Source: Fundidesulfovibrio agrisoli
GTDB taxonomy: Bacteria > Desulfobacterota > Desulfovibrionia > Desulfovibrionales > Desulfovibrionaceae
DNA length: 64,000 nt
Assembly: GCF_022808715.1 (NCBI RefSeq)
Contig: NZ_JAKZKX010000006.1
Span: forward strand, 62,001 to 126,000
Direction of reading: 5' to 3'
Of the stretch, positions 1 through 64,000 are shown piece after piece. Positions within the stretch are counted from its first letter, which is position 1. Each line of letters starts with the position of its first letter. The notes under the pieces were generated by a model that was given only the letters and a program-made list of their open reading frames with translations, did not search any database and was not told the origin of the DNA. The translations under genes and the position numbers were made by a program.

Positions 1-572
1 ACGTTGGTCCGGAACAGGGCGTTCTTGAATACCACGGTGGCCACAAGGGTGTGCATGCCGTCCGGGGCGATGCCCCGATAACTCACGGGCATCAACTCGG
101 CTTCCACCGCCGCTTTTTCATCGTCCGTGGCCTCCGGCAGCCAGGGGACTTCATCCAGGTTTTCCACGATGATGAAACGGCCTAGTTGGCCCCGCACGTA
201 GTGGAAGAAGAAGCGCACGTAGGGGATCATGGTCTGCTCGGTGAGGATCAGCGGGAGCTCCTCGTTGAGCTTGTAGATGGGCTCGTTGGTCCAGTCGTGG
301 AGGACGGTCAGGCCGTCCTTGTGGAAGGCGTAGCGGGTGTTGGGCGGCGGCAGGGTGTTGTCCGAGAGGGCGTAGAACTTGACGCCCTCGTAAAAGGGCA
401 GCTCGGCGGCCTGCACGACCGTCTTGCCGGAGCTGAACTCGGCCAGGGCTATGAGCGGAGAGACCGCATCAATGATAGTTTGCGCGGATTCGCCGTTCAG
501 GGGATGGAAACGAAGTGGCGAGTTGTCGGTGCTGAACTGGATCTGGTCAGGGGAGTGGGTGGTGTCAGGCAT
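1..572 (-). CDS. Hypothetical protein, 3' end beyond window
   Basis: The minus-strand frame from ATG at 572 stays open to base 1, giving about 190 codons without a stop, so the gene runs off the left edge. AAGGCGG lies just upstream of the ATG as a ribosome binding site; a short 11-codon frame ending at the start ATG is probably chance. The visible protein is acidic and aromatic-rich (motifs PYVRFFFHYVRGQLGRF and VENLDEVPWLP), with no signal peptide or obvious membrane segment. I do not recognise the family. Codon use and high GC match a real gene, and the same-strand TIR remnant upstream suggests both once belonged to one accessory locus. Confidence 0.6.
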   Translation of the reverse strand, partial: MPDTTHSPDQIQFSTDNSPLRFHPLNGESAQTIIDAVSPLIALAEFSSGKTVVQAAELPFYEGVKFYALSDNTLPPPNTRYAFHKDGLTVLHDWTNEPIYKLNEELPLILTEQTMIPYVRFFFHYVRGQLGRFIIVENLDEVPWLPEATDDEKAAVEAELMPVSYRGIAPDGMHTLVATVVFKNALFRTN

Positions 573-636
573 CGTTGGTGCCGCCTTTCATGGTTTGCAT
601 GAGCTCACGTCAGATTTTGCAAGCTGTTTGGATGTT

Positions 637-1083
637 TCAGCCCCGGTGGATTCTCCCGATCAGAAGCCGTACGGGGGGGCCGAAAGCTGCGCGCCGCCGG
701 AGTCGCTTGGGCCTGCGGACGCGAAACGGGCTGTCCAGGCTGGCCGGGACGTTCCGGAGCGCGGCACTGGGCGTCTCTGCAGGCGCTTGCGGCGTGGCAG
801 GAGCAGCGAGGGGGCAACGGCGTCGTCGGGATGGCGGGTTGAACAAGGGGGACGAAAGACCGCTGAGGTGCTGCTCCGGCGCTTCGGCCAGCCAGGCGAT
901 GCCTTTTTCGATGGAATGCTCCCAGTCGGGAGTGCCGGGAATGATGCCCTCGGAGTCGATCCAGACCTCGTGCCCGCTTGCGGTCAGATCGCGCTTCAGG
1001 CGCAGGGCCAATTCGGCGTGCTCGTCGTGCCCATAACTGATGAAAATACGTCTGCGCACAGGGAAATGCGAATTCAAGGGCAA
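637..1083 (-). pseudogene. Truncated TIR-domain gene remnant
   Basis: The first about 68 residues read as the N-terminal part of a TIR domain: RIFISYGHDEHAELALRLKR, then GHEVWIDSEGI, then WEHSIEKGIAWLAEAP. This is the bacterial subgroup starting FISYGHDE with a W-E-x-x-I-E-x-G-I helix. After about base 880 the similarity stops and the frame becomes Arg/Pro-rich low-complexity sequence typical of a random high-GC frame. The catalytic glutamate region of a TIR domain is therefore missing. The start is uncertain: TTG at 1083 or an internal GTG, neither with a clear ribosome binding site. I read it as a broken TIR protein gene, not a functional small protein. Confidence 0.55.
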
Positions 1084-1311
1084 TCTCCGACAGCTAAGAG
1101 TTCAGCAAGCGAGGAGAATACGCCAGGAATACGGTCTTAAAACTGCTTGCCGCTCAAGCGCCGAACAATCCCCGAGCCCGCGCAACTAGAAACCGCAATG
1201 CTATTGAGGAAATATTATCGGGCGGCCTACAAATTGTCCAGAAGTTAGCAGCCTGTCGGAAAACACTGCGTGCTGGCCGAAACTCCCGTAACGGCATGCA
1301 GGGGAGAGTCG

Positions 1312-1610
1312 ATGGGACGTGGCCGTCAAGGCGATCAGCAAAGGACGATGTGTCTGGCCCGGGATGAGATTCCCCTGTCTCGTGGGCGGGCCTTTTGCGA
1401 CCGTCTTCAGCGGATTCTGAGGGAATCCGGTTTCGACGGCTTCGCCGAGAAGCGGTGTGACCCCTTTTGCTCTGGCAAGTGGCGCCCTGCGAATCCTCCA
1501 GGCCGGTATTTCCGTATGCGTTCGTGGGGTATTTCGAGGGAACCGGCAGCGAACATGAAAGCCGACGCGGCGCTGAAGACCATGGGCATGAGCGGGAGCA
1601 ACCATTGTAA
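1312..1610 (+). pseudogene. IS1182-type transposase N-terminal remnant, frameshifted
   Basis: From ATG at 1312 the frame resembles the first about 70 residues of IS1182-family DDE transposases: a P-x-S-x-G-x-x-F-x-x-x-L motif (residues 21-32), ESGFDGFAE, then PPGRYFRM. At about 1519 one base is missing relative to the family. The next frame continues with FVGYFEGTGSEH, the expected following block, and stops at 1608-1610. The rest of the element, including its catalytic core, is absent. CAGCCTGTYGG occurs at 1249-1259 and 1611-1621 around the remnant in direct orientation; its meaning is unclear. Bases 1084-1311 otherwise hold nothing I recognise. Confidence 0.6.
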
Positions 1611-1737
1611 CAGCCTGTTGGCACAACCGCTCATCAATCCGGGGGCAGGATGGCGGAGCCTCGCCTCTTTCTTTTAGATTCGATTCGGGCTAAACAAAGA
1701 ATGAACGGATTTAATGCGGAAGGAGGCGGAAAGCCGG

Positions 1738-2310
1738 ATGGAATTGATGAAGGCGATGCGAACTCGGCGGAGCATCCGCAACTTCCAGCCTACCCCGGTG
1801 CCGCAGAAGTTGATCGAATCTCTGCTTGCGGCAGCGATTGAGGCCCCATCTCCTAAGAACGCTCAGCCCTGGCGCTTCGTTGTGGTGGCGCAGAAGAGCC
1901 GCGACGCGTTGTTCGCCCGTATCCGCGTGTTGGTAGAAGAGGAGTTGGCCGCAGGGCGGATCGGCGTGTGCGTCCGGGCCACCGTCCGGGCCATGGAGGA
2001 GGCTCCAGTTTTTGTCCTGGTGTATAACCGTGCCACCGCGCGCTACAGCATGGAGAAGGACCCCGTGCTTGCACGCGTCATCGATGTCCAGAGCATAGGG
2101 GCCAGCATCCAGAATATGCTGCTCGCGGCCCAGGAGAAGGGCCTCGGAACGCTCTGGATATGCGATCTGCTCGATGTCGATCCTGTCCTGCGCCTGCTCC
2201 AGACGGAAGACGAACTCGTCGCCGTCATCGCTTTGGGGTATCCGGTTGGCGACCCGCCCCGCCCCCCGCGATGCGCCCTGGCGGACATAGTCACCTGGCA
2301 AACGGAGTAA
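1738..2310 (+). CDS. Nitroreductase-family flavoprotein
   Basis: A 191-residue protein of the nitroreductase fold, which binds FMN and uses NAD(P)H in reductions or substrate dehydrogenations. Visible family features are the N-terminal MRTRRSIRNFQ motif (FMN phosphate contact), EAPSPKNAQPWRF (the usual A-P-S-x-x-N-x-Q-P-W motif) and the C-terminal ALGYPVGDPPRP, usually ALGYP-E. The start at 1738 is chosen over 1714 because AAGGAGG lies just upstream of 1738 and the usual N-terminus begins there. It is the first gene of a plus-strand trio with a radical SAM and an ATP-grasp gene, so a role as a tailoring oxidoreductase in a small-molecule pathway is a reasonable inference. The substrate is unknown. 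Confidence 0.85.
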   Translation: MELMKAMRTRRSIRNFQPTPVPQKLIESLLAAAIEAPSPKNAQPWRFVVVAQKSRDALFARIRVLVEEELAAGRIGVCVRATVRAMEEAPVFVLVYNRATARYSMEKDPVLARVIDVQSIGASIQNMLLAAQEKGLGTLWICDLLDVDPVLRLLQTEDELVAVIALGYPVGDPPRPPRCALADIVTWQTE

Positions 2311-2378
2311 TGCGCACATGAGACTCGGGCAAGCGCAGGAGTGCCCGCCCCGCTGCCCGAGACGGCAAATCCTTCCCC

Positions 2379-3554
2379 ATGGCGATCGCTAAACTGCTGT
2401 CCCACCTTGGGCTGGCCCTGCGCAAGGGCCGTCCGCTGGTACCGGCCTCCTGCGGGCACCGGATAGTCGTGGCCGACGCCCAGCGGCGCTTTGTCCAGAT
2501 ATGGCTGCGCACCCGCGGCTGTCGTCACGACATACTCAACGGCGGTTGCACGATCTGCAATTACTGGGCGAGCACCGAGCCCCAAGCCGACGAGATGGTC
2601 GCGGCCATGGGGGCCGCGCTGGACAGCCTCGCTTTCGAGCCGGAAATGATCGTCTTGAGCGCCTCGGGGAGCTTCCTGGACGCCTGGGAGATCGCCCCGC
2701 CCGCCCGTCGGCGCATCCTGGCGCTGCTGCGGGCGCGCTGCCCCAAAGCCTCGGTCATCATCGAGACCCATCACAACACGGTTACGCCGGAGTGCATCGC
2801 CGACTGTTCCGAGATCCTCGGGCCCAGGTGGACGGTGGAGATGGGGCTGGAGTCTGCCTCGCGGCAGGTGCTGCGCTGCTGCATCAACAAGCCGCTGACG
2901 CCTGACGGATTTTTGAGGACTATCGAGGCGATCCGAATGGCTCCGGGGCTGTCGAGCATCGCGAACGTGGCCCTGGGGGCGCCCTTCCTCAGCGGGGAAG
3001 AGATCATAGCCGACGCGGTTGCGACCGTCACCTGGGCCCTTGGCCACGGGGTGGACGAATGCGTGCTGTTCCCGATGAACCTCAAACCGCATACCCTGAC
3101 CTACTGGCTGCATGGGCAGGGGCTTTACCGGCAGCCTTCGCTGTGGGTGCTGGCCGATGTCTTGGCCGCCTTGCCGGCGGAGCTGCTTCCCCGGGTCAAC
3201 TTCGCCTGGCACCGGGTAGACCGGGGCCAATATTCCGAATGGGACGAGGGGATCGTCGCCCCCATGACCTGCCCGAACTGTTACCCCCGAGTGATGGAGC
3301 TGTTGGAGCAGTATCTTGCGGGCGGCTCTCGCGGTGAACTTGCGCAGGCGCTTCAGCGGCAGCAGTGCCCCTGCCGCGACCAATGGAACGCGGCGAAGCA
3401 CGTGGACCAGCCCCTTGGCGACAGGCTGTTGCAAGGCTACGAGCGGGCCGCGGTGACGATATTGGGGGAGGATTACTGGGCGCGGCACGGCGCGGCCCTG
3501 CGCGAAGAGCTGCAACAATTAATGGAGCGAGAAGGCCCCCCCGGATTGGAGTAA
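2379..3554 (+). CDS. Atypical radical SAM protein (RaSEA/Elp3-like)
   Basis: A 391-residue protein with an N-terminal cysteine motif CX8CX2C (C48, C57, C60, in GCRHDILNGGCTIC) instead of the usual CX3CX2C. This spacing and context (LRTRGC...GGCTICNY) resemble the archaeosine-synthase radical SAM group (TIGR01210, RaSEA) and the wider Elp3-like class. VLSASGSFLDAWEI and IIETHHNTVTPE match the SAM-binding barrel, and VEMGLESAS is the conserved E-x-G-x-E-S strand. Two further Cys pairs occur near the C-terminus (TCPNCYP and QCPCRDQW) and may bind a second metal. There is no archaeosine pathway here, so the substrate is unknown. No good ribosome binding site precedes the ATG. Next gene: ATP-grasp, after 35 bases. 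Confidence 0.75.
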   Translation: MAIAKLLSHLGLALRKGRPLVPASCGHRIVVADAQRRFVQIWLRTRGCRHDILNGGCTICNYWASTEPQADEMVAAMGAALDSLAFEPEMIVLSASGSFLDAWEIAPPARRRILALLRARCPKASVIIETHHNTVTPECIADCSEILGPRWTVEMGLESASRQVLRCCINKPLTPDGFLRTIEAIRMAPGLSSIANVALGAPFLSGEEIIADAVATVTWALGHGVDECVLFPMNLKPHTLTYWLHGQGLYRQPSLWVLADVLAALPAELLPRVNFAWHRVDRGQYSEWDEGIVAPMTCPNCYPRVMELLEQYLAGGSRGELAQALQRQQCPCRDQWNAAKHVDQPLGDRLLQGYERAAVTILGEDYWARHGAALREELQQLMEREGPPGLE

Positions 3555-3589
3555 GGGCGCTGCGACTGGCTTGGAACGGAGAACATGTG

Positions 3590-4894
3590 ATGGACGCACA
3601 GAAGAGAGTGGCCCAGATCGTTACGGCCCTGCAGGGCAGGCAGCTTGTCTACTTTGGCACGCGCGGCGCGGATGCGGAGCCCTTGCTCAAGATCCCGAAC
3701 TTTCAGGTGATCGTTTCGCTCATCGCCCCGCTGCAAGCCAGCACCGTGCGCGAGACTTGCCTGGAGACGCTGACGAGCGAACGGGTCGAACTGGACGACT
3801 ACACCATCGACCACGACACCAGGCCCGTTGTGAGCGAGATGCGGCGGGCCCTGCTCCGTGAATTTGAGGGGCCGAGCGCGCTTCTCGCTTACCGGCCCTG
3901 CGCCTTCCTGTCTTCGGCCTGGTTCCCCAGGTCGGACCGGGTGCAGTACCTCGGCCTCTTTCACGGGCACCAGTCATGCTTCGAGCACAAAGCCTGGATG
4001 GAAACGCAGCTTGCGGCCTTCGGCGTGCCCGTGCTGCCCTGGCGATTTTTTGCCGACGAAGAAGCCGACATCATCAGGGAATGGGTCGCGGTGGAGCCCA
4101 TCGTCTTGAGGGCGAACAGGAGCGACGGCGGCCTCGGCGTCCGTTTTGTGCCGAATCCTGGGGCGCTTGAGGTCCAATGGCCCTCCCACGGCGATGGGTT
4201 CCTCGCCGTGACGGAGTATCTCTCCGACAGCATCTCCCTGAATATCAACGCCTGCGTGTTTGCAGACGGCAGCGCGTCCCTGCATGGGCCGTCCGTGCAG
4301 CTCATCGGCATCCCCGCCCTGACCAGCCGCACCTTCGGCTACTGCGGCAACGATTTCGGGGCTGCGGGCTTGCTGGAGCCGAGCATATTGGACAGCTTTG
4401 AGAACTTGACGCGCCTGACGGCGCGCTGGCTGCGAAGCCAGGGCTACCTGGGTGTCTTCGGGGTGGACGCCATCGTGCACAAGGGCGAGGTCTACCTGAC
4501 GGAGGTGAACCCGCGGTTCCAGGGGTCGTCCCTGCTCTCGGCCCGGGTGGATGGGGAACTCGGCAGGTCCGACGTCTTCCTGGAGAACCTCGCCGCATTC
4601 TTGGGGCTGCCGGCACAGGAGCAGCCGAGGCTGCGCGACCTGGCCGCCGGGCAACCGCCGCTTGCCCATGCGGTGGCCCACAACCTCGCGGGGCAGACCG
4701 TCCGGCTTACGGCGGCTCCCCACGTCCCCGACGGTGTGGAATGCCGGCTGCTCCCGGATGTCGGTGTGGCGATTCCTAACGACTGCATCACCTTCGACGC
4801 GGTCTTCCCCGGACCCATCACGGCCGATGGCTCGCGGCTCACGGATGAGGCCGCGGCAGCCATCGGCGCATTGAAGCAGGGCGTCAACTGCTAA
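3590..4894 (+). CDS. ATP-grasp domain ligase-like protein
   Basis: A 434-residue protein with an ATP-grasp fold. The second half contains the ATP/Mg signature: VEPIVLRANRSDGGLGVRFV (the lysine/glycine-loop strand, with R-A-N in place of a more common K), LAVTEYLSDSISLNIN, and VYLTEVNPRFQGSS (the E-x-N-P-R Mg-binding motif). ATP-grasp enzymes join a carboxylate to an amine, thiol or other nucleophile through an acyl phosphate. The start at 3590 follows GGAG by 8 bases; a longer upstream reading has no such site and overlaps the previous gene. Its TAA overlaps by 4 bases the stop codon of the convergent nSTAND gene. It probably ligates a product of the neighbouring radical SAM/nitroreductase steps; acceptor and donor are unknown. 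Confidence 0.8.
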   Translation: MDAQKRVAQIVTALQGRQLVYFGTRGADAEPLLKIPNFQVIVSLIAPLQASTVRETCLETLTSERVELDDYTIDHDTRPVVSEMRRALLREFEGPSALLAYRPCAFLSSAWFPRSDRVQYLGLFHGHQSCFEHKAWMETQLAAFGVPVLPWRFFADEEADIIREWVAVEPIVLRANRSDGGLGVRFVPNPGALEVQWPSHGDGFLAVTEYLSDSISLNINACVFADGSASLHGPSVQLIGIPALTSRTFGYCGNDFGAAGLLEPSILDSFENLTRLTARWLRSQGYLGVFGVDAIVHKGEVYLTEVNPRFQGSSLLSARVDGELGRSDVFLENLAAFLGLPAQEQPRLRDLAAGQPPLAHAVAHNLAGQTVRLTAAPHVPDGVECRLLPDVGVAIPNDCITFDAVFPGPITADGSRLTDEAAAAIGALKQGVNC

Positions 4895-7047
4895 AACGCA
4901 GTTTTGCGGGCGCTTTTCTTTTCTTGAGGGGGGGCAATCCTGGTGAACTCTGTCCAGTGCAGGCAATCAAAACGCTCTCTGTCCTTCTCGTCGAAGTCCT
5001 GGAAGAGTGAGCCATAGATATCGAACTTGTGTGCGCTGATCTGCTGGTTTGCTTGCCCCCCAGCGGGCTTGAACGTGTAGAGCTGCGCGTAGTGAGCTTT
5101 GCTTTTGTTGAAGTGCAGGGCGTTCTTCAGGCGTACGCCACGGATAACGGCGCTCGAAAGATTGCAGTCGATAAAAGCGACGTCATCCCATCTCGTGCCT
5201 CTGATGACTGTTCCAAGCATGGCGCAGTGATCGAACTTTACATGTTTAAATGAGCCTTTCAGGATAAAGGCACCGTTGATCTTACAGTCTGTAAAAATAC
5301 AGTTCTTAAACGTGCACTTTGTAATGAAGCTGGCGTCAAAGGAGCACTTCCTGAAGTGGACATCGGTGATCGTTAAGCCGTCGACGAAGCATCCGTCCCA
5401 TCGTAGCCGTTCCAAATCCTGTTTCCTGATGTGGTTCATTCTGATAATCTGCTTTCCGTAAACGCCGATGTCTGGAACCAGCACATCATCTTCTCTACGC
5501 CTCGGGTCGGTGCACCACTCCGTCAACGCCGAGGCATAGCCGTCGTGCTGCAAGGACAAGATCGACGATTGGAACTCATCCTGGCCGCAGTTCTTAAGGA
5601 TGTTCTTGTCGGCAAGTTGGTCGACAGCGGTGCACGCTGCTGCCCAAAGTTTTATGGTGAGATCGTTGTAACCATCATCCGATGTGAGGGGCTTGTTCTC
5701 CTTGAGCAGTCTTCTTATATTGTCCAGCATTTTGGCTATTTCTTGCTTTTCTGCTTTTTTCCCCTTTTTGCTGCCGCCCTTTAAGCACATGGTCAGTTCT
5801 TCGCGAATGGCATGGAATATGAGATTCCCTCGGGTGATGTGGCTCTTGTAGCCCCTGGGGGTGGCCAGCACGCTGCCCATATTCGCGGCTACACGCCGGA
5901 TAAGCGGTCCGTCTTCGCCGAGCCCATTAAAGGCCCTGTCTATCCAACGCAGCAGCGCGCCGATGTAGAGGTCTTTGTCTTGTCCATTGAGCCGGGGCTC
6001 CGCTTCGTACAAGGCATGTAGATATTTGTCGAGGTGGTCTTTATCTATCACAATTTGACATTCGTCATCAGCTAATCCTTGGCTTTGCAGTGAATCATAG
6101 GCACGGTCATAGATATCCGTCAGAAACGCCTGCGCCGTGAGCATCTCAACTGTGGCTGTGTTTTTATCAATCCCATCGTGATGGGTAAATGAGTTCGCCC
6201 ATGTGAGCACTGTGTCCATCTCAGCGATGCCGATCTTGAAACGGCCTGACGACGAGGCAACGTTGACCAGCGCTTTTATCGCATTGTCCCAAGTCAGCGG
6301 ATAAAGGTGGAAAATACGAGGGCCAAGCGGCAAGTACATGTTCTCCAGCTGGCGAAGCTTGCTCATGTACTCCTCGCGAAGGGAAATGATGACTTTGACG
6401 TCTGAGGTTTTGATCAGTGAGGCCAGCGTGGAGAGTGCTTCTGTCAGGAATGCGCGCCCGGCGCTCACGCCGCTGCCCATGAATTCCTCGGCCTGGTCAA
6501 CGATCAGTATGAGCTTGTTCTCCGGCAGTGCCGTCTTGATATCCTCGATGTACTGTCCCAATAACGTTGCCTGATCCGTATGTAGCGTCTCGTCCTTGTA
6601 CAGACTCAATACCGGGTCCAGCGCATCGAGATCTTTCTTTAACTGCTTGATGCCGACCAAGTCTGAGTTTTCACGGACAAGTTTGCCGAGTTCTTCAAGT
6701 GCGGTGGTAACAGCCTCCCGAAAGATGTTCGCAGAATCGCCGATGGAGAGGCCGCCCCCCGCAGTGTCGCTCTGTTGGGCAATGCTTCCCCACGTGCCGA
6801 CATAGAGAGCGAAGCCCATGCTCGCAATGTCCCCTTCGCGCCAATAGCGAAGCGCGGGGATCAAACCCGCGTTGATGAGTGAAGTTTTGCCGGCCCCGCT
6901 TTCCGCCGTGATGATCGTCAGGTCTTGGATTCTGACTTTCTGTATCAAGTCCCGCAGTTCGGCAGTGCGACCATAGAAATTCTTGGCATGGACTTCGGAG
7001 CAAGGCACCGGGCCGACAAATGGGTTGTTGCTTTCGTCGTTACGCAT
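4891..7047 (-). CDS. nSTAND ATPase with C-terminal pentapeptide-like repeats
   Basis: A 718-residue protein. Residues 9-70 have the nSTAND1 layout: NPFVGPVP, a helix ending FYGRTAEL, then Walker A (AESGAGKTS, 48-56) followed by LINAGLIPALR. Walker B is LILIVDQAEE (179-188), and KVIISLREEYMSKL resembles the sensor strand. A helical region follows, with a Lys-rich patch (425-435). Residues about 551-650 form pentapeptide-like repeats with alternating F/C core residues (CSFDASFITKCTFKNCIF), a right-handed beta-helix type of sensor. STAND proteins are switch ATPases that oligomerise when triggered, and many are anti-phage sensors. Its ATG lies inside the end of the TIR/SIR2 gene (8-base overlap), indicating co-translation. 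The triggering ligand is unknown. Confidence 0.82.
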   Translation of the reverse strand: MRNDESNNPFVGPVPCSEVHAKNFYGRTAELRDLIQKVRIQDLTIITAESGAGKTSLINAGLIPALRYWREGDIASMGFALYVGTWGSIAQQSDTAGGGLSIGDSANIFREAVTTALEELGKLVRENSDLVGIKQLKKDLDALDPVLSLYKDETLHTDQATLLGQYIEDIKTALPENKLILIVDQAEEFMGSGVSAGRAFLTEALSTLASLIKTSDVKVIISLREEYMSKLRQLENMYLPLGPRIFHLYPLTWDNAIKALVNVASSSGRFKIGIAEMDTVLTWANSFTHHDGIDKNTATVEMLTAQAFLTDIYDRAYDSLQSQGLADDECQIVIDKDHLDKYLHALYEAEPRLNGQDKDLYIGALLRWIDRAFNGLGEDGPLIRRVAANMGSVLATPRGYKSHITRGNLIFHAIREELTMCLKGGSKKGKKAEKQEIAKMLDNIRRLLKENKPLTSDDGYNDLTIKLWAAACTAVDQLADKNILKNCGQDEFQSSILSLQHDGYASALTEWCTDPRRREDDVLVPDIGVYGKQIIRMNHIRKQDLERLRWDGCFVDGLTITDVHFRKCSFDASFITKCTFKNCIFTDCKINGAFILKGSFKHVKFDHCAMLGTVIRGTRWDDVAFIDCNLSSAVIRGVRLKNALHFNKSKAHYAQLYTFKPAGGQANQQISAHKFDIYGSLFQDFDEKDRERFDCLHWTEFTRIAPPQEKKSARKTAF

Positions 7048-9262
7048 ATTTTTTACCTTTAGGAAGATCTACGAACTCTTGGAACTTGTCGACTTCGGCC
7101 GCGAAGTCGTTCAGGTCCATCGCAAGGGGCTTGACACGGAGCCCTGTAAGCAATTCACTGTCCAGGCCGTCCCGGTGCCTGCAGCCGATGCTGAGCCGCT
7201 CCTTATTGCCGTCTCCCTCTCCAACCCACACGTTACGATGAATTCCCAGTATTCCGTCCATGTCATCCAACGGGTAACCAAGAAAACACTTGACTCTATC
7301 TACGTTGTCGAGCTGCTGTTTCAGCCACCGGGGCTCACCAAGGTCCGAATCGGACAGCTCCTGTACAAAGTCAAGACTTGAAAGCAGTAAACGGTTCTCA
7401 GCACTCGACTTCAATGCGGTTGGGGTATCCGGGGCGCCGATGTCGTAGATGTCGTTGGCCCTTGAATTGTGGAATGGCGACCCTCTGTACTTCACGATCA
7501 AAGGGCCACTTAATGCTTTGTAGATTTCTGATTCGACTGTATTGGATAGTGGGAATAAATAGTATCTGTCGCTGTTTTCTTTGTGCACTCGCAAGAACCA
7601 ATATGTTTTGGTGTCGTTTACTGCCTGCACAGGGTAAAGGACAGAGTACGTAACGTGCTGCAAGCATTTTTCTAGCTCTTCATCGATATTCATTGAGACA
7701 ACAATCGGGTATGGTTTCTGCGCAGCACTAACCGATTCTTCGTAAGCTGGTCGGTCGCCAGCCGATTCTTCGTAAGCTGGTCCGTCGTCGTCAACTCGAA
7801 GTGTCTCCGCGCATAGTAAATATGAATTCCAAAGAAGCTTTGCCATGGCACGGTAGAATTGCGTCGGCCCAGAGCTCATTTTGCGGTACAGTTTGCGGTG
7901 CATATGCTGCGTACATTGTGCGATTGTTAGATTTAAATCTTTTATTTGACTCTCTTTGCCGTTGCACTCCGCAGTTTGGATGGCAGCGGTGGTTCCAAAC
8001 GGTATCCGCACAAAGTGTTTCGTGGTTTGGCATAGGGCCAAACAGAAGTCGATCTCGTCCGGCTTCGGGAATATCGGCAGGTCGAACCGCATCAAGTGCC
8101 ACAGCAAATCGCTAAGCCAATCTAGCTGCGACAGAGAGAGGTGTACCTCGTGCATGTTTACATCCGTCTCCTTACCCTTGAAGACAGCGTTCAGAAACAA
8201 TTCCAGCTTGGCCTCAATATGGCGTGGCCCCATACACCCTTTGCTGTGATCATGGTAAGAACAGAAGCTATTTGTTTTGCCGCAGCTTGCCGCAAACGCC
8301 TTGGCCGACTGCAAAGCAGTCCGCAGTGACTTAATGTCCGGATCATCCGCCTCCGTTATGACGACCCGGTAGGCCTTGGCGTCGATGATCCCCTTGCAGC
8401 GGTTGAGCGATTTGCCTAGGAGTCGCGAGGCGGCGGCCCCGGCCAATGCGACGGCGACACGAAGTTCAAAGAGATCCCCTGCCGCCTCTTCTTCCGATAC
8501 AGCACCGCCATGAAGATCTGTCTGGTCGCCGAGGTCTGGGGTGTGCGATCTGACGACGGCTTTCAGATATTCCCTGTTGGCCTCTTGGTTCTCTGGGTTG
8601 ACCTCCTCAAGCCGTTCTCGGATGATATCCAGTCGAGCCCCGAGGGTCTTAAGGTGGGGCTCCCATTCGTCGCGCAGACCGTAGCAATCCGGGCCGATGT
8701 AAGGAACGAAGAGCCCTTTGGCTATAGCTTCCTCATATTCAAAAAGAGGACCGTCATTCGCGCTCCTTCGCTTGATTCCGAAATGCTCCAGGATCACCAG
8801 AGCCATTGTTTCGTATGTGAGAGGCTCTTGAACGACTTTGTACTGCGGCGACTTAGCGGCGCCAAGCGAGTACAATTGCCTCTTCTCTTTTCCTAAAATC
8901 TTCCGGAGAAGTCCTCTGCAGCCTCCCTTTTCCTCTGGTAAGTCACAGCTTTCCACCAGCAATGGAAAGATTTCACGATCTTTGTCGTCATTTATATATA
9001 TGTGTTGCAACTCTTCAAATATAGGGCCGCTATCTAAAAATCTTTTTGTGATAAGTAAAACATGTGCTTTAGCTTTTTCAATGCCTTCTTTTATTTCTGT
9101 GTCATATCTGCTTTTCGAAAATGTCAAAGAAGAAATCACTTCAACGTCTACTGATGCATTTTTTTTCAGTTCATACTCTAAGCCTCTTACATGCTTTTTC
9201 TGCTCGTCATCATGGCACCAGCTGATCCACACCGAAAGTTTATCCTTAGATTTCTCTTCCAT
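7040..9262 (-). CDS. TIR domain plus SIR2-like domain protein (candidate immune effector)
   Basis: A 740-residue protein. Residues 9-105 form a TIR domain: VWISWCHDDE (strand A), SRYDTEIKEGIEKAKAHVLLIT, and FLDSGPIFEELQHI, where E83/E84 sits at the NADase glutamate position. Residues about 178-680 look SIR2-like: a degenerate nucleotide loop LFVPYIGPDCYG (184-195), PLIVKYRGSPFHN (587-599) where active sirtuins have a HG motif, and FLGYPLDDMDGIL (660-672), matching the F-x-G-Y-S-x-x-D strand. The linker holds a 10-residue duplication (PAYEES at 495-500 and 505-510). TIR and SIR2 domains both bind or cleave NAD+; the SIR2 part lacks canonical catalytic residues, so the TIR is the likelier effector. 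It starts 15 bases after the carbamoyltransferase gene and overlaps the nSTAND gene. The 5' end is AT-rich. Confidence 0.75.
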   Translation of the reverse strand: MEEKSKDKLSVWISWCHDDEQKKHVRGLEYELKKNASVDVEVISSLTFSKSRYDTEIKEGIEKAKAHVLLITKRFLDSGPIFEELQHIYINDDKDREIFPLLVESCDLPEEKGGCRGLLRKILGKEKRQLYSLGAAKSPQYKVVQEPLTYETMALVILEHFGIKRRSANDGPLFEYEEAIAKGLFVPYIGPDCYGLRDEWEPHLKTLGARLDIIRERLEEVNPENQEANREYLKAVVRSHTPDLGDQTDLHGGAVSEEEAAGDLFELRVAVALAGAAASRLLGKSLNRCKGIIDAKAYRVVITEADDPDIKSLRTALQSAKAFAASCGKTNSFCSYHDHSKGCMGPRHIEAKLELFLNAVFKGKETDVNMHEVHLSLSQLDWLSDLLWHLMRFDLPIFPKPDEIDFCLALCQTTKHFVRIPFGTTAAIQTAECNGKESQIKDLNLTIAQCTQHMHRKLYRKMSSGPTQFYRAMAKLLWNSYLLCAETLRVDDDGPAYEESAGDRPAYEESVSAAQKPYPIVVSMNIDEELEKCLQHVTYSVLYPVQAVNDTKTYWFLRVHKENSDRYYLFPLSNTVESEIYKALSGPLIVKYRGSPFHNSRANDIYDIGAPDTPTALKSSAENRLLLSSLDFVQELSDSDLGEPRWLKQQLDNVDRVKCFLGYPLDDMDGILGIHRNVWVGEGDGNKERLSIGCRHRDGLDSELLTGLRVKPLAMDLNDFAAEVDKFQEFVDLPKGKKYA
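7732..7787 (-). repeat. Two-copy 30-base in-frame tandem duplication
   Basis: CCGATTCTTCGTAAGCTGGT occurs at 7732-7751 and again at 7762-7781 with a period of 30 bases (10 codons) inside the TIR/SIR2 gene. The copies encode PAYEES-type units in the acidic linker before the C-terminal part of the SIR2-like domain. Near identity at DNA level points to a recent duplication. Confidence 0.85.
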
Positions 9263-9277
9263 GGATGCTCTATGACC

Positions 9278-10198
9278 TCACTGTTTGCAACGACCATATT
9301 GGAACAAAAGAGCCGCCATCCGCGCCCACAGAGCGTTGTCGCTCTGTTCGAAGTATGTGGCGTGGCGGGACTGGTCCACGTCTACGGCGATCTCGTCAAT
9401 TCTGGGAAGCGGGCACATGATGATGCCGTGCGACGGCAGGGCCTCGAGGGTCTCCCGGTACACGGTGAAGCGCTTCCGGAGCTCCAGCGAGAAGCAGGGC
9501 TCGCTTTCCGGATTCGGCATGCCCGCGACATAGAGCACGTCCAAATCTGCTGCAATAAGTTCAGGATAGACGGACACGGAAGATTTGGCAACATGCAATA
9601 ACGCTTCGCCTGTTGCCTCGCGCCCGGGTGGAGCCATGAGCCGCAGCTCCGCCGGTGGCCAGTGGCGCATCGTTTGAAGCAGCGAGCGTGCGGCCCTCGA
9701 CGTGCACAGGTCGCCGACGAGGCCTATTCGCAGGCCCTCCAGCCGTCCAAAGCGGTTCTTGATGTGGAAGAGGTCAAGCAGGGCCTGCGTCGGGTGGTGT
9801 TCGCACCCGCAACCCGCGTTGATGACAGGCGCCACTGACGCGCGCATCGCCGCGTGGAGGGCCGGGGTCTCCGCATGGCGCATGACGATCATGTCGCAGT
9901 AGCCGGAAACGGCCCGGATGGTGTCCTCCAGAGACTCGGGGCTCGGAGCGCGCTGCACTTCACGCGCTTCGGTCACAATGACCGTGGACCCGCCCAGCCG
10001 TTTCACGGCCGCGTCAAAACCGACGCGGGTTCTGGTGGACTCCTGGAAGAAACAGAGCCCGACAACCTTTCCCGCCATTTCCGTTCCCATTGGGCCAACG
10101 GAGCATAGCCGGGCGGCCCGGTCCAGCATGTCCTCAATCTCTTCCTTCCGCAGGTCCGCGATGGAGAAGAAGTGCCGGAGCATGCTGGATGCGCTCAT
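9278..10198 (-). CDS. Aspartate-carbamoyltransferase-like enzyme with altered acceptor site
   Basis: A 306-residue protein of the aspartate/ornithine carbamoyltransferase fold. Carbamoyl-phosphate residues are kept: STRTR (54-58), R107 in IVMRH, HPTQ (135-138) and PLPR near the C-terminus. Acceptor-side residues known from E. coli PyrB are not: the mobile loop carrying Ser80/Lys84 reads REVQRAPSPESLEDT, and the strand carrying Arg229/Gln231 (RVQKER) reads AGMPNPE. HPLPR is CPLPR. It therefore probably carbamoylates something other than aspartate, or only binds carbamoyl phosphate. The start at 10198 is chosen because its ATGA overlaps the stop of the upstream radical SAM gene and the family begins there; a longer reading gives low-complexity sequence. 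The TIR/SIR2 gene follows after 15 bases. Confidence 0.8.
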   Translation of the reverse strand: MSASSMLRHFFSIADLRKEEIEDMLDRAARLCSVGPMGTEMAGKVVGLCFFQESTRTRVGFDAAVKRLGGSTVIVTEAREVQRAPSPESLEDTIRAVSGYCDMIVMRHAETPALHAAMRASVAPVINAGCGCEHHPTQALLDLFHIKNRFGRLEGLRIGLVGDLCTSRAARSLLQTMRHWPPAELRLMAPPGREATGEALLHVAKSSVSVYPELIAADLDVLYVAGMPNPESEPCFSLELRKRFTVYRETLEALPSHGIIMCPLPRIDEIAVDVDQSRHATYFEQSDNALWARMAALLFQYGRCKQ

Positions 10199-11280
10199 GC
10201 CGTGGCGTCCTGCTGGGGAAAGGTCAGCGTGTTGTGCTGGCAGGGGGCGCATTGCGGGCCAAGCCGCACGCCGCGCGCCTCGCAGATATCGGTGGCGCGC
10301 AGGAACAGTTCCTCGAAGAACTCGGCGCTGGGCGGATGCAGGTCCTGCAGGGGCGTGCCCGGAGCGGGTCGGAAAGGGCTGAGCACAGGGGTGCATCCCC
10401 GTTCGGCCAGGGCCTGCACGCCGGCCAGGGTGCTCTCCATGGGCTCCAGCCCCACCATCAGCATGGATCGGACCTCCGCCCCGAAGAGCTCAACCCCCTT
10501 CCCGATGGAAGATAGCCACGCCTTCATCGGGATGGCGTGCTTTTCCGGCACGATCTTCCTGCGCAAACCATCATCGAAGAGTTCCAGATTGATGGAGAGC
10601 CCGTGGAGGCCTTGGGCGCGCAGCGCGCGCAGGTCGAGGACTCCCTCCAGGGGGAGCATCATGATATCCACGGGGACGCCGGGAAAGGCCGCCAGCACCT
10701 GCTCGTATACGTCGCGCAGATAGCCGAAGTCCGTGTCCTTGGGCGTTCCGCCGGAAATCAGCACGTGTCTGGCCGGCAGCAGGGGGTCTTCCAGGGCGAC
10801 ACGGATCGTCTCGATGAGCAAGCCCGCATCCTTGAGGCGATACTCGTAGCGGCGTGGCAGGTCGCAGAAGGTGCACCTGTTCGCGCAGCCGGAAATGGGC
10901 GAGATGCGCACCCGGTCCGTGTGGGTCAATCCATAGTGGTTGTAGGGCTCCCCGGCGGAGTTGTTCCGCGAGCCGTAGGCCGGTACGGGTATGGGTTCGG
11001 CGGGCCACTCATGTTGCGGCGACCGCAGCACGAAGGCCTCCCCCGTCCAGTCCAGCAGGTGCGGCGAGGCGTTCACAAAATTCGGGTTGTGGTCGGCTAT
11101 GGGGGCGTTGACGTAGATGTCGCCCGGAAGGCGGATCGGGATTCCCGAAGTGCTGGCGTAGTCCGCCAGCGTCAGGACCCCTCCGGGGGCCTGGGAGAGC
11201 AATTCGGTCCGGGCCGCAGCCGAGATGGCCATGCCTTGCGCAAGCAACTGAAACTTGATGCGATGCAGCATTGTGAGCAT
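10195..11280 (-). CDS. Radical SAM protein with C-terminal CXXC motif
   Basis: A 361-residue radical SAM protein. The 4Fe-4S/SAM motif is CANRCTFC (C132, C136, C139; canonical CX3CX2C) after VRISPISG. LISGGTP (174-180) is the GGE-like SAM-binding motif, and GLSINLELFDD and MLMVGLEP are barrel strands. The C-terminus has GPQCAPCQHNTLTFP (C344, C347), a tail seen in some BioB/HydG-like enzymes. The N-terminal 120 residues hold an uncharacterised domain. It is the first gene of a four-gene minus-strand operon and overlaps the carbamoyltransferase start by 4 bases (ATGA). TTGACA at 11316-11311 lies only 31 bases before the ATG, and no ribosome binding site is visible, so the mRNA may be nearly leaderless. 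The substrate is unknown. Confidence 0.8.
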   Translation of the reverse strand: MLTMLHRIKFQLLAQGMAISAAARTELLSQAPGGVLTLADYASTSGIPIRLPGDIYVNAPIADHNPNFVNASPHLLDWTGEAFVLRSPQHEWPAEPIPVPAYGSRNNSAGEPYNHYGLTHTDRVRISPISGCANRCTFCDLPRRYEYRLKDAGLLIETIRVALEDPLLPARHVLISGGTPKDTDFGYLRDVYEQVLAAFPGVPVDIMMLPLEGVLDLRALRAQGLHGLSINLELFDDGLRRKIVPEKHAIPMKAWLSSIGKGVELFGAEVRSMLMVGLEPMESTLAGVQALAERGCTPVLSPFRPAPGTPLQDLHPPSAEFFEELFLRATDICEARGVRLGPQCAPCQHNTLTFPQQDATA

Positions 11281-11624
11281 TGGTGGTACATGAGGTCGAT
11301 CACGTAGTCATGTCAAGCCCAATGAAGTCTCCCGCACGCTTTTCCTCCATTAATTTCGAGCACACAGGATAGTAGAATGGCCTTCGGCGATGCCAGCTTG
11401 AGTTCCTTGTTGTCCCTGGCCGGAGTCATGATTTGTCCGTTGCGAGCATGATGTTGTATTGGGACATAGGACGGGCACAGACGACGGAGTACATCCCCAC
11501 GACAGTCTGAGGTAGTCGTTCATAATTCTGGTCTGGGCGTCTGAAGCTTTTGTCCCCCCCCCCGGATTCATGGGCGGCTGCTCCAAGTGGGTTCTCGTGG
11601 CCTCTTCCGAAGAGGAGATCGGCC
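11281..11624. other. Gene-free stretch upstream of radical SAM operon
   Basis: I see no coding frame with family resemblance here. The only site of note is TTGACA (minus strand, 11316-11311), a possible -35 element for the operon starting at 11280. A C-rich run lies near 11554-11563. The stretch is probably decayed mobile-element DNA, since IS and integrase remnants follow directly. Confidence 0.4.
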
Positions 11625-11862
11625 ATGAAACGGCGGGCGTGGCCTTGGGGAGGAAGGCTCTCATCGTCCTTTAAGGTCTTCGAGGGCTGCCAATCGCGAG
11701 CACGGCATTTCCCAGGGGCCGTTTTGCTCGCGGTGTGACCGTTTACCCGAGAATGCCAACCGTGTGCTCGAGACTGCTATCGTGGACAAACACACGCAAC
11801 GGCATAAGTCTGACAATGCTGCGCTCAAAGGCGTTGTCGGCGAGTTGACCATGGACTTATAA
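11625..11862 (+). pseudogene. IS OrfA-type transposase remnant
   Basis: Starting MKRR at 11625, pieces of an OrfA-like helix-turn-helix transposase appear in different frames. KALIVL, an in-frame TAA, then GLRGLPIA occupy one frame. After a shift, REHGISQGPF, ENANRVLETA and NAALKGVVGELTMDL run to a TAA at 11860-11862. REHGISQ is the recognition helix and the LKG-VGELT block is the C-terminal leucine-zipper-like part of such proteins. At least one nonsense and one frameshift change are visible, so it is dead. The exact IS family (IS3-like is likeliest) was not confirmed. Confidence 0.55.
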
Positions 11863-11938
11863 GAATGAATTATTGCGCTAAGAACCTGAAAGACGAAGGG
11901 TGGTGATGCGATAGTCTTGTCCAAATGTCCAAGACTGT

Positions 11939-12266
11939 TTGGAAAATGCCAATGAAAGTGTGTGTAAGTTGTCCAGAAAGAATGCAGTTTGCGCTTTGGC
12001 ACTAGTGCTGCTCTGCAATTGTGAGGGGCTACGTCTTGGGCATTGCAACGTCCGTAAGTTGTTCATGGGGCGCTATTCAGAGGTGTATGATGTAGTGTTT
12101 CATATTTTATGGCATTATTCTCTCTGCCGCACAGTGTCTCAGCCACCGGAGGGGGGCCTTGAGCGTGATTCAGGTGCTGTTAGGCCGCGCGAAGTTGACC
12201 ACTACGCGGACCTACCTTCATGATTCCTCAGAATCATTGTGCGATGCGAGGAAGCTCTTGGGGGGG
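11939..12266 (+). pseudogene. Tyrosine recombinase (integrase) remnant next to tRNA-Thr
   Basis: Fragments of a phage-type integrase catalytic domain are visible in order. LLCNCEGLRLGHCNVRKL (12005-12058) matches the box I region T-G-x-R-x-G-E, with its Arg kept. VFHILWHYS (12095-12121) matches H-x-L-R-H with Arg changed to Trp. After a frameshift near 12156, LSVIQVLLGRAKLTTTRTYL matches Q-x-L-L-G-H-x-x-x-x-T-x-x-Y, with His changed to Arg and the nucleophile Tyr kept. Boxes I and II are only about 25 residues apart where roughly 100 are normal, so there is also an internal deletion. The remnant ends about 60 bases from the 3' end of tRNA-Thr, the usual place for an island integrase. Confidence 0.65.
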
Positions 12267-12293
12267 AGGCTAAAAGCCCCACATAAAGGCAAA

Positions 12294-12320
12294 GGGGTTA
12301 CGACATGCAATCGTAACCCC
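12294..12320. terminator. Hairpin downstream of tRNA-Thr
   Basis: A perfect 10-base stem, GGGGTTACGA / TCGTAACCCC, with a 7-base loop lies 9 bases past the tRNA 3' end. Read on the minus strand it is followed by CTTTGCCTTTATG, a weak U-tract, so it can serve as the tRNA terminator. Confidence 0.55.
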
Positions 12321-12329
12321 CTGAATTCC

Positions 12330-12405
12330 TGGAGCCAGCGAGGGGACTCGAACCCCTGACCTGCTGATTACGAATCAGCTGCTCTACCAACTGAGCTACG
12401 CTGGC
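12330..12405 (-). tRNA. tRNA-Thr (CGU)
   Basis: A 76-base cloverleaf on the minus strand. The acceptor stem pairs GCCAGCG with CGCTGGC, followed by T and an encoded CCA. The D arm is AGCTCAGTTGGTAGAGC and the T arm GGTTCGAGTCCC. The anticodon stem-loop is CTGA-TTCGTAA-TCAG, so the anticodon is CGT, reading the Thr codon ACG. Its 3' end faces the island with the decayed integrase, making it the probable attachment site. Confidence 0.95.
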
Positions 12406-12527
12406 GATTTGGCAGGGAGCCTTGATACACGTGGGCTAGGGGCCGGTCAAGGGGTTCCCTCGGGCTGGTTAGGGCTGCCCAATAAAGGTCAAGACGGAAA
12501 GCACTGCGCATAGCGTTCGCAAACCGT

Positions 12528-12552
12528 AAAAGGCCGCCTCCGCTGGCGGCCT
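12528..12552 (-). terminator. Terminator downstream of DUF945 gene
   Basis: Stem AGGCCGCC / GGCGGCCT (12531-12538 and 12545-12552) with a 6-base loop. On the minus strand it is followed by TTTT. A second GC-rich hairpin, GCGGGCCCCGGG / CCCGGGGCCCGC (12643-12674), lies between it and the gene, with its T-rich side on the plus strand. Confidence 0.6.
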
Positions 12553-12686
12553 CGATTCGCCGAATGATGAGAAGCGCTCGCTGCGACACATCCGCCGCCG
12601 CTCCTCCCGCCCCTGTGCGCGGGCCAATCCAGGGCGGGGAGTGCGGGCCCCGGGTGGCAATCCCCGGGGCCCGCGTCTTTTCTAGC

Positions 12687-14015
12687 CTATTGCACCAGTT
12701 TGCCGTTCACCATCAGAGCCTTGCCGTCCCAGACGGCGCTGGCTTTGATGCTCGAACCGTCGCGGGTGAGGAAGCCCTTCTCCGTGAGCTGCTGCAGGGC
12801 GGTCTGCAACTGCTGCTGCTGGACCTGGCTCTCCTTTTCCTCCGGGCTGGAGAACGTGTCCACCAGGATGACCAGCCCCTGCTCCTGGGCGGAGAGGTCG
12901 GCCTTGGCCCGGAGCTGGGCCAGCGCCTCCTGCGGGGTGGGCGGCACGCTCTTGAGCTCAGGAGCGCTCGCTTCGCCCTTGAAGGCGATCTCATTCGGGG
13001 TGCCGGCCAGGGCCTTCATCTCGATTTCGACGCGGGGGCTCCTGGCAAGCAGCAGGTCGTAGGTCTTGCGCACCTCGTCCACGTAGGGCCTCACGGCGTC
13101 GCCTCCGCCGCCGTATTCCCGCTGCAGCAGGCCGTAGAGCTGCGAGAATCCGTCCAGATCCAGGTTGTAGAGCGTGGTGGAGAAGAACAAGGGCAGCGGC
13201 GCGGAATTATTGACGCTCGTCACGCCGCTCAGGGAAAAGCTCGCATCGATCGTCGGGCCATGGAGAACCGTTTTGCCGGGGACGGCGAGGTTCTCCAGGG
13301 TGAAGGACCTGGGGGGCGTGGTGTCCTTGGTGCTCAGGGCCAGGCCAGCCAGCTTCAGGGTGCTTTCCCCGTGCCAGACGTAGGGGCGCAGCTTGACGGC
13401 GTCAGACCGGATGGTCAGCCCCTTGAGCAGGAAGGTGTAGCTGTCGTCCTGCAGGCTTATCAGGGGGATGTCCGCCTTGGTGGTGTGACTGCTGAAGCAG
13501 GTATCCGTCAGAACGGAGACTTTCGCGCCCTGGAACTCCTGGCGCTGCGGGGTGTCCCGGAAGAGGGGGGGCACGGTCAGCAGGATGTCCAGACTGCCGC
13601 CGAAACCGGCCTCGGCCCGGAGTTTGGTGTTGAGGAGTTCGGGAACCTGCTCCAGGGCGGCGCGGGCGGCTTCAGGCGTGTTCTTCGCCAGGGAGAACCG
13701 GGTGTTGACCACCGCGGCGCAGGGCGAGAACGATCCGGCCGCGAAGGGGATGGGGCCGTGGGCCACGTCGAAGGTGACGGTCAGGGCCGGGGCTTCCGGT
13801 CCGTTGGGCTGTGTCGAGAAGCCCAGGTTGTAGGTGTAGCTGCTGCTGAAGATGCCGATGCTGCTCCCCTTCGGGCTGAAGCGGAGTGTGGGCGATTCGG
13901 CGAAGGCTTGTTTAAGGGCCGCATCGATGGTCCCGCCGGCGTTGAATGCGACGAAGACGGTGACCGCCATGTAGGCGGTGGCTGCAAACAGCACGGCGAG
14001 GAAGGATTTCTTCAC
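12687..14015 (-). CDS. DUF945 (YdgA-like) exported protein
   Basis: A 442-residue protein starting at GTG 14015 behind CGGAG. An N-terminal hydrophobic segment (residues 5-25, LAVLFAATAYMAVTVFVAF) acts as a signal anchor. The body has the DUF945 pattern: repeated beta strands, GPTIDASFSLSGV and LYNLDLDGFSQLYGLL, and a C-terminal KGFLTRDGSSIKASAVWDGKALMVNGK, close to the YdgA ending. The function of the family is not settled; members are periplasmic and anchored in the inner membrane. It is the last gene before the tRNA, downstream of ribD by 73 bases, and may be co-transcribed with it. Confidence 0.8.
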   Translation of the reverse strand: MKKSFLAVLFAATAYMAVTVFVAFNAGGTIDAALKQAFAESPTLRFSPKGSSIGIFSSSYTYNLGFSTQPNGPEAPALTVTFDVAHGPIPFAAGSFSPCAAVVNTRFSLAKNTPEAARAALEQVPELLNTKLRAEAGFGGSLDILLTVPPLFRDTPQRQEFQGAKVSVLTDTCFSSHTTKADIPLISLQDDSYTFLLKGLTIRSDAVKLRPYVWHGESTLKLAGLALSTKDTTPPRSFTLENLAVPGKTVLHGPTIDASFSLSGVTSVNNSAPLPLFFSTTLYNLDLDGFSQLYGLLQREYGGGGDAVRPYVDEVRKTYDLLLARSPRVEIEMKALAGTPNEIAFKGEASAPELKSVPPTPQEALAQLRAKADLSAQEQGLVILVDTFSSPEEKESQVQQQQLQTALQQLTEKGFLTRDGSSIKASAVWDGKALMVNGKLVQ

Positions 14016-14088
14016 GGCGATCTCCGCTGAGGGTGCCTGAGGTTGTCGCCGGGCACATCGCCCGGCGGGCCAGCCAAACGGCCCGCGT

Positions 14089-15231
14089 TCATCCGCCCGC
14101 GGGCAAATATGTCATGAGCAGGTCCTGCCCGCTCTGGCGCACGTCGCCCAGGCGCAACGGCAGGGCCAGGTCCATGCGCTCCACGCAGGCCCCGGAGAAT
14201 ACGGACACGCCCGAGGCGTCGCCCAGTATCTTCGGGGCAAGGAAATACCGGAACTCGTCCATCAGCCCCTGCCTGGCCAGGGAAAGGGCCAGCTGCCCTC
14301 CGCCCTCGCACAGCGTGGCGTGGCAACCGGCCTCGGCGCGCAGGCGCTCAAACCCGGGAGCCAGTTGCAGCCTGTCGCCCAGGCTGGGCAGCTCCCAGAC
14401 GCGCACGCCCTTGTCCCGCAGGGCCTCGGCCCGGCAGGAGGCGGCGCTGGCCGCGCCGGTCCAGAAGATGGTCTGCCCGGGCCGGTCCTTCAGCAGGGAG
14501 AGCGGGGCGTCGTGCTCCGGCAGGAGCGAGGTGACCACCACGGCCAGGGGCTGGGGGCCGTTCTCGCGGCCTTCCAGGCGCACCGTGAGCCTGGGGTTGT
14601 CGTGGCGCAGGGTGGCTCCGCCAACGACCACGGCGTCGGCTCGGGCGCGCATGTCCTGCACCAGGGCCCGCGATTCAGGGCCGCTGACCCAGGAGGAGTG
14701 CCCCGTGCGGGTGGCGATGCGCCCGTCCAGGGTGGCGGCCATCTTGAGCACGTTGTAGGTGCGTTTCGTGGTCTGCCAGATCACGAAATCCGCGATCATG
14801 TCCCGGCATTGGCGCTCCAGCACGCCGGTGACCACCTCAACGCCGTTCTCGCGCAGGCGGGCGTTGCCGCCTCCGGCCACGGTGGCGTTGGGGTCCGTGC
14901 AGCCCACAACCACCCTGCGGATGCCCGCCGCAAGCACGGCCTCGGTGCAGGGGGGCGTCTTGCCGTAGTGGTTGCAGGGCTCCAGGGTGACGTACAGGGT
15001 GCAGTCGGCCGGGTTTACGCCTTTCTCCCGGGCGTCGGCCAGGCAGTTCACCTCGGCGTGGGGGCCGCCGCAGCGCTGGTGCCAGCCTTCGGCCGCGACG
15101 GCGCCGCCGGAGACGAGCACCGCGCCCACGCAGGGGTTGGGCGCGGTGGAGCCTTTGCCCTGGGCGGCGAGCTCCAGGGCGCGGCTCATGAAGGCCTCAT
15201 CAGGCCTGGTCGGGTCGGGGCAGGGTATCAA
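14089..15231 (-). CDS. ribD: Bifunctional riboflavin biosynthesis protein RibD
   Basis: A 380-residue enzyme for two steps of riboflavin synthesis: deamination of diaminohydroxyphosphoribosylaminopyrimidine, then NADPH reduction of the ribosyl group. The N-terminal deaminase has [10 protein letters not shown], the zinc motif [10 protein letters not shown] and [14 protein letters not shown]. The C-terminal reductase has [20 protein letters not shown] and the glycine-rich [11 protein letters not shown]. Length is normal. The start is taken as TTG 15231 behind GGAG, overlapping the dCMP deaminase gene by 32 bases; ATG 15189 is an alternative that would lose the conserved DEAF segment. Other rib genes are not in the window. 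Confidence 0.93.
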
Positions 15232-15679
15232 ATTTCACTCCAGCTTCGCCAAGCATATCACGGGAGAGGTCGTCGGGATAGCCCTCGGCGTAGTGAATAT
15301 GGCTGATGCCGCAGTTGATGAGCATCTTCGTGCAGATGATGCAGGGCTGCGTGGTGCAGTAGAGCACGGACCCGGAGATGGAGACGCCGTGCACCGCGGC
15401 CTGGATGATGACGTTCTGCTCGGCGTGCAGGCCCCGGCACAGCTCGTGGCGCTGGCCCGAGGGGATGCCGAGCTGCTCGCGCAGGCAGCCGATGTCCAGG
15501 CAGTGGGCCGTGCCCGCCGGGGCGCCGTTGTAGCCCGTGGCCAGGATGCGCTTGTCCTTCACGGCCACAGCGCCCACCTTGCGGCGCAGGCAGGTGGAGC
15601 GCTCGGCCACCAGGAAGGCGATGCGCATGAAGTACTCGGGCCAGGGGAGGCGGGAGTCTTTGGGATGAATGTGTTCCAT
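15200..15679 (-). CDS. dCMP deaminase family protein
   Basis: A 159-residue cytidine/deoxycytidylate deaminase-fold enzyme. [20 protein letters not shown], the zinc and proton-relay motif GLHAEQN and [16 protein letters not shown] (PCxxC) are the family signatures; ComEB/dCMP deaminases convert dCMP to dUMP for thymidylate synthesis. The start at 15679 (MEHIHP) fits the family N-terminus; the upstream in-frame extension has no support. It sits between glyA, which supplies the folate one-carbon unit for thymidylate synthesis, and ribD, with which it overlaps. Confidence 0.9.
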
Positions 15680-15712
15680 GATGGGCAAGTAGATTGCCGG
15701 GGCGGCCCGGTA

Positions 15713-15754
15713 TGTCAAGAAAAAGGGCCGCCCGGAGCGATCCGGGCGGCCCTT
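15713..15754 (-). terminator. glyA terminator
   Basis: Perfect 14-base stem AAGGGCCGCCCGGA / TCCGGGCGGCCCTT (15723-15736 and 15741-15754), loop GCGA, followed on the minus strand by TTTTTC. Directly after it on the same strand lies TTGACA (15718-15713), a possible -35 element for the dCMP deaminase/ribD genes, with AATCTA 17 bases further on. Confidence 0.8.
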
Positions 15755-15776
15755 GTGCTCAATCCGAGCCTGGTTT

Positions 15777-17015
15777 CTACCAGGCGAACAGGGGGTACTG
15801 CCTGGCGAAGGCGTTCACCTCGGCCTTGATGGCGGCCAGGGTGGTGGCGTTCTCGCGTCCCTTGATGGCGGCGTCGATCCAGGCGACGACCTTCTCCATC
15901 TCGGCTTCCTTCATGCCGCGCGTGGTCAGCGAGGGGGTGCCCAGGCGCACGCCGGAGGTCACGAAGGGGGAGCGGGTCTCGAAGGGCACGGTGTTCTTGT
16001 TGGCGGTGATGCCAGCCGCGTCCAGGGCGATCTGGGCGTCCTTGCCGGTGACGTCCTTGCTGGTGAGGTCCACGAGCATGAGGTGGTTGTCCGTGCCGCC
16101 GGAGACCAGGTCGTAGCCCAGGGCGACCAGGCCCTTGGCCATCACCTGGGCGTTCTTGACCACCTGGGCCTGGTAGGTCTTGAACTCGGGGCGCAGGGCC
16201 TCTCCGAAAGCCACGGCCTTGGCCGCGATCACGTGCATGAGCGGGCCGCCCTGGATGCCGGGGAAGATCTGGGAGTCGATCTTCTTGGCCTCTTCCTCGC
16301 CGGCCAGGATCAGGCCGCCGCGGGGGCCGCGCAGGGTCTTGTGGGTGGTGGAGGTGGTGAAGTGCGCCTTGCCGATGGGCGAGGGGTGCTCCCCGGTGGC
16401 CACCAGGCCCGCGATGTGGGCCATGTCCACCATGAGGTACGCGCCCACTTCGTCGGCGATAGCCCGGAAGCGGTCGAAGTCGATGATGCGGGGGTAGGCG
16501 CTTGCGCCGGCCACGATCATCTTGGGCTTGTGCTCGCGGGCCAGGGCCTCCAGGGCCTCGTAGTCGATGGTGCCGGTCTCCTTCTTCACGCCGTAGAACA
16601 CCACGTTGAAGAAGCGGCCGGAGAAGTTCACGGGGCTGCCGTGGGTCAGGTGGCCGCCGTGGGAGAGGTCCATGCCCAGGATGGTGTCGCCGGGCTTGAG
16701 CACGGAGAAGTATACGGCCATGTTGGCCTGGGAGCCGGAGTGGGGCTGCACGTTGGCGTAGTCGCAGCCGAAGATCTGCTTCACGCGGTCGCGGGCCAGA
16801 TCCTCGGCGACGTCCACGAACTCGCAGCCGCCGTAGTAGCGTTTGTGCGGGTAGCCTTCGGCGTACTTGTGGGTCATGACCGAGCCCTGGGCCTGGCGGA
16901 CGGCGGCGGAGACGAAGTTCTCCGAGGCGATCAGCTCCAGGCCGCTGACCTGGCGGTCGATCTCGTTGACTATGGCGGCGGCCAGCTCGGGGTCGCGGAT
17001 GAGTATTTCGTCCAT
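15777..17015 (-). CDS. glyA: Serine hydroxymethyltransferase
   Basis: A 412-residue PLP enzyme converting serine and tetrahydrofolate to glycine and methylenetetrahydrofolate. [18 protein letters not shown], the strand [14 protein letters not shown] and [15 protein letters not shown], with the PLP lysine at K226, are diagnostic. AGGAGCG precedes the ATG. It is preceded by a 255-base spacer containing a hairpin repeat (17207-17255) and followed by its own terminator, so it is probably a separate transcript from the fab operon upstream. Confidence 0.97.
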
Positions 17016-17206
17016 GGGGATGCGCTCCTGTGGTCGGTTAAGCGGATTGGCGGCAAGCTGCGCAGGAGGACGAGGCGGGGCGGATCAAGGCGCGCCCGGG
17101 CGTTCCAGCGCGTGAAAAAGGCAACTTCGCCGTTTCCGGGCGCGCCGTCAAAGGAAATATCGCTGGAGAGCCTCTTGCGGGAAATGCCGGAAGACACGGA
17201 AGAAGA

Positions 17207-17255
17207 GCGGGGCGCTGCCCGCACCCCGCAAGGGGGCGTGGCCCCCTTGACCCGC
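17207..17255. repeat. Intergenic double-hairpin repeat, family 2
   Basis: Two adjacent hairpins, GCGGGGCGCTGCCCGC and AGGGGGCGTGGCCCCCTT, lie between fabF and glyA. A similar arrangement (first hairpin, then C-C-C-G-C-n-A-n-G-G-G-G and its complement) occurs at 47933-47990. Confidence 0.45.
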
Positions 17256-17260
17256 AAATA

Positions 17261-17290
17261 AAAAAGCCGGGGAGGCTTTCGCCTCCCCGG
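17261..17290 (-). terminator. fabF operon terminator
   Basis: Stem CCGGGGAGGC / GCCTCCCCGG with a TTTC loop (17267-17290), followed on the minus strand by CTTTTTTATT. This ends the yceD-to-fabF transcript. Confidence 0.85.
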
Positions 17291-17314
17291 TTATGTGCTC
17301 ACTCAGCGGCGCGC

Positions 17315-18559
17315 CTACTCGGCGTACTTCTTGAAGATCAGGCTCGCGTTGGTGCCGCCGAACCCGAAGGAGTTGTTCATGACCACGGACACGTCGCGCT
17401 TCTTGGGGGTCAGCGGGGTGTAGTCCAGGTCGCACTCGGGGTCGGGGGTTTCGTAGTTCATGGTGGGCGGGACCACGCCTTCCATGATGGACATCACCGA
17501 GAACACGCTTTCGATGGCCCCTGCCGCGCCGAGGCAGTGGCCGATCATGGACTTGTTGGCCGTCACAGAGAGCTTGTAGGCGTGCTCGCCGAAGACGCTC
17601 TTGATGGCTCGGGTCTCGCACATGTCGTTGAGCTGCGTGGAGGTGCCGTGGGCGTTGATGCTGTCCACCGCCTCGGGGGCCAGGCCGGACTCGCGCAGGG
17701 CGGCCTTCATGGCCAGGGCCGCGCCTTCGCCGGTCTCGGGCGGGGCGGTCATGTGGAAGGCGTCGCCGGAGGCGCCGAAGCCCACGACCTCGGCCAGGAT
17801 CTTCGCGCCGCGCGCCTTGGCGTGCTCCAGCTCCTCCAGCACGAGGATGCCCGAACCCTCGCCCATGACGAACCCGGTGCGGTTCTTCTCGAAGGGGCGG
17901 GAGGCCTTGGTGGGCTCGTCGTTGCGGGTGGAGAGCGCCTTGAGCGCGTTGAACCCGCTCATGCCCAGGGGGGCGATGGTGGATTCCGCGCCGCCGCAGA
18001 TCATGGCCTTGGCCCGGCCGAGCATGATGTCGGTGTAGGCGTAGCCCACGCCGTGCGCGCCGGAGGCGCAGGCCGTGGTCGTGCAGACGTTGGGGCCCTT
18101 GGCTCCGGTGAAGATCGCGGCCTGGCCGGCGGCCATGTTGGCGATCAGCACGGGGATGAAGAAGGGCGAGACGCGCCCGGGGCCGTCGGCCAGCAGCTTC
18201 TGGTGCTGCAGCTCGATGGTGTGCAGGCCGCCCAGGCCGCACCCGATGAGCACGCCCACCTGCTCGGCGAGTTCGGGGGTGATCTTGAGCCCCGAGTGCT
18301 CCACCGCCATCAGCGAGGCGCACACGGCGTACTGGGTGAAGAGGTCCATCCTCCTGGCCTGCTTGGCCGGGATGTGCTTGGACGGATCGAACTCTTTGAC
18401 CTCGCAGGCGAAGGTGGTGTCATAGCCCGTGGTGTCGAAACGGGTGACAGGGGCAGCGCCCGAAACGCCGTTCAGGAGGTTCCGCCAGCTGGCTTCCAGA
18501 TCGTTGCCGATGGGCGTGACGGCGGCCAGACCGGTGACGACGACTCTATGCAGCTTCAT
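17315..18559 (-). CDS. fabF: 3-oxoacyl-ACP synthase II
   Basis: A 414-residue beta-ketoacyl-ACP synthase extending acyl-ACP with malonyl-ACP in fatty-acid elongation. The nucleophile Cys is in TTACASGAHG; the two catalytic His are in NAHGTSTQLND and MIGHCLGAAG. The C-terminal NNSFGFGGTNASLIF is typical. The start is taken as ATG 18559 (MKLHRVVVTG) with AAGGTG upstream, not the GTG at 18571. It is last in the fab operon, 60 bases after acpP. Confidence 0.96.
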   Translation of the reverse strand: MKLHRVVVTGLAAVTPIGNDLEASWRNLLNGVSGAAPVTRFDTTGYDTTFACEVKEFDPSKHIPAKQARRMDLFTQYAVCASLMAVEHSGLKITPELAEQVGVLIGCGLGGLHTIELQHQKLLADGPGRVSPFFIPVLIANMAAGQAAIFTGAKGPNVCTTTACASGAHGVGYAYTDIMLGRAKAMICGGAESTIAPLGMSGFNALKALSTRNDEPTKASRPFEKNRTGFVMGEGSGILVLEELEHAKARGAKILAEVVGFGASGDAFHMTAPPETGEGAALAMKAALRESGLAPEAVDSINAHGTSTQLNDMCETRAIKSVFGEHAYKLSVTANKSMIGHCLGAAGAIESVFSVMSIMEGVVPPTMNYETPDPECDLDYTPLTPKKRDVSVVMNNSFGFGGTNASLIFKKYAE

Positions 18560-18619
18560 TGTGATTGGCACCTTGGAAAGATGAGGCGGCCGGAGATGTC
18601 GGCCGGCCGCCGGACCGGT

Positions 18620-18853
18620 TTAGCCTTTTTTGGCTTCGACGTAGGAGATGGCGTCCTGGACTTTGACGATCTTCTGAGCGTCCTCGTCGGCGATCTCGAC
18701 GCCGAACTCCTCTTCCATGGCCATGATCAGCTCGGTGAGGTCCAGGGAGTCGGCGCCCAGGTCGTCAACGAACTTGGCTTCGGGAAGGACTTCGTCAGCG
18801 GACACACCCAGCTGGTCCACAATGATTTCTTTGACTTTTTCAGCGACGGACAT
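18620..18853 (-). CDS. acpP: Acyl carrier protein
   Basis: A 77-residue acidic four-helix carrier. [20 protein letters not shown] contains the Ser36 that takes the phosphopantetheine arm. A strong AAGGAG ribosome binding site precedes the ATG, as expected for an abundant protein. It lies between fabG and fabF, the conserved order. Confidence 0.98.
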
Positions 18854-18891
18854 GGTTTTCTCCTTACTTAAGAGCGAGTGGTTGTACTGTG

Positions 18892-19638
18892 TTAGCGATG
18901 AAGCCCGCCGTTGACGGCCAGCACCTGTCCGGTGACGTAGGCCGCGCCCGGGGAGGCAAGGTAAGAGACCGCGGCGGCGACGTCCTCCGCGGTGCCCGGG
19001 CGTTTGAGCGGAATTTGTTCAAGGAATGCCGCCTTGGCCGCGTCGGGCAGCACGGCGGTCATGTCGGTTTCGATGAAACCGGGGGCCACGGCGTTCACGG
19101 TGACGCCCCGCGGGGCCAGCTCCACCGAGGCGGACTTGGTCAGGCCCACGAGCCCGGCCTTGGCCGCCACGTAGTTGGCCTGGCCCGCGTTGCCCATCTG
19201 GGCCACCACGGAGACCATGTTGATGATGCGGCCGCTGCGGCGCTTCATCATGATCTTGGCGGCCTCGCGCAGGCAGGTGAAGGCCCCGGTGAGGTTCACG
19301 CCGATCACGCGGTCCCAGTCCTCGTCCTTCATGCGCACCAGCAGGCCGTCCTTGGTGATGCCGGCGTTGTTCACCAGCACTTCCAGTTCGACCTTGCCCT
19401 CGATGTGCTCCTTGAAGAAGGCGGGCACGGCGGCCCTGTCGGAGACGTCGAGGCGCACGGCCTGGGCCTCGCCGCCTTCGGCCATGATGTGGGCAGCCAC
19501 GGCGTTGGCCTCGTCGGGCTTGGAAACATAGGTGAAGATGACGGAATAGCCGTCCTTGGCCAACTGCTTGGCCACGGCCGCGCCGATGCCGCGCGAGCCT
19601 CCGGTGACGAGGGCGGTGAGGCGGGGTGGGTTGTTCAT
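18892..19638 (-). CDS. fabG: 3-oxoacyl-ACP reductase
   Basis: A 248-residue short-chain dehydrogenase reducing 3-oxoacyl-ACP with [15 protein letters not shown] is the nucleotide loop, NNAG follows, and the catalytic Ser143, Tyr156 and Lys160 lie in [20 protein letters not shown]. The C-terminus [17 protein letters not shown] is typical of FabG. The start at 19638 ([14 protein letters not shown]) is chosen over an upstream extension with no family match. It lies in the fab operon, 38 bases before acpP. Confidence 0.95.
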
Positions 19639-19719
19639 GATCGTTCCGGTATGAATTGAGGATTGTCCCTTAACCCAAACAAACGCATAACTCAAACGCC
19701 AATTTGGCGTCGGCCGGGC

Positions 19720-20715
19720 CTAGACGAACTCCAGGAGGGCCGCGCCGAAGGTGAACCCGCCGCCGAAGGTGGTCAGCAGCACCTTGGCCCCGGGCTTGAT
19801 GCGCCCTTCGAGCTTGGCGTCGGCCAGGGCGATGGCCACGGAGGCGGCCGAGGTGTTGCCGTAGCGGTCAACGGTGACCATGACCCTGTCCCCGAAGAAC
19901 TTCAGGCGCTTGCCCACGGCCTCGATGATGCGCAGGTTGGCCTGGTGCGGGATGAACAGGTCGATGTCGTCCATTTTCAGGCCGTTCTTCTCCACGATCT
20001 CCTCGCAGACCTGGCCCATGGAGCGCACCGCGTTCTTGTAGACCTCGGGGCCGTTCATCTCGATGAAGAAATCTTCCTTCACGGTCTCGCCCAGCTTGAG
20101 CGGCCAGCCGGAGCCGCCGCCCTTCACGGTGAGCAGGGGCCACATGGAGCCGTCGCTGTGCAGGATGATGTCGCGGATGGTGGCCTGGCCGGGCTTGGGC
20201 TCCCTGGTGGAGAGCACCACGGCCCCGGCGCCGTCGCCGAAGAGCACGCAGGTGGCGCGGTCAGCCCAGTTGGTGCGCGAGGAGGTGACCTCCGACGCGG
20301 TGAGCAGCACAGTGGCGTCGGGCTTGCGGGCCAGGGTGCCCACGGCGTGGTCCATGGCGAAAAGGAAGCCGGAGCAGGCCGCGCTCACGTCGGAGGCGGG
20401 GCGGCCCGAGATGCCCAGCTTGTGCTCCAGGATGCAGGCGGCCGGAGGGCAGATGGAGTCGGGCGTGAAGGTGGCGAAAAAGATCTGGGTGACATCCTCG
20501 ACGGGGCGTCCGGCGTCGGCCAGGGCGGTGAAGCAGGCCTTGGCGGCCAGGTCGCTGGCGGCCTCGCCCGGGGCGGCGATGTGGCGGGTCTTGATGCCGG
20601 TGCGGGTGGTGATCCAGTCGTCGCTGGTCTCCACGATGGACTCGAGGTCCGCGTTGGTGAGCACCCGTTCGGGAACGTGGCGGCCGAAGCCTTCAATGGT
20701 GAATCGTCCGTGCAT
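19720..20715 (-). CDS. fabH: 3-oxoacyl-ACP synthase III
   Basis: A 331-residue enzyme that starts fatty-acid synthesis by condensing acetyl-CoA with malonyl-ACP. The catalytic triad is visible: C114 (SAACSGFLFA), H257 (IPHQANLRI) and N287 (RYGNTSAAS). It follows plsX by 18 bases in the same operon. Confidence 0.96.
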   Translation of the reverse strand: MHGRFTIEGFGRHVPERVLTNADLESIVETSDDWITTRTGIKTRHIAAPGEAASDLAAKACFTALADAGRPVEDVTQIFFATFTPDSICPPAACILEHKLGISGRPASDVSAACSGFLFAMDHAVGTLARKPDATVLLTASEVTSSRTNWADRATCVLFGDGAGAVVLSTREPKPGQATIRDIILHSDGSMWPLLTVKGGGSGWPLKLGETVKEDFFIEMNGPEVYKNAVRSMGQVCEEIVEKNGLKMDDIDLFIPHQANLRIIEAVGKRLKFFGDRVMVTVDRYGNTSAASVAIALADAKLEGRIKPGAKVLLTTFGGGFTFGAALLEFV

Positions 20716-20733
20716 GTGGGGAAGTCTTCTATG

Positions 20734-21786
20734 TTACTCGGCGTTGGCCGGTCGTTTCACGAAGTGGGCGAAATCCTTGTTGGCGGCCAGGCCTTCGCGC
20801 ATGAGGCTGGTGGCGTCGCGGCGGATGAGCACCCCGGCCATGTCCACGGCGTTGCCGATGGCCTTCACGTTGGATGCGCCGTGGCTGACGATGACGATGC
20901 CCTTGAGGCCCAGGAGCGGCGCGCCGCCGTATTCGGCGTAGTCCATCAGGCGCGAAAAGCGCTTGAGCGCCGAGAGGGCCAGCGTGGTGCCGATCTTGGC
21001 GAAGAAGCCCCGGCGCAGCTCGCCCTTGAGCAGCCGCCCAAGGGAGGAGGCCAGGCCCTCGGCCTGCTTGATGACCACGTTGCCCACGAACCCGTCGCAG
21101 ATGACCACGTCCACGTCGCCGGAGAAGAGGTCGCGCCCTTCGACGTTGCCCACGAAGGACAGCGAGGACTGCTTGAGCAGTTCGAAGGCCTCCTTGACCA
21201 GTTGGTTGCCCTTGCCCTCTTCCTCTCCGTTGGAGAGCAGGGCGACCTTGGGGTCGGGGTAGCGCAACAGAGTGCGGGCCATCACGTCGGCCATGATGGC
21301 GAACTGCAAGAGGTTCAAGGGTTTGCAGTCCACGTTGGCGCCCGCGTCGGTGAGCACGCAGGGGGTGCGCTCCGTGGGCAGGATGGTGGCCAGGGCGGGG
21401 CGGTCCACGCCTTCGAGGCGGCCCAGCGTGAACAGGCTGCAGGCCAGCACAACGCCGGTGTTGCCGGCGCTGATGAGCCCGTCGGCCTCGCCGGCGCGCA
21501 CGAGGTTGCAGCAGACCTGGATGGACGAGTCCTTCTTGCGGCGCAGGGCCTCGGAAGGCTTGTCGTGCATCTCGGCGACCTGCGAGGCGTGCACCACGCG
21601 CACCGCAAGACCCCGCGTGTCGTGCTTGTTCAGCTCGGCGGTTACGCGGGCCTCGTCGCCGACCAGCAGCAGGTCGTACTGCTTGGCCTTGGCCATCTGG
21701 ACAGCGCCGGGAACGACGACATGGGGGCCGAAATCGCCCCCCATTGCGTCCACGGCGATGCGGGGCCGGTTAGGACTGGGGTTCAT
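20734..21786 (-). CDS. plsX: Phosphate acyltransferase PlsX
   Basis: A 350-residue enzyme making acyl-phosphate from acyl-ACP, the donor for PlsY in phospholipid synthesis. The N-terminus [20 protein letters not shown], the middle [15 protein letters not shown] and [22 protein letters not shown] are diagnostic. The start at 21786 lies 17 bases inside rpmF; a longer upstream reading is not family-like. The rpmF-plsX-fabH order is widely conserved. Confidence 0.95.
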
Positions 21787-21955
21787 CCCGCTTGAGCACC
21801 TGGCGGCCCTTGTAGGTGCCGCAGGTCGGGCAGACCCGGTGAGGCAGGGTCGGCGCGCCACAGGAGCACAGGATGACGTTGGGGGCGGTCAGCGCGTCGT
21901 GGGAGCGGCGCATGCCCTTGCGGGACTTGGAGACTTTTTTCTTGGGGACGGCCAT
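21770..21955 (-). CDS. rpmF: 50S ribosomal protein L32
   Basis: A 61-residue L32. It begins [20 protein letters not shown] and carries the zinc-ribbon cysteines [16 protein letters not shown] (two CxC/CxxC pairs), so it is the zinc-binding form. It overlaps the start of plsX by 17 bases and follows yceD by 30. Confidence 0.97.
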
Positions 21956-21985
21956 TTCCGTTAACCTCTATGATCGGTCGGTTTA

Positions 21986-22516
21986 TCAATCTTTTTTGGC
22001 GATGGTCAGCCCGCGCAGGGCGGCCATGCGCTCATCGCCTTCTGACTTGGCGCAGCCGCAGGGACCCTCGTTCAAGTCCTTGCCGCAGGTGGGGCAGAGG
22101 CCCTTGCAGTCCTCGGAGCACAGGGGCTTCGTGGGCAGCGCCAACACGAACTCTTCCCAGAGCATCGCCCCCGCGTCAAGCTCAAGCCTGCCCTTGTGCT
22201 CGCGCAGCAGGCCGGGCTCCACGGATTCCTCGTCGGGCGACTCCAGCTGTTCGAACAGGTCGAAGGGCTGGTCGATGCTCACCGAGACATCCTTGAGGCA
22301 GCGGTCGCAGGGGGTGGACACCTCTCCGCTGAGGCGGCCCCGCACCAATGCGCCGCGTTGCTGCGGCTGCACGGTGAAGGTGGCGCTCATGGGGGTGAGG
22401 GCCTCGTAGCCCATCTGGAACTCGGCCCACTTGTCGGCCCAGAACTCCTTCTCATCAAAGGAGAACTCGCGCCCTTCGGCCGGGATATCCGTTATGTCCA
22501 GCCAATGTTCGGCCAT
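21986..22516 (-). CDS. yceD: DUF177 / YceD-family protein
   Basis: A 176-residue protein of the DUF177 family, linked in other bacteria to 23S rRNA processing and always found beside rpmF. It has the CDRCLKDV motif (residues about 90-97) and a Cys-rich C-terminus CSEDCKGLCPTCGKDLNEGP followed by CGC, probably zinc-binding. GGAGG lies 4 bases before the ATG at 22516. It is first in the rpmF-plsX-fab operon; TTGACA at 22566-22561 (minus) is a candidate promoter -35. Confidence 0.88.
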   Translation of the reverse strand: MAEHWLDITDIPAEGREFSFDEKEFWADKWAEFQMGYEALTPMSATFTVQPQQRGALVRGRLSGEVSTPCDRCLKDVSVSIDQPFDLFEQLESPDEESVEPGLLREHKGRLELDAGAMLWEEFVLALPTKPLCSEDCKGLCPTCGKDLNEGPCGCAKSEGDERMAALRGLTIAKKD

Positions 22517-22574
22517 GCTTCCTCCGGGAAACAAGGGTGAGTAATCGCGCCTCGCACTTCTGTCAACAAAAAGC

Positions 22575-22603
22575 TTGCCAGTGCAAAAAAGTGCGTGTAA
22601 GCA
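22575..22603 (+). promoter_or_regulatory. Putative rpmB promoter
   Basis: TTGCCA (22575-22580), a 17-base spacer, then TAAGCA (22598-22603), a sigma-70-like arrangement 58 bases before rpmB. The divergent strand carries TTGACA at 22566-22561 for yceD, so both promoters share this 145-base gap. Confidence 0.4.
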
Positions 22604-22661
22604 TCTCTTCCCTTTGAACGGGAATTCATATTCCAGGGGCCCGGCCCCGCGGAGGTGCGAT

Positions 22662-22874
22662 ATGTCCAAGGTTTGCGAAAATTGCGGCAAGCGGCCCCAG
22701 ACCGGTAACAACGTCTCCCATGCCAACAACAAGACCAAGCGCCGCTTCATCCCGAACCTGCGCCAGGTGCGCGCCCAGAAGGCCAATGGCGAGGTCTGCA
22801 CCATGACCGTGTGCACCCGTTGCCTGCGTTCCGGCGCCGTGGTCAAGCCCGTGGTGCGCCAGACCGCCGAGTAG
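22662..22874 (+). CDS. rpmB: 50S ribosomal protein L28
   Basis: A 70-residue L28. It begins [20 protein letters not shown] and has CTRCLRSG near the end, giving a two-CxxC zinc-binding form. [13 protein letters not shown] is the conserved rRNA-binding stretch. GGAGGTG precedes the ATG at 22662. It is divergent from the yceD-rpmF operon and has its own terminator. Confidence 0.97.
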
Positions 22875-22909
22875 GTCCGAGCCTCCAGATCATTCTACCG
22901 CAAAACAGC

Positions 22910-22942
22910 GGCCGGTCCAGCACGAACTGGACCGGCCTTTTT
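22910..22942 (+). terminator. rpmB terminator
   Basis: Stem GGCCGGTCCAG / CTGGACCGGCC with a 6-base loop, followed by TTTTT. A strong intrinsic terminator 35 bases after the rpmB stop. Confidence 0.92.
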
Positions 22943-23063
22943 GCGTTTGCTTCAGCCGGGCCAGGGGGCAGTGGCGGCCAGATCCGGGACGCAAGCCGGG
23001 CTCAGCTGGGATTTTCTTCGGGCAGATTGGTACTTACCGCCGGAGCCGGGCCGCTTGCCGGGC

Positions 23064-23489
23064 TCAATCCCCGGATATCTTCCTCGAATAGGCCACGAAA
23101 TCCACCTGCACCTGGTGGATGACGTGCTCGCGCAACTCGGCCACCTTCTCCATGGGCTGGCCTTCCATGATGGCCTGGTGAAACTCCGCCAGGGCGGGGT
23201 AGGTGGTGAGCATCCCCTCGAGCATGGACGGCTTCTCCGGCGTGACCTCCCGCAGCGAGACCACGCGCTGCCCCATGCGCGAGGCCAGGTAGCGCAAGGG
23301 CATGACGGAGTTGCAGGCCTGCATCAGCGGCAGGAGCAGCTCCACGCCCAGTTTGGCGCCCGGGTCGTCCGGGTTGAGTTCGCGCATCAGGGTGGAATAG
23401 GGCTTGCCCAGCTCCGCGGCCAGCACCTTGACCGGGGTCGGTCCGGCCTCCACCATCTCCTTGATTACCTCGTATATCTCTTTGGACAT
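23064..23489 (-). CDS. Phage CII-like regulatory protein
   Basis: A 141-residue protein resembling the phage regulatory CII family (PF06892). VKVLAAELGKPYSTLMRELNP reads as a helix-turn-helix, followed by the family block G-V-E-L-L-L-P-L-M-Q-A-C-N-S-V-M-P-L-R-Y-L-A, where the usual form is L-x-x-x-E-L-x-x-x-x-x-x-T-x-D-x-x-P-L-x-x-L-A. No phage genes surround it, so it is a chromosomal relative or a domesticated regulator. Its target is unknown. It converges with rpmB. Confidence 0.6.
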   Translation of the reverse strand: MSKEIYEVIKEMVEAGPTPVKVLAAELGKPYSTLMRELNPDDPGAKLGVELLLPLMQACNSVMPLRYLASRMGQRVVSLREVTPEKPSMLEGMLTTYPALAEFHQAIMEGQPMEKVAELREHVIHQVQVDFVAYSRKISGD

Positions 23490-23703
23490 GAGAAATGTTT
23501 CACCCCAAAATAATGGCGTAATTCCGCCTTGCGTTTCAAACCTTGGCGCGTTTGCGAAGAGCCGTTCCGGGCGAGGCGTGAGCCGGCGGATTCAGGGCGC
23601 TCGCCGCCCGAAACCCGGTCCGGGTTTTCCATTGTCGCCGACCTGGGCGGAATAAGTCAATCCCGCCCGGCGGAAAGCTGGCTACGGCAGGAGTATGGCA
23701 GGA

Positions 23704-24870
23704 ATGGGCAAAAAGCTGAAGATCGTCATCGGCGGCTATGCTGTCGGTTTCCCCATGGGCGGGCAGGTCTGGATGATGCTGCATTACGCCAAGGGGCTTT
23801 CCCGGCTGGGGCACGAGGTGCTCTTCGTGGAGGACACGGCGGAATGGGCCCTGCCCTTCGACCCCGTGCGCGGGTTCGCCCTGCCCGACTCCACCCACGG
23901 GCGCGGCGTGGTCTCCGAGGCCTTCGAGGGCGCCGGGCTCGCCGGACGCTGGGCCTACAACTCCATGTTCGAGGGCCGTTGCTTCGGCCTTGAACGCGAA
24001 GAGGTGGAGCGCTATTGCGCCCAGGCCGACCTGTTCCTGAACGTCTCCGGCGTGATCCCCCTGCATGAGCATTTCCTGAAGGCCAAGGTCCGCGCCGTCA
24101 TCGACACGGACCCGGTGTTCACCCAGTCCAAGATCGCCAGCGACCCCTGGACCAGGGACTACTACCGGCAGCACGACCTCGTCTTCACCTTCGGGCACAA
24201 CATCCCCACGGGCTCCACCGGGGTGCCCCTCTCCGGCATCGAGTACGTGCCCACCCGCGCCCCGGTGGTGTTGGATCAATGGCGGGAGCGGCCCGGCCCC
24301 GGCCTGGGCTTCACCACCATCGGCAGCTGGGACGCCCAGGGCCGCGACATCGTGCACGACGGCAAAAAGCTCTCCTGGCGCAAGTGCGAGAAGTACGAGC
24401 GGATCATCGACCTGCCCGCCCGCCTCCCCGGCGTGACGCTGGACCTGACCATGAGCTCCATGAAGGAGGACGCCAAGCGCTTCGCCGACCACGGCTGGAA
24501 CGTGAAGGACGCCCTGGTGGTCTCGCGCGACATCCAGGGCTACCGGGATTACATCCGGGGCTCCACGGCGGAGTTCACCGTGGCCAAGGAGCAGAACATC
24601 CAGCTCAGGTCGGGCTGGTTCTCGGACCGTTCCGCCTGCTACCTGGCCTCCGGCCGCCCCGTGATCGTGGAGGACACGGGCTTCGGCACCTACCTGCCCG
24701 TGGGCGAGGGCCTGCTGGCCTACGAGGGTGCGGAGGAGGCCAAGGGCGCCATCGAATCCGTGCTGGCCGACTATCCGAGGCATCGCGCCGCTGCCAGGAA
24801 GATAGCCGAGGAGTTCTTCGATTCCGACAAGATTCTGGTCGAGCTGCTCAAGGCCGCCGGGCTTGCCTGA
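23704..24870 (+). CDS. Glycosyltransferase-like protein (GT-B type)
   Basis: A 388-residue protein resembling the C-terminal sugar-nucleotide half of GT-B enzymes. The N-terminus KIVIGGYAVGFPMGGQVWMM and LHYAKGLSRLGHEVLFVED is a Rossmann-like first strand and helix. The C-terminal RSGWFSDRSACYLASGRPVIVEDTG is the donor-site region, where the family usually has an E/D-x-x-A-x-G-x-P-V motif. ATG 23704 is preferred: AGGAG is 10 bases upstream, against 1 base for ATG 23695. It stands alone between a CII-like gene and an ABC operon, so acceptor and donor are unknown. Confidence 0.65.
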   Translation: MGKKLKIVIGGYAVGFPMGGQVWMMLHYAKGLSRLGHEVLFVEDTAEWALPFDPVRGFALPDSTHGRGVVSEAFEGAGLAGRWAYNSMFEGRCFGLEREEVERYCAQADLFLNVSGVIPLHEHFLKAKVRAVIDTDPVFTQSKIASDPWTRDYYRQHDLVFTFGHNIPTGSTGVPLSGIEYVPTRAPVVLDQWRERPGPGLGFTTIGSWDAQGRDIVHDGKKLSWRKCEKYERIIDLPARLPGVTLDLTMSSMKEDAKRFADHGWNVKDALVVSRDIQGYRDYIRGSTAEFTVAKEQNIQLRSGWFSDRSACYLASGRPVIVEDTGFGTYLPVGEGLLAYEGAEEAKGAIESVLADYPRHRAAARKIAEEFFDSDKILVELLKAAGLA

Positions 24871-24894
24871 GCACCGCGCCTCCCAAGGACGCGA

Positions 24895-24926
24895 AACCCC
24901 GCCAGGGCATGCCCTGGCGGGGTTTT
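24895..24926. terminator. Bidirectional terminator
   Basis: A 30-base perfect palindrome (AACCCCGCCAGGGC, centre AT, complement) with a T-run on the plus strand and AAAACCCC context on the other. It lies between the convergent glycosyltransferase and ABC ATPase genes. Confidence 0.85.
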
Positions 24927-24959
24927 CCATTTCTTGTCCGGCCCGGCGAACCGTTTCGT

Positions 24960-25679
<720 letters not shown>

Positions 25680-25688
25680 GAGAGCCTC

Positions 25689-26849
25689 CTACAGCATCAC
25701 CAGCGCCTGGCTGGGGTCGGTGTTGGCGGCCTTCCAGGCCGGAATCACGGAAGACAGGCAGGAGATCACGGCCACGCCCGCCAGGGTCACGCCCAGATGC
25801 CACCATTCCATGTGCATGGTGGCCTCCTTGCCGAGCTCCAGCATGTCCATCACGGAGTGGCTCACGCCGAACCCGCCCAGGAACCCGGCGACGCCCGCGC
25901 CCATGCCGATGGCCAGGGCCTCCAGGCAGAAGATGGAGAACACGCTCCCCCGGGAGTAGCCCAGGGAGCGCAGCACGCCGATCTCGTGCTTGCGCTCGTT
26001 GACCGAGGCCAGGAGCGACAGCGCGATCATGAAGCAGGCCGTGAGCAGCAGGATCACGCTGACGATGAGCGCCAGGTGCTGCACGAAGTGCACGGTGTAC
26101 ATGCGGGCCTTGACGATCTTCTGCATGGCCACGATGTCCACGTCGGGGATCTTCTGCTGGATTTGGGTCACGATCTCGTCGATGGGGCAGCCCGAGCACA
26201 GCGCGGCCACTTCGGCGAAGTGGATCTGGCCGGGCTTGCCCATGGCGGCCTGAAGGTCCTCGATGCCGGCGAAGAGCACGTTGTCGTCCTCGGAGCCGGT
26301 GGGGGTCAGCAGGCCGGACACGGTGAAGTCGCGCCCCTGAACCCCGAAGCGGTCGCCCACTTTCAGGCCCAGGGTCGCAGCCGCGCGGGAGCCAACCAGC
26401 ACCTCGCCCGGAGCCTCGGGGGTCTTGCCCTCGAAGCCCCAGTAGTTCTTGATCATGAGCTCCTCGGGCCAGTCCACGCCGATGATGGCCGCGTGCTGCC
26501 CCTTGACCTCGGTCAGGGCGATGAACTTGGGGGCCACGGCCGCGATGCGCTCGTGCAACTCGATGGTGCGGACCTTGTCCACCTGCTCGCGGGTGAGGCT
26601 TTTGACGTCCACCGAGACGTTGCCCAGGCTGAACCCGCCGTAGCCCACGGCCAGGGTGTCCACTTTGGGCTGGAGCAGGATGTTGGCCCCGTAGGCGGTG
26701 AGCTTCTTCTCCATGGAGTCGCCCACGGCTTTGGACACGTAGTTGAGCGCCACCACGGAGCAGATGCCCGCGGCGAAGACCACGGTGAGCAGCGCGGTGC
26801 GCATGGCCTTGCGGCGCAGGGTGCGCAGGGGCAGGGTGAGCAGGTTCAC
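25689..26849 (-). CDS. FtsX-type ABC transporter permease
   Basis: A 386-residue permease with the MacB layout: one N-terminal membrane segment (about 15-38), a large periplasmic domain (about 40-255) and three C-terminal segments (about 260-285, 308-345 and 355-375). VNERKHEIGVLRSLGYSRGSVFSIF is the conserved coupling helix. The periplasmic domain has a Cys pair in LCSGCPIDEIV, possibly metal- or redox-related. The operon order DUF2318-permease-ATPase recalls the iron-uptake-linked p19 loci of Epsilonproteobacteria, although no p19 or FTR1 gene is present here, so the substrate remains open. Confidence 0.85.
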   Translation of the reverse strand: MNLLTLPLRTLRRKAMRTALLTVVFAAGICSVVALNYVSKAVGDSMEKKLTAYGANILLQPKVDTLAVGYGGFSLGNVSVDVKSLTREQVDKVRTIELHERIAAVAPKFIALTEVKGQHAAIIGVDWPEELMIKNYWGFEGKTPEAPGEVLVGSRAAATLGLKVGDRFGVQGRDFTVSGLLTPTGSEDDNVLFAGIEDLQAAMGKPGQIHFAEVAALCSGCPIDEIVTQIQQKIPDVDIVAMQKIVKARMYTVHFVQHLALIVSVILLLTACFMIALSLLASVNERKHEIGVLRSLGYSRGSVFSIFCLEALAIGMGAGVAGFLGGFGVSHSVMDMLELGKEATMHMEWWHLGVTLAGVAVISCLSSVIPAWKAANTDPSQALVML

Positions 26850-26862
26850 GGGCTCTCCTTCG

Positions 26863-27267
26863 CTATTTGAAGTATTTGACGCCCTGGGCCAGGTCGGACT
26901 TCTGGATCACCACCTTGTCGCCCTCCACCTTGTTGGGCAGGGGGTGCGGGTTGCAGCCGCCCTTGACCATGCCCACGCGGCTCACGTGGAACTTCTGCCC
27001 GCAGTTGACGCAGACCATCACGTCGCCGGACTGCTTGTAGCCCTTCTTCTCGGGGAAGCAGACGTCGCAGGCGTCCAGGGCGGAGCGCACGGTGCCGTCC
27101 GGGGCCTTTATCACGAAGTACTTCACGGTGACGCCGTCCACGTCGAGCTTGTAGAACTTGGCGCTGTCGCTCACGTCGGAGAGCGGGATGCTGACCGTGT
27201 CGTCGGCGGCGCGGGCGGCGGGGGCCAGGGCCAGAAGCAGGAGCAGGGGAAGAAGGATGCGTTTCAC
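26863..27267 (-). CDS. DUF2318 periplasmic Cys-rich protein
   Basis: A 134-residue exported protein with a signal peptide (MKRILLPLLLLLALAPAARA, cut after ARA). The mature part has two CxxC motifs, DACDVCFPEKKGY and MVCVNCGQKF, the DUF2318 hallmark, plus a later KGGCNPHPLP. KFYKLDVDGVTVKYFVIKAPDG is the N-terminal beta block of the family. It is the first gene of a three-gene ABC transporter operon (13 bases before the permease). A metal- or Fe-S-related role is likely from family context but unproven. Confidence 0.82.
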   Translation of the reverse strand: MKRILLPLLLLLALAPAARAADDTVSIPLSDVSDSAKFYKLDVDGVTVKYFVIKAPDGTVRSALDACDVCFPEKKGYKQSGDVMVCVNCGQKFHVSRVGMVKGGCNPHPLPNKVEGDKVVIQKSDLAQGVKYFK

Positions 27268-27658
27268 GAAGGATACCTCTCAGTAAAGGATTTGCGCGAC
27301 GACCGGTTGCTGTGGCCCGGCCTGTGAACGTCGGTGAAGCAAATGGATAACCATTCCTTGTTCACAGTCAAAACGGACAAGATTAAGCAGGATTTGTGCC
27401 TGTTGTTAACCGCTTGGAATCACAGCACGTGATTTGGGTGGCGGCGTCCGCATGTGCAATAACCTGCACAAGGATGGCCCTTGTGCAAAGTGGCAGCCCG
27501 CAGGGGGGGAGACGCCCGGAAAATAAGTTGGCCGTTGTGCGGCGGCCCCAGGTGCGATATTGATGCGCGCAAGGAATTGCCGCTCTTCGAGTTGCCGGAG
27601 GTGCGGTTCGTGCCGCACCGCTGGATTGCAAACCATCGCCGCGTGAAGGAGCTTTCCG
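27268..27658. other. Divergent 391-base intergenic region
   Basis: This region separates the DUF2318 operon (minus) from a membrane-anchored protein gene (plus). It contains no plausible gene. It holds the palindrome TGTGCA-N6-TGCACA (27453-27470) with another TGTGCA at 27482-27487, and a loose sigma-54-like sequence TTGGCCGTTGTGCGGC from 27528. GCACGTGATTTG lies at 27425-27436. Confidence 0.5.
27453..27470. promoter_or_regulatory. Palindrome TGTGCA-N6-TGCACA
   Basis: Two perfect 6-base arms with a 6-base spacer, the same arms and spacing as the site at 34884-34901 upstream of the sigma-54 promoter of the ZraP-like locus. A third half-site (TGTGCA) follows at 27482-27487. It is likely a binding site for a dimeric regulator; which one is not shown by the sequence. 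Confidence 0.5.
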
Positions 27659-28141
27659 ATGAAAAAGGCGTTGATGATCCTGGGTGGGTTGTTCCTGGCG
27701 GCGATCGTGTTGGTTGGCGCGTTCTTCGTCTACATGGCAGTGGTGGGGCCGGGGCTGGACCAGGAGAGCAAGGCCTACGTCATGGAGACCGTGCCGGTGC
27801 TCTGTTCCGCATTTGATCTGGAGACCTTCAAGAAACACTCCAGCCCAGAGCTCCTGAAAGCCGCCTCTCCCGAGGAACTGGCCAAGATCTTGAGCTGGTT
27901 CAAGCGGCTTGGCCAATTCGGGCGGATCGTGGACGTGACGGGGGACTCCAATGTTTCCTTCATGCTCGGGAGCGGGAAGGTCGTTACTGCAAAATACAGG
28001 GCCAAGGTTGAGTTCGAGACAGGCCCCGCGACCATCCAGATCGTGCTCGTAAAGCGTGACGACGGCTGGAGATACAGGCTCTTCACGATCAACTCCATGG
28101 CGCTCATGCCGGGTCAGGCCCCGGCCCCTCCCGCCTCCTGA
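27659..28141 (+). CDS. Hypothetical membrane-anchored protein
   Basis: A 160-residue protein with one N-terminal membrane helix (residues 5-29, MILGGLFLAAIVLVGAFFVYMAVV) and an exported domain of about 125 residues. That part has alternating helix (TFKKHSSPELLKAASPEEL) and beta strands (AKYRAKVEFETGPATIQIVL), resembling small NTF2-like or DUF4864-type folds, but I cannot name a family. AAGGAG lies 8 bases before the ATG. It is preceded by the palindrome region described separately and followed, 139 bases on, by gltX. Confidence 0.65.
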   Translation: MKKALMILGGLFLAAIVLVGAFFVYMAVVGPGLDQESKAYVMETVPVLCSAFDLETFKKHSSPELLKAASPEELAKILSWFKRLGQFGRIVDVTGDSNVSFMLGSGKVVTAKYRAKVEFETGPATIQIVLVKRDDGWRYRLFTINSMALMPGQAPAPPAS

Positions 28142-28280
28142 GCCTGGCGGCCTTATTGCCGCCCGCTCCCTTCGTTGACATCCGCCCACTGAAAGGCTTA
28201 CCAGCCAGCCACCCAAATTTTGGCAATCACGGGCCTTTGCGCTGGGCTTTTCCCCGCATCGCGCCCGATCTGGAGGCTCC

Positions 28281-29663
28281 ATGAGCATCGTCACCCGTTT
28301 CGCCCCCAGCCCCACCGGCCAGTTGCACATCGGCGGCGCTCGCACGGCCATTTTCAGTTGGCTTCTGGCCCGCCAGGCTGGCGGCCGGTTCGTGCTGCGC
28401 ATCGAGGACACCGACACCGTCCGCTCCCAGGCCGCCTACACCGAGGGCATCCTGGCCTCCATGAAGTGGCTCGGCCTGGATTGGGACGACGAGCCCATCT
28501 ACCAGACCCAGCGCTTCGACATTTACAACAAGTTCATCGACTCCATGATCGAGAACGGCACGGCCTACTGGTGCTCCTGCACGCCCGAAGAGGTGGAGGC
28601 CATGCGCGAGGCCGCCCGCGCGGGCGGCACCAAGCCCAAGTACGACGGCCGCTGCCGCGAGCGCGGCCTGGGGCCCGGCCCCGGGCGCGTGGTGCGCCTC
28701 AAGGCCCCCCTGGCGGGCACCACCATCATGGACGACCTGGTGCACGGCCCCGTGGCCTTCGACAACGCCGAGCTGGACGACATGATCCTGCGCCGCTCCG
28801 ACAACACGCCCACCTACAACCTGGCCGTGGTGGTGGACGACGCCACCATGGGCATCACCCACGTGATCCGGGGCGACGACCACATCAACAACACCCCCAA
28901 GCAGATCATGATCTACAACGCCCTGGGCTTCCCCCTGCCCAAGTTCGGGCACGTGCCCATGATCCTGGGGCCGGACAAGAAGAAGCTCTCCAAGCGTCAC
29001 GGCGCCACCGCCGTCTACGAATACGAGGCCCAGGGCATCCTGCCAGAGGCCATGCTCAACTGCCTGGTGCGCCTGGGCTGGTCCTTCGGGGATCAGGAGA
29101 TCTTCAGCCGCGAGGAGCTGTTGCAGCACTTCTCCATCGGCAGCCTGGGCAAGTCCGCCTCGGTGTTCGACAACGAGAAGCTGCTCTGGCTCAACCAGCA
29201 CTACATCAAGGAGGCCGACCTGGACCGCCTGGCCGGGCTGCTGGCCGCGATCCTGGGCGAGAGGGGCCATGCGGGGCTGGATGCCGGATATTTGAAGGCG
29301 TTCATCCCGCTGTTGCAGCCGCGCTCCCGCACCATGGTGGAGATGGCCGACCAGGCCGAGATGTTCGTGGCCGACGAGCCCGCCCTGGACGAAGCCGCAG
29401 CCGCCAAGTTCCTCACGGAGGAGACCAAGCCCCACCTGGCCGAGATCGCCAGGATCTTCGAGGCGGCGGACGACTTCCAGCAGGAGCCCCTGGAGGCCGC
29501 AGTGAAGGCGTATCTGGATGCCAAGGAACTGAAGTTCAAGCTGGTCGCCCAGCCCCTGCGCGTGGCCCTCACCGGCAGAACCGCCAGCCCCGGCCTGTTC
29601 GAGATGGTGGAGGCCATGGGCAAGGAGCGGGTGCTGAAGCGGCTCAAGAGGGTGGCGGGGTAG
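28281..29663 (+). CDS. gltX: Glutamyl-tRNA synthetase
   Basis: A 460-residue class I synthetase charging tRNA-Glu. APSPTGQLHIGGARTAIF is the HIGH region, RIEDTDTVRS follows, and KKLSKRHGATAV is the KMSKS loop. The C-terminal anticodon-binding half (about 310-460) ends with ALTGRTASPGLFEMVEAMG, as usual. GGAGG precedes the ATG. Length is normal and the gene has its own terminator. Confidence 0.97.
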   Translation: MSIVTRFAPSPTGQLHIGGARTAIFSWLLARQAGGRFVLRIEDTDTVRSQAAYTEGILASMKWLGLDWDDEPIYQTQRFDIYNKFIDSMIENGTAYWCSCTPEEVEAMREAARAGGTKPKYDGRCRERGLGPGPGRVVRLKAPLAGTTIMDDLVHGPVAFDNAELDDMILRRSDNTPTYNLAVVVDDATMGITHVIRGDDHINNTPKQIMIYNALGFPLPKFGHVPMILGPDKKKLSKRHGATAVYEYEAQGILPEAMLNCLVRLGWSFGDQEIFSREELLQHFSIGSLGKSASVFDNEKLLWLNQHYIKEADLDRLAGLLAAILGERGHAGLDAGYLKAFIPLLQPRSRTMVEMADQAEMFVADEPALDEAAAAKFLTEETKPHLAEIARIFEAADDFQQEPLEAAVKAYLDAKELKFKLVAQPLRVALTGRTASPGLFEMVEAMGKERVLKRLKRVAG

Positions 29664-29711
29664 CGCGTTCGGGGCTGATGCCCGGAGCGTTACTAGACGT
29701 AAGAATGAAGG

Positions 29712-29743
29712 GCCGGAGCGGCGAAAGCTGCTCCGGCTTTTTT
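29712..29743 (+). terminator. gltX terminator
   Basis: Stem GCCGGAGC / GCTCCGGC (29712-29719 and 29730-29737) followed by TTTTTT. Confidence 0.85.
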
Positions 29744-29813
29744 CTTCGACATTCGATGTGGACATATATAATCCTCAACCAACGGTGCTTGTCAGAATTG
29801 ATGAGGAGGGAAT

Positions 29814-30359
29814 ATGTCTAATGATGTTTTTTATTATGATTTTAAAGAGCTAGAAGAAGTAGATGAAGAAGGGTTAAAGAGATTTATTTCGACGTGCGGG
29901 AAAAAGAGATTGCAAAGCATCACTGTTCTCGACCTGGCTTATTTCGATGGACTGTCGACTAACGGCGTCTATATGTTTTTTGATTCCAATGACAATGTTA
30001 TCTATGTCGGAAAATGTACGGGAAGATGTTTTGTGGAAAGGATACCGTCGCATTTTGATATTAGATGTGAACATAATATGTTTGGAACTCTCATGAATAA
30101 ATACGTGGCTGTGAACGGTGTCTCAGTACAGTGTGCTTTGAAAAGTGCTCGAGAGTTCTCGTTGACCGTCTTGTGTTGCGACATAAATTTGAATATAAAA
30201 GAAATTGAGCGCTATATGCAACATGTTCTGCGTCCAGCTTTAAACAGCATTAAAAGTAAAAGTCCTTTCAAACATTATACAACGCTCGGGGCAGTGGCCA
30301 ATGTTCCAAAATCTGAGGAGGGTGCGATTAATAAACCAAGTGCAAAAAAGTCGAAGTGA
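29814..30359 (+). CDS. GIY-YIG-like nuclease, AT-rich orphan
   Basis: A 181-residue protein with GIY-YIG features: NGVYMFFDSNDNVIYVGKC (GVY in place of GIY, and YVG), an Arg downstream in RCFVERIPSHFD, and a Glu-helix ending in Asn (EIERYMQHVLRPALN), the expected metal-binding Glu and Asn. AGGAGG precedes the ATG. The gene is much poorer in GC than its neighbours: bases 29821-29880 contain 16 G or C of 60. It stands alone between gltX and a phosphodiesterase gene, with no intron or restriction partner visible. It looks horizontally acquired; it could be a homing or restriction-type nuclease. Confidence 0.65.
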   Translation: MSNDVFYYDFKELEEVDEEGLKRFISTCGKKRLQSITVLDLAYFDGLSTNGVYMFFDSNDNVIYVGKCTGRCFVERIPSHFDIRCEHNMFGTLMNKYVAVNGVSVQCALKSAREFSLTVLCCDINLNIKEIERYMQHVLRPALNSIKSKSPFKHYTTLGAVANVPKSEEGAINKPSAKKSK

Positions 30360-30458
30360 AGTTCGTTTAGCCCAATCTTGAATTCTGAGATTGTACAAGC
30401 CAGTGATGGTATGCGTCGTGACAGGTTGCCAGTCTGTATGAGGGCACAGGCTACCGCC

Positions 30459-31223
30459 TCAATCCTCCCCTTCTTCCACCCCAGTCGCTCCGCCCTCGGG
30501 GCGAACCTCCTCATAGATCGCATTGAACCCATGCTCCGCGCAGAATTTCCTTCGCTCCCGGCTTCGAGCCGTCCAGACCAGCACCGGCATCCTCTCCCGA
30601 ACCTTCATGAGCCAGTTGAGCCGCCAGCCCGCGAGCATGGTGATGTCCACGGCCGCGAAGTGCGGCTGAGTCACTGCGTTGAGCAGCATGTTGCGGTAGG
30701 CGAAGCTCCTGAGCGGGTGCTTCGCGGATTTGTCCGCATAATCGTAGACCAACTGCCCGCGCAGGAAGTTCGGCCTGTGCCGCCTGAACCACAGCACCGA
30801 GAGCGGGTTGAAGGCCTGCACCGCGAACGGGCAGCCGTAGCCGTCCAGCAGGGCGGCCACGCGCCCCTCCAGTTGTCCCGGAGGGCCGTCGCCCTTGATC
30901 TCCACCAGCAGGGGCGAGCGCCCGGCCACAAGCTCGAGAACCTCGGAGAACAGGGGGATGGTGTCGCCCGTGCCGAACAGCCCGTAGCCGGAAATCTCCG
31001 CGTAGGGGCGCTCGCGCAACAACCCGTCCACCCCGCAGGCCCGCGTGAGCCCCTTGTCGTGGAAGGCCACCACCCGGCCGTCCCCGGTCAGGCGCACGTC
31101 CAGTTCAATGGGTATGCCGGACCCGGCGCAGCGCTCGAAAGCCGTGAGCGAGTTCTCGGCCACGCTCACGTTGTCGTGCAGGCCCCGGTGGGCGATGGGG
31201 GTGTCTCTCAGCCAATCCGGCAT
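30459..31223 (-). CDS. Glycerophosphodiester phosphodiesterase
   Basis: A 254-residue TIM-barrel enzyme hydrolysing glycerophosphodiesters to glycerol-3-phosphate and an alcohol. IAHRGLHDNVSVAENSLTAF holds the HR and E-N catalytic pair, ELDVRLTGDGRVVAFHD the E-x-D metal ligands and second His, and LLVEIKG the next Glu. There is no signal peptide, so it is cytoplasmic. The start at 31223 has AAGGA upstream; a longer reading adds low-complexity sequence. The end of the protein, VRPEGGATGVEEGED, is unusually acidic. Confidence 0.9.
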   Translation of the reverse strand: MPDWLRDTPIAHRGLHDNVSVAENSLTAFERCAGSGIPIELDVRLTGDGRVVAFHDKGLTRACGVDGLLRERPYAEISGYGLFGTGDTIPLFSEVLELVAGRSPLLVEIKGDGPPGQLEGRVAALLDGYGCPFAVQAFNPLSVLWFRRHRPNFLRGQLVYDYADKSAKHPLRSFAYRNMLLNAVTQPHFAAVDITMLAGWRLNWLMKVRERMPVLVWTARSRERRKFCAEHGFNAIYEEVRPEGGATGVEEGED

Positions 31224-31415
31224 GGATGGGGTTCCTTTCAGGTCCGGCGCAGTGGGGCCGTGCTGGCGGTTCCAACTGCGCTCCGCAGGCCAGGGCAGGG
31301 AGAATGCAACAGGGCTGCCCTCACGGCAACGCCGAAGTGACGGCAATGTCGGAGCGCGACCCTTCGCGTCTTTGGCGCAACCTGGCCATAAGGCGATACG
31401 GCGGGGCGGAGGCCG

Positions 31416-31450
31416 CAAAAAAGGCCGGCACGCTCGCGCGCGCCGGCCTT
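31416..31450 (-). terminator. Terminator after DUF1566 gene
   Basis: Stem AAGGCCGGC / GCCGGCCTT (31421-31429 and 31442-31450), followed on the minus strand by TTTTTTGCGG. Confidence 0.8.
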
Positions 31451-31472
31451 GTTTCGTCGAATCGTGCGGATC

Positions 31473-32519
31473 CTACTGGTTCAACAGGATCACCAGCACC
31501 CCGGGTACGCCGGGCAAGGGGAGGCCGCCGCGCACGCAGCGGGAGTAGAGCGTTGCGGTCTTCCATTCGACCTTGGAAATACTCCATATCGGCTGTGAGC
31601 CTTGGGTGAAATCCCCGCGCCAGGCCGTGGGGCTGTATCCGCCTGACGTGCTGCTCCATATCGGAGTGGCAGTGTCAAAAACGGGGTTCAGAGTCGGGTT
31701 GGTGAGGCTGAAATTCGCGAGACTCAGCAATTCCCTCTGGTTCGGCAGCCGCCAGTCCTTGAAGCCGCCGGTGGTACGGGTGGAGCAATAATTCAGGGCG
31801 GTCTCCCAGTCCGAGGCGCTGGCGCTGGCCGCCTTTTCCCAGACTAAGCCCGTGGAAGCGTCGCTGACCGTTCCGTTGCCCTTGTCGGTCAGGTTGGGTC
31901 CGGGCAGGGCCGTGCCGGACACGCAACGTACGCTATAGGCGTCGGTTTTGGCTTTGTGGTCTGGAGTGCCGGAGGAATAGTCGACGGTCCAGGCTTCGCC
32001 GGTTGCTCCGGCCATCGAGGTCGAGGACCAATAGGGTGCGCCGTCGGGATCGGGGCCAGGCAGGGTGGTGGCCCAGTTGTATGGGCCGTAGTTCACGATG
32101 CTCAGCAATTCCTGCTCCGTCGGCAGCCGCCATCCCGACACGCTTCCCAGGCTCAGGTTCTGGCAGGCCGTCACGGCCTCGTCCCAGGTTCTGCCGTCAA
32201 CGCCGCTGGCTCCGGCGGTCTGCCAGGTCAGGCCGGTGATTTGATCCTTGGCGGTGCCGTTGCCGTTATCCAGGTATCTGGGCTGTGCCCCGCGGAAGTT
32301 GCCGTCCTGCCCGTAGAAAGGCATGCCGCGCGCGGGGCAGGGGATTGCGGATTCAGAGGTGTCGAAGCACTGGGTCAGACCGGTGTCTGGCAGGGTGTAG
32401 GCCCGTGCGGGAACGGACGCGAACACGAAAAGGGAAGTCGCCAGTATGCCCGTCAGCAGGAGGAATGGGAGGTGGAGGGGCGAACAAGGCTGGCTCTGAT
32501 TCCGCGCGATACTGCTCAT
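31473..32519 (-). CDS. Secreted DUF1566 (Lcl) repeat protein
   Basis: A 348-residue protein with a signal peptide (hydrophobic LPFLLLTGILATSLFVFASV, then PARA) and two DUF1566/Lcl-type domains. Each has the pattern D-n-G-n-G-T-x-x-D-x-x-T-G-L-x-W, a W-x-x-A-x-x-x-C block, and G-x-x-D/G-W-R-L-P-x-x-x-E-L-L-S: WRLPTEQELLSIV in the first and WRLPNQRELLSLA in the second. These are surface or secreted carbohydrate- or matrix-interaction type domains; the function is not established. The start at 32519 is chosen because the signal peptide follows it; an in-frame extension upstream is AT-rich non-coding DNA. Confidence 0.82.
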   Translation of the reverse strand: MSSIARNQSQPCSPLHLPFLLLTGILATSLFVFASVPARAYTLPDTGLTQCFDTSESAIPCPARGMPFYGQDGNFRGAQPRYLDNGNGTAKDQITGLTWQTAGASGVDGRTWDEAVTACQNLSLGSVSGWRLPTEQELLSIVNYGPYNWATTLPGPDPDGAPYWSSTSMAGATGEAWTVDYSSGTPDHKAKTDAYSVRCVSGTALPGPNLTDKGNGTVSDASTGLVWEKAASASASDWETALNYCSTRTTGGFKDWRLPNQRELLSLANFSLTNPTLNPVFDTATPIWSSTSGGYSPTAWRGDFTQGSQPIWSISKVEWKTATLYSRCVRGGLPLPGVPGVLVILLNQ

Positions 32520-32650
32520 ACTTGGCTCCAGAGGTTGCTGCGTGGCAAAAAATATAATCTTGTTGCCCCCGGGAGGCAAATCATAATAAAATGCAAAATT
32601 TCGATTCCGCACGGGCCGGGTGCGGCCGGCCATCCGTCTGTAAGGACAAC

Positions 32651-32685
32651 AAAAAAGCCCCGAAACCAGAGTTTCGGGGCTTTTT
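32651..32685. terminator. Terminator after gmd
   Basis: Stem AAAAGCCCCGAAAC / GTTTCGGGGCTTTT with loop CAGA, with T-runs on both strands. On the minus strand it ends the gmd pair. Confidence 0.9.
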
Positions 32686-32713
32686 CACGAACATTAATTT
32701 CTCTTCATGAACA

Positions 32714-33805
32714 CTATTCGTGGAAGTCGTACGTCCTGAAGCCCTGGGTCTTGCAGAGGCTGTCGCGCTCGGCGTCGCGCAGGTCGGCCTGTATCATCTC
32801 GGCCACCATCTGCTTGAAGGTGATGCGCGGCTCCCAGCCCAGCTTCTCGCGGGCGTTGGACGGGTCGCCCAGCAGGGTCTCCACCTCGGTGGGACGGAAA
32901 TAGCGCGGGTCCACGGCCACGATGCACTGCCCGGTTTCGGCGTGGTAGCCCTTCTCGTCGACGCCCTGGCCCTCGAAACGGACCGGGATTCCCAGCTCCT
33001 CGGCGGCGGCCTGCACGAACTGGCGCACGCTGTGCTGCACGCCGGTGGCGATCACGAAATCCTCGGGTTTGTCCTGCTGGAGCATGAGCCACATCATCTT
33101 CACGTAGTCGCGGGCGTGGCCCCAGTCGCGCCTGGCGTCCAGGTTGCCCAGGAAGAGGCAGTCCTGCAGGCCCAGCTTGATGCGCGCCATGGCCCGGGTG
33201 ATCTTGCGGGTCACGAAGGTCTCGCCGCGCAGCGGGGACTCGTGGTTGAAGAGGATGCCGTTGCAGGCGTACATTCCGTAGGCTTCGCGGTAGTTCACCG
33301 TGATCCAGTAGCCGTAGAGCTTGGCCACTGCGTAGGGGCTGCGCGGGTAGAAGGGGGTCTTCTCGGTCTGGGGGGTCTCCTGCACGAGGCCGTAGAGCTC
33401 CGAGGTGGAGGCCTGGTACACGCGGGTCTTCTTGGCCAAGCCCAGGATGCGGATGGCCTCCAGCACGCGCAGGGTGCCCAGGGCGTCGCAGTTGGCCGTG
33501 TATTCCGGCGTCTCGAAGGAGACGGCCACGTGCGACTGCGCCGCCAGGTTGTACACCTCGTCCGGCTGCACCTTCTGGATGACGTTGATGATGTTGGTGG
33601 AGTCGGTCAGGTCGCCGTAGTGCAGGATGAACCTGCGGTTGTCCACGTGCGGGTCCTGGTAGATGTGGTCGATGCGGTTCGTGTTGAAGAGGGAGGAGCG
33701 GCGCTTGATGCCGTGGACCGTGTAGCCCTTCTCCAGCAGGAGCTCCGCGAGGTAGGCCCCGTCCTGGCCGGTGATGCCGGTGATGAGGGCGACTTTGTTG
33801 CTCAT
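32714..33805 (-). CDS. gmd: GDP-mannose 4,6-dehydratase
   Basis: A 363-residue short-chain dehydrogenase converting GDP-mannose to GDP-4-keto-6-deoxymannose, the first step to GDP-fucose, rhamnose or related sugars. NAD loop [15 protein letters not shown]; catalytic STSELYG (Thr, Glu) and YAVAKLYG (Tyr, Lys); [15 protein letters not shown] is the GMD signature. ATGA at 33805-33802 overlaps the stop of the upstream reductase-like gene. It is the last gene before the terminator. Confidence 0.95.
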
Positions 33806-34779
33806 GAACACTTCTCCTGAAGGCGCAGGCGCTCTTGCTCGGCCCGCACCATTTCTTTCACGACGAGGGGCATGTCCTTGCTGGCGGCCCAGCCCAGCAG
33901 CTCCCGGGCCTTGGACGGGTCGCCCTTGCTGACGGGAATGTCGGCCGGGCGCAGCAGCTCGGGCCGGGTGTCCACGTGGTCGGCGTGGTTCAGGCCCACG
34001 GCCGCGAAGGCCTGGGCGGTGAACTCCATCAGGGAGTGGCTGCGGCCCGTGGCGATGACGAAATCTTCCGGCTCCGGGTGCTGGAGCATGCGCCACATGG
34101 CGTCCACGTATTCGGCGGCCCAGCCCCAGTCCCGCACGACGTCGGTGTTGCCCAGGCTCAGGCGCTCGCCGGACCCGGCCGCGATGCGGCAGGCCGTGGA
34201 GACGATCTTGCTGGTCACGAAGCGCGTGGGCCGAAGCGGGGACTCGTGGTTGAAAAGGATGCCCGAGCAGGCGAAGAGCCCGTAGGCCTCGCGGTAGTTG
34301 GCCACGGCCCAGCACGTGGCGGCCTTGGCCACGGCGTAGGGGCTGCGGGGCTTGAAAGGGGTCTCTTCGTTGGCGGGCTCGGGGGTGTGCCCGAAGCACT
34401 CCGAGGAGCAGGCGTTGTAGAAGCGCACCGGGCGGCCCAGCAGGCGCAGCAGCTCCAGGATGTTGAGTGTGGCCACGGCCACCGATTCGAACGTCTCCAG
34501 CGGCTGGTCGAAGGAGAGCCCCACCGAGCTCTGCCCGGCCAGGTTGTAGATCTCGTCGGGCCGGGCCTTCTCGATCACCTGCCAGAGCCCCCGGAAGTCC
34601 GACGGCGAGGCCGAATGCAACGTGACCTTGTCCGCCACGCCCAGGAGGCGCAGGTTGGCCGTGCGGGCCATCTGCGCATCGCGGGAGGTGCCGGCCACGG
34701 CGTAGCCCTTCTCCAGGAGGAGCCTGGCCAGATAGGCCCCGTCCTGGCCGGTGATGCCGATGATGAGCGCTGATTTCAT
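33802..34779 (-). CDS. GDP-mannose dehydratase-family NAD-dependent epimerase/reductase
   Basis: A 325-residue extended SDR protein, clearly a paralogue of the next gene: [20 protein letters not shown], then ACSSECFGH and YAVAKAATC (catalytic Ser/Glu and Tyr/Lys). It lacks the [12 protein letters not shown] signature, having [14 protein letters not shown] instead, so it may act on the keto-sugar product (like GDP-6-deoxy-4-ketomannose reductases) or be a second dehydratase. The start at 34779 ([14 protein letters not shown]) fits the family; the longer reading does not. It overlaps gmd by 4 bases, so the two proteins are made together. Confidence 0.82.
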
Positions 34780-34881
34780 GGATGGTCCGATGGAAGCGTG
34801 TAAAAGGTGACTCCTCTTGGGCCAAAGCTCCCTTCCTGTCAATGGCGCGGCCATCAGGCAAGCCGCGCGGATGTGCACGGG

Positions 34882-34903
34882 CATGTGCAAGCGTTTGCAC
34901 ATG
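34882..34903. promoter_or_regulatory. Upstream palindrome for sigma-54 promoter
   Basis: Arms CATGTGCAA and TTGCACATG separated by 4 bases (perfect 9-base dyad; core TGTGCA-N6-TGCACA). Further half-sites are ATGTGCAC at 34871-34878 and TGTGCA at 34906-34911. It lies about 60 bases upstream of the -24 element, the usual place for an enhancer-binding regulator; the ZraR-like regulator encoded at 39222 is the obvious candidate. Confidence 0.6.
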
Positions 34904-34960
34904 TCTGTGCAGGCGCCCGGAGCGGCATGGAGAACTCGCCGGAATCATTGAATCAGTTGG

Positions 34961-34978
34961 TTGGCACGGTTGCTGCTT
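34961..34978 (+). promoter_or_regulatory. Sigma-54 promoter
   Basis: TTGGCACGGTTGCTGCTT has the invariant GG (34963-34964), exactly 10 bases, then GC (34975-34976), with TTGGCACG matching the -24 consensus. It is 44 bases before the secreted-protein gene at 35022, and a sigma-54 activator is encoded in the same locus. Confidence 0.8.
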
Positions 34979-35021
34979 TGCCCATGGCAAACGCGGCGGA
35001 TGCCGCAATCGGGAGGTTCCC

Positions 35022-35330
35022 ATGCGCACAACGGCACTCTTCATCGCCCTGGCGGCGCTGGCCCTGGCGCCTTTGGCCGAAACAGCCATGGCCAGGGGCT
35101 ACGGCAACGGTTACGGCAACGGCTGCCCGGGATGGTCCTCGGGGGGGCCCATGAGCGGCGCGGGCTATGGCCCGGCCAACTGTCCTGCCTACGGCCAGGG
35201 CTACGGCCCCGGCAATGGCCCCGGCTACGGCCCCGGCGCGGGTCGAGGCTACGGGCGCATGATGCGCGGCGTCTCCTGGAACACTTCCGCCCCGGCGCAG
35301 CCTCAGGCCCCGGCCCAGGCCGCGCAATAG
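35022..35330 (+). CDS. Small secreted Gly/Tyr-rich protein
   Basis: A 102-residue protein with a signal peptide ([24 protein letters not shown]). The mature part is repeats of G-Y-G-N/P-G ([34 protein letters not shown]) with two cysteines (CPGW and NCPAYG), then an Ala/Pro/Gln tail. GGGAGG precedes the ATG. It is first behind the sigma-54 promoter and shares the Gly-rich composition of the ZraP-like protein encoded next. It is probably a periplasmic partner in metal or envelope-stress response; no named family is visible. Confidence 0.75.
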
Positions 35331-35358
35331 CGTAAGACCCGAACAGGCCTGAACACAG

Positions 35359-35375
35359 GTCCGGCCCGGCCGGAC
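35359..35375. terminator. Possible attenuating hairpin
   Basis: GTCCGGC-CCG-GCCGGAC in the 98-base gap between the two secreted-protein genes, without a T-run. It may only adjust relative expression or stabilise the upstream mRNA. Confidence 0.3.
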
Positions 35376-35428
35376 GAAACGGCGCCGCTCCCCCCGGGGC
35401 GGCGCGCAACGACAAGGAGCCTCCCGCG

Positions 35429-35983
35429 ATGAGCATCCGCACCACGACCCTTTCACTGGCGATGGCCGCCCTGCTGGCTGCGGCGTCCTTCTCCCCGGCG
35501 CTGGCCTATCGGGGCATGTCGCTGGACATCCCGCAGGACAAGCAGGAGCAGGTGGCCAAGATCTACCGCGAGGGCCGCCAGAAGATCGCCGAGCTCGAAA
35601 GCCGCAAGTGGAACAAGCAGGGCGAGCTCAACGCCCTGCTGGCCCAGGCCAAGCCCGAAAGCTCCAAGATCGAGGCCCTGGCCAAGGAGATCGGCAACCT
35701 GAGCTCCATGATCTACCAGGAGCGCGTGGCCCTGCAGCAGCGCATCTTCAAGGAGACCGGCGTGAGCCTGCCCATGGCCGACGGCCCCGGCTCCGGCCGC
35801 GGCGACTGCCCCGGCGGCTACGGCTACGGTTACGGCCCCGGCGGCGGCTACGGCCCCGGCGGTTGCCCCATGGGCGGACCCGGCGCGGGCTACGGCCCCG
35901 GCAGGGGCGCTGCCAAGGGCGGCAACCTGCCCCCCTGCTGCCAGACTTCCGAGACTCCTGAAACCCAGCCCAAGACCAACTAG
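35429..35983 (+). CDS. ZraP-like periplasmic protein
   Basis: A 184-residue exported protein. Signal peptide MSIRTTTLSLAMAALLAAASFSPALA, then an antiparallel helical hairpin (residues about 35-115) with IPQDKQEQVAKIYREGRQKI and ELNALLAQAKPESSKIEALA, the LTxxQ-like layout of the ZraP/Spy/CpxP group, and a Gly/Tyr/Cys-rich tail (GDCPGGYGYGYGPGGGYGPG). ZraP proteins are periplasmic zinc-binding chaperones that damp their ZraS sensor. The tail cysteines (DCP, GCP, CC) could bind metal. ZraS- and ZraR-like genes lie downstream in the same locus. Confidence 0.85.
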   Translation: MSIRTTTLSLAMAALLAAASFSPALAYRGMSLDIPQDKQEQVAKIYREGRQKIAELESRKWNKQGELNALLAQAKPESSKIEALAKEIGNLSSMIYQERVALQQRIFKETGVSLPMADGPGSGRGDCPGGYGYGYGPGGGYGPGGCPMGGPGAGYGPGRGAAKGGNLPPCCQTSETPETQPKTN

Positions 35984-36024
35984 TCCTCCGCCTCCACTGC
36001 GCGCATGGGCGCGCCCTCACCAAG

Positions 36025-36052
36025 GGAACCCCGCCCCCACCGGCGGGGTTCC
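36025..36052 (+). terminator. Hairpin after ZraP-like gene
   Basis: Stem GGAACCCCGCC / GGCGGGGTTCC with a 6-base loop, lacking a T-run (TCCTTG follows). Transcription probably continues in part into the sensor genes. Confidence 0.45.
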
Positions 36053-36147
36053 TCCTTGAGGGGCGGATTGCATAGGACGGCGGCGGGGTGTAGATCTGTG
36101 AGCTTGCGGCGGGCCGGTGCCCGCCCTGATCGCAGGGAGCAAACTTC

Positions 36148-37344
36148 ATGATACGCCGTCTCTTCTGGTTGCTTTTCGCCTTTTCCCTGGCGGGGCTGTG
36201 CGCCTCGTCCCTGGCTCTGTTCGCCGGCCCCTCCAACGAGGTGGCCCTCTGGTCGCAGTGGACCTTCCTGGGGCTTTCCCGCCCCCGCTGGGAGGCCCTG
36301 CACTACGCCATGGGCCTGCTGGCCGTGCTGGGCGGGCTGGGCAGCCTGCTGGCCGGAGGCCGCAGGATGATGGCCCTGGAGGAAGAGGAGCGCAGCGCGG
36401 CCCCCTCCTGGGTTTTGGCCCTGATGACCTTCTTCGTGGTGGTGCTGGCCAGCGTGCTGATGCTGCCCCCGGGGGGCACGCTGGTGAACCTTTCGGCCTC
36501 TCTGAAAGCCTGGCACGCCAAGAGCTTCGGCGAGCCCCCCATCGCCGGGGCCGCCTCCATGACGCCCACGGACCTGGCCAAGCGCCTCAGCCTGGACCCG
36601 GCCAAGGCCCTGACCAACCTGGCCCTGCACAACGTGAAGCTCTCCTCCCCGGACGCCACCCTGCAGGAGATCGCCCGCCAGAACGGCCTGGCCCCGGCAG
36701 CCGTGTACGAGACCCTGCGCGGCGGCAGGGAGCCCAAGGCCCCCACGCCCCCGCCGGTGCAGACCGCCGAGGTCAAGACGCCGCCCCCCGCCCCGCAATT
36801 GCCCGCCGACCCCCCGCCGGGTCTCGGCAGGCTCAAGCTCTCCGACGTGTGCGAGCAGTACGGGCTGAACCTTTCCGCCGCCGTGGAGAAGCTCACCAAG
36901 GCTGGCATCAAGGCCTCCCCGGAGATGACCCTGCGCCAGATCGCCCAGACCAACCTGATGCTGCCCATTGAGGTCTACGACGCCCTGCGCGGCGTGCCGC
37001 CCAAGGCTGCCGAGCACGCTCCGGCACAGGCTCCTGCTCCCGCTCCGGCACAGGCTCCTGCCGCAACCCCGGCGCCTGCCCCGGCTCCCGGCCCCGCTCA
37101 GGGCGTGGCGCAGCCGGGCCACGAGCAGCCCGCGGCCCAGGCCCCGGGCAACATCCCCGTGCCCGAAGGCCTGGAGCGCATGACCCTGGCCGCCTTCTGC
37201 CGCGAGAACGGCATCGACACACTGCAGGCCCAGGCCAGGCTCAAGGCCAGGGGCATCGTGGCCTTCTCGGACATGACCTTCCGCGAGCTGGCCATCGAGA
37301 ACAACCTCACCCCCGAGCAGGTGATGGACCTGGTGGTGAAATAA
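36148..37344 (+). CDS. Membrane protein with DUF4405-like N-terminus and three helical repeats
   Basis: A 398-residue protein. Three membrane helices occupy residues about 3-27, 53-71 and 90-112, in a DUF4405-like arrangement. The rest is exported or cytoplasmic with three copies of a roughly 55-residue module: T-x-x-x-L-A/C ... L ... G-I/V-x-x-S-x-x-x-T-L/F-R/Q-E/Q-I/L-A-x-x-N-x-L-x-P-x-x-V-Y/M-D/E. The modules start near 137, 230 and 340 (LKLSDVCEQYGL and MTLAAFCRENGI in the last two). Pro/Ala-rich linkers join them (APAQAPAPAPAQAPAAT). It lies 4 bases before the sensor-kinase GTG, so it is probably part of the signalling unit. Confidence 0.75.
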   Translation: MIRRLFWLLFAFSLAGLCASSLALFAGPSNEVALWSQWTFLGLSRPRWEALHYAMGLLAVLGGLGSLLAGGRRMMALEEEERSAAPSWVLALMTFFVVVLASVLMLPPGGTLVNLSASLKAWHAKSFGEPPIAGAASMTPTDLAKRLSLDPAKALTNLALHNVKLSSPDATLQEIARQNGLAPAAVYETLRGGREPKAPTPPPVQTAEVKTPPPAPQLPADPPPGLGRLKLSDVCEQYGLNLSAAVEKLTKAGIKASPEMTLRQIAQTNLMLPIEVYDALRGVPPKAAEHAPAQAPAPAPAQAPAATPAPAPAPGPAQGVAQPGHEQPAAQAPGNIPVPEGLERMTLAAFCRENGIDTLQAQARLKARGIVAFSDMTFRELAIENNLTPEQVMDLVVK

Positions 37345-37348
37345 GGCC

Positions 37349-39106
<1,758 letters not shown>

Positions 39107-39151
39107 TCCTGTCCGCACTGGATATTCGCGGTGAACCCGCGGCAATACTAT

Positions 39152-39190
39152 GGGATTCCAAAGGGCCTCGGCCCTTTGGCCGCCGGAGGC
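39152..39190 (+). repeat. Dispersed intergenic hairpin repeat, copy A
   Basis: GGGATTCCAAAGGG, loop CCTCGG, CCCTTTGG and then CCGCCGGAGGC. It is the clearest copy of the family and lies between the sensor kinase and regulator genes. Confidence 0.75.
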
Positions 39191-39221
39191 CTCCCATGCT
39201 GACCCTCAACACCTCCCCGAA

Positions 39222-40660
<1,439 letters not shown>

Positions 40661-40664
<4 letters not shown>

Positions 40665-40942
40665 GCGTGGACACAGGGGCAGTTCCCGAGCCGCTGCGGC
40701 CGCTGCTGCCGGAATTCGCGGCGTCCTCCCGCCGGACCCTGGCCCAGGTGCGGGCAGCCGTGGCCGCCGGTGAGCGGGAGGCCGCGCGCGAGGCCGCGCA
40801 CTCGCTCAAGGGGCCCTGCCAGTTCTTCCAACTGCGGGAGCTGGCCGAGGCCGCCAAACGGGCGGAGGAGTCGCTGCTGCGCGGGGAGGACGCCGGGGCC
40901 GAGTTGGCGGCGTTCGAGGCACTTTTGGGATCGCTGGAGTAA
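40661..40942 (+). CDS. Stand-alone Hpt phosphotransfer protein
   Basis: A 93-residue helical protein with the Hpt motif AHSLKGPCQFF; H47 is the phospho-acceptor and the G-x-x-x-x-F after it is conserved. ATGA overlap with the sigma-54 regulator shows they are co-translated. An Hpt beside a simple kinase/regulator pair is unusual: it may draw phosphate from the regulator or link it to another receiver, such as the NarL-type protein encoded at 41201. Confidence 0.8.
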
Positions 40943-40953
40943 TCGGATTGAGC

Positions 40954-40991
40954 GCCTCCGGCGGCCAAAGGGCTGCGCCCTCTGGACTCCC
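40954..40991 (-). repeat. Dispersed intergenic hairpin repeat, copy B
   Basis: Inverse orientation: GCCTCCGGCGG, CCAAAGGGCTGCGCCCTCTGG, then ACTCCC. It lies just after the Hpt gene. Confidence 0.65.
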
Positions 40992-41144
40992 AGGCGGCGT
41001 GTGCTGAAATCTGACAAGGCTCGCTGACACTTCTGAACGGCGGAAGCAAGTTCCTGGGAGAATCTTCCTCTGGGGCAGCGCGCGAGCCAGCCGGAACATG
41101 CGGGAAAGGATGCGAAGCGGAAGGGGAGTACTGAGGGCCGAAGG

Positions 41145-41173
41145 CAGGACTTCGTCCTTTGGCCGCCGGAGGC
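41145..41173 (+). repeat. Dispersed intergenic hairpin repeat, copy C
   Basis: AGGACTTCGTCCTTTGG followed by CCGCCGGAGGC, preceded by a GAGTACTGAGGGCCGAAGG variant of the left part. It ends 27 bases from the stop of the NarL-type regulator. Confidence 0.6.
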
Positions 41174-41200
41174 TGTTTCCCCCGGGACAGGCGCGGGGAT

Positions 41201-41851
41201 TTATTCGTCGTCGTCGGTGAGCCCGTTCTCCACGCAGAACGCGGCCAGTTCCAGCGAGCTGCGCAGCCCGAGCTTCTTCTTCAGGTTGGTCTTGTGTTTT
41301 TCCACGGTCTTTACGCTGACGAAGATGGCGTCGGCCACGTCCTTGTTGGTCATGCCCTTGGCCGCCAGCTTGAGCACCTGCCGCTCCCGTTTGGAGAGGC
41401 GCTCCAGCGGGGCGTTGTTCTTGTTCCCCATGCGGCAGACCTGGGCCAGCATGGAGGATACCTCCCGCGAGAAGTAGGTCTGCCCCTGGGAGACCGCCTT
41501 GATGGCCGCGAACAGCTCCTCGCTGGGGCTGTTCTTGAGCATGTAGCCGTCCACCCCGGCCTGCACGGCGGTGGTCAAATAGGATTCCTTGCCGTGGGCG
41601 GTCAGGGCCAGGATGCGCATGCGCGGGAAGCGGCGCTTGATCTCGGTGATGGCTTCGACCCCGTCCATGCGCGGCAGGGAGAGGTCCATGAGGACGACGT
41701 CGGGGTTGGCGGCCTGGGCCTGCTGCACGGCCGCATGGCCGTCGACAGCCTCGCCGACCACCTCGAAACCGGGGCTTGAAGTGATCAGAGCCTTGAGACC
41801 CTTGCGAACTATCTCCATGTCTTCGGCTATGACCAGCCTGATCTGCTTCAT
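41201..41851 (-). CDS. NarL/FixJ-type response regulator
   Basis: A 216-residue regulator with receiver D56 (DVVLMDLSLPRMDG) and a LuxR-type DNA-binding domain (LSKRERQVLKLAAKGMTNKDV, then VSVKTVEKHKTNLKKKLGL). The C-terminal DDDE tail is unusual. Start ATG 41851 is preferred over TTG 41860. No cognate kinase is adjacent; the gene converges with the ZraSR-like/Hpt genes. Its targets are unknown. Confidence 0.9.
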   Translation of the reverse strand: MKQIRLVIAEDMEIVRKGLKALITSSPGFEVVGEAVDGHAAVQQAQAANPDVVLMDLSLPRMDGVEAITEIKRRFPRMRILALTAHGKESYLTTAVQAGVDGYMLKNSPSEELFAAIKAVSQGQTYFSREVSSMLAQVCRMGNKNNAPLERLSKRERQVLKLAAKGMTNKDVADAIFVSVKTVEKHKTNLKKKLGLRSSLELAAFCVENGLTDDDE

Positions 41852-42054
41852 GGATGCCAACCGTTCCGGTTTTGCTCGATTGCGATTATTAAAAACGTAA
41901 CAAAGTCCGCATGGGAGTCAATAAAAACCGTACCGGCAGGGTTGTATAAATATGGTTTCAGCGAGGCGGTCCGCCTTCTCCGCCCCGAATGCGGTATTTC
42001 CCCACCCCGGCGCCGCCTCCCGCCTGACGGGAGGCCTGTACCGGGGGCGGGGGA

Positions 42055-42402
42055 TCATTCCAGGCCGAGCCCGGCCAGCACCTTCTCGGGCGGGCGGCGC
42101 TCCGGCACCACCTTGTGGGGGATGGAGCCGTCGATCCAGCGCTGGTCGACATAGAGCCCGCAGAAGCAGGACCCGTACTCGGCCACGTCCGGCTCCCTGT
42201 AGGCGCAGGGGCAGATGATGTCCCTGTCCATCTCGTAGTTGCCGCTGGCCAGGCGGCAGGGGCAGGCCATGTGCCCGTAGCGCTCCTTGTTGACCAGGAG
42301 CATCTCCATCAGGTCCATGGTCATGGAGGCGTCCGGGTTGAACTGGTAGCCTTTCTTGGCCTGGATGGGCCCGAGCATGTTGAAGAGCTGTTTGGCGTCC
42401 AT
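42055..42402 (-). CDS. Ferredoxin-thioredoxin reductase catalytic chain
   Basis: A 115-residue protein with the FTR catalytic pattern: ACPCRLASG, IICPCAYRE and GSCFCGLYV, i.e. CPC, CPC and CxC, providing the [4Fe-4S] ligands and redox-active disulfide. Such chains reduce thioredoxin-like proteins with electrons from ferredoxin. Start and stop abut the glutaredoxin gene (TGAATG). It is the last gene of a four-gene operon with an amino-acid ABC transporter. Confidence 0.9.
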   Translation of the reverse strand: MDAKQLFNMLGPIQAKKGYQFNPDASMTMDLMEMLLVNKERYGHMACPCRLASGNYEMDRDIICPCAYREPDVAEYGSCFCGLYVDQRWIDGSIPHKVVPERRPPEKVLAGLGLE

Positions 42403-42654
42403 TCATTCCTCCAGGGCCTGGACGATCTCGGCCTTGTCAAACCCGACGATGACCTTGCCGTTCACGATGACGGTGGGGAAGGAGAGGGAGGGGTTGACCT
42501 TCTTTATCTCGTCGATGACCTGCTTGCGCTCGTCGCCGGTGAGCTTGTCCACGTAGACGCACTCGTACTCCTGGCCGCGCTCGTCGAGGAATTCCTTGCA
42601 ATGCTTGCAGTGGATGCATGTGGATAAGGCGAAAACCTTTACGTCCTTGCTCAT
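42403..42654 (-). CDS. Glutaredoxin-family protein
   Basis: An 83-residue thioredoxin-fold protein with FALSTCIHCKHCKEFL: active-site C-x-x-C (CIHC) plus a third cysteine. SLSFPTVIVNGKVIVGFDKAE contains the cis-Pro and glutathione/partner loop. ATGA overlap with the permease and TGAATG junction with the FTR gene show one transcriptional and translational unit. FTR is its likely reductant. Confidence 0.9.
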   Translation of the reverse strand: MSKDVKVFALSTCIHCKHCKEFLDERGQEYECVYVDKLTGDERKQVIDEIKKVNPSLSFPTVIVNGKVIVGFDKAEIVQALEE

Positions 42655-43451
42655 GTGGCCGCTCCTTTCTGTTTGTCCGCCGATGCTTTTCGTGGAGCGG
42701 ACTGGTAGGTTATCCGTCTTTCCAGGTGGTAGGTCAAGATGCTCAGGGGGTAGGTCAGCAGCAGGTAGAACGCGGCCAGGGGCAGGTAGGCCTCGAAGGT
42801 TTTGTAGGTGGCCGCGTTGACCATCTCCGCGCCCTTGGTCAGTTCCCGCACGGCGATGACCGAGAGCAGGGACGAATCCTTGATGAGCGACACGAACTGG
42901 CCGGTCACGGGGGCGATGATGCGGCGCATGGCCTGGGGGAAGATCACGTGGCGCAGGGTCTGGCCGTGGCTCAGCCCCGAGGAGCGCGCGGCCTCCCACT
43001 GGCCCTGGCCGATGGACTCGATGCCCGCGCGCACCATCTCCGTGATGTAGGCCCCGGCGAAGAAGGCCAGGGTGGCCATGCCCGTCAGGAAGGGGCTGTC
43101 CACGTGGATGACCACTGCCAGGCAGAAGTAGAAGATGTAGATCTGGGTGAGCAGGGGGGTGCCCCGGAAAACCCAGACGTAGATGGTGGCCAGCTCGCGC
43201 AGCCAGATGTTCTCCGACACGCGGGCCAGCCCGCCCAGAAGCCCTATGGCCAGCCCCAGCACGATGGCCCCGCAGGAGACGGCCACCGTGTTCACGAAGC
43301 CCTGCCAGTACACGGAGCGGTACTGCCAGACCACGCCCCAGTTCCAGGAGTAGTCGATGGTGGAGAGCAGCCCGGCCAGCGCCGCCGTGAATACGGCGAC
43401 AAGGATCAGGCGGACGTACAAGGGGCGGATGGCTGCAAGATCGCGGGTCAT
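42651..43451 (-). CDS. Polar amino-acid ABC transporter permease
   Basis: A 266-residue HisM-type permease with about five membrane helices. The EAA-loop wording GQWEAARSSGLSHGQTLRHV, then IFPQAMRRIIAPVTGQFVSL, and the earlier YVWVFRGTPLLTQIYIFYF are family signatures. The gene order is binding protein, permease, glutaredoxin, FTR. No ATPase gene is in the operon, so an ATPase must be encoded elsewhere. Confidence 0.9.
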   Translation of the reverse strand: MTRDLAAIRPLYVRLILVAVFTAALAGLLSTIDYSWNWGVVWQYRSVYWQGFVNTVAVSCGAIVLGLAIGLLGGLARVSENIWLRELATIYVWVFRGTPLLTQIYIFYFCLAVVIHVDSPFLTGMATLAFFAGAYITEMVRAGIESIGQGQWEAARSSGLSHGQTLRHVIFPQAMRRIIAPVTGQFVSLIKDSSLLSVIAVRELTKGAEMVNAATYKTFEAYLPLAAFYLLLTYPLSILTYHLERRITYQSAPRKASADKQKGAAT

Positions 43452-43508
43452 GGCGCGGAAGGCCCCGGCCGGGCGGTCAGGCGGCCGGCCGGGGCGCGTG
43501 AGGCTTTG

Positions 43509-44318
43509 TTAGAACAGCTCGCCCAGGTGGGCTTTGCGGATTTCTTCCATGCGGCCGTTGGCCTTGTTCACGCTGATGAACATCTGCAGCCAGTTCCAGA
43601 GGTCGAAGTCGCCCTTGCGCATGGCGATGCAGTACGGCTCGTAGGTGAAGGGCGTGAGCAGGGCCTTGGTGCTCTCAGGGTTCTGGCGGGCATGCTTGGC
43701 CACGGAGATCTGGTCGTAGAAGAAGGCGTCGGCGCGGCCGTTGACCACCTCCTGCACGCAGGCGGTTTCATCCTTGTAGCGGTTGATCTGGGCCTTGGGG
43801 AAGCGGGCGGTGGCCACGGTGTCGGCCGTGGTGCCGGTCTTCACGGCGATGACGCGGCCGGTGGCGTTGAGCTGGTCGGCCTTGGTCAGGTCGCCCGCGC
43901 GCTTGCTGGAGAGCAGGGCGCACAGGCCGGTGGTGAAGTAGGCGTCCGTGAAGGTGATGGACTTGGCGCGCTCCAGCGTCCCGGTGATGCCGGAGATGAT
44001 GAGGTCGATCTTGCCGGACTGCAGCGCGGGGATGAGCCCGGTCCACTCCATGTCCTTGATTTCGAGCTCCACGCCCATGTCCTTGGCGATCTGGCGGGCC
44101 ACGTCCACGTCGAGGCCCACGGGCTGGCCCTTTTCGTCGGTGTATTCGAAGGGCCAGAACTTGAGCTCCATGCCCACGACGAGCTTGCCCTTGGCCACGA
44201 TCTCGGCCAGCTGGCTCTTCTTGCTGATGTCGAAGGGGGTCTGGGCCGCGCCGGTCCCGGGCAGGACGGCTTGGGCGGCCAGCAGAGCCATGGCGATAAG
44301 GAGCAGTATTTTGCGCAT
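43509..44318 (-). CDS. Periplasmic amino-acid-binding protein
   Basis: A 269-residue solute-binding protein. Signal peptide MRKILLLIAMALLAAQAVLPGTGAA, then KGKLVVGMELKFWPFEYTDE, GLDVDVARQIAKDMGVELEI, LIISGITGTLERAKSITFTD and AVKTGTTADT, the type II fold with the polar-amino-acid signature. The association with a glutaredoxin and an FTR chain hints at a disulfide ligand such as cystine, though ligand residues are not decisive. Confidence 0.9.
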   Translation of the reverse strand: MRKILLLIAMALLAAQAVLPGTGAAQTPFDISKKSQLAEIVAKGKLVVGMELKFWPFEYTDEKGQPVGLDVDVARQIAKDMGVELEIKDMEWTGLIPALQSGKIDLIISGITGTLERAKSITFTDAYFTTGLCALLSSKRAGDLTKADQLNATGRVIAVKTGTTADTVATARFPKAQINRYKDETACVQEVVNGRADAFFYDQISVAKHARQNPESTKALLTPFTYEPYCIAMRKGDFDLWNWLQMFISVNKANGRMEEIRKAHLGELF

Positions 44319-44395
44319 CGTGGATTCCTCCGGGTAGGGATGGTAGGCAGTACCTAGCCTGAAAGGCCCATGCGAGGAAAGAGTTTTTTAATTCT

Positions 44396-45028
44396 TCAGG
44401 GCAGATGCGCTTCGAGCGCCGCGCGGACCCTGGCGAACACGTCTTCCGGGCTCCCGGCCGCGTCCACCACTGCGAAGCGCCAGGGCTCGCGCCGGGCCAG
44501 CTCCAGAAACCCCTCGCGCACCCGCTGGTGGAAGTCCAGCTCCAGGGCCTCGAAGCGGCCCTCGCTCTGGCTCGCCCCTGCGGCATGGTTGCGGCCCCTG
44601 GCCCGGGTCAGCCCGGTTTCGGGGGGCAGGTCCAGCAGGATGGTGGCCTGCGGGGCCAACCCGCCCGTGGCCAACTGCCCAAGCGCCAGCAGGCGCTCCA
44701 CGTCCAGGCCGCGCCCGAAGCCCTGATAGGCCACGGTGGAGTCGTGGTAGCGGTCGCAGAGCACGTCGCGCCCGGCGTCCAGGGCCGGGCGGATCACCTC
44801 GGCCACGTGCTGGGCGCGGTCGGCCAGGTACATGAACAGCTCCGCGGTGCTGTCCAGGTGGGTGTTGCGGGCGTCCAGCAGGATGCGGCGCAGCTCCAGG
44901 CCCAGGGCGCAGCCCCCGGGCTGGCGCGTCACCAGGACCTCGCGGCCGAGCGACGTGAGCCACTGCCGGGTGAGCCCGATCTGGGTGGACTTGCCCGAGC
45001 CTTCTACGCCTTCGAAAGTAACGAACAC
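44396..45028 (-). CDS. tmk: Thymidylate kinase
   Basis: A 210-residue dTMP kinase. P-loop FEGVEGSGKST, VTRQPGGCALGLELRRILLD (DR-x-P/E-P region variant), CDRYHDSTVAYQGFGRGLD and LLDLPPETGLTRARGRN (LID with catalytic Arg) are family features. The start is GTG 45028 with AAAGGA upstream, inside the end of the YhaM-like gene (25-base overlap). It supplies dTDP for DNA synthesis. Confidence 0.93.
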   Translation of the reverse strand: MFVTFEGVEGSGKSTQIGLTRQWLTSLGREVLVTRQPGGCALGLELRRILLDARNTHLDSTAELFMYLADRAQHVAEVIRPALDAGRDVLCDRYHDSTVAYQGFGRGLDVERLLALGQLATGGLAPQATILLDLPPETGLTRARGRNHAAGASQSEGRFEALELDFHQRVREGFLELARREPWRFAVVDAAGSPEDVFARVRAALEAHLP

Positions 45029-46035
45029 TGGGCCGGTCCTTTTTCCTGGGGCTTTTTGGCGGGCGGGGTCTCGGGACGCACGCGCACGGGGTTGAACACG
45101 TAGCGGTCCAGCCCGCGCACGTAGCCCACCACGCCGGTCTTCTCGGGGTCCTCCACCACCTGGCTGAACTGCTGCACCTTGGCGTCGATGTTGTCCGCGA
45201 AGTGCAGGATCATGGCCTCGGGCGTCATGGGCGCGCGCGGGGAGCCGTACTCCAGTTCTCCGTGGTGGCTGACCAGCATGTGCCGGAAGTGCAGCACCAG
45301 GCCGGGCTCCAGGTCCTTGGCCTTGCGCAGGAAGGGCTCCAGCACGGACATGCCCAGCATGATGTGCCCGAGCATCTGGCCCTCGTCGGTATAGTCGCGG
45401 GTGAGCCCGGCGGTGAGCTCCCAGGCCTTTCCCAGGTCGTGGAAGGCGGCCGAGGCCAGCAGGGTGTCGCGGTCCAGGGCGGGATAGAGCTGGCAGAGCG
45501 AGAGGGCCACCCGGCAGACGCTGAGCGTGTGCTCCAGCAGGCCGCCCCGGTAGGCGTGGTGCATGGCCTTGGCCCCGGGCGCGGCCAGGAGCTTCTCGCG
45601 GATTTCCGGGTCGCCCAGCACCTTGCGGCAGAAGCGCCGCCAGGGGGCGTGGCCGATGTTGGCGGCCAAAAGCTCCTCCAGCGCGGCGAGCAGGCATTCG
45701 GGCTTCTCGGCGCTCTGGGGCAGGAACAGGCCGTGGTCCACCCCTTCGGGGGATGGGCCGAGCAGCTCCAGGCCGTCAAGGTTGAGCTGGGGCTGGTCCC
45801 GGAAGGTGTTGACCACGCCGGAGGCCAGCACGAACTGCCCGGCGGAAATTTCCTCGAAGGCCCCGGCCGCTGGCGACCAGAGCTTGGCCTCGATGGTGCC
45901 GGTGGCGTCCTGGAGCTTGAGGGTCCAGAACGGGCCGTTGCGGGCCTGCCCCTTGGAGGCCTGGGCCAGCAGGAAACACTCGTTCACCTGGGCGCCCACC
46001 GCCAGGTCACGGACGAAGATGCGTTTTTCGCTCAC
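45004..46035 (-). CDS. YhaM-like 3'-5' exoribonuclease (OB + HD domains)
   Basis: A 343-residue protein. Residues 10-95 are an OB-fold (VGAQVNECFLLAQASKGQAR, GPFWTLKLQDATGTIEAKLW), and residues about 155-290 an HD phosphohydrolase domain: HHAYRGGLLEHTLSVC (H..H), AAFHDLGKAWEL (HD), ML(V)SHHGELEYGSPR and HFADNIDAK (final D). This is the YhaM/CBF1 layout. It overlaps tmk by 25 bases and diverges from surE. Confidence 0.9.
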   Translation of the reverse strand: MSEKRIFVRDLAVGAQVNECFLLAQASKGQARNGPFWTLKLQDATGTIEAKLWSPAAGAFEEISAGQFVLASGVVNTFRDQPQLNLDGLELLGPSPEGVDHGLFLPQSAEKPECLLAALEELLAANIGHAPWRRFCRKVLGDPEIREKLLAAPGAKAMHHAYRGGLLEHTLSVCRVALSLCQLYPALDRDTLLASAAFHDLGKAWELTAGLTRDYTDEGQMLGHIMLGMSVLEPFLRKAKDLEPGLVLHFRHMLVSHHGELEYGSPRAPMTPEAMILHFADNIDAKVQQFSQVVEDPEKTGVVGYVRGLDRYVFNPVRVRPETPPAKKPQEKGPAQCSLLSKA

Positions 46036-46149
46036 GGCTTGCCAGCCCCTCGGGTGTCATCTAATGTGGATTCAAGCGGCGCAAAGAGTTACAGATTTCA
46101 AGAGGCGGGGCAAGTGCCGCCCTGCGAACCGCCCGAAGGCTCCGAATCC

Positions 46150-46902
46150 ATGAAGATCCTGCTCACCAACGACGACGGCATCCAGGCCACGGGCCTGCGC
46201 TCCCTGTACCACGCCTTCAAGCGCGCCGGGCACGAGGTGCATGTGGTGGCCCCCGTGACCGAGATGAGCGCCGTGGGGCATGCGGTCACCCTGGCGGCCC
46301 CGCTGCGCGTGAAGATATTCGACGAGGCCGGCTTCTATGGGCAGGGCGTCTCCGGCACCCCGGCGGACTGCGTGAAGCTCGGGCTGACCACGCTCATGGA
46401 CTCCGTGCCGGACCTCGTCGTCTCCGGCATCAACGCCGGGGCCAACGTGGGCGTGGACATCCTCTATTCGGGCACGGTCTCCGCCGCCACCGAGGGCGCG
46501 CTCATGGGCTTCCCGGCCCTGGCCGTCTCCTACGACAACTTCGACCCCCGCGACCTGGCCGGGCAGGCCGACTACGCCGCCGCGCTCGCCGCCAGGGTGG
46601 ACTGGGCCGCGCTGCCCCGCAACTGCGTGCTCAACCTGAACTTTCCGCACCTGCCCATGGAGCGCGTCAAGGGCCTCAAGGTCTGCCCGCAGACGCGCGC
46701 CGCCTACCACGACTGGTACGAAGAGCGCGAGGACCCGCGCGGCAGGAAGTACTACTGGCTCACGGGCGTGATCCCGAAGGACAAAGTCTCCCCGGAGAAG
46801 GACAGGGCTCTTCTGACGGAGGGCTACATCACCCTCACCCCCCTGCGTTTCGACTTTACCGACCACGCGTCCATGGAGCTGTTGCGGGGGTTGGCCTTCT
46901 AG
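46150..46902 (+). CDS. surE: 5'/3'-nucleotidase SurE
   Basis: A 250-residue survival protein hydrolysing nucleoside monophosphates. N-terminal MKILLTNDDGIQATGL holds the D-D metal ligands, VVAPVTEMSAVGHAVTL the Ser ligand, and SGINAGANVGVDILYSGTVS the Asn ligand and conserved loop. Length is normal. It is divergent from the YhaM-like gene with a 114-base gap. Confidence 0.96.
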   Translation: MKILLTNDDGIQATGLRSLYHAFKRAGHEVHVVAPVTEMSAVGHAVTLAAPLRVKIFDEAGFYGQGVSGTPADCVKLGLTTLMDSVPDLVVSGINAGANVGVDILYSGTVSAATEGALMGFPALAVSYDNFDPRDLAGQADYAAALAARVDWAALPRNCVLNLNFPHLPMERVKGLKVCPQTRAAYHDWYEEREDPRGRKYYWLTGVIPKDKVSPEKDRALLTEGYITLTPLRFDFTDHASMELLRGLAF

Positions 46903-46982
46903 TTAGATTCCGCGCCGGTTTTTTCATTGCGCGCTGTGTGGAAAAATGACAGGTATCGCGTAAACCAATACCGGACGCCGCC

Positions 46983-47405
46983 ATGCTGCACATTCTCGCC
47001 GTGGACGACGACGAGGTCACCCAGTTCCACCTGACCCAGTTGCTCATGCCCCTGGGCAAGGTGCGCATCGCCAGTTCCGGCCTGGACGCCCTGGAATGCG
47101 TCCGCACCGCCCTGGACAAGGGCAAGCCCTACGACCTGATCCTCATGGACGTGAAGATGCCCGGCCTGGACGGGCTGACCACCGTGCGCGAAATCGTGGG
47201 CCTGTTCAACAAGCTGCGCCTGCCCCTGGAAGAACGCCCCAAGATCATCATGCTCTCCGCCGTGGACGAGCCCGACACCCGCATCGACGCGCTCTACGCC
47301 TGCGGCGCGGACGCCTACCTGATAAAGCCCTTGGAGGGCGAATCACTGTTGGCCGCCCTGCGCGAGCTCAAGGTCGCCCAGCCGGATTCCCCCGCAGAGT
47401 CCTGA
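46983..47405 (+). CDS. Stand-alone response regulator receiver protein
   Basis: A 140-residue CheY-like receiver with the acidic DDD triad at 8-10, phospho-acceptor D56 (DLILMDVKMPGLDG), T/S in MLSAVDEPD and K in YLIKPLEG. No output domain. No kinase or chemotaxis gene is adjacent, so the partner is unknown. It lies 80 bases downstream of surE on the same strand. Confidence 0.9.
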   Translation: MLHILAVDDDEVTQFHLTQLLMPLGKVRIASSGLDALECVRTALDKGKPYDLILMDVKMPGLDGLTTVREIVGLFNKLRLPLEERPKIIMLSAVDEPDTRIDALYACGADAYLIKPLEGESLLAALRELKVAQPDSPAES

Positions 47406-47490
47406 AATTTTCCGCATCCGCTTGCGATGACGGCTGGGGCGCGCTACAGAGGGCGCATCGGCCTTTAATCCATCCCAAGGAGTCAATTCG

Positions 47491-47916
47491 ATGAGAATAC
47501 TTCTCCTGCTCGTGTTGCTGGCCGGCGTGGCGGGCGTCGCCCAGGCCCAGAACGGCAAGGTCTACCAGTGCGTGCGGCCCGACGGCACGGTGGTCTGCAC
47601 CACCAGGGATACCTCGGGCGACCCGAGCGTCACCTGCAACTACGAATGCCCGGACTGCAACATGGTCTGCGCCGCCAAGCTCAAGCTTACCGAGGACGAC
47701 GGCACCCTGCGCCCGGTGACGCCCCCGCCCGTGATGGACGGCAAGGGGCCCATCAAAGGGGCCAACGGGAAGGAGACGCCCGAATACTGCCAGCAGCAGT
47801 ACCAGAAGTGCCTGAGCGGCTGCACCAGCAACCCGCTGAACAAGTCCCGCTACGACGTGGAGTCCTGCCAGGCCAGCTGCAAGAGCTGGTACTCCGGCTG
47901 CGGCACCAACAACTAG
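47491..47916 (+). CDS. Secreted Cys-rich protein
   Basis: A 141-residue exported protein. Signal peptide MRILLLLVLLAGVAGVAQA. The mature part has a DUF4124-like start (NGKVYQCVRPDGTVVCTTRD), then closely spaced cysteines: CNYECPDCNMVCAAK, CQQQYQKCLSGC, CQASCKSWYSGC. Their number and pairing suggest several disulfides in the periplasm. AAGGAG precedes the ATG. The function is unknown. Confidence 0.75.
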   Translation: MRILLLLVLLAGVAGVAQAQNGKVYQCVRPDGTVVCTTRDTSGDPSVTCNYECPDCNMVCAAKLKLTEDDGTLRPVTPPPVMDGKGPIKGANGKETPEYCQQQYQKCLSGCTSNPLNKSRYDVESCQASCKSWYSGCGTNN

Positions 47917-47932
47917 GCGATTGACGAAGAAC

Positions 47933-47990
47933 GGGGAGGGCGCCGCCCTCCCCGGACCACTCCCGCGAAAGGGGCTTCGCCCTTCCCGAC
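47933..47990. repeat. Intergenic double-hairpin repeat, family 2
   Basis: GGGGAGGGCGCCGCCCTCCC, then CCGCGAAAGGGGCTTCGCCCTT. It resembles the element at 17207-17255 and lies after the Cys-rich protein gene. Confidence 0.45.
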
Positions 47991-48110
47991 TTCCACATAG
48001 CTGCGCATCGTCCGGCGGGAGCGATTTTCCGCATCGACGCCGTGGACCGTGTTGCCTCCCGGCAGGGCCGCCCGGAAGGCTATAAACACAATATTTTCAA
48101 TAAACGATTA

Positions 48111-48150
48111 GGGGTTCCAAGGGGACGAAGTCCCCTTGGCCGCCGGAGGC
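48111..48150 (+). repeat. Dispersed intergenic hairpin repeat, copy D
   Basis: GGGGTTCCAAGGGG, loop ACGAAG with its complement, then CCGCCGGAGGC. It ends 20 bases before the stop of chrA. Confidence 0.75.
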
Positions 48151-48169
48151 GCCCCCCACCCGTCTCCGC

Positions 48170-49375
48170 CTAGAACAGCAGCAGCGCCGCGATCCCCCCG
48201 CCGATCACCACCACGAGCATGTCCACCTTCAGGGCCAGGGCCGCCACGGCGGCCGCGCCCAGCAGAACGTGGACCGGGCTCCAGTGCGTGGCCAGGGCGA
48301 ACATGCCCGCCGTGTAGGCCAGAAGCCCCACGAAGCAGCAGTTGACCCCCATGCTGGCCCGCTGGAAGCGCACCGAGGCCTTGAGCCGCTCGTGATAGGG
48401 GTCGGCCAGCATCAGCAGCACGAAGGAGGGCGAGAACATGGCCACCGTGGCCGCCACCGCCCCTGGCAGCCCGAACAGCATGTAGCCCAGGAAGGTGGAG
48501 GTGATGCTGATGGGCCCCGGCGTCACCTGGCCCAGGGCGATGCCGTCCATGAAGGTCTTGGCGTCCATCCAGCCGCGCACGTCCACGATCTCGTGCAGCA
48601 TCAGCGGCAGTGAGGAGAACCCGCCGTTGAAGGCCACCACGTTGATGCGCAGCATCAGCTCCGTGAGGCTGAACAGCTTGCCGTCCAGAAAGGAGAGCAG
48701 GCCGAGCCCGGCCAGCAGCGCCGCGCAATAGGCCAGCATGGGCTTGACGTGGGAGGGCGCGGGCGTGTCGCAGGCTTGAGGAGAGGCCGCCACGGGAGAA
48801 TTGCGGAAGACGATCATCCCGGCCAGGGCCGAGGCCACGATGATGCCGAAGGGGTTCACCCCGTAAGCCAGCAGAGCGCAGGCCAGCCCGGCCAGCAGCC
48901 AGTGCCGGGGCGTGCCCAGCAGTGCGCGCCCGAACCCGGCGCAGGCCACGGCCAGGATGGCCATGACCACGATCTGCAGCCCCTGGAACAGGGCCTGGAA
49001 GCTCTCCAGCGAGCGCGTGGCCCCGTAGGTGGCGGCCAGGCCGAGCATCATGAGGAAGGCCGGGAGCCCCAGCCCCACGTATGCGGCCACGGCCCCGCGC
49101 AGCCCGCCAGCCTTGAGCCCAACGTAGGCCCCCATCTGCATGGCCGTGGCGCCGGGCAAGGATTGGCACAGGGTGAGCCCCTCGCGGAAGGTGCGCTCCG
49201 CAAGCCAGTTGTTGCGCGTGACGGCCATGTCCCTGATAATGGCGATTATCGCCGGGCCGCCGAAGGCGGTGAGCCCCAGGCGCAGGAAGGCCCGGAAGAT
49301 CCGCCAGGTGCCGGGAGGGGCGCTGTGGGCCGCGGCCTGCGGCGCTTTCGCGGCGCTTTCGGCGCGGGCGTTCAC
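48170..49375 (-). CDS. chrA: Chromate transporter ChrA family
   Basis: A 401-residue protein with two fused ChrA domains. The first has LRLGLTAFGGPAIIAIIRDM, QSLPGATAMQMGAYVGLKAGGL; the second FNGGFSSLPLMLHEIV and ALGQVTPGPISITSTFLGYM. Both halves keep the GG-P and PGP motifs, with about 10-12 membrane helices in all. Members export chromate or related oxyanions, but many are uncharacterised. The start overlaps the padR stop by 4 bases, so it is in an operon with that regulator. Confidence 0.88.
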   Translation of the reverse strand: MNARAESAAKAPQAAAHSAPPGTWRIFRAFLRLGLTAFGGPAIIAIIRDMAVTRNNWLAERTFREGLTLCQSLPGATAMQMGAYVGLKAGGLRGAVAAYVGLGLPAFLMMLGLAATYGATRSLESFQALFQGLQIVVMAILAVACAGFGRALLGTPRHWLLAGLACALLAYGVNPFGIIVASALAGMIVFRNSPVAASPQACDTPAPSHVKPMLAYCAALLAGLGLLSFLDGKLFSLTELMLRINVVAFNGGFSSLPLMLHEIVDVRGWMDAKTFMDGIALGQVTPGPISITSTFLGYMLFGLPGAVAATVAMFSPSFVLLMLADPYHERLKASVRFQRASMGVNCCFVGLLAYTAGMFALATHWSPVHVLLGAAAVAALALKVDMLVVVIGGGIAALLLF

Positions 49376-49731
49376 GGCGTCACCCCGTCGCCGGGCGGCG
49401 GCACGAGTCTGCCGTGGGACTCCAGGAACACCGACAGGATGCGCATGCGCGTCTCGATGTCGTTCTTCCAGAAGTCCAGCCGCTCCCAGCCCAGCGGGGT
49501 CAGGCGGTAGATCTTGCGCGGCGGGCCGGACTGGCCCGTGTCCCAGCCGGAGGCGATCTCGCCGTCACGCTCCAGCTTCTGCAGGGCGCGGTACACGGCT
49601 CCGGTGTCGGCCTTGAACACCGGGAGCTTGTGCAGCAGAGCGTCGTGCACGGCGGCCCCGTGGCTGGGGGCCTCGGCCAGGGCCAGGAGCACGAAGGCGT
49701 TGAGGTGCCTGTATTGCTTGCGTTTTTCCAT
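49372..49731 (-). CDS. PadR-family transcriptional regulator
   Basis: A 119-residue winged-helix protein. FVLLALAEAPSHGAAVHDALL, VFKADTGAVYRALQKLERDGEI and the wing SAWDTGQSG-type segment (ASGWDTGQSGPPRKIYRLT) are PadR signatures. Effector unknown. Its own promoter region carries the dyad ATACTGTT-TTT-AACAGTAT (49743-49761), a likely autoregulatory operator, and the divergent FAH gene may share it. The stop overlaps chrA. Confidence 0.9.
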   Translation of the reverse strand: MEKRKQYRHLNAFVLLALAEAPSHGAAVHDALLHKLPVFKADTGAVYRALQKLERDGEIASGWDTGQSGPPRKIYRLTPLGWERLDFWKNDIETRMRILSVFLESHGRLVPPPGDGVTP

Positions 49732-49742
49732 GGGAGTCTCAC

Positions 49743-49778
49743 ATACTGTTTTTAACAGTATAGTGCTATAAACAGTAT
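49743..49778. promoter_or_regulatory. Putative PadR operator
   Basis: Perfect dyad ATACTGTT / AACAGTAT (49743-49750 and 49754-49761), with a third AACAGTAT at 49771-49778, in the 92-base divergent gap between padR/chrA and the FAH gene. Confidence 0.65.
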
Positions 49779-49823
49779 GATGTCAAAAACAGAATGCGGC
49801 GCGGGCCGCAAGGAGGATACGTC

Positions 49824-50678
49824 ATGCGTCTGGCCATGATCAGCCGGGAAGGCCGCACGGGGCTGGCACTGTGCAAGGATGGGGAAATGCGGGCGCTCTT
49901 CGAGGGCGACGGGAGCTACCCCGGGAGCCTGGAGGAGCTGCTGGCCGCCGGGGCCGACCTGCGGGCGGCGGGGGCGGTGCTGGAAAATGCCCCGCAAGTG
50001 GATATGGCCGGGGTGCGCTGGCTGCCGCCGGTGCGGCGGCCCGGCAAGATCGTCTGCGTGGGGCTCAACTACCGCGACCACTCCAAGGAGACCGGCTACG
50101 ACGTGCCGGATTATCCCACCTTGTTCCTGCGTTTCACCACCACCCTGGTGGGCCACGGCGAGCCTATCGTGCGCCCGGCCGTCTCCACCCAGCTGGACTA
50201 CGAGGGCGAGCTGGCCGTGGTCATCGGCCGCAAGGGACACGCCATCCCCAAGGACCAGGCCCTGGAGCACGTGGCCGGGTATTCGTTGTTCAACGACGCC
50301 TCAATCAGGGACTACCAGTTCCGCACCCCGCAGTGGACCGTGGGCAAGAACTTCGACGGCACCGGCCCGTTCGGACCGTGGCTGGTCACGCCGGAGGAGC
50401 TGCCGCCGGGCTGCGCGGGCCTGGGCATCCAGACCCGGCTCAACGGCACGGTGATGCAGAAGGCCTCCATCGACGACATGATGTTCGACGTGGCCTCCCT
50501 GGTGTCGATCATCAGCGAGGTGGCCACCCTGGAGCCGGGCGACGTGATCGTCACCGGAACCCCGGCGGGCATCGGCTTCGCGCGCGACCCCAAGGTGTTC
50601 ATGGCACCGGGGGACGTCTGCGAGGTGGAGGTGGAGGGCGTGGGCGTGCTCAGGAACGGCGTGGCCGACGCGGTGTAG
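49824..50678 (+). CDS. Fumarylacetoacetate hydrolase family protein
   Basis: A 284-residue FAH-fold enzyme. The catalytic metal site appears in KIVCVGLNYRDHSKETG, LDYEGELAVVIG (E-x-E ligands) and YSLFNDASIRDYQ (N-D). VTGTPAGIGFARDPKVFM is the C-terminal loop. Relatives hydrolyse or decarboxylate 2-oxo acids such as ureidoglycolate or acylpyruvate analogues. AAGGAGG precedes the ATG. It is divergent from padR, which may control it. Confidence 0.88.
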   Translation: MRLAMISREGRTGLALCKDGEMRALFEGDGSYPGSLEELLAAGADLRAAGAVLENAPQVDMAGVRWLPPVRRPGKIVCVGLNYRDHSKETGYDVPDYPTLFLRFTTTLVGHGEPIVRPAVSTQLDYEGELAVVIGRKGHAIPKDQALEHVAGYSLFNDASIRDYQFRTPQWTVGKNFDGTGPFGPWLVTPEELPPGCAGLGIQTRLNGTVMQKASIDDMMFDVASLVSIISEVATLEPGDVIVTGTPAGIGFARDPKVFMAPGDVCEVEVEGVGVLRNGVADAV

Positions 50679-50803
50679 CCGCTCGCTTCGGGAGCCGATA
50701 GCGCGCCTGTTCAAAGACCCGCTGGCAAGGGCGGGAAAAGGTCGAGGCCGGAGCGTGGCTGGCGGGTGCGAGGGCTTATGCGGCGAATCGCCAGCGAGGT
50801 TCT

Positions 50804-51409
50804 TCAACGGGCCGCCAGCGGCGCGGCCAGCTCCTGAAGCAAGGCTCCGGCGGCCTTGTACAGGGGGGAGCGGGCCGCCTCGGCCAGCTTGAGCCCGTAG
50901 GCCCCGGCCCAGGGGGCGATGCGTTCGGCGTGGAAGGCCCGGGCCGTGGCATGCAGGGCTGCCGCGCCCGCCGCATCTTCATCGGCGCAGCGCAGCAGGG
51001 CGCTGACGAAGGCCAGCTCGAAGCCAAGGTGGTCGGGGTGGGGGATGGCCCGCCAGAGCGGGTCCATGTCCAGCTGGGCGGGTTCGAACCCGGCGGCCTC
51101 GTAGGCCTGCCGGGCGTTCCAGGCGGCCTCCCCGCTCAGGCGGCCCTCCCGAAAGACGGACTCCAGGGGCGGCAGGTAGCGCCCGGAGCGGGGCGAGAAG
51201 AACAGGTCGCTCCAGTCCTCAACTGACAGGGCAACCGCCTCGGCCACAGCCTCGGCCGCAACTTCACCCACAGCCAGGGTCGCTCCCTGCTGCGCGGGAA
51301 GCTCCGGCAGGACGACCGCCGCGGCCTCCAGCAGCGCCGGGTCAGGGCGATTGAGCAGCAGGGCCGCGCCCGCGTCGAACAGCCAGGCCAGCCCGGCGAA
51401 GTCCCCCAT
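50804..51409 (-). CDS. TorD-type molybdoenzyme chaperone
   Basis: A 201-residue all-helical protein with TorD/DmsD-family features: YLPPLESVFREGRLSGEAAW and the MDPLWRAIPHPDHLGFELAF stretch (the family P-D-H-L-x-x-E-L motif). Such chaperones bind the Tat signal and cofactor site of molybdoenzymes. It follows ttrA by 15 bases, so TtrA is its client. Confidence 0.85.
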   Translation of the reverse strand: MGDFAGLAWLFDAGAALLLNRPDPALLEAAAVVLPELPAQQGATLAVGEVAAEAVAEAVALSVEDWSDLFFSPRSGRYLPPLESVFREGRLSGEAAWNARQAYEAAGFEPAQLDMDPLWRAIPHPDHLGFELAFVSALLRCADEDAAGAAALHATARAFHAERIAPWAGAYGLKLAEAARSPLYKAAGALLQELAAPLAAR

Positions 51410-51424
51410 CCCGAACCTCGGCCC

Positions 51425-54400
51425 CTACAGCTTCACGATGCGCGCGGGCAGGGCGTTGCGGGCGTTGGCCCCCACCGCGATGTCGCCGAGGGTGGAGAAG
51501 CCCTTGCGGAAGGGGTCCTTGAGGCCCAGCAGGTTGGAGGCCGCGCCCGCGCCGCGCAGGGGGCTGGCGGGCAGGGTCTTGGCCCCGAAGCTCATTTCCT
51601 TGGCTCCCAGCGCCCAGTGCCCGTAGCCGTGCTCAACGGCCACCACGCCCTCCATCACGCCCAGGCGCACGGTGAGGCGCGCCTCCACGGAGCCGTCCGG
51701 GGTCTCCAGGCGCACCTTGTCGCCCGTGCGCAGGCCCAGGCGGGCGGCGTCGGCCTCGCACACGGCCACCTCGCTCTCGGGGCGGATGGCGTGCAGCCGC
51801 TTGGAGCCCACGGCTCCGGCGGACATCAGCTGGGACTTGGTGGAGACGACGAGGAAGGGCCACTTCTCCTCGGGATACACGGCGCGCACCGGGGTGCCCT
51901 CGCAGAAGGCCGGTTCGATCCAGGCGGCCGTGCCCTTGAGGCGCTTGCCGGTCATGGAGTTGATGGCGCGGGCCACGTTCTCGTTCCAGATCTGCACGGG
52001 CTTTTCCCAACGGGCGGCCAGCAGCTCGCCCTGCCAGCCCTTCTCCACGGGCTCGAAGCGCCCGCCCCGGCAGTACACGCTGGCGGCCTTGGCCGCCTCC
52101 TCCGGGGTGAGCACGCGGGCCAGGCTCTCGGCCAGCTTGGACACGCCGCTGGCTTCCATGTCCTCCTGGGTGGCGTCGGCCACGGGCTTGGCGTCGAAGG
52201 CCATGTTGGCCACGGCGCGGTGGTACCAGTCCTCGGGGCGCTCCAGGGGGTGCTTGCCGCCCTGGGCGTCGGCGACGGCCTCCGGCCCGAAGCCGGGCAG
52301 GCCCAGGCGCTTGGCCAGGGCGATCAGGAAGCTCTCCATGCACACGGGGTCGCCCTCGGGCGTGCGGGCCACGGGGGAATCCACGCAGGGCCAGGCCACG
52401 CTGGAGACCTTGGACAGCGGCCCGGCCCAGGGCGTGGCGCAGCCGAAGCCCTCGTACAGGGCCACGTCGGGCAGCACGTAGTCGCACAGGGCGGCCGTCT
52501 CGGTCATGAAGGCGTCCACGCAGACCATCAGGGGGATGCGCTTGGGGTCCTTGAGCTGCTCGGCGCTGGTGTTCATGAGCCCTGCCTGCCCGTACACCGG
52601 GTTGCTGGCCCAGAAGAGCATGGCCTTGAGCGGGTAGGGGTAGGCGCTCAGCGCCGAGGGCAGGTACTCCGACTGCACGGAGTTGGAGAACGGGTACCAG
52701 GGTGCCCTGGCCGGGTAGGGCTTGGCCCCTGATTCCACCAGCCGCTTGAACTCGCTGGTCTTCTCGTAGGGGAACCCCTGGCGGGAGAGGCGCACACCCC
52801 CCGGTTTCGCCTTTTTCGGGAAGTCGGCCAGGTTGTAGCGCGGGCCGGGGCCGAAATCCTTGAACTTGCCGCCGCCGATGCCCGTGCCGCCCTTGCGGTT
52901 CAGGTTGCCCGCCAGGGCGTTGAGCAGGGCCACGGCGTAGGCGGTGTAGAACCCGCCCGCGTGCATGGTGCCGCCGTGGCAGTCGGCCACGGCGGTGCGT
53001 CCGTTGGAGGCGAACTCGTCGGCCAGGCGCACGATGTCCGCCTGGGGCACGCCGCAGGCCTTGGAGTATTCGGCCAGCGTCTTGGACTGGGCTTCCTCGA
53101 GGAGCAGTTGCAGCGCGGTCTTCACCGCCACGGTGCGGGCCGGGGTGGTCACGGAGCCGCTGAAGAAGATGGAGCAGGGGCCTTGGGCCTGGTCGTGGGC
53201 CACAAGGTCGCCCGTGGCCACGTCGCGGGCCAGCAGGGCGTTCTCGGCCGCCTCGGGGCTCAGTTCCCGGGCGCGCAGGAACTGCCCGAAGTCCTTGGCG
53301 GCGGGATCGGCCACCACCAGGTGCGCGGCGTTGGTCCAGGCGGCCTCGCCGGCGTTCTTGGCGGCCAGCGGCCCGGCGCAGGCCAGGTGCCCGGCCTGGT
53401 AGCCGCGCGTCTCCAGGATGCGGCGGATCATGCCCATCACCAGCGCGCCGTCCGTGCCCGGGCGCACGGGCACCCATTCGGTCTTCGCGCCGCAGCAGGC
53501 GTTGTCGGAGTTGGTGAGCACCGGGTCCACCACCACCAGCCTCGGGCCGCCCTCGGCGCGGGCGCGCGCGGCGTGCGCGGCCTGGTACATGAAGGGGTTG
53601 CCCGCGTTGGCCGGGGCCGAGCCCACGGAGAGGTAGAAGGTGCAGTTGGCGTAGTCGGGCTTGAGGTGCGGGTATTCCTGGAAGTCGCCCAGCATGGCCG
53701 CGTAGCCCGCGCGCATGGTCAGCCCGCAGTTGCCCTGGTGGTTGGCGATGTTGATGGTGCCGAAGGCCCCGGCGGCGAAGCGCTGGAAGAACTGCATGCG
53801 CCCGTTGGCGTAGCCGAAGATGCAGGCCAGCTGGTTGGCGCGGGTGCCCAGCTCCGGGGAGGCCGGGTCGATGGGCTTGCCGTCCAGCAGGGCGGCCAGG
53901 CCCTCCACCTGCCCCTCCCCGAAGAGGTCGCCCCCCGTGGATATCTCCTCCACCAGGCGCTCCAGGCTGATGGGCTCCCACTTGCCGGAGCCGCGCGGCC
54001 CCACGCGCTTGAGCGGGGTGAGCACGCGGTAGGGGTCTTTGAGCTTGTCCAGCACGGCGTTGCCCCGGCCGCAGGCCGTGGCCCGCCGCGCGAGCCCCGA
54101 GCCCTGGTGGCCGGAGAGGGCGCGCACGGTGTCGGCCAGGGAGGCCTCGTAGGGCGCGGGGGGCTGGGCGGCCAGGGGGTGGTAGGGGTTGCCGGAGACG
54201 CGCAGCACGCTCCCGCTTTCGTTGTCCACGCGCACGCGCACCCCGCAGATGGAGGTGCAGCCCAGGCAGATGCTGCCCGCAAGATATTGCTGGCGGTTGA
54301 AGGTCACCTCGCCGGTGGCCTTGTCCACCGTGGCCTCGGGGGCCAGCGATGGCCCGGACGCTACGGTCTGCTTCGGAGGATCAATGATGGCCTTGAGCGT

Positions 54401-54481
54401 GGGCTTGTAGCCCGAGGCGAACACGGTGAGCGCGGCCCCCGCGCCAAGGCCTTTGAGGACGGTGCGGCGGTCGATGCTCAT
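51425..54481 (-). CDS. ttrA: Tetrathionate reductase subunit A (molybdopterin oxidoreductase)
   Basis: A 1018-residue exported catalytic subunit, close to the 1020 residues I recall for Salmonella TtrA. Tat signal RRTVLKGLGAG (6-15). [4Fe-4S] cysteines C72, C75, C79 and C137. PYRVLTPLKRVGPRGSGKWE and GGDLFGEGQVEGL match recalled TtrA sequence, and C252 (NHQGNCGLTMRAG) is the likely Mo ligand. The order ttrB-ttrC-ttrA matches known ttr operons. It reduces tetrathionate to thiosulfate, or a related sulfur or selenium oxyanion. It overlaps ttrC by 4 bases. No ttrRS pair is adjacent. Confidence 0.8.
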   Translation of the reverse strand: MSIDRRTVLKGLGAGAALTVFASGYKPTLKAIIDPPKQTVASGPSLAPEATVDKATGEVTFNRQQYLAGSICLGCTSICGVRVRVDNESGSVLRVSGNPYHPLAAQPPAPYEASLADTVRALSGHQGSGLARRATACGRGNAVLDKLKDPYRVLTPLKRVGPRGSGKWEPISLERLVEEISTGGDLFGEGQVEGLAALLDGKPIDPASPELGTRANQLACIFGYANGRMQFFQRFAAGAFGTINIANHQGNCGLTMRAGYAAMLGDFQEYPHLKPDYANCTFYLSVGSAPANAGNPFMYQAAHAARARAEGGPRLVVVDPVLTNSDNACCGAKTEWVPVRPGTDGALVMGMIRRILETRGYQAGHLACAGPLAAKNAGEAAWTNAAHLVVADPAAKDFGQFLRARELSPEAAENALLARDVATGDLVAHDQAQGPCSIFFSGSVTTPARTVAVKTALQLLLEEAQSKTLAEYSKACGVPQADIVRLADEFASNGRTAVADCHGGTMHAGGFYTAYAVALLNALAGNLNRKGGTGIGGGKFKDFGPGPRYNLADFPKKAKPGGVRLSRQGFPYEKTSEFKRLVESGAKPYPARAPWYPFSNSVQSEYLPSALSAYPYPLKAMLFWASNPVYGQAGLMNTSAEQLKDPKRIPLMVCVDAFMTETAALCDYVLPDVALYEGFGCATPWAGPLSKVSSVAWPCVDSPVARTPEGDPVCMESFLIALAKRLGLPGFGPEAVADAQGGKHPLERPEDWYHRAVANMAFDAKPVADATQEDMEASGVSKLAESLARVLTPEEAAKAASVYCRGGRFEPVEKGWQGELLAARWEKPVQIWNENVARAINSMTGKRLKGTAAWIEPAFCEGTPVRAVYPEEKWPFLVVSTKSQLMSAGAVGSKRLHAIRPESEVAVCEADAARLGLRTGDKVRLETPDGSVEARLTVRLGVMEGVVAVEHGYGHWALGAKEMSFGAKTLPASPLRGAGAASNLLGLKDPFRKGFSTLGDIAVGANARNALPARIVKL

Positions 54482-55542
54482 GCGGGGTCTCCGTGGGCGG
54501 TTTGGGCGTCGGCGGGGGCTTCGGGCTGGGCCGGAGGTGCGGCCGAAGCGGCGGACACTTCAGGCGCGGCGGGTTCTTTCTTGGCCGGGCGGCCCATGAT
54601 GATGGAGGCGATGAACATCAGCGCCACGAACAGCGCGGGCGTGGCCAGCACGCCCAGGATGTCCGCGTGCCCCAGCATGTGCGGCTCGCCCTGGGCGCGG
54701 CCCAGCGCGGCGGACTGCCCCAGCAGCAGGATGCCCAGGCGCGCGCCCAGGCCACCGGCCAGCGCCAGCAGGCAGGCCCATAGCAGCGACCCGGAGAGGG
54801 ATTTGGGCCTGTCCAGGAAGAGCGCCCCGGCCAGCAGCAGGGCCAGGGCCGAGCCCGCCAGCAGGGCCGAGCCCCAGGGCCATCCCGGAGTTCCGGGCCA
54901 GGACCCCAGCAGCCCCCACACGGCCAGCGTGCCGCCTGCGCCCAGCGCGCCCAGGGCGGCCACCAGCCGCGCCATCAGGGATTGCGCCGCCGCGCCGCCG
55001 TGGGCCATGTCCAGCCAGAGGGCCAGGCCGAGGCCGCAGGGCAGGGCGGAGGCGAGCAGCACCGCCGAGGCGTAGGGGTCGGCCCAGAGGGGCACCCCGG
55101 CGGCCCGGGCGATCTCGAACCAGGTGTAGGCCAGCACGCTAAGCGCGGCCAGCAGGCCAAGGCCCGCAACGGCCTTTCTCGGCACGGGCAGGGGGCGCCT
55201 CAGCCCCACGCAGCCCAATGCCCCGGCCAGCACGAACAGGCTGATGGCCGCCACGCCCCAGGAGAGCGGGGAGCTCAGGTTGAAGCGCGGGATCAGGGTG
55301 TAAAACTTGTGGGGGCCGAGCATCTCCGCGATGAGGTTCAGCGGGGCGGAAAGGCCCAGGCCCGTGGCGGCCAGCAGGCCCCAGGCCCCGAGCCCGCGCT
55401 GGCGCTCCGCCCCCGTGGCCTGCGCCGCCAGACCCGACAGCATGGCCCAGGCCCCGGCCTGGATCATCAGCAGGTACAGGGCGGCCTGCATCTCCCACAC
55501 GGGCTGGTGCCTGAAGGCGGTGAGTTCGATCAGCGTGCTCAT
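54478..55542 (-). CDS. ttrC: NrfD-type membrane anchor subunit (TtrC-like)
   Basis: A 354-residue integral membrane protein with about eight to nine helices: the first near 15-40 (MQAALYLLMIQAGAWAMLSG), and others ending at 330. EMLGPHKFYTLIPRFNLSSP is the NrfD/PsrC-type quinol-site loop. It transfers electrons from quinol to the FeS subunit. The start at 55542 (MSTLIELTAF) overlaps ttrB by 4 bases; a longer reading is not membrane-like. The C-terminal 30 residues are Ala/Pro-rich. Confidence 0.8.
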   Translation of the reverse strand: MSTLIELTAFRHQPVWEMQAALYLLMIQAGAWAMLSGLAAQATGAERQRGLGAWGLLAATGLGLSAPLNLIAEMLGPHKFYTLIPRFNLSSPLSWGVAAISLFVLAGALGCVGLRRPLPVPRKAVAGLGLLAALSVLAYTWFEIARAAGVPLWADPYASAVLLASALPCGLGLALWLDMAHGGAAAQSLMARLVAALGALGAGGTLAVWGLLGSWPGTPGWPWGSALLAGSALALLLAGALFLDRPKSLSGSLLWACLLALAGGLGARLGILLLGQSAALGRAQGEPHMLGHADILGVLATPALFVALMFIASIIMGRPAKKEPAAPEVSAASAAPPAQPEAPADAQTAHGDPA

Positions 55543-56231
55543 CGGAAGGTCTCCTCGGTCACGCGGCGCTCGCGTGCGGCGGCCGGGTCGGCCTGGGGCA
55601 GGGCCATGCCCTCGGGCAGGCCGATGTAGAACACCTGGGGCTTGGCCCCGGCCTTGGGTTCGAGCGTCACGGCCTTGTGCTCCGCCAGGAGCCTGGCCAC
55701 CGCGCTGGCGGGGTCGTTCGCGTCGCCCACGGTGCGGGCCTTGCCGATGCAGGTCTCCACGCAGGCGGGCAGCAGCCCGGCGTCCAGGCGGTGCGCGCAC
55801 AGGGAGCACTTGTCCGCCGAGCGCGTCTGGCGGTTGAGGAAGCGGGCCGAGTAGGGGCAGTTCAGCACGCAGTAGCCGCAGCCCACGCAGCGCTGCGGGT
55901 CCACCAGCACCAGCCCGTCGGCGCGGCGGAAGGTGGCCTTGGCCGGGCAGGCGGGCACGCAGGGCGGGTTGTCGCAGTGGTTGCAGAGCGCGGGCAGCAG
56001 GATCTTGCGCGGCCTGCCCTGTTCCAGGGTCTCGAAATCGTTCACCGAAGTGCGGAATTCGCCCAGGGGGGTGCGGTTCTCCATGGCGCAGGCCACGGTG
56101 CAGGCCTGGCAGCCCACGCAGCGGCGCAGATCAACGACCATGACCCAGCGTTGGGGCGGCGGCGGGGGCGGCGCGGCCTCGCGCTTCTTGCCGCCAAACG
56201 AGAAAAACTCCAGGAAGTCCCGGCGCTCCAT
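55539..56231 (-). CDS. ttrB: Tetrathionate-reductase-type iron-sulfur subunit
   Basis: A 230-residue ferredoxin with four [4Fe-4S] sites: CVGCQACTVAC, CNHCDNPPCVPAC, CVGCGYCVLNC and CSLCAHRLDAGLLPACVETC. It lacks a full Tat signal: the N-terminus RRDFLEFFSFGG has the twin Arg but no hydrophobic run, so it would be exported with TtrA or remain anchored by it. A Pro run (PPPPPP) precedes the ferredoxin part. First gene of the ttrBCA operon. Confidence 0.85.
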   Translation of the reverse strand: MERRDFLEFFSFGGKKREAAPPPPPPQRWVMVVDLRRCVGCQACTVACAMENRTPLGEFRTSVNDFETLEQGRPRKILLPALCNHCDNPPCVPACPAKATFRRADGLVLVDPQRCVGCGYCVLNCPYSARFLNRQTRSADKCSLCAHRLDAGLLPACVETCIGKARTVGDANDPASAVARLLAEHKAVTLEPKAGAKPQVFYIGLPEGMALPQADPAAARERRVTEETFR

Positions 56232-56406
56232 GGGGTGCTCCGTCAGGTAATGGTTCGAATTTGTTTGTTATTTTGTGCTGAAAGCCATCTCGTGAAACTA
56301 GCAGATGGCCAGGGGGATTGCAAACGCGCCGGTTCGCAAGCCTGGCCAGCCCCCAAAAACACCAGCCCCCCCCAAGAAGGGGGGGCAGATGCGGGTGTGA
56401 GGAGGG

Positions 56407-56436
56407 GCGGCTCCGGGGGGCTGGGCCCGGAGCCGC
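56407..56436 (-). terminator. Hairpin after degP
   Basis: Stem GCGGCTCCGGG / CCCGGAGCCGC in the degP 3' region, with no strong T-run. It may end the degP transcript ahead of the ttr operon. Confidence 0.5.
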
Positions 56437-56463
56437 TGGAGGGGGATCAATTCAAACTGGGCG

Positions 56464-57852
56464 CTATTGCACCGGGATGGAGCGGAACACCGGCTGTCCC
56501 TGGCGCTTGACGAGCACCAGCACCGCGCCGTTGGCCTTGCCTTCCTTGTTCACGATGGCGGCCAGTTCGGCCGCGCTGCCCACGGGGCGCTGGTTCACCT
56601 CCACCAGCACGTCGCCGCGGCGGATGCCCACCTCGGCGGCCGGGGAGCCCGGGGCCACGTTGACCACCAGCAGCCCGTCCACGGGGCGGCCGTTGCGCGG
56701 GTCCACGTTGGAGAGGGACATGCCGAGCGTCCCGGACTCGTCGCCCTGGTCCTGCTCTTCGGCCTTGCCGAGCTTCTTGGCGTCGCGCTCGGTGAGGGTG
56801 ACCTTCACGGACTTGGTCTGGCCCTTGCGCAGCAGGGTGGCGGTCACGGTGTCGCCGGGGGCCATGGTGCCGATGCGCGCGGTGAGCTCGTGGGAGTCGG
56901 TGACGGCCTGGCCGTTGACTTCGGTGATGACGTCGCCGGAGAGGATGCCCGCCTTCTCGGCCGGGCTGCCCGGGCTCACCTGGCTGACCAGCGCGCCGTG
57001 GGTGGAGGGCAGGCCCAGGGCCTTGGCGGTGTTCTCGTCGATGGACTGGATGGTCACGCCCATCATGCCGCGGCGCACCTTGCCCTTGCTCTTGAGCTGG
57101 GCCACCACTTCCTTGGCGATGTTGGAGGGGATGGCGAAGCCGATGCCCTGGCCCGAGGAGACGATGGCCGTGTTGATGCCGATGACGTCGCCGTCCAGGT
57201 TGATGAGCGGGCCGCCGGAGTTGCCCGGGTTGATGGAGGCGTCGGTCTGGATGAAGTCGTCATAAGGCCCGGCGCCGATCACGCGGCCCTTGGCCGAGAT
57301 GATGCCCGCCGTGACCGTGTGGGACAGGCCGAAGGGGTTGCCGATGGCCATGACCCAGTCGCCCACGCGCATCTTGGCGGAGTCGCCCAGCTTGAGGAAG
57401 GGCAGGCCGGAGCCGTTCTCGATCTTGATGAGCGCCAGGTCGGTCTCGGGGTCGGTGCCGATGACCTTGGCGGCGATGGTCTTCTCACCCTTCTGGAGCT
57501 TCACGTTGATGCGGTCTGCCTTCTCCACCACGTGGTTGTTGGTCAGGATGTAGCCGTCGGCCGAGATCAGGAAGCCGGAACCGAGCGAGCGGCTGCGCTG
57601 CGGCTGCTGGTCGCGGTTGAAGTACTGGTCGAACTGGTCGAAGAAGTCGTCGAAGGGCGTCCCACGGGGGACGTTGCGCTGCATGCGCGGCTGCTGTTTG
57701 GGAATGGTCTCGGTGAAGATGTTCACCACGGCCGGTCCGGCCTTTTCGGCCAGGTCGGCCAGCTTGGGCAGTTCGGCCAGAGCCTGGCCAACGGTGAACA
57801 GGACGAGAAGGGAGCTGGTGAGAGCGATACGGATGAGCTTCGTCCTTAACAT
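56464..57852 (-). CDS. DegP/HtrA periplasmic serine protease
   Basis: A 462-residue protease/chaperone. Signal peptide to about residue 26 (LLVLFTVGQALA). Catalytic triad H107 (LTNNHVVEKAD), D138 (PETDLALIKI), S212 (INPGNSGGPL). Two PDZ domains follow (about 245-340 and 370-460). Before the protease core an acidic-aromatic stretch (FDDFFDQFDQYFNRDQQP) fits the DegP LA loop. AGGAGA precedes the ATG at 57852. It is a separate transcript upstream of ttrB; an inverted repeat TGAAC-N4-GTTCA lies 80 bases upstream. Confidence 0.92.
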   Translation of the reverse strand: MLRTKLIRIALTSSLLVLFTVGQALAELPKLADLAEKAGPAVVNIFTETIPKQQPRMQRNVPRGTPFDDFFDQFDQYFNRDQQPQRSRSLGSGFLISADGYILTNNHVVEKADRINVKLQKGEKTIAAKVIGTDPETDLALIKIENGSGLPFLKLGDSAKMRVGDWVMAIGNPFGLSHTVTAGIISAKGRVIGAGPYDDFIQTDASINPGNSGGPLINLDGDVIGINTAIVSSGQGIGFAIPSNIAKEVVAQLKSKGKVRRGMMGVTIQSIDENTAKALGLPSTHGALVSQVSPGSPAEKAGILSGDVITEVNGQAVTDSHELTARIGTMAPGDTVTATLLRKGQTKSVKVTLTERDAKKLGKAEEQDQGDESGTLGMSLSNVDPRNGRPVDGLLVVNVAPGSPAAEVGIRRGDVLVEVNQRPVGSAAELAAIVNKEGKANGAVLVLVKRQGQPVFRSIPVQ

Positions 57853-58045
57853 GGTCTTCTCCTGGTGTTGGGCTGTAAGCGCCCGTGATGGGAGCAATTA
57901 AAGCCCGTGAATGACAGAAATATTTCCCAAGAATGAACGGGTGTTCATCCTTGATCCGCCGGCTGGTCCGGCAGGGGGCATCGCCGGCGGTGCTCAGTGT
58001 GGCGGAGTCATGGGGCGGGGCGGCTTCGCCACTCTTCACCGGCTT

Positions 58046-58070
58046 TGGTAACCCGGTTCTCGGGTTTTGT
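58046..58070. terminator. Hairpin between degP and sensor kinase
   Basis: AACCCG-GTTCT-CGGGTTTTG in the 242-base gap, with the T-run on the plus strand only, so its role for the minus-strand genes is doubtful. The rest of the gap (57853-58094) holds the degP leader and TGAACGGGTGTTCA at 57934-57947. Confidence 0.3.
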
Positions 58071-58094
58071 CTTCAACCCGTCATGACCGGATGT

Positions 58095-59477
58095 TCATGC
58101 CGGTTGCAGGGCGGGGATGGAGAGGCTGACCCTGAGGCCCGGGGCGTTGTCGCCAAGCTCCAGCCTGCCGCCGTGCAGCCGGGCCACGGCCGCCACCAGC
58201 GAGAGCCCGAGGCCGGAGCCGGGGGTGTTGCGGCTCTGGTCCAGCCGGTAGAAGCGGGAGAGCACGTTGCCGCGCTCGGTTTCGGGCACGCCGGGGCCGC
58301 TGTCCGACACCGTGAGCACGGATTCGCCCTCGCCGGAGGCCACCTCCACCCGGATTGCCCCGCCCTCCGGGGTGTACTTCACGGCGTTGTCCAGCAGGTT
58401 GGCCATGGCCTGGGAGAGCAGGTGGCGGTTGCCCAGCACCTGTGCGCCCGTCTCCAGGTTGAGGGTCAGGGTGATGGACTTGTCCTCGGCCAGGGGCTCG
58501 TACAGCTCGGCCGCGTCCTGCACGAGCATGGCCAGGTCCAGCTGTTCGAAGGCGTCGCGCGCGGCGGCCGCCTCGGCCCGGGCGATGGTCAGCAGGGCGT
58601 TGAAGGTGGCGATGATGGCCTCGGCCTGGTCGATGGCGTCCTCGATGGCCTGGCGCTGGGCCGCTGGGTCCGGGTCCTCCAGGAGGGCCAGCTCCAGGCG
58701 GGAGCGCAGGCGGGTCAGGGGGCTGCGCAGGTCGTGGGCGATGTTGTCGCCCACCTGGCGCACGGCCACCACCAGCTCGCCGATGCGGTCCAGCATGTCG
58801 TTGAGGTTCTTGGCCAGGCTGTCGAACTCGTCGCCGGTGCCCGTGAGCGGGATGCGCTGAGTGAAGGTGCCGCCCATGATCTTGCGGCTGGCGCGGTTGA
58901 CGTCGTCGAGTCGGCGCAGCAGCTTGTTGCTCATCATCTGGCCCCAGACCAGGCCCATGAGCACCGTGCACAACAGGCCGATGGCCATGGCCCGCGCCAT
59001 GACGGCCTGGGCGCGCAGCACGTCGGAGAGCTCGCGCCCCACCAGCATGTGCACCTTGCCCATGAGCGTGACCACGAACACCCGCGCTTCAAGGGGGTGG
59101 GCCACGTCCTCGGCGGTCACGGAGATGGTGTGCCACTCGGGGAAGCCGCGCGGCTCGATGGATTTGGGCCACAGGCGCATGTTGCCCGCCAGGTAGTGGA
59201 ACTCGCGGTCAACCAGGAGGTAGATGTTGGCCTGGGAGGAGCCGCTGCGCTGGCGGCTGGAGATCTGCATGGAGAGCGCGGCCAGGCCGCGCTCGTCGTA
59301 CTGCTCCACCAGCCCCCAGGTCTCGCTTTCGATGATTTCGTCGGTCTGGCGGATCATGAAGGTCACCGCCGCCCAGTAGATGAATCCGAAGACCACGGTG
59401 GCAGTCAGGGCGAAGATGCCCACGTACCACATGGCCAGGCGGAAGCTGAACGACTTAAGCAGCTTCAGACGGATCAC
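58095..59477 (-). CDS. OmpR-partner sensor histidine kinase
   Basis: A 460-residue kinase with membrane helices about 13-38 and 160-182, a periplasmic domain between them, HAMP (about 183-235), dimerisation helix with H248 (DNIAHDLRSPLTRLRS) and an ATPase domain with LLDNAVKYTP, VSDSGPGVPE and GSGLGLSLVAAV. The D-L-R-S-P-L motif places it in the YedV/CusS/TctE-like group. It overlaps the response regulator by 23 bases. Signal unknown; it adjoins degP, so envelope stress is possible. Confidence 0.92.
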   Translation of the reverse strand: MIRLKLLKSFSFRLAMWYVGIFALTATVVFGFIYWAAVTFMIRQTDEIIESETWGLVEQYDERGLAALSMQISSRQRSGSSQANIYLLVDREFHYLAGNMRLWPKSIEPRGFPEWHTISVTAEDVAHPLEARVFVVTLMGKVHMLVGRELSDVLRAQAVMARAMAIGLLCTVLMGLVWGQMMSNKLLRRLDDVNRASRKIMGGTFTQRIPLTGTGDEFDSLAKNLNDMLDRIGELVVAVRQVGDNIAHDLRSPLTRLRSRLELALLEDPDPAAQRQAIEDAIDQAEAIIATFNALLTIARAEAAAARDAFEQLDLAMLVQDAAELYEPLAEDKSITLTLNLETGAQVLGNRHLLSQAMANLLDNAVKYTPEGGAIRVEVASGEGESVLTVSDSGPGVPETERGNVLSRFYRLDQSRNTPGSGLGLSLVAAVARLHGGRLELGDNAPGLRVSLSIPALQPA

Positions 59478-60141
59478 GCAGGATGTATCCCGCCCCCCTC
59501 ACGGTGTGGATAAGGGGCTTGTCGAAATCCTTGTCGACCTTGCTGCGCAGCCGGGAGACGTGCACGTCGATGACGTTGGTCTGGGGGTCGAAGGCGTAGT
59601 CCCAGACGCGCTCCAGCAGCATGGTCCGCGTGACCACCTGCCCGGCGTGGCGCATGAAGTACTCCAGCAGGGAGAACTCCTTGGGCTTCAAGTCGATGGG
59701 CTTGCCCGCGCGCTTCACGGTGCGGGCGGTGAGGTCCAGCTCCAGGTCGGCCACCTGGAGCACGGTGAGCATCTTCTCCGCGCGCCCGCGCCTGCCCAGC
59801 GACTCGACGCGGGCCATGAGCTCCGCGAAGGCGAAGGGCTTGGTCAGGTAGTCGTCGCCTCCGGCGCGCAGGCCCTCCACGCGGGCGTCCACGTCGGAGA
59901 GGGCCGAGAGCACCAGCACGGGGGTGGTGTCCCCGGCGGCGCGGATGGCCTTGAGGATGGAGAGCCCGTCCAGGTTGGGCAGCATCCTGTCCAGCACGAT
60001 CACGTCATAGCCGCCCGCCGTGGCCCGGATCAGGCCTTCGCGCCCGTCGGCCACGTGGTCCACGGTGAGGCCCTGCTCCTTGAGGCCCTTCACCAGATAG
60101 GAGGCCGCCTGCGGGTCGTCTTCCACCAGAAGAACGCGCAT
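59455..60141 (-). CDS. OmpR-family response regulator
   Basis: A 228-residue regulator with D51 (DVIVLDRMLPNLDG), Thr/Ser in VLVLSALSD, K in GGDDYLTKPFAFAEL and a winged-helix domain (FSLLEYFMRHAGQVVTRTML, RLRSKVDKDF, TVRGAGYILRDP). It overlaps the sensor kinase gene by 23 bases and follows the UDP-glucose pyrophosphorylase gene by only 3 bases, so the three may share a transcript. Confidence 0.94.
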   Translation of the reverse strand: MRVLLVEDDPQAASYLVKGLKEQGLTVDHVADGREGLIRATAGGYDVIVLDRMLPNLDGLSILKAIRAAGDTTPVLVLSALSDVDARVEGLRAGGDDYLTKPFAFAELMARVESLGRRGRAEKMLTVLQVADLELDLTARTVKRAGKPIDLKPKEFSLLEYFMRHAGQVVTRTMLLERVWDYAFDPQTNVIDVHVSRLRSKVDKDFDKPLIHTVRGAGYILRDPSEAA

Positions 60142-60144
60142 GGC

Positions 60145-61584
60145 CTAGAACCTCACTTCCCCCGTGAGCGCCGTTCCGTCCGGGATGTGCACCTGGGCGC
60201 CCGAGGCGTTGATCACCGTGGCGGTACCGCTGACGGTGACGTTTTTACCGAATACGACGTCCCCCTTGACGGTCAGGCAGGAACATTCCTTGAGCGAAGG
60301 CGCCCCGTGCGGGAAGCGGGCGCTGAAATCGTCGATGCGCTTGTAGAAGTGGCCGTCCAGATGCACCACGGGCATGGGGCCCTTGTGCGCGCTGGCGGGC
60401 ACCACGGTCTTCTCCGGGCTGACCTCGTAGCAGTCGGACATGACCACCAGCAGGTCCGCCGTGGTCTTCACCGGGGCGAAGCGGGTGCGCGGCACCTTGA
60501 TGGCCTGGGCCGACTCGAAGGCCGACACGGCCGAGCCCATGGCCGTCTCGATCTGGATCACCTCGGGGGACTTGTGGTCGCGCGGGTCCAGGGTCTTGGG
60601 ATTGAGTATCAGGTCCAGCGGCATCATGCCGTTGGCCACGAACACCTTCTCCATGGCGCGCAGGTCGATCCAGAGGGAGTTGGTGTTGAAGAAGCGGTGC
60701 TTGGTGATGTCCTGGAAGGCGTCCACGTCCTTGTCGGGGCACTGGGCGATCTCGCGCAGAACCAGGCGGCCGTTGGAGCGCTGGCGGGCCAGGTGGCCGC
60801 CCTTGCGGTCCGAGGCGGTGCGCCCGGCCACCTCCATCAGGAAGGGGGAGCCCTGGCTGACCATGTAGCCCAGGATGCGCTCGTCCATCACCGCGCCCAG
60901 GTTGTCCGAGTTGGAGATGAAGGCGTAGTGGAAGCCCCGGTCCAGGAGCTTGCGCAGGATCTTGGAGGTCACCAGCGCGGTGTAGAGGTCGCCGTGGCCG
61001 GGCGGGTTCCACTCCAGCTCGGGGTTGCCGGGCCAGGTGGCGGGGGAGAGGTCCTTGTGCAGTATCTTGGGGTAGCGGTGCTGCAGGAAGGCCAGGGGCA
61101 GGCTGGTGGTGCCGTTGTCGAAGCCCTCCACCTTGAGCATGGTGTCCAGGTGGGTCTTGAAGCTGTTCATGAACAGCAGGGGGATGGGCTTGCCGTACTT
61201 CACCCGCAGGGCGCGCATCTGGGCCAGGATCAGGTCCAGGAAGGTCATGGAGTCCTTCACCTGGATCAGGCTCTTGGCCTTCTCCAGGCCCATGGAGGTG
61301 CCCAGGCCGCCGTTGAGCTTGATGACCACTGTGTGGCCCATGGAGTCGCGGCCGGTGTCGGCGTACTCGGCCAGGGCCTCGTACTGCGGGACCTCGGCGT
61401 CCGTGAGCGGGAGCAGCTCCTCCTCGGGGAGCTTGCCCTGCGCGCCGTAGAGCAGCCGGGCGTAGTAGCATTTGAAGACGTTTATGACGATGGGGGGGAT
61501 GCCCTGCTCCTCCATCTTCAGGCCGAAGGGGCGGAACATCTCGATCATCGCCGGGTCGGCCGTTTTCATGCAATCAAGGATCAT
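60145..61584 (-). CDS. UTP-glucose-1-phosphate uridylyltransferase (UDPGP family)
   Basis: A 479-residue eukaryote-type UDP-glucose pyrophosphorylase making UDP-glucose. VVIKLNGGLGTSMGLEKAKS is the nucleotide loop, and FNPP-type WNPPGHGDLYTALV, SNSDNLGAVMD and the C-terminal left-handed beta-helix (LTVKGDVVFGKNVTVSGTAT) are family features. The start at 61584 (MILDCMKTADP) has GAGGA 7 bases upstream; MKTADP at 61569 is the alternative. It supplies sugars for surface polysaccharides. Confidence 0.93.
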   Translation of the reverse strand: MILDCMKTADPAMIEMFRPFGLKMEEQGIPPIVINVFKCYYARLLYGAQGKLPEEELLPLTDAEVPQYEALAEYADTGRDSMGHTVVIKLNGGLGTSMGLEKAKSLIQVKDSMTFLDLILAQMRALRVKYGKPIPLLFMNSFKTHLDTMLKVEGFDNGTTSLPLAFLQHRYPKILHKDLSPATWPGNPELEWNPPGHGDLYTALVTSKILRKLLDRGFHYAFISNSDNLGAVMDERILGYMVSQGSPFLMEVAGRTASDRKGGHLARQRSNGRLVLREIAQCPDKDVDAFQDITKHRFFNTNSLWIDLRAMEKVFVANGMMPLDLILNPKTLDPRDHKSPEVIQIETAMGSAVSAFESAQAIKVPRTRFAPVKTTADLLVVMSDCYEVSPEKTVVPASAHKGPMPVVHLDGHFYKRIDDFSARFPHGAPSLKECSCLTVKGDVVFGKNVTVSGTATVINASGAQVHIPDGTALTGEVRF

Positions 61585-61654
61585 GCGCGTCCTCGCGGGT
61601 GCTGAGAGTGTAATTGCGTACCACTCCCACACATGCGTGAAATGGTTGGACGCG

Positions 61655-62551
61655 TCAAGCGGGCTGGGCGGATTCCTCCGTGTTTCGAGCGGGCCGGGTG
61701 GAGGCGTACACCGACGCCAGGATCACCGCCCCGCCCACGGCCTGCCCCATGCTCACGGATTCGCCCAGGGCCAGGTGCGCCCCGAACACCGCCACCACGG
61801 GCACGGCGTTGATGCACAGCGAGGCCGTGGGGGCGTCCACCCGCGACAGGGCGTAGTTGTATGCCAGGAAGGCCCCCACCGTGGCGAACAGGCCAAGCGC
61901 CCCCACGGCCAGCAGGCTGGCCAGGGGCACGGGCTCGGGGGTGGGCGGGTCCGCCAGGAACATGGGCAGGAAGAAGAGCGCGCCCCAGGCCATCTGCAGG
62001 GCCGTGAAGCCCAGCGGGGCCACGTTGGCGCAGAGCCGCCCGGTGGCCACCATGTACACGGCTGCGGAAGCCACGGCACCGAGCATCAGGGCGTCGCCCG
62101 TGTTCACGGGGCCGCCCGGACCGGCGCCCACGCCCACCAGCATGGCCACCCCGGCCAGGGAGGCGGCCACGCCCGCCATGCTGCGCAGGCTGGGGATTCT
62201 GCGCTCCACGGCGCAGGAGAGGGCCAGGACCATCATGGGGATGGCCGCCGCGATGAGCGAGGCGTTGGTGGCCGAGGTCAGGCGCAGGGCCCAGGTCTCC
62301 AGGGCGAAATAGCAGCCCGGGAAGACCACGGACACGGCCAGCACCTGCAGGTGCACGCGCAGGGGCAGGCGCAGCGCCCCGGCGCGCAGGGCGGGGGGAA
62401 GAAGCAGCAGGCAGGCCAGGCCGAAGCGCAGGAACAGGATGGAGGAGGGGGAAAGGCCCTCCAGGGCGATCTTGGTGGCCGTGAAGGAAAGGCCCCAGAA
62501 GAGGACCGAGGCCGCCAGGGCGGCGTAGGGGGCGTAGGAGGCGCGCGGCAT
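61655..62551 (-). CDS. EamA/DMT-family transporter
   Basis: A 298-residue protein with ten membrane helices and two EamA repeats: LFWGLSFTATKIALEGLSPS at the start and a second half beginning near residue 150 (GDALMLGAVASAAVYMVATG). These export metabolites such as amino acids or sugars; the substrate is not evident. It stands between the pyrophosphorylase and an AraC regulator that is separated by repeats. Confidence 0.88.
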   Translation of the reverse strand: MPRASYAPYAALAASVLFWGLSFTATKIALEGLSPSSILFLRFGLACLLLLPPALRAGALRLPLRVHLQVLAVSVVFPGCYFALETWALRLTSATNASLIAAAIPMMVLALSCAVERRIPSLRSMAGVAASLAGVAMLVGVGAGPGGPVNTGDALMLGAVASAAVYMVATGRLCANVAPLGFTALQMAWGALFFLPMFLADPPTPEPVPLASLLAVGALGLFATVGAFLAYNYALSRVDAPTASLCINAVPVVAVFGAHLALGESVSMGQAVGGAVILASVYASTRPARNTEESAQPA

Positions 62552-62651
62552 GGGATACTCCGGGATGCGGGATTTGGTGGACGCGGGGGGCTGTAGCCCG
62601 GAGATGGGGGAGGATTCTTGGATGAAATTGCGCTGGAGGGGATCGAAGAAT

Positions 62652-62691
62652 GCCTCCGGCGGGCAAAGGGCCTTCGGCCCTCTGCACTCCC
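62652..62691 (-). repeat. Dispersed intergenic hairpin repeat, copy E
   Basis: GCCTCCGGCGG, GCAAAGGGCCTTCGGCCCTCTGC variant, then ACTCCC. It is in the gap between the EamA and AraC genes. Confidence 0.65.
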
Positions 62692-62740
62692 TTTCGGCTT
62701 CGCGCTCACGCTGGCGGCGAACCGTGCACTCTGCTCATAC

Positions 62741-62814
62741 GGGATTCCAAAGGGAGGAACTCCCTTTGGCGGGAGAGTCCAGAGAGGGCAGCGCCCTCTC
62801 TGGCCGCCGGAGGC
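62741..62814 (+). repeat. Dispersed intergenic hairpin repeat, tandem copy F
   Basis: Two joined units: GGGATTCCAAAGGGAGGAAC with CTCCCTTTGGC (62741-62770), then GGGAGAGTCCAGAGAGGG with its complement and CCGCCGGAGGC (62771-62814). It ends 6 bases before the AraC gene stop. Confidence 0.7.
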
Positions 62815-62820
62815 ATTCCC

Positions 62821-63675
62821 TTACGGCCTCGCCCCCAACAAATACTGCCTCGGCGTGGCCCCCATGTAGCGCCTGAACACCCTGTTCAGGTGGCTCTGGT
62901 CCACGAATCCGGCCTCCAGGGCCACTTGCGCAATGGGCGCGCCCTCGGCCAGCATCCGTTTGGCCAGGTTCACGCGCAATTGGGTCTGGTAGGCGTGCGG
63001 GGTCAGCCCGCGCGAGCGCCTGAACACCCGCAGCAAATGGCTTGGGGTCAGGCCGGAGGCCTCGGCCAGCTCCTCCAGGCGGATGGTCTCCGCCGGATCG
63101 CGGGATATGGCCCGCACCACCGCGCTCACGGCCTCGCGCTCCGCCGCGGGCTCCCCCTCTCCCAGAAAGTAGGCGGGCGCGCGCAGCAGCCTGCGAAGCG
63201 CCACGCGCAGCAGGGCGAGCTTCTCCCCGGCGGGGGCGTCCCCCTCCAGGGCGCGGGCCAGGGGCGCGAAGGCCCCGGCCGTGGCCGGGTCGCAGACCAC
63301 GGCCGGGCGCGCGGCCCCGTCATCCGCAATGCACCCTTCGGGGGGCGCGGCGGGCTCCCCGGCCAGTTCCAGGCGCAGGGCCTCGAACCAGGCCGGGGCC
63401 AGGTAGTACTTGCGGTAGTCCATGGCCTCGCCCGGCAGGGGATTGCAGGAGTGCGGCTCCTCCGCCGGGAAGAACACGGCGGAGCCGGGCCCGGCCTCAC
63501 GCGTCTCGCCCCGGCAGCTCAGGGCGTAGCTCCCCCCGCGCACCACGGCCACGGAGACCGTGTCGTGCGTGTGCACGCCGAAGGGCGCGCCCTGGATGAG
63601 CGAGCTGCGCCACTCCAGGAAACCGAGCTCCGGGTCGCGCCGGAACACCGAGGCGCAGGGCGGGGTCTTGCGCAT
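62821..63675 (-). CDS. AraC-family transcriptional regulator
   Basis: A 284-residue regulator. N-terminal cupin-like domain (HTHDTVSVAVVRGGSYALSC, GSAVFFPAEEPHSCNP) senses a small ligand. C-terminal double helix-turn-helix: LEELAEASGLTPSHLLRVFR and IAQVALEAGFVDQSHLNRVF, ending RRYMGATPRQYL. It is 18 bases downstream of the carboxymuconolactone-decarboxylase-like gene and so probably in one transcript with it. Confidence 0.92.
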   Translation of the reverse strand: MRKTPPCASVFRRDPELGFLEWRSSLIQGAPFGVHTHDTVSVAVVRGGSYALSCRGETREAGPGSAVFFPAEEPHSCNPLPGEAMDYRKYYLAPAWFEALRLELAGEPAAPPEGCIADDGAARPAVVCDPATAGAFAPLARALEGDAPAGEKLALLRVALRRLLRAPAYFLGEGEPAAEREAVSAVVRAISRDPAETIRLEELAEASGLTPSHLLRVFRRSRGLTPHAYQTQLRVNLAKRMLAEGAPIAQVALEAGFVDQSHLNRVFRRYMGATPRQYLLGARP

Positions 63676-63693
63676 GGGCGGGGGCTGGCGGGC

Positions 63694-64000
63694 CTAGTCC
63701 TCGTCCAGGGCCTTGCGCACCCAGCTCATGGCGGCGGCCACGGTGGGGAAGCCGATGGTGGAGGTCAGGCCGATGAGGGCGTGGTAGATCTCGTCCAGGC
63801 TGGCCCCGGCCTTCAAGGCGCGGCGGGCGTGGGAGAGCACGGAGCCCTCGGAGTGGCTGGCGGCGGCCGCCCCCAGCTGGATCAGCAGGAGGGTCTTGCT
63901 GTCCAGGGGGCCGCAGCCGTGCACGGCCTTGCCCAGGTTCTCCACGGCCTCGATGTATGCCGGGTGCTTGGCGCGAATGATCTCGTAGTGCTTGGGCTTG
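63694..64000 (-). CDS. Carboxymuconolactone decarboxylase-like (AhpD fold), 5' end beyond window
   Basis: About 102 residues remain open to base 64000, so the start is outside the window; an internal GTG at 63945 gives a misleadingly short version. KHPAYIEAVENLGKAVHG, CGPLDSKTLLLIQLGAAAAS and GSVLSHARRALKAGASLDEI, then HALIGLTSTIGFPTVAAAMS are AhpD/CMD-family helices. The usual C-x-x-C of AhpD is replaced: the S-E-G-S-V-L-S-H region carries S/H rather than C-x-x-C-x-x-H, so peroxidase-partner activity is doubtful. Confidence 0.85.
   Translation of the reverse strand, partial: KPKHYEIIRAKHPAYIEAVENLGKAVHGCGPLDSKTLLLIQLGAAAASHSEGSVLSHARRALKAGASLDEIYHALIGLTSTIGFPTVAAAMSWVRKALDED

Follow-up and report, generated by a model that had tools for sequence, protein, structure and literature searches.

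The question raised by this locus of Fundidesulfovibrio agrisoli is whether a carbamoyltransferase that resembles aspartate carbamoyltransferase (ATCase), but is encoded in accessory DNA, still carbamoylates aspartate or uses another acceptor. We analyzed a stretch of 64,000 nucleotides, here referred to as the window, in which the gene concerned is a real open reading frame:

9278–10198, minus strand: ATCase-like carbamoyltransferase of 306 amino acids, with ATG at 10198 and TGA at 9278–9280

Both halves of the family are recognized in its product above the Pfam cut-offs (OTCace_N, 136.4 bits; OTCace, 52.5 bits). The best NCBI model is TIGR00670, the ATCase equivalog, whose score of 221.1 bits narrowly fails the cut-off of 236.95, and the nearest solved sequences found with HMMER are ATCases. 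An AlphaFold model built on 45 sequences has a mean pLDDT of 87.6 and a pTM of 0.88, with pLDDT below 50 at residues 1–6 and 78–85, the 80's loop being the sole internal part of this kind. When the predicted model was compared with solved structures, the 50 Foldseek rows and the 50 VIA-align entries listed (Z 34.5–37.6) were all ATCases, and the absence of other family members among the 50 matches listed excludes nothing. Chain A of E. coli PyrB (1D09) aligns with it over 293 residues at 2.3 Å, with 35% identity and Z 36.4. As modeled, the protein has the ATCase fold, and the two domains are present both in this comparison and as the two Pfam halves. Among the motifs of the transcarbamylase family, SxRT, the R105-type arginine and HPxQ are all present, and HxLP reads CPLP. 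Since HxLP is described as common among transcarbamylases but with some variations in a section of a 2015 review (PMC4581275), we retain the protein in the family on its other features. The marks of genuine ATCases, namely RxQ, Ser80/Lys84 and a score above the TIGR00670 cut-off, are absent, and so are those of the OTCase branch (OTC, PTC, DPTC and DBTC), namely the DxxxSMG or TRWQ-type 240's loop and HCLP/HDLP.

The motifs that bear on the substrate sites are as follows, with E. coli PyrB residues as reference:

10028–10039, minus strand: STRT motif, S54–T57, carbamoyl-phosphate site, kept
9935–9955, minus strand: 80's loop, Q82-R-A-P-S86-P-E88, with S80 changed to Q and K84 to S
9878–9880, minus strand: R107, equivalent to R105, carbamoyl-phosphate site, kept
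9785–9811, minus strand: C130-G-C132-E-H-H135-P-T-Q138, HPTQ kept, with D129 changed to C and S131 to C
9692–9706, minus strand: C165-T-S-R168-A169, R167 kept, with K164 changed to C and T168 to A
9506–9523, minus strand: 240's-loop motif, G226-M-P-N-P-E231, replacing RVQKER; register unsure by three columns
9401–9415, minus strand: C262-P-L-P-R266, replacing HPLPR

These residues were compared in 67 distinct relatives, obtained from 100 sequences including the query after removal of duplicates and of relatives covering fewer than 220 query residues, with the PyrB of the host retained as an exception. The sequence-only reading had held that STRT, R105 (R107 in the query), HPTQ and PLPR are kept and that the Ser80/Lys84 loop and the Arg229/Gln231 strand are changed, and the alignments confirm both statements. 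The query shares with PyrB S52–T55 (its S54–T57), R105 (R107), H134 and Q137 (H135 and Q138), R167 (R168) and P266–R269 (P263–R266). Unlike PyrB, it has Q82 for S80, S86 for K84, A169 for T168, G226 for R229, P228 for Q231, P230 for E233, E231 for R234 and C262 for H265, together with Gln for E50 and Cys for D129. Each replaced residue is kept in most of the 67 relatives: S80 in 64, T168 in 62, D129 in 57, K84, R229, Q231, R234 and E50 in 65 each, and E233 and H265 in 66 each. Only two rows lack K84 and R229, one for the ArgF of the host (L002) and one for a protein from a staphylococcal plasmid (L057). Where at least 85% of the relatives share a residue, the query has it at 50 positions and another residue at 21, and because the differences fall largely within the named motifs, the pocket looks rebuilt and the whole protein does not look decayed. 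Judged from these alignments, the changed residues are not chance drift.

For the register we relied on pairwise HMMER alignments with four ATCase chains and on MAFFT alignments, and the two agree. Two smaller MAFFT alignments introduce a gap three columns long within the 240's loop and place N229/E231 opposite R229/Q231, so that the exact partner in this loop is unsure, yet in these alignments RxQ is missing in either register (GMP or NPE). Q82 might be taken for an OTCase-type carbamoyl-phosphate glutamine, but in the alignment the OTCase Gln is one column off and the loop is poorly modeled, which makes this reading tentative at most. C130, C132, C165 and C262 are a separate observation: no relative has a Cys at those columns (0 of 65–67), and the loops bearing them presumably line the active-site cleft, as in ATCase structures. 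The four cysteines may form a metal site or may be coincidence, and we note them as a lead.

The changes fall on residues whose roles are described in parts of PMC4581275. The beta-carboxylate of aspartate is held by R229 and Q231, its alpha-carboxylate is positioned with the help of R167 and K84, and according to Table 1 of the same review S80 and K84 are also carbamoyl-phosphate ligands in ATCase. RxQ is given as the marker motif of ATCases (a section of PMC4581275; Table 1 of PMC4016543). Because the RxQ residues for the beta-carboxylate and K84 are replaced, aspartate is very unlikely as the acceptor, and the motifs point with high probability to an enzyme that does not use it. The retained equivalent of R167 makes an acceptor with one carboxylate plausible. 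The earlier proposal that another acceptor is used is therefore well supported at the sequence level, with RxQ gone and a PyrB and an ArgF encoded elsewhere in the genome, and the two sites need a finer description than the one it gave. The aspartate site, which it called lost, has R229, Q231 and K84 replaced but keeps R167 and P266–L267; the carbamoyl-phosphate site, which it called intact, keeps STRT, R105 and HPTQ but has both ligands S80 and K84 replaced, and is, by its residues, mostly but not wholly intact.

In the host genome (3,941,278 bases in 52 contigs) there are three carbamoyltransferase matches, namely this gene, ArgF and PyrB. The host PyrB carries the KGES and RLQLER motifs, and its gene is followed by an open reading frame, dihydroorotase-like by eye and incomplete at the end of the stretch; the gene after ArgF encodes argininosuccinate synthase. 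The gene under study is a third copy, not a relocated PyrB. In a maximum-likelihood tree of 68 rows that include no pseudo-ATCase, it stands alone on a long branch that leaves the ATCase side at its base, apart from the host PyrB, with an exact position that is unsure (long-branch warning). That the protein is still an aspartate carbamoyltransferase with an odd pocket, a spare PyrB, has very little probability: ATCase gives its best family score, the closest solved structures listed are ATCases and R167 is kept, but R229, Q231, K84, T168 and R234 are all replaced, the score lies under the equivalog cut-off and the genome has another PyrB. Elsewhere in the phylum, one genome has three tandem genes, one ArgF-like, one for PyrB and one further gene (L018, 246–3678).

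No ortholog was found in the sampled genomes (overlapping draws from one phylum), in the viral contigs and plasmids searched or among the phage matches listed. At E 1e-46, two of the 395 phylum genomes match, one being the host and the other giving a PyrB with TRIQKER. Of the 199 family genomes, 13 match at E 1e-30, the host among them; the other 12 belong to one genus, and 11 of them carry RVQ(K/R)ER, with one sequence incomplete. The number rises to 97 of 199 at E 3e-23, where 17 new loci and four stretches were read and proved to be ArgF-type in 18 cases and PyrB-type in three. The assembled genome contigs searched gave two relatives, both PyrB-like. In viral contigs, none was found by single-sequence search, while an alignment search gave 175 relatives, the best 80 of 175 being PyrB-like where examined, and DNA patterns for the CPLPR-type and GCGCEHHPT motifs gave 0 matches each. 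Among plasmids, 189 records matched, of which four were opened (L057–L060). All matches whose motifs were read are PyrB-like or ArgF-like, save the staphylococcal plasmid protein. A literature search of partial coverage found no paper on the query protein.

That staphylococcal protein, from Staphylococcus epidermidis plasmid p2 (WP_064657912), resembles the query in keeping STRT and HPTQ and in losing K84 and R229/Q231, but has only 26.5% identity to it and different loop letters. By its motifs, it is a second, distant case of the same sort of loss. On the plasmid (L057, 2826–4632), a ThiF gene is followed by the ATCase-like gene, with an MFS transporter gene near and no radical-SAM protein annotated nearby; the ThiF/ATCase-like locus is possibly a small-molecule gene set.

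A closer published parallel is the pseudo-ATCases 1–3, which the relevant parts of PMC4016543 describe as ATCase-branch paralogs keeping STRT and HPTQ but without RxQ, placed in the tree at the root of ATCase class II; ureidoglycine carbamoyltransferase (UGTCase) activity is reported there for one group. The query is likewise a paralog with STRT and HPTQ but no RxQ, from a genome that also encodes a genuine PyrB. In Table 1 of that paper, group 1 has HPLA with AIA, AIS or SIA, group 2 has H[ST]LP with GX[SC], and group 3 has HSLP with VXP. Unlike all three, the query has CPLP and GMP, with a partial likeness in G as in group 2 and P as in group 3. Compared by these published motifs, the query is of the pseudo-ATCase sort yet outside groups 1–3. 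We therefore regard it as quite improbable that it is a UGTCase or another published pseudo-ATCase acting in purine or hydantoin breakdown. The type of change and the ATCase branch are the same, and the R167 equivalent is kept as in UGTCase (Table 1 of PMC4581275), but CPLP and GMP match none of the three motif sets, and the Ser and Lys that the same table gives for UGTCase at the S80/K84 places of the 80's loop are missing from the query. Moreover, the pseudo-ATCase context is purine breakdown, whereas that of the query is radical-SAM, ATP-grasp and TIR genes, and the scan of seven island genes found neither carbamate kinase nor allantoinase, the neighbors that mark a UGTCase gene, and no asparaginase or hydantoinase.

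Transcarbamylases with other acceptors have precedents, namely UGTCase on the ATCase branch and DPTCase and DBTCase of antibiotic clusters (sections of PMC4581275 and PMC4016543). Like DPTCase and DBTCase in the viomycin, zwittermicin and padanamide clusters, the query, from the ATCase branch, has perhaps also been recruited to a small-molecule pathway with another amine acceptor; those two enzymes belong to the OTCase branch and have HDLP and TRWQ-type motifs according to part of PMC4581275, which the query does not have.

The surroundings of the gene were examined for such a pathway, and contain the following features:

10195–11280, minus strand: radical-SAM protein (NF045502 variant_rSAM, 129.7 bits, cut-off 125; CxxxCxxC by eye)
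7040–9262, minus strand: TIR-domain protein, its gene separated by 15 bp from the end of the carbamoyltransferase gene, GC3 0.56
4891–7047, minus strand: nSTAND1 NTPase with pentapeptide repeats, overlapping the TIR gene by 8 bases, GC3 0.65
3587–4894, plus strand: ATP-grasp protein (ATP-grasp_3, 29.4 bits, cut-off 23.2; start codon chosen manually)
2379–3554, plus strand: radical-SAM protein, distantly RaSEA-like (TIGR01210, 111.9 bits, below the cut-off of 212.15)
1714–2310, plus strand: nitroreductase-family flavoprotein (profile match)
12330–12405, minus strand: tRNA-Thr(cgt), where the island probably ends on the right

The stop of the upstream radical-SAM gene overlaps the carbamoyltransferase start by 4 bases, and the operon of nitroreductase, RaSEA-like radical-SAM and ATP-grasp genes is convergent to the carbamoyltransferase operon. 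The five enzyme genes have GC3 values of 0.77–0.84, against 0.56 and 0.65 for the TIR and STAND genes and 0.87–0.96 for seven chromosomal genes to the right. Indirectly, this suggests that the five enzyme genes are one set into which TIR/STAND was inserted; judged by GC3, the ATP-grasp gene probably belongs to the same set as the carbamoyltransferase and TIR/STAND is probably a separate module. The accessory location, proposed earlier, is borne out, and the locus seems to be an island ending at the tRNA-Thr. A sister genome also has this tRNA-Thr; to its right, about 5 kb of different sequence comes before the match resumes, and the 20 kb taken there gave no match to any of the seven island proteins. 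To the left of the window (L019, 10706–17785) lie genes for a RelA_SpoT and RyR protein, an AAA and M41 protease and a protein with only sub-threshold SLOG-like matches, which are probably in the same island. Two short open reading frames were also observed in the window, one at 637–1083 with an N-terminal TIR part, probably a remnant, and one at 12159–12359, beside the tRNA-Thr, that by eye resembles the C-terminal end of a tyrosine recombinase.

Relatives of the neighbors are few and distant. Besides the host, 11 of 247 phylum genomes have a relative of the upstream radical-SAM protein, and two each have relatives of the RaSEA-like protein and of the ATP-grasp protein (L165 and L166), in all cases at most 33% identical. 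There was no match to the query carbamoyltransferase near the 11 radical-SAM relatives (short loci, with larger stretches for nine), around the RaSEA-like relatives in the stretches searched, or around the ATP-grasp relative L166. A candidate at L165 (23% identity, E 1.6e-19) was rejected, as it reads as an ordinary ArgF several genes from the ATP-grasp relative; so were Streptomyces plasmid clusters with a RaSEA-like relative, where another kind of carbamoyltransferase is annotated and the set is therefore different. Both ATP-grasp relatives (L165, 477–2895; L166, 128–2589) adjoin a PLP enzyme that is threonine-synthase-like by eye, and the genomes that carry them (G220 and G257) are also the only two of the 247 besides the host with a RaSEA-like relative, on other contigs.

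The gene immediately downstream raises another explanation, that the protein is an idle carbamoyl-phosphate binder serving as a sensor or regulator for the TIR/STAND genes in a defence operon. The short distance of 15 bp to the TIR gene, which has the same orientation, the overlap of TIR and STAND, the RelA_SpoT-RyR and AAA-M41 genes to the left and the loss of S80, K84 and H265 would all fit. A simple scan for patterns revealed nothing resembling a terminator between genes on this strand, so that co-transcription with the TIR gene is possible. We nevertheless consider this explanation unlikely: the GC3 of TIR/STAND differs from that of the carbamoyltransferase, STRT, R105 and HPTQ are fully kept, which would be unnecessary for an idle protein, and PADLOC gave 0 families at E 0.01 for the carbamoyltransferase and for its radical-SAM neighbor. 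The overlapping TIR and nSTAND1-pentapeptide genes of low GC3 (4891–9262) look like a two-gene defence module in themselves; in PADLOC the TIR protein has no match and the STAND protein weak matches, and a search of 297 phylum genomes at E 1e-8 turned up no relative of the TIR protein outside the host.

A resistant OTCase adjoins the phaseolotoxin genes. By analogy, the query could be a self-protection copy that soaks up an island-made ATCase inhibitor or carbamoyl-phosphate analogue, as a paralog of an essential enzyme within an apparent small-molecule gene set. A protective copy usually retains the protected activity, but the aspartate site is lost here, and the odds of this are very poor.

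The best explanation is, in our view, that the protein is an active N-carbamoyltransferase for a non-aspartate acceptor in a small-molecule pathway, with a probability of roughly 0.55. Carbamoyl phosphate would bind at STRT, R105 and HPTQ, and the rebuilt 80's and 240's loops would accommodate another amine as acceptor; this amine probably has one carboxylate, which R168 (equivalent to R167) would bind. The neighboring radical-SAM, ATP-grasp and nitroreductase enzymes would supply the acceptor as an intermediate, and its carbamoylation would yield a ureido (N-carbamoyl) metabolite. The residue counts, the ATCase fold, the host PyrB and ArgF, the tree, GC3, the published precedents and the staphylococcal protein count in its favor. 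As no ortholog was found, no conserved gene neighborhood backs the pathway; the next downstream gene is TIR, not a pathway enzyme, and the enzyme genes form two convergent operons instead of a single unit, grouped only indirectly by GC3. Activity itself is not certain, because S80, K84 and H265, in or beside the carbamoyl-phosphate site, are lost. A more far-reaching version seems very unlikely, namely that a fourth ATCase-branch class (CPLP and GMP, four Cys), together with two radical-SAM enzymes, an ATP-grasp ligase and a flavoprotein, produces a novel ureido compound that TIR/STAND senses or needs. If the TIR/STAND pair did sense or depend on such a compound, this would be a metabolite-based defence system.

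For annotation, the best family score would name this protein an aspartate carbamoyltransferase, which is very probably wrong. A section of the 2015 review (PMC4581275) states that a significant number of sequences without the essential motifs may be new transcarbamylases whose function is not known. The present protein is a clear case of such motif-less sequences, with an acceptor pocket that appears rebuilt and neighbors that suggest a small-molecule pathway, and for these reasons its acceptor could be found by direct assay.
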